Part shown: positions 1-37,727 of the stretch, piece by piece
How positions within the stretch are numbered: the first letter of the stretch is position 1
How the letters are laid out: every line of letters starts with the position of its first letter
Origin: Bdellovibrio sp. ZAP7
GTDB taxonomy: Bacteria > Bdellovibrionota > FAC87 > UBA2466
DNA length: 37,727 nucleotides
Assembly (NCBI GenBank): GCA_945878405.1
Contig: CAMCTJ010000018.1
Coordinates: 1 to 37,727, forward strand
Direction of reading: 5' to 3'
Program-made: the position numbers and the translations under genes
The notes under the pieces: model-generated
The model's input: only the letters and a program-made list of their open reading frames with translations
Databases searched by the model: none
Told to the model about the DNA's origin: nothing

Positions 1-149
1 AAGGTGTGGAAATGGTCATGCCTGGCGATAACGTCGCTGTGGAAGTTGAACTTATTACTCCTGTGGCCATGGAAAAAGAAGTCCGCTTCGCAATTCGCGA
101 AGGGGGCCGTACCGTGGGCGCCGGAGTTGTTACTGAAATTCTGGAGTAA
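1..149 (+). CDS. tuf: Elongation factor Tu, C-terminal end (5' truncated by window)
   Basis: The first in-frame codon is at position 3 and the frame ends at TAA 147-149. The 48 visible residues match the end of EF-Tu domain 3: MVMPGDNV, then [17 protein letters not shown] and the terminal TEILE. EF-Tu delivers aminoacyl-tRNA to the ribosome as a GTP complex in the cytoplasm. Its place immediately before rpsJ is the usual str-to-S10 junction. The GGAG inside the last codons (143-146) also serves as the Shine-Dalgarno for rpsJ, so the two are translationally close. The copy number of tuf in this genome cannot be told from here. Confidence 0.95.
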
Positions 150-152
150 GCG

Positions 153-461
153 GTGCAAAGCCAAAAGATTAGAATTCGTTTAAAAGCGTTTGATTGTAAA
201 CTCTTGGACCAATCTGTGTCCGAGATTGTAGATACGGCGCGAAGAACTGGTGCAAAGATCGCAGGTCCGATTCCTCTCCCTACGAGAATCAATCGGTACA
301 CGGTTTTGAGATCTCCTCACGTCGATAAAAAGTCTCGTGAGCAGTTCGAGATTCGTACACACAAGCGTTTGATTGATATTTTAGAACCCACTCAACATAC
401 GATCGACTCATTGATGAAACTCGATCTGTCGGCTGGGATTGATGTGACTATTACGTTGTGA
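153..461 (+). CDS. rpsJ: 30S ribosomal protein S10 (uS10)
   Basis: A 102-residue protein of normal S10 length, starting at GTG 153 with GGAG at 143-146 as ribosome binding site. It carries the family core IRIRLKAFD near the N-terminus, GPIPLPT near residue 40 and [12 protein letters not shown] near residue 70. S10 is a small-subunit head protein and in many bacteria also the NusB partner in antitermination. It opens the S10 operon as usual. Its next neighbour, 10 nt downstream, is rplD rather than the expected rplC. Confidence 0.97.
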
Positions 462-471
462 GGTTTGTGAG

Positions 472-1110
472 ATGCCATCTTTACCAGTATATGACATGAA
501 AAAAGACAAGGTTGGGAGCATAGAGCTCAGCGATTCAGTTTTCGCCGCTGAAGTCCGCCCTCACCTATTAAATGATGCGGTTCGAGCTCAAATTGCTTGG
601 AAACATGAGAACAAAACCGCTAACTCTTTAACCCGTTCTGAAGTTCAAGCTTCCGGTAAGAAAATTTATCGTCAAAAAGGAACAGGCCAAGCCCGACACG
701 GAGATATTAAGGCTCCTATTTTTGTTGGCGGCGGTAAAGCACATGGTCCTCGTCCTCGTCGTGTGATCCACAAGATCAACAAAAAGGCGATGCGCGGAGC
801 TCTTATCAGCGCCCTTTCGATGAACCAAAAACAAGATCGCTTGTTCATCGTAGATAAGCTGGAACTTAAAAAGCTCAGCACTAAAGACGCAGGAAACTGC
901 CTCAAGACTTTCGGACTCGATAAAGCTCTCATTGTGATGTCACAAGAGGGAGAAAACGAAAAAAATTTCGTTCAAAGCGTTCGAAACTTAAATGGAGTTA
1001 AGTGCCTTCGCCCTGAGGGAATCAATGTATTTGATCTTCTCAAGTTTCGAAATCTAGTGATTTCCAAGAGCGCTGTCCAAAAGATCACGGAGCGACTCAG
1101 TCATGTTTGA
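472..1110 (+). CDS. rplD: 50S ribosomal protein L4 (uL4)
   Basis: A 212-residue protein, slightly longer than the usual 200-207. The central loop shows the L4 signature: QKGTGQARHGDIKAP followed by GGGKAHGPRPR, the extension that reaches the peptide exit tunnel. The C-terminal Rossmann-like part includes the DLLKFRNLVISKSAV segment. L4 binds 23S rRNA early in large-subunit assembly and in enterobacteria represses its own operon. The ATG at 472 follows a weak GAGGTTTGTGAG. It overlaps rplW by 8 nt. The rplC gene that normally lies just upstream is missing. Confidence 0.97.
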   Translation: MPSLPVYDMKKDKVGSIELSDSVFAAEVRPHLLNDAVRAQIAWKHENKTANSLTRSEVQASGKKIYRQKGTGQARHGDIKAPIFVGGGKAHGPRPRRVIHKINKKAMRGALISALSMNQKQDRLFIVDKLELKKLSTKDAGNCLKTFGLDKALIVMSQEGENEKNFVQSVRNLNGVKCLRPEGINVFDLLKFRNLVISKSAVQKITERLSHV

Positions 1111-1381
1111 TATCTTAAAAAGACCAATTATTACTGAGAAAAATACAGGGCAAGTACACCTGTACAACGAGTATGCTTTTGAAGTACCAGTCGAAGCCAA
1201 TCGGACTCAGGTCAAAGAAGCAGTCGAAAAGCTTTTCAAAGTAAAGGTCGTTCGAGTGAACACAATGATCTGCCGAAAATCTTCTCGTCGTTTAGGACGC
1301 ATCCCCGGCGGAAGAAAACTTTGGAAGAAAGCTATTGTGAAATTGAAGGAGGGCGACAAATTAGATTTTGTTGCTAGCTAA
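1103..1381 (+). CDS. rplW: 50S ribosomal protein L23 (uL23)
   Basis: A 92-residue protein of normal family length. It begins with the typical [11 protein letters not shown] and contains the [20 protein letters not shown] segment common to L23. L23 lines the polypeptide exit and is the docking point for trigger factor and SRP. The start overlaps the end of rplD by 8 nt, which suggests coupled translation. The C-terminal half is basic ([18 protein letters not shown]), as expected for rRNA contact. Confidence 0.97.
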
Positions 1382-1386
1382 GTTTT

Positions 1387-2208
1387 ATGCCACTAAAAAG
1401 CTTTAAACCAGTTACACCTGCACGACGTTATCTAACTCAGTTAGATTATTCTGACCTTCTTAAAAAGAAGCCAGAAAAGTCATTAGTCCAATCCAAATCC
1501 AGCACCGGAGGCCGTAACAATAAAGGCCAAATTACAAGCCGGTTTCGAGGGGGCGGGCACAAGCGACTTTATCGTTTGATTGATTTTCGTCGAGACAAGA
1601 GAAACATTCCTGCAAAAGTAGTGGGACTTGAATATGATCCAAATCGAACGGCTCATATTGCTCTTCTCCATTATGTAGATGGTGAAAAACGTTACATTTT
1701 AGCTCCAGTAGGACTAAAGGCCGGAGATTCCATCGTGGCTGCTGAAAATGCAGATATTCAGGTTGGAAATTCACTCCCGCTAAAGAAAATCCCAGCTGGT
1801 ACCACTCTACACAACGTAGAATTAAAACCTGGCGCTGGCGGAAAATTAGGCCGAAGCGCTGGTTCCATGATTCAGTTGGTTGGTTTCGAAGAGGGTTATG
1901 CCCAACTCCGAATGCCTTCAGGTGAAATGCGAATCGTTTCTGAAAACTGTTGGGCAACTGTTGGACAGGTCGGAAACCTTGAATATGAAAATGTGGTTTG
2001 GGGTAAAGCAGGACGTATGCGTTGGATGGGTTTCAAACCCCATAACCGCGGCGTATCGATGAACCCTGTTGATCACCCACTCGGTGGTGGTGAAGGAAAG
2101 AGCTCCGGGGGAAGACATCCTGTATCTCCTTGGGGTCAGAAAGCTAAAGGACTTAAAACCAGAAACTCAAAACGTACCGACAGATTTATTGTTCGGAGGA
2201 GAAAGTAA
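1387..2208 (+). CDS. rplB: 50S ribosomal protein L2 (uL2)
   Basis: A 273-residue protein, the usual L2 length. Diagnostic stretches include [20 protein letters not shown] near residue 40, the [20 protein letters not shown] segment, and near the C-terminus [13 protein letters not shown] followed by GRHPVSPWG, which holds the conserved histidine region close to the peptidyl transferase centre. L2 is a primary 23S rRNA binding protein needed for subunit association. It sits 5 nt after rplW and 3 nt before rpsS in the S10 operon. Confidence 0.98.
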
Positions 2209-2211
2209 TTT

Positions 2212-2499
2212 ATGGCTCGTTCTATTAAAAAGGGCCCGTTTATTGATAGCCATCTACTTAAAAAAGTAGAAAAAGCCCAAGCGAATAATGATAAGAAAGT
2301 CATTAAGACTTGGTCTAGACGTTCCACGATTGTACCCGAGCTCGTAGGACTAACATTTGCTGTTCATAACGGAAGAAAATTTCACTCAGTCTATGTGTCT
2401 GAGAACATGGTTGGTCACAAGTTGGGAGAGTTTGCTCCTACTCGGACTTACCATGGACACTCCGGCGATAAAAAAGCCAAAGTTGAGGGAGCGGCTTAA
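2212..2499 (+). CDS. rpsS: 30S ribosomal protein S19 (uS19)
   Basis: A 95-residue protein beginning [19 protein letters not shown], the standard S19 N-terminus. The C-terminal [20 protein letters not shown] is the conserved region that contacts the A-site finger and S13 in the 30S head. The Shine-Dalgarno GGAGG lies inside the end of rplB at 2196-2200, so the start at ATG 2212 is well supported. It ends 2 nt before rplV. Confidence 0.98.
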
Positions 2500-2501
2500 T
2501 C

Positions 2502-2837
2502 ATGGAAGTAAAAGCTAAATTACGTTACGCCCGTATCACCGCTCGGAAAATGCGTTTGGTGGCAGGGCTTTGCAAAGGGATGCCGGTAGAAAAGGCTTCT
2601 TATCAACTTCGTTTTTCTCCTAAGCGTGGAGCAAAAGTGATGTCGGGTCTTTTAGATTCAGCAGTTTCAAACGCCAAAGAAAAAGGCGGTATTGATGTAG
2701 ATAATCTCTATGTCAAAAATATCTTAGTAGATACTGGGCCGATGCTAAAGAGGTTCATTCCCCGTTCACAGGGAAGAGCAACACCAGTTTTGAAAAGAAT
2801 GTGTCATGTAACAATGATTTTGGACGAGGCTAAATAA
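2502..2837 (+). CDS. rplV: 50S ribosomal protein L22 (uL22)
   Basis: A 111-residue protein of normal length. Family markers are [15 protein letters not shown] near the N-terminus and the long beta hairpin around residues 80-105 ([22 protein letters not shown]), which reaches into the exit tunnel and where macrolide resistance changes occur in other bacteria. It starts at ATG 2502 behind GAGGGAG at 2484-2490 within the end of rpsS, and ends 1 nt before the GTG start of rpsC. Confidence 0.98.
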
Positions 2838-2838
2838 A

Positions 2839-3504
2839 GTGGGTCAGAAAACACATCCAATTGGGTTTAGATTAGGCGTCAACAAGACTTGGGTTTCTCG
2901 TTGGTACGCAGGGAAAGATTACGCAAACTTTCTTCACGAGGATCTTAAAATCCGAGATTTCCTTAAGGGCAAAGTAAAACATGCTGGAGTATCTCGGATT
3001 GATATCGAGCGCGTTGCAGGAAAAATTAAATGCAACATTTTAACTGCTCGACCTGGCATCGTGATTGGGAAAAAGGGAACTGGTATTGACCAGCTCAGAG
3101 CTGAGACTCAAAAGCTCTCCAAATCTGAGATTTTTATTAACATCATGGAAGTTCGCAAAGCGGAAGCAGATGCTCAACTGATTGCTGAGAGCATCGCTGA
3201 CCAGCTCATTAAGCGCGTTGCTTTCCGACGAGCCATGAAAAAGGCTATGAGCCAAGCTTTCAAGTTTGGCGTTCAAGGAATCAAAATCCAATGCTCGGGC
3301 CGACTAGGCGGTGCAGAAATTGCTCGAGTAGAACGCTACGCTGAAGGCAGCGTTCCGCTTCACACACTTCGAGCGGACATCGATTTTGGTTTTGCGGAAG
3401 CCCTAACTACTTATGGCCAAATTGGCGTAAAAGTTTGGGTCTACAAAGGAGATTTACTCCGACGCAGAAGAATTGAACCCACGAGAGAAGCAGTAGAAGG
3501 TTAA
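2839..3504 (+). CDS. rpsC: 30S ribosomal protein S3 (uS3)
   Basis: A 221-residue protein beginning [18 protein letters not shown], the standard S3 opening, from a GTG start at 2839. The KH domain motif [14 protein letters not shown] is at about residues 74-87. The C-terminal domain contains the [17 protein letters not shown] stretch. S3 lies at the mRNA entry side of the 30S head and, with S4 and S5, helps unwind mRNA. It lies between rplV and rplP in the canonical order. Confidence 0.98.
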
Positions 3505-3506
3505 TC

Positions 3507-3923
3507 ATGCTGAGTCCTAAAAGAGTTAAATACAGAAAAATGCAAAAAGGCCGAATGATGGGCAAAGCCTATCGCGGTTCTGATTTGAATTTTGGCGAGT
3601 TTGGCTTGCAAGCCACTGAGTGTGGCCGGGTTACAGCCCGTCAGATTGAAGCATGTCGTGTAACAATCACTCGACACGCCAAAAAAGTTGGAAAAATGTT
3701 TATTCGTATTTTTCCAGACAAACCAGTGACCAGAAAACCCGCTGAAGTTCGTCAAGGGGGCGGTAAAGGAGCTCCTGAATATTGGGTAGCGGTAATTAAG
3801 CCGGGTCGCATTTTGTTTGAAATGGAAGGGGTGGATAGAGCCACTGCTCATGTAGCACTAACCCTGGCTTCTCACAAACTTCCAGTGAAGACACGAATTG
3901 TGGAACGAGGAGCGCATTTGTAA
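3507..3923 (+). CDS. rplP: 50S ribosomal protein L16 (uL16)
   Basis: A 138-residue protein of normal L16 length. It begins [19 protein letters not shown] and contains [22 protein letters not shown], the loop near the A-site tRNA where the family carries a conserved hydroxylated arginine in some bacteria. The C-terminus ([18 protein letters not shown]) is typical. L16 organises the peptidyl transferase centre. Its stop codon TAATG overlaps the rpmC start by one base. Confidence 0.98.
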
Positions 3924-4201
3924 TGGAAGCACAAGAATTAAGACAGCTTTCAGTTGAAGAACTGAAAGGCCGTGTAAATCAGTTTAAAGAAGATTTGGTA
4001 CGCGCACGCTTTAAGGTGCAATCTGCCGAAGAGCGTGACACTAGTTTATTCAAAAAGATTAGACGTGATGCTGCTAGAGCTCAGACTGTTCTTTCTGAAA
4101 AATTAAGAGGCGTAGAAGTTGTTTCTAAAAAGCCGGTTGAAGATAAGCCGGCTAAGAAAGCAAAGACCAAGAAGGCCAGTAAAGGAAGTGAAGCAGTATG
4201 A
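3923..4201 (+). CDS. rpmC: 50S ribosomal protein L29 (uL29) with Lys-rich tail
   Basis: The first 65 or so residues are a normal L29 helical hairpin (LRQLSVEELKGRVNQFKEDL, then RRDAARAQTVLSEK). The protein continues to 92 residues, about 25 more than the usual length, with a tail of alternating K, A and P/E (KPVEDKPAKKAKTKKASK). L29 sits by the exit tunnel next to L23. The tail is similar in composition to that of L17 in this same window. It overlaps rplP by 1 nt and rpsQ by 4 nt. Confidence 0.95.
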   Translation: MEAQELRQLSVEELKGRVNQFKEDLVRARFKVQSAEERDTSLFKKIRRDAARAQTVLSEKLRGVEVVSKKPVEDKPAKKAKTKKASKGSEAV

Positions 4202-4473
4202 CGAGCGAAACCATACAAACTAAACATCGCCAAGAAATCAGGGGCGTTGTGGTCAGCGACAAAATGAACAAGACTCGTGTGATCGAAACTAAAAGATCCA
4301 CACGTCACTCGCTGTACCAAAAAAACGTGAGCCGCTCCTCAAAAATTTTTGTTCATGACGAAAAAAATGAGTCCAGAGTCGGTGATGTGATCACTGCAGT
4401 TGCCACTCGCCCGCTCTCTCGTCACAAACAATTTACGCTTTTGAAAGTGGTGGAAAAGAGAGTTGAGCAATGA
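4198..4473 (+). CDS. rpsQ: 30S ribosomal protein S17 (uS17)
   Basis: A 91-residue S17 with an OB fold. Family markers are [29 protein letters not shown] and [18 protein letters not shown]. It binds 16S rRNA helices early in 30S assembly. The start ATG at 4198 overlaps the rpmC stop as ATGA, and the end overlaps the rplN start in the same way, so rpmC, rpsQ and rplN form a chain of coupled genes. Confidence 0.97.
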
Positions 4474-4847
4474 TTCAGAGTGAAAGCTATTTAAACGTTG
4501 CGGATAATTCTGGCGCCAAGAAAGTCATGTGCTTCAAAGTCTTGGGCGGCAGCAGAAGACGTTACGCCAACATTGGAGATGTGATTGTGGTAACCATTAA
4601 GGAAGCCCTGCCCACCTCTAAAGTAAAAAAAGGCGCCGTCATGAAAGCCGTTATTGTACGAACCAAGAGAGAAATTCGAAGAACAGACGGTTCTTTTGTA
4701 CGTTTTGATGACAATGCAGCGGTTCTTTTAAACAACAACTTAGAACCTATCGGAACCCGTATTTTCGGACCCGTTGCGAGAGAAATTCGTAAGCCCTCAA
4801 AAGATGGTTACATGAAGATCATCTCATTGGCTCCGGAGGTTTTATAA
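4470..4847 (+). CDS. rplN: 50S ribosomal protein L14 (uL14)
   Basis: A 125-residue protein with the typical L14 opening [17 protein letters not shown] and the typical end [10 protein letters not shown]14 lies on the inter-subunit face, contacting 16S rRNA helix 14, and is the docking site of the silencing factor RsfS. The gene is complete and ends cleanly at TAA 4845-4847. The next gene is rplE, starting 2 nt later; rplX, expected between the two, is absent. Confidence 0.97.
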
Positions 4848-4849
4848 TT

Positions 4850-5410
4850 ATGAGCAGTACCAATTATACCCCCAGAATGTTGGAGCGATTCCGCAAGGTA
4901 GTTGTTCCGGAACTCATGAAAGAGTTCGAGTATAAAAACCCGATGCAAGTGCCTAAGCTTAAAAAAGTAGTGGTTTCTATGTGTATCAAAGAAGCTACGG
5001 CAGACATGAAAATCATGGAAAAAGCTATGGATGAGCTTTCTATGATCACGGGTCAGAAACCCAAGCTCACCCGAGCCAAAAAGGCTATTGCAGCTTTTAA
5101 GCTTCGTGCTGGGATGCCTCTAGGGGCAGTGGTGACCTTACGTGGTCCTCGCATGTATGAGTTTTTTGATCGGTTCGCCAATGTGGCATTGCCTCGTGTT
5201 CGCGACTTTAGAGGCTTGTCACCCAACGGATTCGATGGCAGCGGAAACTACTCTACTGGAATTAAAGAGCAGATTATTTTCCCGGAAATCACGGTCGAAA
5301 AAGTTGAAAAGTCCCGCGGTATGAACGTTATCTTCGTAACCTCGGCTAACACTGATAAAGAGGGATACCAACTTCTAGAAAAGATGGGTCTCCCGTTTAG
5401 AAAGAAATAA
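4850..5410 (+). CDS. rplE: 50S ribosomal protein L5 (uL5)
   Basis: A 186-residue protein of normal length. It carries the L5 core KPKLTRAKKAIAAFKLRAGMP at about residues 68-88, VTLRGPRMYEFFDR, and the LPRVRDFRGLS segment, followed by the conserved EQIIFPEI. L5 binds 5S rRNA and contacts the P-site tRNA and S13. The RBS CTCCGGAGGT at 4830-4839 lies inside the end of rplN. There is no L24 sequence fused to either end. Confidence 0.97.
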   Translation: MSSTNYTPRMLERFRKVVVPELMKEFEYKNPMQVPKLKKVVVSMCIKEATADMKIMEKAMDELSMITGQKPKLTRAKKAIAAFKLRAGMPLGAVVTLRGPRMYEFFDRFANVALPRVRDFRGLSPNGFDGSGNYSTGIKEQIIFPEITVEKVEKSRGMNVIFVTSANTDKEGYQLLEKMGLPFRKK

Positions 5411-5428
5411 AAGGAGCATAAAAGATTT

Positions 5429-5614
5429 ATGGCAACGACCGCAATGATGGTGAAGGCTAAAAGAAAGCCGAAATTCAAAACCAGAAAGTATAATCGTTGT
5501 CCCCGTTGTGGACGACCAAGAGCTTTCCTTAGAAAGTTCAGCCTGTGTCGTTTGTGTTTTCGAAAACTAGCCCTGAATGGCATGTTGCCCGGGGTAATTA
5601 AGGCAAGTTGGTAA
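5429..5614 (+). CDS. rpsN: 30S ribosomal protein S14, zinc-binding type (uS14)
   Basis: A 61-residue short-form S14. Two CxxC pairs, CPRC and CRLC, form the zinc ribbon (in [24 protein letters not shown]), which separates it from the longer zinc-free form. It acts in the 30S head. The RBS AAGGAG is at 5411-5416. The zinc-dependent form suggests that zinc starvation could matter for this ribosome unless a second zinc-free copy exists elsewhere. Confidence 0.97.
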
Positions 5615-5620
5615 CTGATT

Positions 5621-6025
5621 ATGATGACTGATCCAATAGCAGATTTTTTAACTCGTGTACGAAATGCTAGCAAGGCTAAGCAACGCAAAGTAGATGTGCG
5701 TCCTAGCCAGCTTAAGCTTGCAATTGCCGACCTCATGAAAAAGGACGGATTCATTAAAAATTACAAGCTTTATCGTGAGAGTGAAACTGATACTGCGGGC
5801 ATTCTCCGCTTGTATTTGAAATATGTAGGAAAGAATCAACCTATGATTCACGGAGTTCGTCGAGTTAGCCGTCCATCCAGACGCGTTTATACTCGTGCTG
5901 ATAAGACTCCAAAAGTCATGGGGGGAATTGGAATGGCTGTGTTGTCCACTTCAAAGGGAGTCATGTCAGATGAAATGGCTCGTGAAAACAGAGTGGGTGG
6001 CGAAGTAATCTGTACTATTTGGTAA
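5621..6025 (+). CDS. rpsH: 30S ribosomal protein S8 (uS8)
   Basis: A 134-residue protein with the S8 opening MTDPIADFLTRVRNA and the conserved end MSDEMARENRVGGEVICTIW. Two adjacent ATG codons (5621 and 5624) could start it; the second gives the canonical N-terminus. S8 binds the central domain of 16S rRNA and in E. coli represses the spc operon by binding mRNA near rplX-rplE. Since rplX is absent here, that control site may differ. Confidence 0.97.
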   Translation: MMTDPIADFLTRVRNASKAKQRKVDVRPSQLKLAIADLMKKDGFIKNYKLYRESETDTAGILRLYLKYVGKNQPMIHGVRRVSRPSRRVYTRADKTPKVMGGIGMAVLSTSKGVMSDEMARENRVGGEVICTIW

Positions 6026-6031
6026 GAAATT

Positions 6032-6580
6032 ATGTCTAGAGTTGGAAAAAAACCTATCGTTGTCCCGGCTGGAGTAAAAGTATCCTTCAATGCACCTGTT
6101 GTTGAGGTGCAAGGTAAAGGGGGAAGTCTAAAAAAGACCCTCCCCTCAACTGTGAAGGTCGAAGTGAAAGGCACGGAAGTTCACGTAACCAATGTGTCAA
6201 AAGAGTTTAAGGCAAAAGCACTTCACGGACTGAGCCGAACCCTCATTCAAAACATGGTAGTTGGTGTTACTGAGGGCTACAAAAAAGAATTAGAACTACA
6301 AGGCGTCGGATATAGAGCCCAAGCTCAAGGAAATAAACTAACCGTTCAAGTTGGATTTTCCCATCCAGTCGAGTTTCTGCTGCCCGCGGGCATCAGCGCT
6401 CAAGTGGACGCCAATACAAAAATCACCTTGAAAGGTGCTGACAAAGAATTACTAGGCTTTACAGCGGCTCGTTTACGCAAAGTAAGGCCACCCGAACCTT
6501 ACAAGGGTAAGGGAATTCGATATTTGGGAGAAAAAATCACCTTGAAACAAGGTAAAGCTGCTGGAGCTGGAGGCAAGTAA
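6032..6580 (+). CDS. rplF: 50S ribosomal protein L6 (uL6)
   Basis: A 182-residue protein with the L6 opening MSRVGKKPIVVPAGV and the signature region PEPYKGKGIRYLGEKI near the C-terminus (about residues 155-170). The two tandem L6 folds are visible as the repeated beta-rich halves around residues 1-80 and 85-170. L6 lies near the sarcin-ricin loop and factor binding site. Spacing to rplR is 2 nt. Confidence 0.98.
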   Translation: MSRVGKKPIVVPAGVKVSFNAPVVEVQGKGGSLKKTLPSTVKVEVKGTEVHVTNVSKEFKAKALHGLSRTLIQNMVVGVTEGYKKELELQGVGYRAQAQGNKLTVQVGFSHPVEFLLPAGISAQVDANTKITLKGADKELLGFTAARLRKVRPPEPYKGKGIRYLGEKITLKQGKAAGAGGK

Positions 6581-6582
6581 TC

Positions 6583-6966
6583 ATGGCCACTAAAATTAGA
6601 ACAAATACGAATCCCCGAACGGTGATTCGACACAGTAAAAAAATCAGAATTAGAAAAAAGATTAAACTCCAACAGGGCAAGATTGCTCGCTTGGTTGTTT
6701 ATCGAAGCAATAAATTTCTCTACGCCCAGTTGGTAGATGACAAAAAAGGAGCAACTGTCGTCCAAGCCAATACAAGCGAGAAAACTTTTGAAGGCGCAAA
6801 ATCCCAAAAGAACCTAGAAGCTGCCAAGACTTTAGGAAAATTGATTGGAGAAAGAGCGCTCAATGCAAAGGTCGAAAGAGTTCTTTTTGACCGAAACGGA
6901 TTTGAGTATCACGGACGAATTAAAGCTCTCGCAGAGGGCGCAAGAGAGGCAGGATTGAAATTCTAA
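6583..6966 (+). CDS. rplR: 50S ribosomal protein L18 (uL18)
   Basis: A 127-residue L18. A basic N-terminal tail is followed by [18 protein letters not shown] and ends with the conserved [27 protein letters not shown]18 binds 5S rRNA together with L5. The stop TAATG overlaps the start of rpsE by one base, which indicates coupled translation. Confidence 0.97.
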
Positions 6967-7466
6967 TGGCTTCCCAACGAATCAATTTAAGCGAAGTAGA
7001 GTTAGCAGAACGCATTGTTTACATCAACCGAGTGGCCAAAGTGGTAAAAGGGGGCCGTCGCTTCAGCTTCAGTGTTATCGTAGTAGTTGGAGATAACAAA
7101 GGGCTAGTGGGTATTGGATTAGGTAAAGCCCGCGAAGTGCCTGAAGCTATCAGAAAAGCTGGCGAATCTGCTCGTAAGAACATTATTCGTTTACCTCTTC
7201 TCAATGGAAGCTTCCCTCATGAAGTCATTGGAAAATTCGGAGCTGCCTCCGTGCTTCTAATGCCTGCAAGTGAAGGAACTGGAATTATTGCAGGCGGAGC
7301 TTGCCGATCTGTTTTAGAAATGGCTGGCGTTAAAAATGCTTTAACCAAGTGTTTTGGTACCAGCAACCCTCACAATTTAGTTCGTGCAACTTTAGACGGC
7401 TTGAAAAGAATGCGTCAGCCTGAAGAAGTTTTGCGTGAAAGAATGTCAGAAGGGCAAGTTGCGTAA
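6966..7466 (+). CDS. rpsE: 30S ribosomal protein S5 (uS5)
   Basis: A 166-residue protein. The double-stranded RNA binding fold has [22 protein letters not shown] at residues 22-43, and the second domain has the [17 protein letters not shown] stretch near residue 100. The S4/S5 interface region that controls decoding accuracy ([14 protein letters not shown]) is intact. It is shorter at the N-terminus than some homologues but complete in both domains. Confidence 0.97.
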
Positions 7467-7481
7467 GATCGGGTAATAAAA

Positions 7482-7670
7482 ATGGCAAAGAAAATACAAA
7501 TTCAATTAACAAGAAGCGTAATTGGTTGTCCTCAGTGGATGCGGACAATTGTTCGCACCTTGGGACTTAGAAAATTGCAGGACAAACGTGTGCTGAACGA
7601 CCATGGATCCATCCGAGGCATGGTAAATAAAGTTCCTCACTTAGTGAGCCTGACAGAAGTGAAGGAGTAG
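7482..7670 (+). CDS. rpmD: 50S ribosomal protein L30 (uL30)
   Basis: A 62-residue protein, the usual short bacterial L30. It shows IQIQLTRSVIGCPQWMRTIVRTLGLRK followed by a conserved HGSIRGMVNKVPHLV. L30 is a peripheral large-subunit protein. It lies between rpsE and rplO as usual, 15 nt after rpsE, with its stop 6 nt before rplO. No anomaly is visible. Confidence 0.96.
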   Translation: MAKKIQIQLTRSVIGCPQWMRTIVRTLGLRKLQDKRVLNDHGSIRGMVNKVPHLVSLTEVKE

Positions 7671-7676
7671 ACGACC

Positions 7677-8171
7677 ATGAGTCAGGAAATGGATTTACAC
7701 TTAGGAAATTTAGTCGCTAAAGAAGGTTCTCGAAAAACTCGCCATCGAGTAGCACGAGGCTTGGGTTCTGGCTGGGGAAAAACCGCCGGACGCGGGGGCA
7801 AAGGCCAGACCGCTCGATCAGGAAAAGGTCGTCCGAGAAACTTTGAAGGGGGTCAAACTCCCCTAGCTCGTCGATTACCCAAATGGGGTTTCAAGAGCCC
7901 AAATAGAGTTGTCTTCGAAGTCGTAAACGTAGGAACTTTGGATAGCCATTTTGAGTCGGGTGCTACAGTGGACCTTGCTCAATTGGTTGAAAAAGGACTT
8001 GTTCGAAAACAAGACAGCGCACTCAAAATTTTGGGTGAAGGAAATCTGACCAAAAAGCTAGTTGTTAAAGCTCATAAATTTTCTAAATCTGCAGTACAAA
8101 AAATTAATTCTGCTGGGGGGCAGGCGGAAGAAATAAAAGCGCCGAAAACCGCCGAGCAGGATAAAGCTTAA
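7677..8171 (+). CDS. rplO: 50S ribosomal protein L15 (uL15)
   Basis: A 164-residue protein, about 15-20 longer than usual because of a charged C-terminal tail (EEIKAPKTAEQDKA). The N-terminal half carries the Gly/Arg-rich RVARGLGSGWGKTAGRGGKGQTAR and FEGGQTPLARRLPKWGF of L15. L15 is a late-assembling, partly extended protein threaded through 23S rRNA. It starts at ATG 7677 with GAAGGAG at 7661-7667 as RBS. Confidence 0.97.
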   Translation: MSQEMDLHLGNLVAKEGSRKTRHRVARGLGSGWGKTAGRGGKGQTARSGKGRPRNFEGGQTPLARRLPKWGFKSPNRVVFEVVNVGTLDSHFESGATVDLAQLVEKGLVRKQDSALKILGEGNLTKKLVVKAHKFSKSAVQKINSAGGQAEEIKAPKTAEQDKA

Positions 8172-8192
8172 TTCAACAAGGAGACGCATCCA

Positions 8193-9494
8193 GTGGCAGC
8201 AGTCGAAGGTCTCACCAAAGTACCTGAACTCCGTCGGCGCATATTTTTTACCATAGCGCTGCTTTCTGTTTATCGCTTAGGGTGTCATATTCCAGTACCT
8301 GGAATCAACACGGATACCTTGTCGCGCTTCTTTCAGAGCAATCAGAATACATTGTTTGGAATGCTCAACATGTTCTCTGGGCGAGCATTAGAGAATGCCT
8401 CGATTTTTGCCCTGGGCATCATGCCGTATATCAGTGCATCCATCATCTTCCAGCTTCTAACGGTTGTTTGGCCTTACTTAAGCCAACTTTCTAAAGAAGG
8501 AGAATTAGGAAGAAGAAAAATTAACCAATACACCCGTTATGCCACGGTAATACTGGCAATGTTTCAGGGGTTTGGAATGGCAAGCGCTCTTATGAGTGCC
8601 GAAAGCCAGAACTACGTTTTATTGCCCGGACTACAATTTAAGTTTGTAGCGGTGATTACTCTAGCGGCAGGAACTTCTTTTATCATGTGGCTTGGTGAGC
8701 AAATCACCGAAAGAGGCATTGGGAACGGCTCTTCTCTAATTATTTTCTCTGGAATTGCAGCTGGAATTCCTGTTGGCGCTCAACAAACCTGGCAGATGGT
8801 TAAGGATGGGCAACTATCCCCTCTCCTTCTTGTGATCATTTTAGCTCTGATGGTAGCTGTGATTGGAGTCATTATTTTCTTGGAACAAGGTCAAAGACGT
8901 ATCCCTATTCAGTATGCCAAACGACAAGTGGGAAGACGGCTTTATGGTGGTCAATCGACTCACCTTCCTCTAAAAATCAACACAAGCGGAGTTATTCCTC
9001 CTATTTTTGCATCCTCTTTATTGATGGCCCCCTTAACTATTATTACTTTTCTTCCCCCAAGTGCTTTTGCGGATCATCTTAGAAATGCTCTTGGGCGAGG
9101 CGGAATTCTCTATTACTGCTTTTTTGTTAGTTTAATCATTTTCTTTTGCTTCTTTTACACAGCAGTCGTTTTTAACCCCTCAGAAGTAGCAGAAAATTTA
9201 AAAAAGAATGGTGGCTATGTGCCTGGGATTCGCCCTGGAGCCAACACAAGCGATTATATCGATAAAGTTCTCACTCGAATCACGTACGGGGGCGCCCTTT
9301 ATATTGCTCTGGTATGCTTACTGCCAGATTTCTTAATTACTAAGTTTAAAGTGTCTTTTTTCTTTGGGGGAACTACCTTACTGATCTTGGTGGGTGTTGC
9401 TCTTGATACAGTTGCACAAATCCAAACCTTCCTTCTCACTCGGGACTACGAAGGCTTCATGAAAAATGCGAAGCTTCGCGGACGCAGAGGTTAG
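8193..9494 (+). CDS. secY: Protein translocase subunit SecY
   Basis: A 433-residue polytopic membrane protein with ten hydrophobic segments, the pore of the SecYEG translocon. The N-terminal VPELRRRIFFTIALLSVYRLG and the GIMPYISASIIFQLL segment (TM2) are typical, as are GIGNGSSLIIF and QRRIPIQYAKR in the cytoplasmic loops that contact SecA or the ribosome. It starts at GTG 8193 with AAGGAG at 8178-8183. It is the normal penultimate block of the spc operon and is followed by adk, as in many Gram-positive and delta-type genomes. Confidence 0.98.
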   Translation: MAAVEGLTKVPELRRRIFFTIALLSVYRLGCHIPVPGINTDTLSRFFQSNQNTLFGMLNMFSGRALENASIFALGIMPYISASIIFQLLTVVWPYLSQLSKEGELGRRKINQYTRYATVILAMFQGFGMASALMSAESQNYVLLPGLQFKFVAVITLAAGTSFIMWLGEQITERGIGNGSSLIIFSGIAAGIPVGAQQTWQMVKDGQLSPLLLVIILALMVAVIGVIIFLEQGQRRIPIQYAKRQVGRRLYGGQSTHLPLKINTSGVIPPIFASSLLMAPLTIITFLPPSAFADHLRNALGRGGILYYCFFVSLIIFFCFFYTAVVFNPSEVAENLKKNGGYVPGIRPGANTSDYIDKVLTRITYGGALYIALVCLLPDFLITKFKVSFFFGGTTLLILVGVALDTVAQIQTFLLTRDYEGFMKNAKLRGRRG

Positions 9495-9495
9495 T

Positions 9496-10131
9496 GTGCG
9501 TATCACCGTCTTTTTGGGAGCCCCTGGCTCCGGAAAAGGAACCCAAGCAAAATTGCTTTCCCAAAGTGATCGGTTCGTTCATCTCTCTACCGGGGACATT
9601 TTAAGAAACGCGATCAAAGAGGGAACTCCCCTTGGAAGGGAAGCAAAAACATTTATGGACAAAGGGGAACTAGTCCCCGATGCAACCATGATTGGTCTAA
9701 TCAAAGACACTCTCTCCAAGCTAAAGCCAGATCAACATGTGATACTCGACGGCTTTCCAAGAACGGTTGCTCAAGCGGAAGCTCTAAACTCTAATACTGC
9801 AACTCAAGTCGAACACGCTCTTTTGTTTGAAATTGTGGATTCGCTCCTGATTGACAGATTAACTGGTCGCAGGGTTTGCAAACAATGTGGACAACCTTTT
9901 CACATGAAACACATTCGCCCCAAAAAAGAGGGAATCTGCGACCTCTGTAATGGCGAGGTCATACAACGTTCAGATGATCATGAAGATGTAGTAAAACGGC
10001 GTTTGGAGATTTTTCATTCGCAAAACAAAGGCTTGGTAGATTACTACTCTGACAAACATAAACTTAAGCGCATCAATGTAGACCAGCCCGCTGATTCAGT
10101 ACAAAAAATCCTAATGGAGCTTTTAAAGTAA
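9496..10131 (+). CDS. adk: Adenylate kinase, zinc-LID type
   Basis: The open frame runs upstream into secY, but GTG 9496 gives the canonical start MRITVFLGAPGSGKGTQAK and has AGAGG at 9486-9490 as RBS, so it is preferred. The 211-residue enzyme interconverts ATP+AMP and 2 ADP. It shows the P-loop GAPGSGKGT, the DGFPRTVAQA segment, and a LID domain with two CxxC pairs (CKQC and CDLC), the zinc-binding form. The stop TAATG overlaps the map start by one base. Confidence 0.96.
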   Translation: MRITVFLGAPGSGKGTQAKLLSQSDRFVHLSTGDILRNAIKEGTPLGREAKTFMDKGELVPDATMIGLIKDTLSKLKPDQHVILDGFPRTVAQAEALNSNTATQVEHALLFEIVDSLLIDRLTGRRVCKQCGQPFHMKHIRPKKEGICDLCNGEVIQRSDDHEDVVKRRLEIFHSQNKGLVDYYSDKHKLKRINVDQPADSVQKILMELLK

Positions 10132-10964
10132 TGGTTCAAATTCGTTCGGCCAGAGAATTGGCACAAATGAGAAAGTCCGGAGAGATGGTAGCAAAAGTTC
10201 TCTTCGAACTAACTAAAGCAGCAAAACCAGGAGTTTCTTTAATCGAGCTCAATCAGATCGCGGAAGATCTTACTTTGTCGATGGGAGCAAAACCTGCTTT
10301 CAAAGGATACTTGGGCTATGCCCATTCGTTATGTACCTCCGTGAATGATCAAGTGGTTCACGGCATTCCATCTCATCGAAAACTTGTTGAAGGAGATGTC
10401 ATCGGTTTAGATTTTGGTTTGGTATATGACGGTTTTTTTGGCGATAGTGCAGTCACTTTAGGAATTGGAAAAGTTTCTGACAAAGCAAAAAAGCTGATGC
10501 AAGTAACAAAGGATTCACTCTATGCAGCTATTGATGCTGCACGTGGGGGAAACACTTTGAAAGATATTGCAAGAGCAATTGAAGACACGATTCGTCCTCA
10601 CAAATATGGAATTGTGAAAGAGTTTGTGGGGCACGGAATCGGAACTAAACTTCATGAAGATCCTCAAGTAGCAAATTTCGAAGCTGGTGCTTCAAATTTA
10701 AAACTTCGTCCGGGAATGACAATTGCGATCGAGCCAATGATCAATGAAGGAACTCATCGAGTAAAAGTTTTAGGCGATAAATGGACTGTCGCTACGGAAG
10801 ATGGAAGTTTGTCTGCGCATTACGAACACACAATTGCGATCACGGAAGGCGAACCAGAACTTTTAACTTCTTGGATAAATATTTTGAAAGAAGCAGAAAC
10901 AAATTTAGACTCTGAAACCTTAAAGAGAGGTGCTTATGGCCAAAGAGGATCTAATCCAAGTTGA
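10131..10964 (+). CDS. map: Methionine aminopeptidase type I
   Basis: A 277-residue type I MetAP that removes the initiator methionine. Metal ligands of the pita-bread fold are visible in [17 protein letters not shown] (two Asp), [12 protein letters not shown] (His), EPMI (Glu) and [16 protein letters not shown] (Glu). The last 20 or so residues go beyond the family core; this tail is read from DNA that also encodes the start of infA in another frame, giving a 29-nt overlap. Confidence 0.97.
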
Positions 10965-11154
10965 AGGGACTGTGATTGAGCCCCTTCCAAATGCAATGTT
11001 CAGTGTTCAATTACCAACAGGGCAAAAAGTTTTGGCCCATATTTCGGGAAAAATGCGGATGAATTACATTCGAATTTTACCGGGAGATAAAGTCACTGTG
11101 GAGCTTTCACCTTACGATTTAACGCGCGGAAGAATTACTTATCGGGCGAAGTAG
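10936..11154 (+). CDS. infA: Translation initiation factor IF-1
   Basis: A 72-residue IF-1 beginning [22 protein letters not shown] and ending with the typical [19 protein letters not shown] at 10930 would add two residues, but ATG 10936 is canonical and has AGAGAGG at 10924-10930 as RBS. IF-1 binds the A-site during initiation as an OB-fold protein. It overlaps the 3' end of map by 29 nt. Confidence 0.97.
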
Positions 11155-11234
11155 GATGAGGGCAGACTAAAGGTCAATTGATTCAATAGGATAGCAGATT
11201 TTAATCAGAAGGCTCAAAGACTAAATCAATAGAA

Positions 11235-11264
11235 TTGACAACTTAATGTTGATTAGCCTAAATA
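11235..11264 (+). promoter_or_regulatory. Sigma70-type promoter for the alpha operon (rpmJ onward)
   Basis: TTGACA at 11235-11240 is followed after 18 nt by TAAATA at 11259-11264. The -35 is perfect and the -10 has five of six matches to TATAAT. It lies in the only long spacer (11155-11288) of the ribosomal block, 24 nt before rpmJ. A start near 11271 would give a leader of about 18 nt, too short for an S4-binding pseudoknot of the E. coli kind. Confidence 0.7.
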
Positions 11265-11288
11265 GGGGCTTCATTTAAAGAGGGTACC

Positions 11289-11402
11289 GTGAAAGTTAGG
11301 TCATCGGTTAAGAAAATTTGTAATAAATGTCGCGTATTTAGGCGAGGCGGAGTGGTTCGCGTTTCTTGCGTTGATCCCCGTCATAAACAGAGGCAAGGAT
11401 AA
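11289..11402 (+). CDS. rpmJ: 50S ribosomal protein L36 (bL36), zinc type
   Basis: A 37-residue protein from GTG 11289 to TAA 11402, behind AGAGGG at 11279-11284. It starts [14 protein letters not shown] and ends [11 protein letters not shown], matching L36. The zinc ligands are present as C11, C14, C27 and H32. It is the smallest large-subunit protein. Its stop overlaps the rpsM start as TAATG. Its place after infA and before rpsM is canonical. Confidence 0.96.
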
Positions 11403-11785
11403 TGGCTCGTATTGCGGGTGTTGATTTACCCAGAAATAAAAGAATTGAAGTAGGTCTTACTTACATCTACGGAATCGGACGAAGTTTATCTAACTCCATT
11501 CTGAGATCGGTAAACATTGATCCAAACACAAAAACAGATGCGCTTGCTGACGAAGATGTTAATCGTATCCGTGAACACATTGAAAAAAACTTCCCTGTCG
11601 AAGGGGAGTTGCGAAGAGTTATTTCTTCCAACATCAAGAGACTTTTGGAGTTGCAGACTTATCGGGGCTTAAGACACCGTAAAAATCTCCCGGTACGAGG
11701 CCAAAGAACCCACACCAATGCACGCACGCGAAAAGGTCCTCGCAAAACAGTCGCTGTAAAAAAACAATTAAAAGTAATGAAGTAA
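11402..11785 (+). CDS. rpsM: 30S ribosomal protein S13 (uS13)
   Basis: A 127-residue S13 opening [26 protein letters not shown]. The helix-two-turn-helix region and the basic C-terminal tail [28 protein letters not shown] are typical; the tail reaches the P-site tRNA. S13 bridges to the large subunit in the head. It follows rpmJ with a one-base overlap. Confidence 0.98.
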
Positions 11786-11811
11786 CCTTTTTATTCTAGG
11801 AGTAGTAGGCA

Positions 11812-12243
11812 GTGACAAATCAGGCGGCGCCAGTGGATGGCGATAAAAAAGAAGTAGCGGCGAAAGAACCTAAAAAGAAAAAAGGCTCTCGCAAAGATGT
11901 TCCTGTAGGAAACGCTTTTATTCAATGTTCCTTTAACAACACGATTGTAACCATCACTGATCCCACTGGAAACGTTCTGTGCTGGTCTTCCGCTGGAAGA
12001 AAAGGTTTTAAAGGAGCAAGAAAGAGCACTCCTTTTGCTGCGCAAATTGCGGCTGAAGATGCAGCAAAACAAGCTTTGGATCAAGGAGTACGATCGTTAT
12101 CCGTTTACGTTAACGGTCCTGGAGCTGGTCGTGAAACAGCTCTCAGAGGACTTCAGGTGGCTGGGCTAAGAATTACTTACATTCGAGACACCACCCCGAT
12201 ACCTCACAATGGGTGTCGGCCTCCAAAGAAAAGAAGAGTTTAA
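11812..12243 (+). CDS. rpsK: 30S ribosomal protein S11 (uS11)
   Basis: A 143-residue S11 from GTG 11812 with TAGGAGTAGTAGG upstream. The N-terminal 30 residues are Lys-rich ([18 protein letters not shown]), somewhat longer than usual. The core is normal: [37 protein letters not shown] and the end [20 protein letters not shown]11 forms part of the platform near the mRNA exit. It lies 26 nt after rpsM. Confidence 0.97.
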
Positions 12244-12262
12244 CATTATTTAGGAGTTCAAA

Positions 12263-12889
12263 TTGGCTAGGTGTACTACTTCAGTTTGTAAATTGTGTCG
12301 TCGTGAGAACATGAAATTGTTTCTCAAGGGAGACCGTTGTTTTGGTGATAAATGTGCTTTTGAAAGACGTGCTTACCCACCGGGACAGCATGGTCAACGT
12401 CGTACCAAGTTATCTGACTTTGGACTTCAGCTTCGAGAAAAACAAAAGGTGAAACACATCTACGGAATGTTGGAACGACAATTCCGAATGTATTTCGATA
12501 AAGCAAACCGCTCTAAAGGCGCCACAGGCCACAACCTGTTGCAGCGGTTGGAACGCCGTTTGGATAATGTTGTTTACCGAATGGGATTTGGTGACAGCAG
12601 AAAAGAAGCTAGACAGCTCGTTCTTCATTCTCATTTCTTAGTCAATGGCAAAGTAGTGAACATTCCCAACACCGTTTTAAAAGTAAACGATGTTGTAAGC
12701 GTTCGTCCAAAGAGCCAACAAGCAACTCCCATTTTGAGAGCTTTGGAAAACGTTAAAAAGCGTGAGATTCCAGATTGGTTGGAACTCAACGCTGGCGAAT
12801 TCAAAGGCCGCGTTAAATATTTGCCTGAACGCGGGCAGATTACTCTACCCATTGAAGAAAACTTAGTTGTCGAATTGTACTCAAGATAA
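12263..12889 (+). CDS. rpsD: 30S ribosomal protein S4, zinc-type N-terminus (uS4)
   Basis: A 208-residue S4 from TTG 12263, with TAGGAG at 12251-12256 as RBS. The N-terminal region has [18 protein letters not shown] then KC, a four-cysteine zinc site. The S4 RNA-binding domain is at about residues 95-160 ([15 protein letters not shown] and [14 protein letters not shown]). S4 starts 30S assembly and in E. coli represses the alpha operon. Order rpsK-rpsD-rpoA-rplQ is canonical. Confidence 0.97.
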
Positions 12890-12909
12890 TTTTTGAAGGA
12901 GCAGTAACT

Positions 12910-13950
12910 ATGGAACTCAATTTAGCCCCAAAAAATTGGCGCGGCCTCATTAAGCCTCGTGGTTTGGAAGTAGAGCGTGAGTCTCTTTCCGAAACCTATG
13001 GCCGTTTCTACGCAAAACCTCTTGAAAGAGGTTTCGGAGTCACCATTGGCAATAGCCTTCGAAGAATTTTATTATCTTCTTTGCAAGGTGTCGCAATCAC
13101 AACCGTTAGAATTGATGGAGTGATGCACGAGTTCTCTTCCCTTCCCGATGTACAGGAAGATGTTACAGACATTATTTTAAACCTGAAAGATGTTCGCTTT
13201 AAAATGTATGCGGATGGTCCTAAGACAGTAACCATCGACAAAAAGGGACCCGGAGCAGTAACTGCTGCTGATATTCAAGTAGATGACACTGTTGAAGTCT
13301 TGAATCCTACTCATCACATTGCCACCTTAGGAAAAGAAGGACACTTCAAAGCTGAGTTGAGATTAGAATTCGGTAAAGGTTATGTAGCAGCAGAAAGTGT
13401 TCGTCGTGAAGAACTAGCCGCTGGGGTTATTCCTCTTGATGCTTTCTTCTCACCCGTTCGAAAAGTAAATTACACTGTTTCCCACGCTCGTGTTGGTCAA
13501 CGCACTGACTACGACAATTTGGAAATGGAAGTTCAAACAGATGGTTCTGTTCGTCCAGAAGACGCAGTTGCTTACGCCTCCAAAATCTTGAAGGATCAGC
13601 TCTCCATCTTCATCAACTTTGACGAATCGCTCGAACCAGAAGTTACCGAGCCCGTAATTGAAAAAGAAAAAAATAATGAAAACCTGTATCGTACAGTCGA
13701 TGAACTAGAACTTTCCGTTCGTTCTGCAAACTGCTTACAAAATGCCGGTATCAAGTACATCGGCGAGTTGGTACAGAAAACAGAAGCAGAAATGCTAAAG
13801 ACCAAGAACTTTGGAAGAAAATCTCTCAATGAGATCAAAGAAATCCTAATTGAAATGGGATTAGGCTTTGGAGTTAAAGTAGAGGGATTTGACCCCGAAA
13901 CATTTTTTGCTAACAAGAAGAAAAAGGACGGAGCCGAGAATCTTAACTAA
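12910..13950 (+). CDS. rpoA: DNA-directed RNA polymerase subunit alpha
   Basis: A 346-residue alpha subunit. The N-terminal dimerisation domain has [21 protein letters not shown] and the assembly loop VHEF-like [20 protein letters not shown]; the C-terminal domain has [23 protein letters not shown] and [16 protein letters not shown], used for UP-element and activator contact. The linker is at about residues 235-260. RBS AAGGAG is at 12896-12901. A Lys-rich terminus follows the CTD. Confidence 0.98.
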
Positions 13951-13975
13951 AAGTTAAGCTCGCTTTGAGATTGGT

Positions 13976-14554
13976 ATGAGACACGCTAAAGCTGGAGACA
14001 AGTTAGGAGTATTACCGAGCCATCGTGTGGCGCTGCTGAGAAACCTAACTCTTGCATTAATTGAGCACGGTAAAATTAAAACCACGACCCGTAGAGCGAA
14101 AGCTATGCGATGGTACGCAGAACACGTAGTGACTCTAGCCAAGAGAGGCGATTTGGCTTCTCGCCGACAGATTGTTAAACTTTTAGGAAGTACCGAAACG
14201 GGAAAACCTGGTCATAACCGCATTCGTGTGGCTATTGATAAAGTCTACTCTGACATAGCTCCTCGTTTTAAGGATCGTCAGGGGGGATACACCCAGATTT
14301 TCCGATTGGCTCAACCCCGAGTCGGAGATTGTGCCCCTATGTGTTTCATTCAGTATCTTCCAGGTGCTGAAGAAACCAAAACTAAGACTTCGGATAAATC
14401 TAAAAAGTCAGCTAAGGAAGTAAAGAAAGCTGAGAAAGCTCCTGAAGATAAAGCTGTTAAAAAAGAGGCAAAAGCTGCAAAAGTCGAAGACAAACCAGCA
14501 AAAAAAGCCGCAGCTCAATCGGATAAAAAAGGTAGCAAGAAAAAGGACAGCTAA
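13976..14554 (+). CDS. rplQ: 50S ribosomal protein L17 (bL17) with Lys/Ala-rich tail
   Basis: Residues 1 to about 125 are L17 (GVLPSHRVALLRNLTLALIEHGKIKTT, then RLAQPRVGDCAPMCFIQYL). The protein continues to 192 residues with a tail of about 60 made of K, A, E, D and S in a repeating pattern, resembling histone H1-like tails. The family is normally near 120 residues. L17 lies near the exit tunnel. The tail is low complexity and probably disordered. It ends 2 nt before the thioredoxin gene. Confidence 0.96.
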   Translation: MRHAKAGDKLGVLPSHRVALLRNLTLALIEHGKIKTTTRRAKAMRWYAEHVVTLAKRGDLASRRQIVKLLGSTETGKPGHNRIRVAIDKVYSDIAPRFKDRQGGYTQIFRLAQPRVGDCAPMCFIQYLPGAEETKTKTSDKSKKSAKEVKKAEKAPEDKAVKKEAKAAKVEDKPAKKAAAQSDKKGSKKKDS

Positions 14555-14556
14555 AC

Positions 14557-15156
14557 TTGAACAATAATCCCTTTCTGTCACCCAGTAGGGTGGGGGCTTA
14601 TTTGATAGTTATCTTTCTTGGTCTACTCTATTGGTTGGAACCACTTCTTAAACAAAGAACTCGTAGTTTTGAAGTTTCCAGTTCTCAGAACACCCCTCAA
14701 ACAATCGTTCCAGTGGACAAGTTACTGGTTGAAATAAAATCTAACAAACCAGTTTCACTGGAAGGACTATTAATCCAAGCCCGACGCCCTAATGGCAAAC
14801 TTCTGGTGAACTTTTGGGCGACCTGGTGTGACCCATGTATTGAGGAAATTCCTACCCTCGCGGCTCTGGGAAGCCAGATGCAAAACCAATCTGACGAGGC
14901 TTTACCTATTTTGGTAACGATTTCAGTTGATGAAAGTGCAGAGGCCGTTCGGAAGTTTGCAAAGACCTTAAACCGGCCATTGCCATTTTTGGTTCTTCAC
15001 GATCCCGATGGCGCGTTTTCTCGTCAATTGGGAGTTACCAAGTTTCCGGAAACCTTCTTAATTGATTCAAAGGGCAAGATCCTCCAAAAATGGATAGGTC
15101 CCCAAGATTGGCTTTCCCTGGAAGTTTTGCAGTTTCTGAAAAGATCATGCACTTAG
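14557..15156 (+). CDS. Membrane-anchored TlpA/ResA-like thioredoxin
   Basis: A 199-residue protein from TTG 14557 with AAAAGGAC at 14540-14547 as RBS. Residues 11-28 form one membrane anchor; the rest should be periplasmic. The thioredoxin fold has the WATWCDPC motif with C91 and C94, and a KFPETF cis-proline segment near residue 168. Proteins of this family reduce disulfides in exported proteins or apocytochromes c. It lies 2 nt after rplQ and is probably co-transcribed with the alpha operon. The cytochrome c domain of the FTR1 fusion and the VKOR-DsbA protein in this window are possible functional relatives, but no substrate is shown. Confidence 0.85.
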   Translation: MNNNPFLSPSRVGAYLIVIFLGLLYWLEPLLKQRTRSFEVSSSQNTPQTIVPVDKLLVEIKSNKPVSLEGLLIQARRPNGKLLVNFWATWCDPCIEEIPTLAALGSQMQNQSDEALPILVTISVDESAEAVRKFAKTLNRPLPFLVLHDPDGAFSRQLGVTKFPETFLIDSKGKILQKWIGPQDWLSLEVLQFLKRSCT

Positions 15157-15180
15157 CTAACAGCTCTCTTCCCAAAGAGA

Positions 15181-15186
15181 TATGAT
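15181..15186 (+). promoter_or_regulatory. Candidate -10 box placed for a leaderless mRNA
   Basis: TATGAT at 15181-15186 ends 6 nt before the ATG at 15193. A weak -35 (CTAACA, 15157-15162, four of six matches) lies 18 nt upstream. There is no Shine-Dalgarno before the ATG, so the transcript may begin at or next to the start codon. Confidence 0.4.
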
Positions 15187-15192
15187 TAAGTC

Positions 15193-15804
15193 ATGATAAA
15201 ACAAACCTTTAACCTAATTTTTACATTCGTTTTGATTACCCTTCCCGCCTTTGCTGCGGAGTCGGATGCACCAGCCCCTACCGAAGAAAAGCCTGAGGCA
15301 CAATTGAGTGCCGCGGGAATCAGGCGCCTGGAAGAAAACAAACAAATCCTTTCAAAGAGCGTTGAAACTGCCAAAACGAATGTAGAAAACTGCCAATCCA
15401 ATGCAGCTACATTAGAAAAACAACTAGAAGAGGTTTCCAAAATAGAATCAGAGCTCACAAAACTAAAAGAGCAATATGAATCTTTTTTGACGAAAGCCGA
15501 GGTAGAAGGGCAAAAAAATCGGGAGGCTCTCAACAAGCTATCAAAAGCTAAAGACCGAAAGCTCACATCAATCGAACAAACGGATCGAGAGGCCTGGTCA
15601 AAGGACACCTCAGAGAAAGTAACCAAAGTAAAAGGCTTACTACAGAAGTTAAAAAAAGAAGTTGAAGGGGTGCAATTCCGAAAGAAAGATCTCCTAGCTC
15701 AGAAGAACCACTGGTTAGAAAGAGAGAAATATCATCAGAACCTACTCAAAGAACTAAATGCTAAACAAGACCAGACAGAAAAAAAATTAAAGGGTGATAG
15801 CTAG
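15193..15804 (+). CDS. Secreted coiled-coil protein of unknown function
   Basis: I do not recognise a family. The 203-residue product starts with a signal peptide (MIKQTFNLIFTFVLITLPAFA, cleavage likely after AFAA at about residue 22), then a short Pro/Glu-rich stretch and a long charged helix from about residue 40 to the end with heptad-like spacing (LEENKQ, LEKQLEEVSKIESELTKLKEQ). One cysteine is at about residue 65. It is probably a periplasmic coiled-coil protein. It starts 36 nt after the thioredoxin gene, possibly from its own promoter. Its last codons overlap a hairpin that can terminate the opposing gene. Confidence 0.7.
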   Translation: MIKQTFNLIFTFVLITLPAFAAESDAPAPTEEKPEAQLSAAGIRRLEENKQILSKSVETAKTNVENCQSNAATLEKQLEEVSKIESELTKLKEQYESFLTKAEVEGQKNREALNKLSKAKDRKLTSIEQTDREAWSKDTSEKVTKVKGLLQKLKKEVEGVQFRKKDLLAQKNHWLEREKYHQNLLKELNAKQDQTEKKLKGDS

Positions 15805-15815
15805 AGCTACCACCC
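15775..15815 (-). terminator. Intrinsic terminator for the Gly/Tyr lipoprotein gene
   Basis: An inverted repeat pairs 15792-15802 with 15805-15815 (11-bp stem, one A-C mismatch, 2-nt centre). Read on the - strand it is followed by TTTAATTTTTTTTC, a good U-tract. On the + strand no U-tract follows. It overlaps the last codons of the + strand coiled-coil gene. Confidence 0.65.
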
Positions 15816-15846
15816 TAAAATCAGCTTAATGATTAACAGTTAACGC

Positions 15847-16143
15847 TTAGCGCATGCCATAGGGGTATTGTCCGTACCCACCATAGCCATTGTTTCCATA
15901 AGGTCGGTTATATCCATATCCACCACCGTAAGGATTTTGCTGTCCATATCCGCCATATCCACCGTAAGGATTTTGCTGTCCATATCCGCCATATCCACCA
16001 TAAGGATTCTGCTGTCCATATCCACCATAAGGATTTTGATTATATGGTTGCTGGATCTGCTGCGGGAGTTGCCCATTATTATTATCGCTTCCGCAGGCTG
16101 CTAAAAACATTAAACCGACCAAAAATACTAAGCCCTTTTTCAT
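15847..16143 (-). CDS. Small lipoprotein with Gly/Tyr/Gln/Asn/Pro repeats
   Basis: A 98-residue product with a lipoprotein signal: MKKGLVFLVGLMFLAAC, lipobox LAAC with C17. After a short Asn/Gln linker the rest is a tandem repeat of the 12-residue unit QQNPYGGYGGYG (about three copies) and related Gly/Tyr runs. There is no lysine after K3. RBS AGAGGGGA lies just upstream of ATG 16143. A TATACT box on the - strand (16185-16180) is a possible -10. The protein should be an exported, lipid-anchored, disordered chain; the sequence type resembles sticky or phase-separating low-complexity proteins, but function is unknown. A + strand open frame over the same DNA is only the antisense of the repeats. 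Confidence 0.75.
   Translation of the reverse strand: MKKGLVFLVGLMFLAACGSDNNNGQLPQQIQQPYNQNPYGGYGQQNPYGGYGGYGQQNPYGGYGGYGQQNPYGGGYGYNRPYGNNGYGGYGQYPYGMR
15923..16043 (-). repeat. 36-nt tandem repeat encoding the Gly/Tyr units
   Basis: Two perfect 36-nt copies start at 15923 and 15959, followed by a 27-nt partial at 15995 and a diverged copy at 16022. All lie in frame inside the lipoprotein gene, so copy number can change by multiples of 12 residues without a frameshift. Confidence 0.85.
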
Positions 16144-16346
16144 AGTCCCCTCTTTTAGCGCTCCTTAATCAAAGCGCCGAGTATAAGTACCTTCTCCTGA
16201 GTTAACCCACCGGCAACTCGACTCTTGTATTCAGCAAGAACAGGGCCACCCTATTCCTGCTGGTTTTGCCACCCGGACCCCGCTTCTAGAGCCCTTTTTG
16301 GGCATTTCCCCGGCCCATTTATGTCTCTTTTTGGCCAATCCCTCGC

Positions 16347-16352
16347 TATAAT
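16347..16352 (+). promoter_or_regulatory. Consensus -10 box for the transglycosylase gene
   Basis: TATAAT at 16347-16352 is a perfect -10, 18 nt before ATG 16371. No good -35 is seen at 16-18 nt upstream. The leader also holds TAGGAAA (16358-16364) as RBS. The 227-nt spacer 16144-16370 separates two divergent genes and holds nothing else I can support. Confidence 0.5.
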
Positions 16353-16370
16353 ATTTCTAGGAAATTTCTC

Positions 16371-18029
16371 ATGTTTAACTGGCTCCTTAAGTTCAATCAA
16401 TTTGCCTTTTCCGGGCTAACCGCCCTTTTAATACTCTCCGCCTCTTGTGTAGGAAGCCGCAGCCGTGAACTTTCAAGCCCCTATTTAAAAGAACAGAAAA
16501 GTCGTGGCCCACAATCCGTCGCAGTAAATAAAAATTCCGCTACTTACTTAGCTTCGCTCGATTTTGACCAATGGTTAAAGGGTCAACTTCCCAAAGAACG
16601 AGCCACTCAAATCGAAAACTCCTGCCGTTCTGATTCAAAGCATTCGCCCTTTTGTTATTCGTTTCTGAATTTTTCCACCCTCGAAACTCGACGAGAAGCT
16701 GCGAAAACAAAAAAAAAGCAAAAAAAGTTTTCTCGAATTATCGTTCCCAAATTTAAAAATGGGACAGTTTCGAATTGGCTCGATCTTCGGTTCTCGTCCG
16801 TTATGTCATCTCTGAGAGGACTCAACAGATCAAAACCAGAAGAGATTGAGATTCTCAGAAAAAAATCGCTCGCAGAAGAAACCTGCCCCAATAATATTGT
16901 AATTGCATTAGCCGCCTTTCTTGAGGACGGACTCCCCAACAAGGCCTCTTATTCATCTCTCGCAGAGCTCTACGAAAAAGGGGGTAAATGCCCCTTGGAA
17001 AATCCTGGAGATTCCGAAACTCTCACGACTCGAGCAGGACTCCTTTATCTTGCAGATAACCAACACCAAAAAGCAGAATCCTGTTTCAAAACTTCATCCC
17101 AAGACAAAGATGCCTTTCGGTCTCGAGCTCTGTACTGGTTGAGGAAGGTTTATCAAGACAAGGGGGAATCCTCACTTGCTCGAGAGACCCTAAAGGAACT
17201 AAAAACAAAATATCCTTTTTCGTTTCATACCCTCATGGCGCTGCATTCAAACAAAGAAGATCCGGGTGTGGTCTTAAAAAAATCTAATCCTTCTCTGATT
17301 ACTCGCTCTGAGCAGGTCCCCCAACTGAACAACCTGATCGAGCAAGTAGAACTCCTCAATGAAAATGGTTTCCAAAAATCTGCAGAAAAGGTTTTGTCGT
17401 GGATTCTTACTGATTCTGAAAAAGCAGAACCAGAATTGATGATTTATGTATCCGATCTCAAGCAGTCTCAAGGGAACTACCTGGGCCAGCTCCAAATCCT
17501 AACGGATGTGCTTTATGCGAATCCTCATCTCACCACCAAATCCACGATGGAAAGATACTTTCCAAAGCTTTATTTTCCGGTTTTTGAGAAACACTCTCAA
17601 GGTCTGGATCCCTATCTCCTCATGTCGATCGCTAGAAGAGAGAGTGCTTTTAATCCAAGAGCTGTATCGCGGGCCAGAGCCAAAGGTCTCATGCAAATCG
17701 CTCCTCAAACCCAAAGAAGGCTCAGCAGCACCAAGAACGCTTTTGATCCAGAAGCAAATATTTCAATGGGCTCTCGATATATTTCTAATCTCGTCAAAAG
17801 ATCCAATGGCATGATTCACTTGGCTCTAGCAGGTTATAACGCCGGTCCCAACAGAGTGGACCTATGGGTAGCTCGTTATCCCACATCAGACCCTGTTCTT
17901 TTTATAGATTTGATACCTTTTAGAGAAACCCGAGAATATGTCGCTTCAGTGTTGCGGAACTACTACTGGTATCGAAGACTCCACACCGAAGATCATCCTC
18001 ACTCCATTGATTCAATCTTAAAAAACTAA
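16371..18029 (+). CDS. Lipoprotein soluble-lytic-transglycosylase (Slt family)
   Basis: A 552-residue protein that should cleave peptidoglycan between MurNAc and GlcNAc with 1,6-anhydro product formation. The signal ends in a lipobox (LSAS then C26), so it is probably anchored to the outer membrane. The middle (about 70-390) is alpha-helical with superhelical-type repeats as in Slt70. The catalytic GH23 domain at about 405-535 has the Glu of ARRESAFNPRA (E424), GLMQIAPQT, and AGYNAGPNRV, ending in FRETREYVASVLRNYYWY. Likely roles are wall turnover or remodelling; in a predator it could also act on its own envelope during growth. Neighbours do not fix the role. Confidence 0.9.
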   Translation: MFNWLLKFNQFAFSGLTALLILSASCVGSRSRELSSPYLKEQKSRGPQSVAVNKNSATYLASLDFDQWLKGQLPKERATQIENSCRSDSKHSPFCYSFLNFSTLETRREAAKTKKKQKKFSRIIVPKFKNGTVSNWLDLRFSSVMSSLRGLNRSKPEEIEILRKKSLAEETCPNNIVIALAAFLEDGLPNKASYSSLAELYEKGGKCPLENPGDSETLTTRAGLLYLADNQHQKAESCFKTSSQDKDAFRSRALYWLRKVYQDKGESSLARETLKELKTKYPFSFHTLMALHSNKEDPGVVLKKSNPSLITRSEQVPQLNNLIEQVELLNENGFQKSAEKVLSWILTDSEKAEPELMIYVSDLKQSQGNYLGQLQILTDVLYANPHLTTKSTMERYFPKLYFPVFEKHSQGLDPYLLMSIARRESAFNPRAVSRARAKGLMQIAPQTQRRLSSTKNAFDPEANISMGSRYISNLVKRSNGMIHLALAGYNAGPNRVDLWVARYPTSDPVLFIDLIPFRETREYVASVLRNYYWYRRLHTEDHPHSIDSILKN

Positions 18030-18153
18030 ACTCTCAAGTGCCCTTCAAGGCCCAAAGCGTCGCCCAAAATTGGCACTTCTCTCCCTCTGGTCCTTCGTTT
18101 TTCGCTCAGTCTCACACGTACACCTGGGGCATACAGCTTGCATTTCACTCTCG

Positions 18154-18172
18154 CGAGCTGGAGAGCAGCTCG
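18154..18172 (+). promoter_or_regulatory. GC-rich hairpin just upstream of the vWA gene
   Basis: CGAGCTG (18154-18160) pairs perfectly with CAGCTCG (18166-18172) around a 5-nt loop and is followed by GTTTTG. It lies between the transglycosylase gene and the RBS of the vWA gene, so it could be a weak terminator or a leader structure. The rest of 18030-18192 shows no gene. Confidence 0.4.
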
Positions 18173-18192
18173 GTTTTGAGAAGGAGAGCGGC

Positions 18193-19431
18193 GTGAAAAT
18201 TACAGTTAAGAATGGTTCGGATCTAAGACCGATTAGTGGTGATTACAGTACAACTACTTTAGTAGAACTTACCCCAGATTCTGGATTAGGAAGAATTCCT
18301 TCAAATGTGGTTTTTCTTATCGACGGTTCAAGCTCAATGGGCGGTGATAAATGGTCAACCGTAAAACAAGCAGTTGCTGAGATTATTGATTCCCTTAAAG
18401 ATGATGATCGCGTTGGAGTGGTTTTATTTGACTCCGGTTCTAAAGAACTTTTCCCGCTCGCTTCCCTTGCACAAAACCGACAAGTGATGAGAGATGCCAT
18501 TTTGAATCTCGCTTCTCCTTCTGGAGTGACCAATCTCGAAGCTGGTTTGAAGCAAGCTTATGGAGCTTTTGATGCACGATCCAGTGCCGATAAAGTAAAA
18601 CGAGTAAACCATATTATTCTTTTAACTGACGGTTTCCCTACTGATAATCAAGGTTACAGAATTGAAGAGTCGCTTCGATTCGAGCAAGTTGTAAGAAAGC
18701 ATGAGCACATTACCCTCACTGGTGTTGGAATTGGTTCTGCAGATGATTACGATTCAAGTTTTATCAGCAAACTCTCTGAGCTTGGTCGTGGCTCTTACTA
18801 CCATGCAAATGACCTAGCTAAATTTAAACAAGGACTACAAGAAGAAGTTCAAAAGCTACAATCTTCAGTGGTTGGAAATTTAATTCTTAAATTCTCAGAT
18901 ATTAACTGCAAAATCATGAGAATCGCTAAGGTTGCCCCTGAAATCGTTATTTACGATATTTCCGGAAGTAAAAATGCCTTTGAACTGCCCACTGGTTCCA
19001 TGACAAAAGACATGACCACTTTCATTATCCAAACGAGCCATCAGGGCGATGGTCAAGTAGGAACTGAAATTACCCTGTTTAATCTCGCAGCTAATTCCGA
19101 TGGAAAAGATTCTGAAAAATCTAGTATCAAAGTAAAAACTACTGATAGAGAAAGCGATTTAGGTCAAATCGATCCGGATGTGTTCCGAGCTATCCAGATG
19201 CTGCAGGTGCATCTGAACGGCGAACAAATTCAAGCAAGTATCGATACCGGTGATAAGGCAAAAGCTACTCGCCTTATTGAAAACACGACAAAGATTGCTG
19301 CTAATTTAGGACAAGCCAAAGTTACCAAGGCTCTGGGACAACTTTCCAAAGACTTGGAACAAGGTAAATCAGTCTCCGATAATTTGGCGACTATTAAAGA
19401 TGAAGCGAAGAAAACTCGTCTTTTAGTATAA
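18193..19431 (+). CDS. Von Willebrand factor A (vWA) domain protein
   Basis: The open frame extends back to TTG 18070, but GTG 18193 has AAGGAG at 18181-18186 with a 6-nt gap and starts directly in a domain-like sequence, so it is preferred; the 41 upstream residues look non-coding. The 412-residue product has no signal peptide. The vWA MIDAS motif is complete: D44-G-S46-S-S48, a Thr in GVTNLEAG near residue 113, and D146 in LLTDG. After the vWA fold (about 35-215) there is a beta-rich region and a helical C-terminus. Such proteins bind partners through a metal ion. The next gene, 34 nt downstream, is a kinase with zinc ribbons and FHA, so the pair is likely one signalling unit. Confidence 0.85.
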   Translation: MKITVKNGSDLRPISGDYSTTTLVELTPDSGLGRIPSNVVFLIDGSSSMGGDKWSTVKQAVAEIIDSLKDDDRVGVVLFDSGSKELFPLASLAQNRQVMRDAILNLASPSGVTNLEAGLKQAYGAFDARSSADKVKRVNHIILLTDGFPTDNQGYRIEESLRFEQVVRKHEHITLTGVGIGSADDYDSSFISKLSELGRGSYYHANDLAKFKQGLQEEVQKLQSSVVGNLILKFSDINCKIMRIAKVAPEIVIYDISGSKNAFELPTGSMTKDMTTFIIQTSHQGDGQVGTEITLFNLAANSDGKDSEKSSIKVKTTDRESDLGQIDPDVFRAIQMLQVHLNGEQIQASIDTGDKAKATRLIENTTKIAANLGQAKVTKALGQLSKDLEQGKSVSDNLATIKDEAKKTRLLV

Positions 19432-19465
19432 AACTTTTTCGGGGCAACAAAGAGGGGTTGGTTAC

Positions 19466-20875
19466 GTGCAAAAGTGTCCGTCCTGTCAAGCTACCAACGT
19501 GGCGGGCTCCCTCTTCTGTGAGGCCTGTGGAGAAAGTCTTTCTCAAGTTCAAGTCGCAAGAAAACTCCGTCAATCTTCATTTGATTCCGTCAAAGATGCC
19601 GGTCCAGGATTGCTCTCACCCGGTGAAAGAATTAAAGCAAAATACTCGTATCTCATTGAAGAGGCCGTAGCTCGAAGTGGCTTTGGCGCAACTTTTCGAG
19701 CTCAACGAAAAGACAATGAAAAGCCGGTATTGATCAAACAAATGCTCGATCAGGCTTCCTATGATCAGTTTAAAACACAGCTATTAAAGGCCTTTAAAAG
19801 AGAGGCAAAATTCTTACGAAAAATTAAGCACCCTGCATTCCCCAGAGGATTTGAGTACTTTGAGCGAAACAAATCTTTTTATCTGGTGATGGAATTTATC
19901 AATGGAAAAGAACTCACCAAAGCCGTTGAAGATTACAAAAAACAAAATGGTGGCACTGTTGAAGATGGGCTAATCATCTATCTAGGAAGAGAAATCGCGG
20001 ATGCATTAGAGATTATTCATCAACAGGGTTATATTTATCGCGATTTAAAGCCCCAGAACGTCATGTTGGATGGAATCAGCTCGAGAGTTAAGCTGATTGA
20101 TTTTGGTACTCTCTACCACGTCTCAGATAAAGACCCTCTCCTTTTTGAATCGGAAGGCTATACTCCTCCTGATTTCTTAAAAAAAGACATAAAATTTACT
20201 CCTGCTGGAGATGTTTATAGTTTAGGTGCCCTCCTCTTCGAAATTGTTATTGGCGAAACTCCAAAGCTTGGAGATTTTTCACTTTTAGAAGCAACTTCTC
20301 TTGATCCTAGATTAATTGGGATTATCAAAAAGTGTTTAGATCCTGACCCCCTGAAACGATTTCAAAGAGCAAAACAAGTTCGAGATGAACTGATTAAACT
20401 GACTAAAAAAGGATTCTGGCCTTTTAGAAATTCCAAGGCCATTACGCCAGTCGAGCTTTCTGTTTTACCAAAGACTCTTTATCCGCCCTCTTGTACTTTC
20501 TGTGATTACTGTGGACACTCTGAACCTCAGTCTCAGTTAGGATACTGTAAGAACTGCCGAATCCCTCTTAGAGTCGGACGAGTTCAATTGATGGATGAAA
20601 AAAAATCCAAAGAGTTTTTTCTCTACTCAGACGAAACAGTCATTGGCAGTTCTTCTCAAAGTCATTTTAAATTAGAAGATGCGGGACAAATTCAGAGCAA
20701 ACATATTAGAATCTTCCGTCGCAAAACCTCCCTTTGGCTGGAAGCCGTTTCCAAAGATTCGGAAGACACCCTCCTGAACCGTCGAAAAATCTTGGGACCA
20801 GTGGAACTGGTCGACGGTGACACAATCGAACTTCCCGGTGTCTCTCTCCGTTTTTCCATTAAAGACGCTTGCTAA
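19466..20875 (+). CDS. Zinc-ribbon Ser/Thr kinase with C-terminal FHA domain
   Basis: A 469-residue cytoplasmic protein from GTG 19466. Order of parts: zinc ribbon (C4, C7, C18, C21); a protein kinase at about 55-315 with a Gly-rich loop SGFGATF, Lys in VLIKQ, YRDLKPQN (R192-D193-L-K195) and DFG at 212-214; a second four-cysteine ribbon near 345-370 (CDYC then CKNC); and a beta-rich FHA domain near 385-465 with IGSSSQSHF and SKHIRIF. All catalytic residues are present, so it should be active, and FHA should bind phosphothreonine, perhaps its own. There is no membrane segment, unlike the classic PASTA kinases. It lies 34 nt after the vWA gene. No PP2C-type phosphatase is nearby. Confidence 0.92.
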   Translation: MQKCPSCQATNVAGSLFCEACGESLSQVQVARKLRQSSFDSVKDAGPGLLSPGERIKAKYSYLIEEAVARSGFGATFRAQRKDNEKPVLIKQMLDQASYDQFKTQLLKAFKREAKFLRKIKHPAFPRGFEYFERNKSFYLVMEFINGKELTKAVEDYKKQNGGTVEDGLIIYLGREIADALEIIHQQGYIYRDLKPQNVMLDGISSRVKLIDFGTLYHVSDKDPLLFESEGYTPPDFLKKDIKFTPAGDVYSLGALLFEIVIGETPKLGDFSLLEATSLDPRLIGIIKKCLDPDPLKRFQRAKQVRDELIKLTKKGFWPFRNSKAITPVELSVLPKTLYPPSCTFCDYCGHSEPQSQLGYCKNCRIPLRVGRVQLMDEKKSKEFFLYSDETVIGSSSQSHFKLEDAGQIQSKHIRIFRRKTSLWLEAVSKDSEDTLLNRRKILGPVELVDGDTIELPGVSLRFSIKDAC

Positions 20876-20957
20876 AGTCGAACTCGAAAAAAGTAACGCA
20901 ACAGGTCTAATCGCGCCGTGCTTCCAAAACCCCGTAGAACTTGGGGCTTGGGTCGGC

Positions 20958-20963
20958 TATACT
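20958..20963 (+). promoter_or_regulatory. Candidate -10 box placed for a leaderless mRNA
   Basis: TATACT at 20958-20963 ends 6 nt before ATG 20970, the same geometry as at 15181. There is no Shine-Dalgarno. Just upstream, CCAAAACCCC (20924-20933) can pair with GGGGCTTGG (20943-20951), a possible terminator of the kinase gene although no U-tract follows. Confidence 0.4.
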
Positions 20964-20969
20964 TAAAGC

Positions 20970-21728
20970 ATGAAAAGCTTGATTGGTTCGCTGAGTGTTT
21001 TGTTCTGTATCGCCTTCCTCGGAGCGTGTAGCCATCTTTCTGATTCATCGAAAGAAAGAGATAGAGCTAAACTTTACCTCCAGCTTTCCTCCGATATGTT
21101 TGCTCAACGCAATTACCCGAAAGCTTTAGAATATTGTCTAGAAGGCATCCAAATCGATCCTGATTTTGCCCCATCTTTGAACCACTTGGGCATTATCTAT
21201 ATGGAAACCAAGCGCTTCAATAAGGCTGAAGAAGCCTTTAATCAAGCTCTGAAGAAACAGCCCCAGTATCCAGAAGTCTTCAATAATTTAGGGGTTTTAA
21301 TGAATCGCCAAGATCGCTTTTCAGAAGCGGTTAGCTTTTTTGATAGAGCCCTTAAATCGGATAATTATGTAACCCCGGAAAATGCGCTTACTAATATGGG
21401 CTATTCTTATTTTCGTTTGGGAAATTTAACGAAAGCAAAGGTTTATCATCAACGGGCATTGGATATTCTTCCCGACTTCTGTTTAGCAAACAAAAACCTT
21501 GGGGACGTCTATGCAAAAGACAAAAAATTCCCAAAATCAGTTGAATATTACAACAAAGCCCTCTCAACGTGCCCTCTCTATGAAGAAAGCCACTACAAAC
21601 TCGGTTTAGCCCTCATGAAAATGGGCCAAAGGAATATGGCTAAAAACGAACTGGAAAAGCTTGTTCAGCGCCATAAAGCTGGCCCCTATGTAGATAGGTC
21701 TCAGGAAGTCCTTAAATTTCTTAACTAA
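20970..21728 (+). CDS. TPR lipoprotein, PilF/PilW/Tgl-like
   Basis: A 252-residue outer-membrane-type lipoprotein: MKSLIGSLSVLFCIAFLGAC with the acylated C20. From residue 35 it is a run of about six TPR units (YPKALEYCLEGIQIDPDFAP, FNKAEEAFNQALKKQPQYPE, FPKSVEYYNKALSTCPLYEE). Proteins of this type (PilF, PilW, Tgl) pilot the type IV pilus secretin into the outer membrane. The adjacent gene encodes RodZ, and a pilF/pilW-rodZ pair is conserved in proteobacteria, which supports the assignment. TPR lipoproteins are a broad group, so the exact role is not certain. No RBS is seen. Confidence 0.75.
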   Translation: MKSLIGSLSVLFCIAFLGACSHLSDSSKERDRAKLYLQLSSDMFAQRNYPKALEYCLEGIQIDPDFAPSLNHLGIIYMETKRFNKAEEAFNQALKKQPQYPEVFNNLGVLMNRQDRFSEAVSFFDRALKSDNYVTPENALTNMGYSYFRLGNLTKAKVYHQRALDILPDFCLANKNLGDVYAKDKKFPKSVEYYNKALSTCPLYEESHYKLGLALMKMGQRNMAKNELEKLVQRHKAGPYVDRSQEVLKFLN

Positions 21729-21770
21729 TTAAATCTAGCGCATCCTCGGCAGATGCTGTAAAACTGGCCT

Positions 21771-22703
21771 ATGCAGCACTTGGGGGAGTTTCTAAAAAGT
21801 GAGCGAGAGCGGAAAGGGATCCGCCTTTCTGATATTGCTTCGGTCACGAAAATTCAAATCCACAATTTAAAATTATTGGAAGAAGGAAACTGGAAAGCCC
21901 TTCCTGCTAAACCCTTTGTTAAGGGGTTTCTCACTGCTTATGCAAAGTATGTCGGTCTTAATAGTTCCGAAATTTATCAACGCTATTTAGAGGAAACGCA
22001 ACCTGCGCCCTCCACGCTGACCTTAGATTCAAATAGTCCGGAATCGGAAGTATCAGAATCCCCTTTAGCAGAGGTCAGCACTCAACCAAAAGTTTTACAA
22101 ATTAAGCCGATTTTAATTTCTCTCTTTGCTGTGCTTTTTCTTGGGGGATCGGTTTGGTTAATTCAGTTAGGAAAAACAAGTTCCGAGCCCACAATGGGTC
22201 CCGTAGCCATTAACAGCGAACCTCCGCAGCCACAACCAGAGGCAAGCCTTCTGCCAACTACAAATCAACCAACTGAAGCTCCGAGAGAGGTTGCAAGCAC
22301 CCCAGAAGCAGCTCCAGCAGCTGCCCCTAGCCCGGAACCTACTCCGGCCGCTAATCCCACAAGTGGTCATGAGCTGGAAGTTAACCCGAAAGATCGCACT
22401 TGGGTAAAAGTGGTTATTGATGATGCCCCCCCTGTAAACCTGCACTTAAACCCACAGGAAAAAACTAAATTCAGTGCAAAGGAAAAAATAAAATTGGTAT
22501 TGGGAAACTCGACAGGTTCTGAAGTGCTTTACAATGGATCTGTGACTGAAGGAAAAAAATATTCGGGAACCATTCGGTTTTATATTTTTCCAGCCGGCTC
22601 AAAATTTCCTCAAGATAAGCCACGTCAAATTTCAAGCGAATCTGTCAGCCAACAAGACTCGGAAGCCCTCCCCGAAACCAATCCAGAATCCGATCTGGAA
22701 TAA
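21771..22703 (+). CDS. rodZ: RodZ-like cytoskeletal protein
   Basis: A 310-residue protein with the RodZ layout: an N-terminal HTH_25-type helix-turn-helix at about 1-75 (LGEFLKSERERKGIRLSDIASVTKI and LPAKPFVKGFLTAYAKYVGL), a membrane segment at about 109-130 (PILISLFAVLFLGGSVWLI), a long Pro/Ala/Glu-rich periplasmic linker, and a C-terminal DUF4115-type beta domain (WVKVVIDDAPPVNLHLNPQEK). RodZ links MreB to the wall synthesis machinery and keeps rod shape. No RBS precedes ATG 21771; a TAAAAC box ends 6 nt before it. It is followed 3 nt later by a hydrolase gene. Confidence 0.85.
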   Translation: MQHLGEFLKSERERKGIRLSDIASVTKIQIHNLKLLEEGNWKALPAKPFVKGFLTAYAKYVGLNSSEIYQRYLEETQPAPSTLTLDSNSPESEVSESPLAEVSTQPKVLQIKPILISLFAVLFLGGSVWLIQLGKTSSEPTMGPVAINSEPPQPQPEASLLPTTNQPTEAPREVASTPEAAPAAAPSPEPTPAANPTSGHELEVNPKDRTWVKVVIDDAPPVNLHLNPQEKTKFSAKEKIKLVLGNSTGSEVLYNGSVTEGKKYSGTIRFYIFPAGSKFPQDKPRQISSESVSQQDSEALPETNPESDLE

Positions 22704-22706
22704 ATC

Positions 22707-23546
22707 ATGATTCAGCCCTTGTTAGTTGAGAAGCTAGCGGTTTGGTCAAGTACTCCACGAGCCAGTCAAACAAAAGGCCGTGTACTGATGATCCACGGGG
22801 TCAGTGAGCATTCAGGAAGACATCTGGGAACGGAACAAGCTCTTCTCAATGCAGGATATGCTGTTGTTCGATTTGATTTGAGAGGAGCCGGGAGAAGTGG
22901 CGGTAGACGTCAGTGGGTGAGAGAATTCAATGATTATGTAGAAGATGTCAGCACCGTCTATCGCTGGATTTGTCGCGAACTAGACCCTGCACCCCTATTT
23001 CTTTTTGGTCATAGTTTGGGCGGTGCGATTGCTCTAACGTTTCTCGAGTCTTATCAAAGAGCCTTTGCAGGATGTGTTTTGAGCGCGCCAGCGTATCGCT
23101 TAGGAGGAGCTATCAGCCCCCTAACAGTTGCTATTGGTCGTCAATTGGTAAAAGTTTTGCCAACGCTTCGAATCCCAGCAACCAGTGATAAGGGAGCGAT
23201 TTCAAAAGATCCTCAAGCTGTGAAAGCATTTCTTGAAGATCCTTTGTGCTGTCACACCACCACACTCAATCAAGGAAAAGAAATTTTAGAGCAGTTGCCT
23301 AAACTACCCGCGATTGCTGCCCAGCTAACCCTTCCCATTCTGATACTTCATGGGTCCTTAGATCAGATCATTCGACTCGAAGGAAGCTTTGAACTATTGG
23401 AAAAGTTTGGAAGCAAAGATAGAACTCTAAACATTATTCCGGGTGGCTTTCACGAGCCCCATAATGATCAAGAGAAAGAAGAGTTTTTTAGCTTGCTGAC
23501 TCTTTGGCTCGACGGCCAAAGGGCTTTGAATCCCACCATTGGATAG
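22707..23546 (+). CDS. Alpha/beta hydrolase, monoacylglycerol lipase-like
   Basis: A 279-residue serine hydrolase. The oxyanion segment MIHGVSEHSGRH, the RGAGRSGG stretch, nucleophile S103 in GHSLGG, acid D219 in LHGSLDQI and base H249 in GGFHEPHND form a complete triad typical of monoacylglycerol lipases and lysophospholipases (Hydrolase_4). No signal peptide, so it is probably cytoplasmic or peripheral. A role in lipid recycling from prey or membrane turnover is possible but unproven. Its last 59 nt overlap the end of the FTR1 fusion gene on the other strand. Confidence 0.88.
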   Translation: MIQPLLVEKLAVWSSTPRASQTKGRVLMIHGVSEHSGRHLGTEQALLNAGYAVVRFDLRGAGRSGGRRQWVREFNDYVEDVSTVYRWICRELDPAPLFLFGHSLGGAIALTFLESYQRAFAGCVLSAPAYRLGGAISPLTVAIGRQLVKVLPTLRIPATSDKGAISKDPQAVKAFLEDPLCCHTTTLNQGKEILEQLPKLPAIAAQLTLPILILHGSLDQIIRLEGSFELLEKFGSKDRTLNIIPGGFHEPHNDQEKEEFFSLLTLWLDGQRALNPTIG

Positions 23547-25251
23547 CAATAAGAAATGCAACCAAAGCCAATTGCGCTCCAAGTGTTTGATAGAATGGGT
23601 AAACTCCAAGCATATCCAACCGCAAGCCAAGTCCTAATTCGGTGACAGGCACTAGTCCCGTCTCTTGCAGAGCATGAATTCCTTTCCCCAATAGAATGAA
23701 ACTTAAAAAGAACATGATCCAAGATGAAATCATGAAGAGTTGGCGAACCGGAAGCCGCGCACTCAGCTTTACACTCAACCAGCTAAGAACAAGAACCAAG
23801 CTAAACGCACTGAGGACTCCCGACGCCAATGCGAGTTGGTGATTTCCCCCTGCTTCCAGGAGAAGAGCCCTTAAAAAAACAACCGTTTCGAAAACCTCCC
23901 GAAACACTCCCATAAAAGCAATACTGCCAAGAATAAAAATATTTTTTCGTTCTTTGGCCAGTGACACCATTTGATGAATAAAATTACGCCATCTTCCAAT
24001 TTCAGATTTTCGATGCATCCAAAGTCCAAAATAAAGAAGAAGTAAAACCGCAAACAGGGACACGCCCCCTTCCAGTAGCTCTCTTTGAGCCCCGGTCATT
24101 ACTAAAATCCAGCCCGAAAAAAACCAGGCACAGATCCCCAAGACGAGTGCCAATCCCCATCCAGCATGCACCGCCAGAATCGCGGAACGATTTCCAAAAC
24201 TTCGCACAACACCTAATAAAGTAATGAGGAGTAGTGCTGCTTCAAATGCCTCTCTTAAGAAAATTCCAAAAGAAACGGAGAAAATGAACCACAATGAAGG
24301 CTTTTGAAGGCTCACGAGTTGACCAGCCTGTTCTAAAAGTCCGTGCATTTTATGCACTAGGCTTAATAGTTCAGCTTCAGAAACTCTTGCTTCAATTCCT
24401 TTTCTGATTTGCATCAGAGATTGCTCTAACTGAGAGGTGAATTTTGAATCTCTGACTCTTAGCTTGGGCTCCATTGGCTCTATGCCATCCAAATAAGCAG
24501 AAATGGCATAATTTCTTGCCACTTGAAAATCACCCAATTGATAAGCTTTGATCGCATTTTCCAGCGCTTGATGCGCCTTTAGCAAAAACACCTGGTTTTC
24601 TGCTGAAAGCTTCGATTGATTTCCTTTTTGTAGTTCAGAAACATAGAACGAAAGGTTCCACATTTCATCGGCGGTTAAATGATCAAAAGCCGCCATAGCT
24701 GTTCCTGGCACGCCCAATTTGATTACATTAAAGAAATGAAATGGCCCCTTCCCTTGGAGTTTGACATCCGTAAAATTTGTTGGCGGAGGATTAAAATTTC
24801 CACTGGAAGGACCGTCTCCCATACCTCCTGCTCCATGACATTGAATACAGTTTTGTTCATAGAGGTTTTTTCCAGAAGCTAAATCAATCGAATGTGCTGG
24901 TGCCGTCGAAATACCCATTCTTTGGACCAATTCGGAGGATGTTTTCTCTGCAAGTTTTTGAACCTCTTGCGGGGGTGCTTTTTCTAAAATCCGTTTTTGT
25001 ATTTCCAGCACCTGATTTTCAATGGGGGTGCCCCTTAGTTGCTTATTTTCTTGCACCTGATCCAAAACCTTGCGAACGAACTCAACTTGCTCTTCATACT
25101 CAAAATTACTGAGAACTTGATGATTTGGGCCTACCGCCCCAACATAGTCCGAAGCTATATAGTTCAGTAAATGCACAGTGAGTGAATTCTGATCTGCTTG
25201 GGTTGCAGCGAGGAGCCAAGGAAACAAAAGAATGAGGACATTTTTTTTCAT
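23488..25251 (-). CDS. Cytochrome c-FTR1 iron permease fusion
   Basis: A 587-residue exported membrane protein. A signal peptide (1 to about 19) leads into a periplasmic region with a class I cytochrome c domain: CIQCH at C135-C138-H139 and a likely axial M186 in GVPGTAMAAF. The C-terminal half (from about 320) is an FTR1/EfeU-type permease with seven hydrophobic segments and two REXXE iron motifs, REAFE (333-337) and REVFE (451-455). Family knowledge: FTR1 imports ferric iron coupled to an oxidation step; the fused haem domain may supply electron transfer. It overlaps the regulator gene by 4 nt (ATGA) and the lipase-like gene by 59 nt at its 3' end. Confidence 0.92.
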   Translation of the reverse strand: MKKNVLILLFPWLLAATQADQNSLTVHLLNYIASDYVGAVGPNHQVLSNFEYEEQVEFVRKVLDQVQENKQLRGTPIENQVLEIQKRILEKAPPQEVQKLAEKTSSELVQRMGISTAPAHSIDLASGKNLYEQNCIQCHGAGGMGDGPSSGNFNPPPTNFTDVKLQGKGPFHFFNVIKLGVPGTAMAAFDHLTADEMWNLSFYVSELQKGNQSKLSAENQVFLLKAHQALENAIKAYQLGDFQVARNYAISAYLDGIEPMEPKLRVRDSKFTSQLEQSLMQIRKGIEARVSEAELLSLVHKMHGLLEQAGQLVSLQKPSLWFIFSVSFGIFLREAFEAALLLITLLGVVRSFGNRSAILAVHAGWGLALVLGICAWFFSGWILVMTGAQRELLEGGVSLFAVLLLLYFGLWMHRKSEIGRWRNFIHQMVSLAKERKNIFILGSIAFMGVFREVFETVVFLRALLLEAGGNHQLALASGVLSAFSLVLVLSWLSVKLSARLPVRQLFMISSWIMFFLSFILLGKGIHALQETGLVPVTELGLGLRLDMLGVYPFYQTLGAQLALVAFLIAIQWWDSKPFGRRAKESAS

Positions 25252-25592
25252 AGAATCAAATCCTCCACGTGTTCCATTCCTTCTTCCAAAAGATGTTCTA
25301 TATGTTCATCATCTAAGGAATAGAAAAGAGTTCGATGATCTCTTCGGATTTTTACTAATCGAAGGTTTCGGAGAGTTCTTAAGTGGTGGCTGATCGCTGA
25401 AGCCGAAACTGAAAGCAAATTTGCAATATCAGTGACACACAGTTCACCGTGAGTGAGGGCCCACACAATTTGAACTCGAGTCGGATCACCCAAGGCCTTG
25501 AACGTGTCAGCAAGAAGCTGAAAACGCAGGACAGAATCTCCCTGGCCTCTCAGTCGGTTCTCAACTTTTGTGAAGTTAGACGTTGGGTTCAT
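25248..25592 (-). CDS. ArsR/SmtB-family metal-sensing repressor
   Basis: A 114-residue winged helix protein. The recognition helix region is SVSASAISHHLRTLRNLRLV. The last helix carries D95, H97, H108 and D111, the exact spacing of the alpha-5 zinc site of SmtB/CzrA (D, H, H, E). The alpha-3 site has only C52 (ELCVTD), so the ArsR-type cysteine site is incomplete. The family releases DNA on binding metal. It is coupled to the cytochrome c-FTR1 gene and a palindrome overlaps its own promoter, so it likely controls the iron permease and itself. Whether the inducer is zinc or iron cannot be told. Confidence 0.9.
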   Translation of the reverse strand: MNPTSNFTKVENRLRGQGDSVLRFQLLADTFKALGDPTRVQIVWALTHGELCVTDIANLLSVSASAISHHLRTLRNLRLVKIRRDHRTLFYSLDDEHIEHLLEEGMEHVEDLIL

Positions 25593-25595
25593 ATT

Positions 25596-25625
25596 TTCTC
25601 ATCTGAGTAATTATTAAAATGAGAA
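25596..25625 (-). promoter_or_regulatory. Candidate operator of the ArsR-type repressor
   Basis: TTCTCAT (25596-25602) and ATGAGAA (25619-25625) form a perfect 7-bp inverted repeat with a 16-nt AT-rich centre. It spans the -10 of the candidate promoter, 4 nt before the regulator's start. Confidence 0.55.
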
Positions 25626-25640
25626 GCAAAAGCCCGTCAA
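25611..25640 (-). promoter_or_regulatory. Promoter of the regulator-FTR1 operon
   Basis: On the - strand, TTGACG (25640-25635) is followed after 18 nt by TAATAA (25616-25611). The -35 matches five of six bases. A start near 25605 would leave a leader of about a dozen nt, and the RBS (GAGAAA) is weak. Confidence 0.5.
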
Positions 25641-25659
25641 GTTTCTTGCGAACTTTTAT

Positions 25660-26211
25660 TTACGATTTTTGAGGAATCCAGGGAATATCTTGGATATTTT
25701 CGAGCTGATTTGCAACTCGAGACATTACGAATAGAAAATCTGAAAGGCGATTAATATACATCAAAACCCAAGTATCTACTGGCTCACCGGGGTACTGGCT
25801 TAACAGCACCATACTGCGCTCGGCTCGCCGGCAAATGGTTCTCGCCAAATGTAAAAGAGCGGCTGTCTTTGATCCGCCCGGAAGCACAAAGTTCTTTAAC
25901 GGCGGTAACGTCTGCTGCATCGCATCTATTTGGCGCTCGAGGCTTTCTGTATGAGCCGCAGTCATCCTTTCAATTTTAGGATCTGAATTGGGAGACGCTA
26001 GCTGAGCCCCTACGGTAAAAAGATGATTTTGAATCTCCCCCAGGGCACTCTTCAAAGGAACGTGTGGGGTCTCGGCTCGAATAACACCCAAACAGGCGTT
26101 TAGCTCATCTATTTCCCCATAAGCAACAATGCGAGGAGCCCCTTTAGACACACGAGTCCCACCTAAAAGGCCTGTTGTGCCTGTATCACCGGTTTTTGTG
26201 TAGATTTTCAT
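25660..26211 (-). CDS. Cob(I)alamin adenosyltransferase, PduO type
   Basis: The frame stays open to 26256, but ATG 26211 gives the canonical MKIYTKTGDTGTTGLLGG; the extra 15 residues are not family-like. The 183-residue enzyme transfers adenosyl from ATP to cob(I)alamin. Markers are the ATP-binding TKTGDTGTTGL at the N-terminus, YGEIDELNACLG, and RTICRRAERSMV followed by YINRLSDFLFVMSR. Only 67 nt separate it from the regulator gene downstream; there is no B12 riboswitch in the 139 nt upstream. A 6-bp inverted repeat lies just before the start. Confidence 0.94.
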   Translation of the reverse strand: MKIYTKTGDTGTTGLLGGTRVSKGAPRIVAYGEIDELNACLGVIRAETPHVPLKSALGEIQNHLFTVGAQLASPNSDPKIERMTAAHTESLERQIDAMQQTLPPLKNFVLPGGSKTAALLHLARTICRRAERSMVLLSQYPGEPVDTWVLMYINRLSDFLFVMSRVANQLENIQDIPWIPQKS

Positions 26212-26215
26212 AGCG

Positions 26216-26234
26216 TTACCGATAGAAACGGTAA
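26216..26234 (-). promoter_or_regulatory. Inverted repeat in the leader of the adenosyltransferase gene
   Basis: TTACCG (26216-26221) pairs with CGGTAA (26229-26234) around 7 nt, ending 5 nt before the ATG at 26211. It covers the only RBS-like bases (GGTAA), so a hairpin here would hide the start region; it could also be a protein operator. Confidence 0.35.
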
Positions 26235-26304
26235 GGGTAAAGCATAGGCAAAGCAAGGGATTTCTTGATGCGGGGTTCCTTAAACTCGGTCTCCCCAGTT
26301 TCTA

Positions 26305-26332
26305 TCAAGCTTAGGCCACAGTCTTCCGATAG
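26305..26332 (+). promoter_or_regulatory. Sigma28-like flagellar promoter for flbD-motA-motB
   Basis: TCAAGCTT (26305-26312) and TCCGATAG (26325-26332) match the FliA consensus TAAAGTTT and GCCGATAA in six of eight positions each, with 12 nt between (usual 11). A start near 26339 would sit just before the RBS GGAGGT (26340-26345). Confidence 0.5.
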
Positions 26333-26350
26333 ATGGTCTGGAGGTAAAGA

Positions 26351-26560
26351 GTGATTCGTATTACTAAATTTGACGGAACTTCGATCTTATTGAATCCCGA
26401 ATTAATTCAAACGATTGAAGCAACCCCTGACACCGTCATCACTCTCACCAGTGGCCATCAACTTGTTGTGAAAAACTCAGTTGAGGAACTTTTGGCAGCC
26501 TTCATGGATTACAAGCGGAGTATTTCATCTTCAAATTGGGAGGCGCGGAAAGCATCATGA
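26351..26560 (+). CDS. flbD: Flagellar protein FlbD
   Basis: A 69-residue protein from GTG 26351 with a strong RBS GGAGGT at 26340-26345. It is a small FlbD: MIRITKFDGTSILLNPELIQTIEATPDTVITLTSG and VKNSVEELLAAF match the family. FlbD-type proteins are found beside motA in flagellar operons of many bacteria; the molecular role is not well known. The stop overlaps the motA start as ATGA. Confidence 0.93.
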   Translation: MIRITKFDGTSILLNPELIQTIEATPDTVITLTSGHQLVVKNSVEELLAAFMDYKRSISSSNWEARKAS

Positions 26561-27351
26561 TAGTCTCATTAGTCGGATTATTTCTAGGAATGTTCGCAGT
26601 GATCGGGGGAGCCGTTATTGAGGGACTTCACTTGAGTGCTCTCACGCAACCGACAGCTGCCTTGATTGTTTTCGGCGGAACTCTAGGTGCTACGATGCTC
26701 GCCTGCACCGGAGAAGAATTTAGCGGTGCGATAAAGCTGACTCCGAAAATTTTTCTGGGGAACGCACCCGACTTTAGTGGACTGATTAAAGAAATTGTCG
26801 ATCTGGCAAATCTGGCTAGAAAAGAAGGTCTTCTCGCTCTAGAAAAATCAGTGGGCGGCATTAAAAATCCATTCTTTGCTCAAAACTTACGAAAAATCGT
26901 CGACGGCTATGATCCCGTAGTTCTGAGAGAAATGATGGAAGAGAAAATTTTTAAAACTGAGGAACACGCCAACGCCATTGGAAAAGTTTTTGAAACGGGC
27001 GGTGGATTTTCTCCCACGATAGGAATTATTGGCGCGGTTCTCGGTCTCATTCACGTGATGGGAAACTTATCAGACTCAAGCAAATTGGGATCAGGCATTG
27101 CAGTTGCTTTCGTTGCTACTGTTTACGGTGTCGGCTTAGCAAACTTGATTCTCATTCCCATGGGAAATAAAGCTAAGAAAATTGGTAAGTATTCAGTGGA
27201 AGAAATGGAAATTATTTCAACCGGTCTTTTAGCAATTCAAGCAGGCCTTAATCCTCGCTTGATTGAAGATAGACTCAATAATTTGCATGGCGAACATGGA
27301 AGCCACGGCAAAGAAGGCGGATCAGCAGCTCCCGCTAGTAAAGCTGCTTAA
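26557..27351 (+). CDS. motA: Flagellar motor stator protein MotA
   Basis: An upstream TTG at 26536 would add seven residues, but ATG 26557 overlaps flbD by 4 nt and starts at the first membrane helix, so it is preferred. The 264-residue protein has four membrane segments (two near 1-50, two near 145-205) and a large cytoplasmic loop (about 55-140) with the conserved REGLLALEKSV-type segment that meets FliG. MotA and MotB form the proton-driven stator. The C-terminus ends in a Gly/His-rich tail. Confidence 0.95.
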   Translation: MIVSLVGLFLGMFAVIGGAVIEGLHLSALTQPTAALIVFGGTLGATMLACTGEEFSGAIKLTPKIFLGNAPDFSGLIKEIVDLANLARKEGLLALEKSVGGIKNPFFAQNLRKIVDGYDPVVLREMMEEKIFKTEEHANAIGKVFETGGGFSPTIGIIGAVLGLIHVMGNLSDSSKLGSGIAVAFVATVYGVGLANLILIPMGNKAKKIGKYSVEEMEIISTGLLAIQAGLNPRLIEDRLNNLHGEHGSHGKEGGSAAPASKAA

Positions 27352-27362
27352 AAGGTCATTTA

Positions 27363-28145
27363 ATGGCTAAGAAGAAACACCACGAAGAACATGAGAATTT
27401 AGAGCGATGGCTCGTTTCTTATGCAGACTTTATCACTCTTCTTTTTGCCTTCTTTACTGTGTTGTATGCCTTGAGTGCCACAGATAAAGAGAAATATAAG
27501 AACGCTGTTGAAAGCATTCAAAAATCATTTACCCATGCGGGAAGTATCTTTCCTCAGAAGGGTGCCCCTTTCACTCCTTTCGATAAACCTGCGGACATGG
27601 GATCTAAATCACTAACTAATGAGTCACAGGTTTCAAAAGACCAGGAAGCCCTCATTCAAAGGATGGCCGAGCAAATCCGAGGTGTTTTTGAAAGAGCTAC
27701 GGGAGTATCTGCAGCAGAAGAAGATGTGGAAGTTTTGAAAACCCCTATAGGCTTTAAAATTCGATTAGGGGAAGCCATGCTGTTTGCCCCTAGAAGTGCC
27801 AAACTCAAACGAAATCAGGTCCCTTTCCTATTGGAATTGGGAAAGCGATTAGGAGCTTTGGATCTTCCCATTCAAGTCGAAGGACATTCAGATAGTGGAG
27901 AACTTCTTAATCGAGGAACGCTCAATGAAAAGGAAGCTTGGGATCTCTCCAGCCAGCGCTCCTACAATATTGTTCGCTTTCTTATCGATGGAACACTCTT
28001 CCCCCGCTCAAAGATTTCAATGGGGGTTTTTGGAAATACCCTCCCCCTTGCTGAAGAAAATACCCCTGAAGCGCGCGCTAAGAATAGAAGAGTGGAAATT
28101 AGCGTAGCCACTCCCGACAGAGAAATACCCTACATTAATTGGTAA
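27363..28145 (+). CDS. motB: Flagellar motor stator protein MotB
   Basis: A 260-residue protein with one membrane helix near residues 18-40 (WLVSYADFITLLFAFFTVLYAL). D22 in SYADFITLL is the proton-binding residue. After a plug and linker, an OmpA-type peptidoglycan-binding domain lies at about 135-255 (IQVEGHSDSG, LSSQRSYNIVRFL, KNRRVEIS). It starts 11 nt after motA, behind AAGGTCATTTA. It ends 3 nt from the end of ftsZ on the opposite strand, with no obvious terminator between them. Confidence 0.95.
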   Translation: MAKKKHHEEHENLERWLVSYADFITLLFAFFTVLYALSATDKEKYKNAVESIQKSFTHAGSIFPQKGAPFTPFDKPADMGSKSLTNESQVSKDQEALIQRMAEQIRGVFERATGVSAAEEDVEVLKTPIGFKIRLGEAMLFAPRSAKLKRNQVPFLLELGKRLGALDLPIQVEGHSDSGELLNRGTLNEKEAWDLSSQRSYNIVRFLIDGTLFPRSKISMGVFGNTLPLAEENTPEARAKNRRVEISVATPDREIPYINW

Positions 28146-28148
28146 CTC

Positions 28149-29345
28149 TTAATCGTGCTGTCTGCGCAAGAAAGTTGGAATGTCGTATTCTTCCGCCTGG
28201 AAGTATCTCTTTCCGATTTCTCGAGCTAACTGCTGAGCTGAGGTTAATGAAGGCGCTACTCCCTCTTGTTTTTGAACAGGAGGTGGAACGATGTTTTTGG
28301 AAACTGGACCTTCAGAAACCTGCATTGAAGCAGGCTGAGAAACTTCCTGCGTTCGAGTTTCGGGAATATGCACTTCCTGTTTAGCAGGAGGATTGAAACC
28401 CGTCGCAATGACAGTCACTCTGACTTCATCTTTAAGATTTTCATCAATCACTGAACCGAAAATAATTTCGGCATCTTCGTGAGCTTCTTCCGTAATCAGT
28501 GATGAAGCTTCGTTTACTTCAAACAAAGTAAGGTCTGCTCCGCCCGTGATGTTGATGATGATTCCAGTAGCTCCGTTAATGGCTACGTCTTCAAGTAGAG
28601 GTGACGAAATGGCTTTTCGAGCAGCTTCAATGGCTCGGTTTTCACCACCGGCAGAACCAGTCCCCATAAGAGCTAGTCCTTTATTGCACATCACGGTTCT
28701 TACATCCGCAAAATCCAAATTCACCAAACCGCGGATATTAATTAAATCGGAAATGCCTTTTACTGCTTGATAAAGCACTTCGTCTGCTTTCTTAAAACAA
28801 TCGAGCATTGTCGTTGTTTCGTTGGCGATATAAAGAAGGCGTTGGTTAGGAATGCAGATAAGAGTATCGACTGCATTTTTTAGCTCTTCGATACCGGCTT
28901 CAGCATTTTTCTTTCTCTTTTTACCTTCAAAATTGAAAGGCTTGGTCACAACCCCAACAGTAAGAGCTCCGATTTCTTTTGCAATATTTGCAATCACTGG
29001 AGCTGCACCGGTTCCCGTTCCACCGCCCATCCCTGCAGCGATGAAAACCATGTCAGCGCCTTGGAGCATTTCAGCAATTTTTGAGCAATCTTCAAGAGCG
29101 GCTTTTTTACCTACTTCTGGGTTGGCTCCCGCTCCTAGCCCTTTAGTTAACTCGTTGCCCAACTGAATATGAACCGGAGCTGGATTATGAACCAACGCTT
29201 GATTATCTGTGTTGGCTGCCATGAAATCCACGCCGTTGAGGCCCAAAGTAATCATCGTAGCGATAGCGTTGGTACCTCCGCCGCCGACTCCAACAACTTT
29301 AATTTTTGCGCCAAGGGGTGATTGCTTTTCTACGATTTCAAACAT
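28149..29345 (-). CDS. ftsZ: Cell division protein FtsZ
   Basis: A 398-residue tubulin-like GTPase that forms the division ring. The G-box GGGTGTG is at 107-113, with the N-terminal GVGGGGTNA (20-27) and ANTDNQAL. The T7 region [11 protein letters not shown] is intact. A Pro/Gln-rich linker from about 320 leads to the conserved C-terminal peptide [11 protein letters not shown], the docking site for FtsA. RBS AAGGAGAGG precedes ATG 29345. It follows ftsA by 33 nt and is the last gene of the cluster. Confidence 0.98.
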
Positions 29346-29378
29346 GGCCTCTCCTTCATTGATTGAATTAACCTGTTG

Positions 29379-30641
29379 CTAAAAAACTTCGCCTAGCCAG
29401 CCCTTCATTCGGGTCAGCATTTTGTCATAAACTAGTCCAAGATCGTGTGCCTTCACTTGCACGCCCGTTTGGTTTTTTATTCCGTACAAGAGTAACCCAA
29501 CGGCTGTCGAATAAAGTGGCGAACTCACAACATCCACCAGCCCACTCAGGTGGTTTGGAGCTCCCCGACGCACTGGGAGTTCAAATGTAAATTCAGCAAG
29601 CTCAGTGATTCCTTCCATCAACGAAGGACCCCCGGTGAGTACCACTCCGGAAGACAGCAGATGCTTGTATCCGCTGTTGGCAATCTCTTGGCTCACAAGG
29701 GATAAAATTTCTTCTACACGAGGCTCAATGATTTTTGTGAGTACTCCTCGGGAAATCTCACGGGACTTTCGTCCCCCTACTAAGGGTACTTCAATTATTT
29801 CATCAGCCGGAAGAAGTGAACTCATGGCACAACCAGAGCTGATTTTAATTTGTTCAGCATCCTGAATGGAACAACGTAAACCTACTGCGACATCATTAGT
29901 GATGTGGCTTCCACCCATTGAAATAACACCGGTGTGAACAACGCTCCCTTTGGAATAAAGAGCCACATCGGTCGTTCCACCGCCGATATCTACCAGAGCA
30001 ACGCCCAATTCTTTTTCGTCTGGCGTCAAACATGCTTCCGCAGCTGCTAGTGGCTCAAGAACGATGTCTGAAACCTGAATACCAGCAAGGTTTGCACACT
30101 TAATGATATTTTGCGCCGATGATACCGCGCCCGTGACAATATGAACCTTTGATTCTAATCGGACGCCATTCATTCCGATGGGATCATGAACTCCCTCTTG
30201 ATCATCCACCGTAAATTCCTGGGGAATCACATGGAGGACTTCTCTATCAAGAGGAATGGCAACGGCTCTTGCTGCATCGATAGCCCGTTCAACATCTAAC
30301 GCCGTTACCTCTTTGTTTTTGATGGCAACAACACCAGTGCTATTAAATCCTTTGATATGACTACCTGCGATGCCACATACCGCTTGTCTTACCGAGCAAC
30401 CTGACATCAGCTCGGCAATTTCGATTGCTTTTTTTAGTGCATCTACAGTGGCTGGAATGTTAACCACGACTCCTTTGCGGATACCGTGTGAAGGATGCTT
30501 TCCGACTCCCACAATCTCTAAACCATCAGGTCTCGGTTTAGCAATAACGACGCAGATTTTGGTCGTGCCAAAATCAATGCCGACAACTGTCTCCGCCTGT
30601 TTTGGAGCTTTGAGGAAGCCTGACATAGTTGCCTTCTCCAT
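29379..30641 (-). CDS. ftsA: Cell division protein FtsA
   Basis: An actin-like ATPase that tethers FtsZ to the membrane. It carries VVGIDFGTTKICVV (phosphate 1), the 1C domain region (EVLHVIPQEFTVD), VALVDIGGGTTDVALY (phosphate 2) and VVLTGGPSLMEG (adenosine), and ends in an amphipathic helix (MLTRMKGWLGEVF). Three starts are possible: TTG 30656, ATG 30641 and ATG 30626. ATG 30641 has GGAAAGG with a 6-nt gap; ATG 30626 has GGAGAAGG with a 5-nt gap. I chose 30641. A hairpin covers its RBS. Confidence 0.95.
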   Translation of the reverse strand: MEKATMSGFLKAPKQAETVVGIDFGTTKICVVIAKPRPDGLEIVGVGKHPSHGIRKGVVVNIPATVDALKKAIEIAELMSGCSVRQAVCGIAGSHIKGFNSTGVVAIKNKEVTALDVERAIDAARAVAIPLDREVLHVIPQEFTVDDQEGVHDPIGMNGVRLESKVHIVTGAVSSAQNIIKCANLAGIQVSDIVLEPLAAAEACLTPDEKELGVALVDIGGGTTDVALYSKGSVVHTGVISMGGSHITNDVAVGLRCSIQDAEQIKISSGCAMSSLLPADEIIEVPLVGGRKSREISRGVLTKIIEPRVEEILSLVSQEIANSGYKHLLSSGVVLTGGPSLMEGITELAEFTFELPVRRGAPNHLSGLVDVVSSPLYSTAVGLLLYGIKNQTGVQVKAHDLGLVYDKMLTRMKGWLGEVF

Positions 30642-30648
30642 GCCCATC

Positions 30649-30664
30649 CTTTCCAAATGGAAAG
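30649..30664 (-). promoter_or_regulatory. Hairpin over the ftsA ribosome binding site
   Basis: CTTTCC (30649-30654) and GGAAAG (30659-30664) pair perfectly around a 4-nt loop. On the - strand transcript the 3' arm of the stem is the GGAAAG of the ftsA RBS, so the stem could limit ftsA translation. The rest of the ftsQ-ftsA spacer holds no clear promoter. Confidence 0.4.
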
Positions 30665-30728
30665 AAACGGGAAAATTTACAGCGGTTTTAAACTTCTTAA
30701 AATCTTAGATAGGACTCTAACGCCAACT

Positions 30729-31508
30729 TTAGTGGGAAATTGCAGAACTGACAATAGCTTTTTTTGGAAAAACTAAATTGATTCTCCGGAGTTGGCCGAG
30801 TTGACTCGGTGGGTTGTCAATCAGTGCCACCAAGTTTTTCAATTGGGTTTCCCAATTTTCATAACTCCACCAAACTTCGATTTTTGGTTGTGAAAAGTAA
30901 GTTTTAAAATAGGGATATTTTCCTAAGACAATTTGAGATACAGAAAATTTTCCCTGGGAAAGTTTTTTCATCTTATCGTATTCAGAAAGCACTTCACCTA
31001 CGTTCCATTTTGTTGAAGAAGTTTCAACTGATAGAAAAGGAAGCTCAAGTCCTTTCAAAAAAGCTGGAGTGGCTCGTTCAATCAGTTGACCTTTCGGATC
31101 AATAAACCAAGGCTGCCCTTTCTGAACAATTAAAGCATGGGGTTTTTTAGCGCTGAGAGAAACATAAAGTCGATTGGGATAACTCTTTTTCACTGTGACC
31201 GTATCCACCCAAGGATGACTTTGAAGTGAGCGTGCGATTTGTTTTGAGTCGACTAACAAAATATTTTCGTTTTGGCTGGGAGCCATCCAGGACTTTACTT
31301 GATTTGCATCTAAAGGCCACTCGCTATCAATCTCGATTGTCTTAATATTAAGAAACTCTAAGCCAGATAAGAACTTTTTCACTCGAGTTTGATCGCTTGC
31401 CCAAGACCAGAATAATCCCCCACAAATAAGAGCCCCTACCGTTAGAACAAGATGAATACCTCGAATACCCGAACCTACTCTGATGGTTTCAGCTGAAGAT
31501 TGATTCAT
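30729..31508 (-). CDS. ftsQ: Cell division protein FtsQ
   Basis: A 259-residue bitopic protein: short cytoplasmic tail, one membrane helix at about 20-42 (LVLTVGALICGGLFWSWAS), a POTRA domain at about 50-120 (LNIKTIEIDSEWPLDANQV, HPWVDTVTVKKSYPNRLYVSL) and the beta domain with WFIDPKGQLIERA. FtsQ links early and late divisome proteins. It overlaps the upstream glycosyltransferase gene by 4 nt and lies 87 nt before ftsA. Confidence 0.92.
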   Translation of the reverse strand: MNQSSAETIRVGSGIRGIHLVLTVGALICGGLFWSWASDQTRVKKFLSGLEFLNIKTIEIDSEWPLDANQVKSWMAPSQNENILLVDSKQIARSLQSHPWVDTVTVKKSYPNRLYVSLSAKKPHALIVQKGQPWFIDPKGQLIERATPAFLKGLELPFLSVETSSTKWNVGEVLSEYDKMKKLSQGKFSVSQIVLGKYPYFKTYFSQPKIEVWWSYENWETQLKNLVALIDNPPSQLGQLRRINLVFPKKAIVSSAISH

Positions 31509-32512
31509 AGTGCTTGCCTGCTGTAATTTTGAGTTTGGTAAATGTTTCCTTTGAAGATGCTCAAAAACTGATCAGAAATTTTATCACTCGAAAAATTTTT
31601 CAAAGTATCTCGTTGAAATCTTACCCCCAACTCTTCACAAAGAGAGGGATGATTTTTTAAAGTGAGTATCAACTCAGCAATGGAACGTGTTTCTTCTTGT
31701 TGAAAAACAAATCCATTTACGGAATCTCTTACATACTTTTCAATTCCTGGAACATTACCACAAATGGGAACCGCCCCTATTGAAGCGGCCATAAGCAGGG
31801 CTCCAAAATGATCATTTTTCTGGGGGAAATAAAGAGCAACGTCACAAGATTCAGGCTCAACAAAATGGGAAGTGGGAACAATTTGAACTTGGTTTGAGAT
31901 TCCTAAATCGCTTGAGAGTTTGGATAAATGATCGACAAGGGGTCCCTTCCCCCAAAGCTTCAACTGAATTGAATCATCTCTTTTGGCCAGGTAATGCCCG
32001 ATGGTCAAAAGAAAGTGAAGGTTATTATCCGAAACGAAGGAACAATAAGCACCTACCGTAAACCGAGTTGATCTTTTCTCATTGGATTTCAACGGGGCAG
32101 GAAACGGTATCTGTTCTAGTTGAAGATCTGGCATTCCAGCGAGTTCTTTCAAAAAACGATAGCTTAAGGGGCTATGCGCCAAGAGCTTGATGTGGGCCGG
32201 AAGAACGGGATTGAGCGAATTAAACCAAGTCTCCCAAAGAGATACTTTTTGGACATTAGTCGACAGAACCGAAATGAAAATTTTCGATTTCGTCGAAAAG
32301 GCAGAAAGGTATTGAAGAGCCCCCCGCCAATCTCTGGAAACGATCCAAGAGGATTCATTTACTTTATGATGACGAAAAAAACCTTTTTCTCTCTCAGTTA
32401 CTTTAGTTTCCTGAATGGAAATCGACTTTCTTAATTCTTCAACGCAACTGCGAATACAGGCCTCTTCTTCAGGACAAATATCCGGAAACAAAAAGAGTCT
32501 GAGAGAGTTCAT
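31505..32512 (-). CDS. GT-B fold glycosyltransferase (family 4-like)
   Basis: The frame is open back to 32629, inside the upstream gene, but ATG 32512 (MNSLRLFLFPDICPEE) lies 10 nt after that gene ends and is preferred; its RBS is poor. The 335-residue product has a GT-B C-terminal domain: LKLWGKGPLVDHL, and DHFGALLMAASIGAVPICGNVPGIEKYVRDSVNGFVF, with the E/N-type nucleotide-sugar region of GT4 enzymes altered (H where E is usual). The N-terminal half is less conserved. No signal or membrane span. Acceptor and sugar are unknown. It overlaps ftsQ by 4 nt, so its expression is tied to division genes. Confidence 0.7.
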   Translation of the reverse strand: MNSLRLFLFPDICPEEEACIRSCVEELRKSISIQETKVTEREKGFFRHHKVNESSWIVSRDWRGALQYLSAFSTKSKIFISVLSTNVQKVSLWETWFNSLNPVLPAHIKLLAHSPLSYRFLKELAGMPDLQLEQIPFPAPLKSNEKRSTRFTVGAYCSFVSDNNLHFLLTIGHYLAKRDDSIQLKLWGKGPLVDHLSKLSSDLGISNQVQIVPTSHFVEPESCDVALYFPQKNDHFGALLMAASIGAVPICGNVPGIEKYVRDSVNGFVFQQEETRSIAELILTLKNHPSLCEELGVRFQRDTLKNFSSDKISDQFLSIFKGNIYQTQNYSRQAL

Positions 32513-32522
32513 TTGTGGACAA

Positions 32523-33569
32523 TTATAGCTTGCAATCGTTAATGAAGTCGATGAGCGAACGAAGACTTCCAAAATCCTTTCTATCGAAAGGGAAAACCAG
32601 TCGCGGCAGAGATTTGAGATCCGGTTCATTCTCTTCCTCAGGAAGAGCGGAACTCGCTACAATTTTTCCCAAGTGGGTAAGGGTTGGGAAAAGCTGATTT
32701 GCTTTCTTTATGTGAGCTGGTGACAGCTCTCTTTGAATTCTAATGGAAACCTTATCTCCTACAAAGCGCATCGAATGATAGTTACGGTAAAAATGCGCGA
32801 TATGATCAAGAGCATCGGCTTCTGTATTAAAAATGTGATAAAGGGCTTGATCGCTTTTTGAGATAAAACCTTTTTTGAGCATCACATCTTTCATGAACTT
32901 CACTAGGGGAGCCCAAAAGCCAAACCCTTTTGGTTCCATAAAAACCACAGGAATCATGTTGGTCTTGCCCGTTTGAAGAAGTGTCAGAACTTCAAAAGCC
33001 TCGTCAAAAGTTCCAAATCCGCCTGGGAAAAAGACGAAAGCCGCTGCTTCTTTCACAAGAAACAGCTTTCTGGTGAAAAAGTACTTGTAGTTAATAAGGT
33101 GTTTTTCAGTATCTATAAACTGATTGGCAGATTGCTCCCACGGAAGACGAATATTGAGGCCAAACCCGTGGTTTTCAGCCCCTTCATTGCCCGCGGCCAT
33201 GATTCCGGGACCTCCCCCGGTAATGATCATGTAGTTCCGCTTCACGGCTTCCGCTGCAAATTTTTTCGCCATGCGATATAGCGGCTTTTCCGGAGGGATC
33301 CGAGCTGAACCAAATATCGTGATCTTGGGAAGATGTTTATAGGGAGCAAACTTTTTAAATGAATACCTCAGTTCTTTGAGAACCGATGACGAAATTTTCA
33401 AATTCAAAGTGCCCGGACTATCTTGAGTCAGCTTCAAAGCCGAGCGGAAGATATCTGCCAGAATTCTTTGTCGAGCAGGACTATGCGCGGAGGAGAGGGC
33501 TTTGAATTGAGTCTCTATTTCCTGCCAATCCATCAGTTGGTCTTTGTTATTTTTCTTTGACGTGGTCAA
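32523..33569 (-). CDS. LOG family protein (TIGR00730-like)
   Basis: A 348-residue protein with the LOG Rossmann-like core: GGGPGIM at 118-124 and PGGFGTFDE at 182-190, the nucleotide-binding and catalytic motifs of cytokinin-nucleoside 5'-monophosphate phosphoribohydrolases, often misnamed lysine decarboxylases. Bacterial members act as nucleotide N-glycosidases; the real substrate here is unknown. It is longer than typical LOG proteins (about 190) at both ends, like the group that includes PpnN-type proteins. TTG 33569 or ATG 33533 could start it; both RBSs are weak. It heads the division cluster. Confidence 0.88.
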   Translation of the reverse strand: MTTSKKNNKDQLMDWQEIETQFKALSSAHSPARQRILADIFRSALKLTQDSPGTLNLKISSSVLKELRYSFKKFAPYKHLPKITIFGSARIPPEKPLYRMAKKFAAEAVKRNYMIITGGGPGIMAAGNEGAENHGFGLNIRLPWEQSANQFIDTEKHLINYKYFFTRKLFLVKEAAAFVFFPGGFGTFDEAFEVLTLLQTGKTNMIPVVFMEPKGFGFWAPLVKFMKDVMLKKGFISKSDQALYHIFNTEADALDHIAHFYRNYHSMRFVGDKVSIRIQRELSPAHIKKANQLFPTLTHLGKIVASSALPEEENEPDLKSLPRLVFPFDRKDFGSLRSLIDFINDCKL

Positions 33570-33613
33570 ATCAGTTTGCCTGCCTTCCTGGTTTCAACGA
33601 TAATCAAGAGACT

Positions 33614-34852
33614 GTGAACCCTCTTGCGCCTCAAATTCGCAAACTACATTTAATTCAAATTGTGGCTGCTTTGTTGGGTACTGCCCTGAGTATCTACCTG
33701 TTAGTGCATCATACCCGAGTCAAATTAGGAATCCAAGATTCCTCTAGTTTCTGTTCTTTTGGCGGACTTGCGGATTGTGACGTCGTTAACGTTTCAAAAT
33801 ACTCCGAAGTAGCTGGAGTTCCTCTAGCGGCCATCGGAGCGATCTACTTTTTTGTTCTGTTGATTTTGGGAATTCTTATCCCTCCCAGAAATCCTAACTT
33901 TCAATTGGTGAATCGATTTTTAGCTTGGTTAAGCTTAATTGCCCTTTTGATAGATTTGTTTCTGCTGGTCGGGGTCCAATGGCTAATGCTCAAAAGCTTC
34001 TGTCTGATGTGTATTTTGACCTATTTGGCTAATCTGGCTCACTTGGGTGCTAATTTCAGACAAACTCAGCTGCAGTACAAGTCTCACCTTCTTCAAAATC
34101 TGTTCTGGGGAAATAGACCTTGGTCACTCCGGCAGTTTTCTTCTTCGCGGTTTGTGATGGCACTGATCTCAATTATCGCTTTTTCAGGCTTACTTTTATT
34201 TCTACCCTCTTGGATCGAATTAAAAAATGGACAAGCGGGTCAAGCAAAAGAAGCTGCTTCAGACTTTCTTTCCCAGTGGTCGCAACTACCGGTACAAGAA
34301 GTATCCATTGGGCCCGAGGACAGCACCTCTGGAAATCCAGAAGCAAAAGTTAAGATAGTTGTCTTTAGTGATTTTCAGTGCCCTTTTTGCAAGAAAACTG
34401 CTTTTAGTTTGCACACACTTCTTCCCTCTTTCAAAAATGAAATTTGGGTGGCTTTTAAAAATTTCCCATTAGACCGCACCTGTAATTCATTAGTGCAACA
34501 CAACATGCACCCTTACGCTTGTTCCCTAGCGAGACTTTCTGTTTGCGCTAATAAAAAAGGAAATTTTTGGGAGTATCATGACCAGGTTTTCATGCACATT
34601 GATGAAGGAGATCTCGAAGGCGGTTGGGACGTTATTCGTAAAAAGCTGGCATCGGTCTTTACCGGTGCTGAAATTGATGAGTGCTTGAGAAATCCGGAGA
34701 CTTTGAACCCCGTTCAAAAAGATATCGACTTAGGAATTCAATTAGGAATCCAGGGAACGCCTGCCGTTTTTATCAATGGAAGATTAGTGTCTGTACCTTT
34801 AGATATGGACACGCTTCGTAAGATCATTTCTTTAGAAAACCACCAAAAGTAA
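33614..34852 (+). CDS. VKOR-DsbA fusion, disulfide-forming membrane protein
   Basis: GTG 33614 with AAGAG upstream is preferred over TTG 33557, which overlaps the divergent LOG gene. The 412-residue product joins a VKOR domain (about 10-145, four membrane helices) to a DsbA-like thioredoxin domain (about 230-405). VKOR has the loop pair C47/C55 and the CLMC active site C130/C133; DsbA has CPFC at C256/C259 and a cis-Pro in GIQGTPAVF near 387. Such fusions oxidise periplasmic cysteines and pass electrons to quinone. It lies 11 nt before a membrane protein with a Cys-rich tail. A further membrane helix lies at about 183-200. Confidence 0.92.
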   Translation: MNPLAPQIRKLHLIQIVAALLGTALSIYLLVHHTRVKLGIQDSSSFCSFGGLADCDVVNVSKYSEVAGVPLAAIGAIYFFVLLILGILIPPRNPNFQLVNRFLAWLSLIALLIDLFLLVGVQWLMLKSFCLMCILTYLANLAHLGANFRQTQLQYKSHLLQNLFWGNRPWSLRQFSSSRFVMALISIIAFSGLLLFLPSWIELKNGQAGQAKEAASDFLSQWSQLPVQEVSIGPEDSTSGNPEAKVKIVVFSDFQCPFCKKTAFSLHTLLPSFKNEIWVAFKNFPLDRTCNSLVQHNMHPYACSLARLSVCANKKGNFWEYHDQVFMHIDEGDLEGGWDVIRKKLASVFTGAEIDECLRNPETLNPVQKDIDLGIQLGIQGTPAVFINGRLVSVPLDMDTLRKIISLENHQK

Positions 34853-34863
34853 GGCCGTACCTT
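34842..34863 (+). repeat. 22-bp direct repeat, copy A
   Basis: Identical in 20 of 22 positions to 36703-36724. It covers the last three codons and stop of the VKOR-DsbA gene and ends directly at the ATG of the next gene. It includes the RBS TAAGG (34851-34855 area) of that gene, and AAGG can pair with CCTT at its end, a short stem. Confidence 0.7.
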
Positions 34864-36690
34864 ATGGCAGAGAAACAAACGAAACTTTGGGAAAAGTTAT
34901 CGCTGTTCTTTCTGGTTTTGATCTTTATTGGTCTGAATCATACCAAAATGGATGAAAATGATACTTGGTGGCATATCGCTTTGGGCAGGTGGATGGTGCA
35001 AAACCATCAGATTTATCAAACTGAAATTTTTAGTCAGATTGGACTCGGAAAGCCGTTCATTGCACATGAGTGGCTTTCTGAGGTTCTCTTTTATGCATTC
35101 TCAAGCCCGTCAGGCAGGTTGTTGAGCTTCTTAAAGCTATCTCTGATCGTAAGTTGTTGTTTTGGCTTGTTCTGCTTTTTTGTGAAACCTTATCTCAAAG
35201 GAAAGCTATCTCTTTATTTGATGTTGGGCGCAGCTTTTCTCGTAGCCTTTAGAGCTCCGGTTCGACCTCAGCTTTTTGAAATCATCTGTGTGTCCTATCT
35301 TTTGGTCATTTTAAATTTCTGGAAGGAAAATCCGAGCTGGAAATGGCTGGTAGCTTTACTTCCGGTTCAAATTCTTTGGGCAAATCTGCATGGATCTTAT
35401 CTTTTAGGGCCAGTTCTTTTTTTTCTTTTTGCATGTGGCCTTACCCTTTCACAAAATTTTCCTTTTTTGCCGGGGGATTCTCTTAAAACTTATTCCTCGA
35501 AAGATGTCCTGAGTCTTTTTCTTTGGTCTGGCTTACTTTTAGCAAGTTCTCTTTTAAACCCTTTTCACTTTGAGCTAATTAAAAAATCTTTTTCGGTCTT
35601 CTTCTTGGACAGTTACATGAAGGAATATATTCGAGAGTGGTTCAGCGTTACTCGAGTGGAAAAGGGGATTTGGTTCTATGTTTGGTTAGGCTGGATAGTT
35701 TGGGCTTGGGTTTCGCTTGTTAGGTCTTTTAGTAGAGTTTCCCAAGTTGAGCTTTACACTTTGATTTTAGCGACTGTTTTCCCTTTCATGGGGGTTCGCT
35801 ATATCACTCTTTCGACGCTGTTGAGTTTTCCGGATGTTTTGAAACGTTCTTACGCTCTTTACCCAAAGGGGTTTAAACCAAAGACAGCCTGCTTCTTGAT
35901 GGCCCCGCTGACTGCTCTCTTTTTCTGGGTGGGGTATCCCATGACGTTGACCGCAGCTAATCCCCCAGGATCTGGGTTTAGCTTTGGAGTGGTTCCCACA
36001 GATATTATCCAGCACATCAAAGCAAACGGGATTAAGGGTGTCATGATGAATCATTATCATGATGGGGCTTTTATTTTGTATTACCTTCATCCAGATGTAC
36101 TACCTGTTATTGATTCGCGTACCGATTTCTATGGAAAGGAATTATTTTTAGAGCACAGTGAGGCTTACACTTCGATGCCGCTTTTTAATCAGTATGTAAA
36201 AAAATATAATGTGAATTTAGCGCTCGTCAGAATGATTCCAGAAACGGAAGTACTAAGACGGAATCTTTTTGAAAGTCCCGATTGGACACTCGAAAAATTT
36301 GGCTTAGATAATATGCTTTTTGTGAAGGCCGACTCTTCTCATCCGAGAAAAACAATGGAGGAAATGACCCAAGATCTAACTTTACTTGCCCAAAAATCTC
36401 GTTCCACTGACATGCCGATTAGTTCCGGAACCGCTTATTGTGGTTGGATTCGCCTCTTTGGTCATTGTGAACTTGCGTCAGAATGTAGAAAAGAATGCGA
36501 GCTTTCCGATGAAATGCTGGGGGTGGAGTTAGGGGGTATTTCGCCTTTATGTTTTAAATTTTCACAAGTGTGCTTCAGAAAAGAAACGGCCTGTGGTCCC
36601 TGCCCTTCTTTGTGTGATTTGTATAGCCGGTCGGTCGATCGGATTAATCGACTCGGGTTCCACTATCCGAATATAGGTGGGTGTTCTTAA
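34864..36690 (+). CDS. Polytopic GT-C-like membrane protein with Cys-rich C-terminal tail
   Basis: A 608-residue protein. About ten hydrophobic helices lie between residues 10 and 365. The first loop has DENDTWWHIALGRWMVQNHQ and then AHEWLSEVLFY, a pattern I associate with a large group of uncharacterised GT-C-like membrane proteins, where DxDxWW would sit in the periplasm. After the last helix come a soluble domain (about 370-510) with LPVIDSRTDFYG and a tail from 526 to 607 with ten cysteines, ending at GGCS. The tail is not a known part of that group as far as I recall. The preceding gene is VKOR-DsbA, 11 nt away, so disulfide formation in the tail is likely. Sugar transfer is an inference, not shown. 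Confidence 0.7.
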   Translation: MAEKQTKLWEKLSLFFLVLIFIGLNHTKMDENDTWWHIALGRWMVQNHQIYQTEIFSQIGLGKPFIAHEWLSEVLFYAFSSPSGRLLSFLKLSLIVSCCFGLFCFFVKPYLKGKLSLYLMLGAAFLVAFRAPVRPQLFEIICVSYLLVILNFWKENPSWKWLVALLPVQILWANLHGSYLLGPVLFFLFACGLTLSQNFPFLPGDSLKTYSSKDVLSLFLWSGLLLASSLLNPFHFELIKKSFSVFFLDSYMKEYIREWFSVTRVEKGIWFYVWLGWIVWAWVSLVRSFSRVSQVELYTLILATVFPFMGVRYITLSTLLSFPDVLKRSYALYPKGFKPKTACFLMAPLTALFFWVGYPMTLTAANPPGSGFSFGVVPTDIIQHIKANGIKGVMMNHYHDGAFILYYLHPDVLPVIDSRTDFYGKELFLEHSEAYTSMPLFNQYVKKYNVNLALVRMIPETEVLRRNLFESPDWTLEKFGLDNMLFVKADSSHPRKTMEEMTQDLTLLAQKSRSTDMPISSGTAYCGWIRLFGHCELASECRKECELSDEMLGVELGGISPLCFKFSQVCFRKETACGPCPSLCDLYSRSVDRINRLGFHYPNIGGCS

Positions 36691-36702
36691 CGCTTGCGCG
36701 CT

Positions 36703-36724
36703 ACCAAAAGGTAGGCCGTACCTT
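36703..36724 (+). repeat. 22-bp direct repeat, copy B, with alternative hairpins
   Basis: This copy lies between two convergent genes. It forms AAAGGTA/TACCTTT (36707-36713 with 36719-36725, 5-nt loop) or, exclusive of this, CTACC/GGTAG (36701-36705 with 36710-36714). Read on the - strand it follows the stop of the surface protein gene and has TTTT after the stem, so it may act as a terminator. Confidence 0.7.
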
Positions 36725-37727
36725 TAGTAGGTCACGGAAATATTAGAGTTGGAAGCGGAGCCGCCGGGGTTGGTTACCACAATCGCTTGAGCGCCAGCGG
36801 ATTTGCTTGGCAATGTGCAGATGATTTCGTTGGGGCCTTGGACCGTGGTGGAAGTGCAAGCCGTGCCTCCGATGGTGACGGTGGCGTCTTTTCTAAAGCC
36901 AGAGCCGAAAATGATGGCGTTCATTCCGGAAGTGCCGCCAGTGTTCGGTGTGACGGAAGTGACAGCAGGAGTAGAATTCGTTTCCGCGCGGCGGAAGACG
37001 TAGGCGGCGCCTGATTGATCTGCCCCATTGCCCGCACTGGTCGTTCCGTTGGTGATGGTCGTTTGAGTAGAGGCTTCTCTGTAAGCCCCCACGACTATCG
37101 TGTCACCGGAAATTGCGGTGGAACAACCAAAGAAGTCACTACTTTCACTATTGGAAGCTTTTAAGTAAGCTTCTTGTGTCCACGCATTCCCTGTTCGTTT
37201 AAATACATAAGCGGCTCCTGAAGAAATTGCCCCATTGCCGGCACTGGTCGTCCCGTTGGTGATGGTCGTTTGAGTAGAATCTTCTCCGTAAGCCCCCACG
37301 ACTATCGTGTCACCGGATATCGCGGTGGAATAACCAAATAGGTCATTACTTTCACTATTCGAAGCTTTTAAGTACGCCTCCTGGTACCACCCCGTCGTGG
37401 CAGTAGTCGTCACTCCACTCGAGAATTGCCCATACGTATCTCTTGCGCAAACTCTAAAGGCGTAATCGGTGGCTGCGGCTACTGTAATCGCAGCGCTTGT
37501 GCTACTTCCAATCGTGGTGTGAGAAACGACAGTCCCACTCTCGCAATCCGCTGGCGCCGTGCTTCCTGCTTGATACGCCACTTGGAATTTATCGGTCGTT
37601 CCACCACCACTGTTCCAACTGAGCGTAATCTGCGTGCTGTGGTCGACTGTGGCCGTGAAACTGGATGGGTCTGGAGGCGGCGCTGGAAGAAGCGTGATAT
37701 CGTCGGAAGCACACGAAGAAGCATTGC
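36724..37727 (-). CDS. FnIII/FG-GAP/IPT surface protein, C-terminal part (5' truncated)
   Basis: The frame is open to the window edge, so the real start lies beyond it; the GTG at 37581 is internal. About 334 residues are visible. Order: a Pro-rich linker, a fibronectin type III domain (SSFTATVDHSTQITLSWNSG to DYAFRVCARDTYGQF), two FG-GAP-like repeats (FGYSTAISGDTIVVGA and FGCSTAISGDTIVVGA), and a C-terminal IPT/TIG domain (AVTSVTPNTGGTSGMNAIIFGSGF). This is the build of secreted or cell-surface proteins; adhesion or prey contact is possible but not shown. It ends at TAA 36726-36724, next to a hairpin. Confidence 0.85.
   Translation of the reverse strand, partial: NASSCASDDITLLPAPPPDPSSFTATVDHSTQITLSWNSGGGTTDKFQVAYQAGSTAPADCESGTVVSHTTIGSSTSAAITVAAATDYAFRVCARDTYGQFSSGVTTTATTGWYQEAYLKASNSESNDLFGYSTAISGDTIVVGAYGEDSTQTTITNGTTSAGNGAISSGAAYVFKRTGNAWTQEAYLKASNSESSDFFGCSTAISGDTIVVGAYREASTQTTITNGTTSAGNGADQSGAAYVFRRAETNSTPAVTSVTPNTGGTSGMNAIIFGSGFRKDATVTIGGTACTSTTVQGPNEIICTLPSKSAGAQAIVVTNPGGSASNSNISVTY
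37022..37382 (-). repeat. 207-nt repeats encoding FG-GAP units
   Basis: The DNA from 37022 to 37175 is repeated at 37229 to 37382 with high identity, a period of 207 nt (69 residues, in frame). The near identity at DNA level suggests recent duplication or gene conversion, and more copies may lie beyond the window. Confidence 0.8.

Follow-up and report, generated by a model that had tools for sequence, protein, structure and literature searches.

The VKOR-DsbA fusion and the GT-C-like membrane protein coded directly behind it are quite probably neighbours of different history, a general oxidase beside which a sporadic membrane protein with a cysteine-rich tail has been inserted, the latter being one client of many. 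This explanation builds on the identity of the enzyme, the conservation of the tail, its restriction to one genus and the gene order in relatives, as observed in the window (the whole stretch of 37,727 nucleotides that was analysed) and in related genomes, and it would add to them a GT-C activity, a periplasmic side and disulfides for the tail, a client relation, a role of the tail and an insertion event.

The membrane protein and its C-terminal tail

The membrane-protein gene (34864..36690, plus strand) codes for a GT-C-like polytopic protein of 608 aa with a core of residues 1-520. The coordinates and counts confirmed the description given in the earlier note, of a 608-residue protein 11 nt after the fusion with ten cysteines in its last 82 residues: the VKOR-DsbA stop is at 34852 and the membrane-protein ATG at 34864 on the same strand. 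Full-length orthologues were found in two congeners, L006 (G002:C256, Lake Lanier MAG LLD_281) and L007 (G001:C68, MAG LLD_190), which are 73% and 68% identical, respectively. No model matched the protein in a Pfam and NCBIfam scan, no relevant match was obtained from a PDB sequence search, and PHROGs returned for the whole protein one chance-level match only (E 0.042, residues 74-117). A profile search with the core identified relatives in 48 of the 369 genomes of the phylum. The full-length AlphaFold2 model, built from three sequences, had a pLDDT of 38 and was unusable.

The hydropathy averaged over 27 homologues was compatible with 11 membrane segments, a count reached after overlapping raw hydrophobic stretches were merged by eye, with 10 or 12 segments placing the tail inside. 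The odd count of 11 would put the N-terminus inside and the C-terminus outside, and thus the tail in the periplasm. Among the most conserved core residues were D33, W70, R134, W172, N174, H176, P233, E258 and R312, and D33, located in the first outer loop, was kept in at least 80% of the 27 homologues. With D33 as an acidic residue of the first outer loop and a C-terminal part predicted to lie outside, the membrane protein is a candidate GT-C enzyme.

Ten of the 16 cysteines of the protein fall in the tail, residues 526-608 (36439..36690, plus strand), at positions 526, 535, 541, 545, 563, 570, 577, 580, 584 and 607, with 8, 5, 3, 17, 6, 6, 2, 3 and 22 residues between successive ones. None of the ten varies among the three congeners, whereas only two of the ten cysteine columns outside the tail are invariant, and the codons of the ten switch only between TGT and TGC, while the pairwise codon differences over the tail were 107 synonymous and 72 non-synonymous. 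The invariant cysteines together with the codon differences, taken from three tail sequences, point to a maintained domain. By single-sequence and profile searches, all three genomes of the genus had the tail and the 366 others of the phylum lacked it; outside the genus, the 369 phylum genomes gave chance-level matches only (E of at least 0.0018 per genome, many frames with stops). No tail was found in viral contigs, and Pfam and PHROGs searches with the tail gave no match. The best structure model of the tail reached a pLDDT of 72, in comparison to 31 to 53 for the other four, and Foldseek found no fold match for this weak model. The earlier note had raised the possibility of a new domain, and on these sequence comparisons the tail is a real, selected and genus-specific domain without known family match, conserved, with an even number of cysteines, probably located in the periplasm and probably disulfide-bonded, with about five disulfides.

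Among the relatives of the core family the C-terminal extension varies, being absent, TPR-like or short, and the ten-cysteine tail is the genus's own version of this variable region. A cysteine pair of the form C-x3-[NHD]-P-x4-C occurs in the tails of five relatives (L084, L089, L091, L092, L096), with a sixth copy in the tail of L076 in which S replaces [NHD], in comparison to no match in 35,191 other residues. The pair is probably a disulfide in the TPR-like extension, and such recurrent pairs support the view that the C-terminal region lies in an oxidising compartment throughout the family. A membrane family that has no model and whose C-terminal tails repeatedly gain cysteines is likely a set of disulfide-dependent envelope enzymes.

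The tail might instead bind a metal or a cluster through reduced thiolates rather than form a disulfide domain, as its C-x2-C-x3-C motif, in CGPCPSLC, and a borderline match to the PDB chain Non-structural protein V (E 0.09 to 0.13), which is zinc-binding, would suggest. That match is weak, however, and the probable periplasmic location and the recurrent cysteine pairs in the tails of relatives argue against reduced thiolates, as does the ready oxidation of thiols where VKOR-DsbA works, which makes this alternative unlikely.

The VKOR-DsbA fusion and its gene neighbourhood

The VKOR-DsbA gene (33557..34852, plus strand) starts at a TTG at 33557, from which the open frame is 431 aa, or, more likely, at a GTG at 33614. 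The Pfam scan matched VKOR (E 7.5e-20), Thioredoxin_4 (9.3e-17) and DSBA (4.2e-13). Both cysteine pairs of the VKOR domain are present (66/74 and 149/152 in the 431-aa frame), and the C-terminal DsbA-like domain carries its CXXC as CPFC at 275-278, with 275/278 as the third pair; counted from the GTG, the three pairs are C47/C55, C130/C133 and C256/C259. The Pfam matches and the cysteine positions thus agree with the earlier description of a complete fusion with these active pairs. As an enzyme for disulfide formation the fusion is complete, and it is the general periplasmic disulfide oxidase found across the family. A second VKOR protein is coded in the window's genome (L053:7433-9493, contig C7); it has 687 aa, with VKOR followed by AhpC-TSA/Redoxin thioredoxin-like domains, and a congener has a related 701-aa VKOR protein (L056:6523-8628) in the same setting.

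Divergent from VKOR-DsbA lies a LOG-type (lysine_decarbox) gene (32523..33569, minus strand), identified by Pfam and by the same neighbour in eight genomes, and then a GT4 - ftsQ - ftsA - ftsZ block (28149..32629, minus strand), in which GT4, ftsQ and ftsA were assigned by Pfam and NCBIfam with synteny, and the name ftsZ comes from synteny and the N-terminal sequence instead of a family search. This order was the same as in the window in all eight family/order neighbourhoods (G001, G002, G003, G006, G007, G008, G009 and G014; loci L045-L052), and VKOR-DsbA homologues were found in 58 of 59 related genomes, with or without a tail protein there. Directly downstream of VKOR-DsbA in G001, G002, G006, G008 and G014 is a gene of about 500 to 550 aa, not the membrane protein; two copies of this gene were scanned against Pfam and had no match. 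VKOR-DsbA is ancient in its position and, across the family, mostly without the membrane protein. The constant linkage to ftsQAZ suggests some connection of disulfide formation with cell division. For this lineage it may hint that division proteins are among the clients, as they are reported to be in mycobacteria, in which VKOR loss was linked to division defects (PMC12421883). A search of the literature on VKOR gene context found nothing direct.

The adjacency of VKOR-DsbA and the tail protein was observed in one of the three congeners, and in both others the tail protein and VKOR-DsbA are on different contigs. In G001 the membrane-protein gene has mraY/murD on one side and, on the other, a Rieske oxygenase with murF/murE behind it (the mraY and mur names come from sequence appearance and synteny), and in G002 its contig, 4.4 kb long, also codes for an fn3/DUF285 protein in convergent orientation, which gives three settings for three species. 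The earlier note had proposed a dedicated system, with VKOR-DsbA specialised in folding the tail and the two forming an envelope-modifying unit, for which the 11-nt gap on the same strand, the even cysteine number and the precedent of a GT-C client of DsbA-VKOR (EmbB, a GT-C enzyme) can be cited. Two of the three tail genomes are without the VKOR neighbour, though all three encode the enzyme, and such a distribution is one that the earlier note had itself named as refuting its proposal. VKOR-DsbA stands beside LOG-GT4-ftsQAZ family-wide, usually without the membrane protein. The dedicated pair was therefore rejected on gene order, that is, the near-universal homologues and the fixed synteny; it is largely refuted, and we give it very little probability. 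The story of an enzyme and its private client gives way to a gene-order history that can be tested.

Origin of the arrangement in the window

Convergent with the membrane-protein gene in the window is the 3' end of a repeat-protein gene (36724..37727, minus strand; Pfam fn3, FG-GAP_2 and TIG), which is cut by the contig end. The window's genome has kept the gene that usually follows VKOR-DsbA; it lies on contig C14 and is itself followed by its customary downstream genes. Next to it, a frame that starts like a lipoprotein and contains fn3-like repeats extends over at least 2,000 residues and is still open where the contig ends. This giant frame is the probable 5' part of the fn3/FG-GAP/TIG gene of the window; no overlap was found between the ends of C14 and of the window contig. 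Around mraY in the window's genome, no membrane-protein gene was found. The simplest reading of these sequences is that the membrane-protein gene and the giant repeat-protein gene would have been inserted, in this species specifically, behind VKOR-DsbA, parting it from its old neighbour, the event being inferred across the unclosed contig gap (C14-C18).

In two of the three species the membrane-protein gene faces a large fn3-repeat gene in convergent orientation (window 36724-37727; L006:2120-4372; L104). Their products are possible substrates of the membrane protein, and the genes themselves are a possible cause of the contig breaks. Elsewhere in the window, a tandem 36-bp repeat of about three copies (15910-16029) lies inside a small lipoprotein-like ORF (15847-16143, minus strand).

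Proposed function and comparison with known systems

In the proposed mechanism, VKOR oxidises the fused DsbA domain with quinone, and the DsbA domain in turn oxidises exported clients. Within the genus, a sporadic GT-C-like protein would have acquired a C-terminal domain that lies in the periplasm and is held together by about five disulfides, and in this species its gene, probably with the gene of a giant fn3 surface protein, would have been inserted directly downstream of VKOR-DsbA, with which it may be co-transcribed, as the 11-nt spacing suggests. Very likely it is the oxidase that folds the tail, along with many other clients. The most likely role of the tail is to stabilise the periplasmic face of a transferase modifying an envelope or surface molecule, or to dock an acceptor there; the giant fn3 neighbour present in two of the three species is a weak candidate for the target of this putative transferase.

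A divergent cysteine-rich domain (CRD) of the Frizzled type is a scarcely probable identity for the tail. The best PDB matches of the window and L007 tails were the Frizzled-2/7 CRDs (E 0.02 to 0.04; 0.05 with the profile), and the Frizzled CRD (PF01392) likewise has ten cysteines, with the spacings C-x8-C, C-x6-C and C-x3-C and the motif GFx[WY]Px4C in common with the tail; when neighbouring cysteines are compared, the spacings of C1, C2, C4, C5, C6, C7 and C9 agree within one residue. When the window and L007 tails were compared with six Fz CRDs, of which FZD8 alone was checked against PDB, their mean similarity was also greater than that of all 1000 shuffles with fixed cysteines, in a test that is not independent because Frizzled had been chosen as the best database match. 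The L006 tail, however, has no such match, the hhalign probability was 19.5% in local and 0.9% in global mode, the Pfam Fz profile was unmatched at E<=10, and Foldseek of the AlphaFold2 tail model, a poor one, found no CRD, leaving no significant profile or fold match. The tail is also shorter than the CRD, it has a far shorter counterpart of the Fz helix that joins C2 to C3, C8 and C10 are missing and there are three extra cysteines, which leaves two to three cysteines unmatched. A search of the literature on bacterial Frizzled domains found nothing direct. If true, which we doubt strongly, a bacterial CRD binding a lipid or an acceptor and fused to a GT-C-like enzyme would put a Frizzled-type domain outside eukaryotes.

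In the preferred reading, of a general oxidase with an inserted client beside it, both partners can be compared with known systems. Synechococcus VKOR, a bacterial fusion of VKOR with a thioredoxin domain, has the same VKOR loop cysteine pair and CXXC and a fused DsbA-like domain with CPFC, and in comparison to known bacterial VKOR-DsbA fusions the enzyme of the window is an ordinary member, with a conserved place beside ftsQAZ in its family. The GT-C glycosyltransferases (PMT, ArnT, EmbB, AglB) are likewise polytopic, with about 11 segments, a soluble C-terminal part and, in the first outer loop, a conserved acidic residue, whereas the membrane protein has no detectable sequence match to their Pfam, NCBIfam or PDB members. 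Mycobacterial EmbB is likewise a multi-pass envelope enzyme with periplasmic cysteines, and its stability depends on DsbA-VKOR (PMC12421883). In comparison to the four periplasmic cysteines of EmbB, which form two disulfides (PMC12421883), the protein of the window carries ten in its C-terminal tail.
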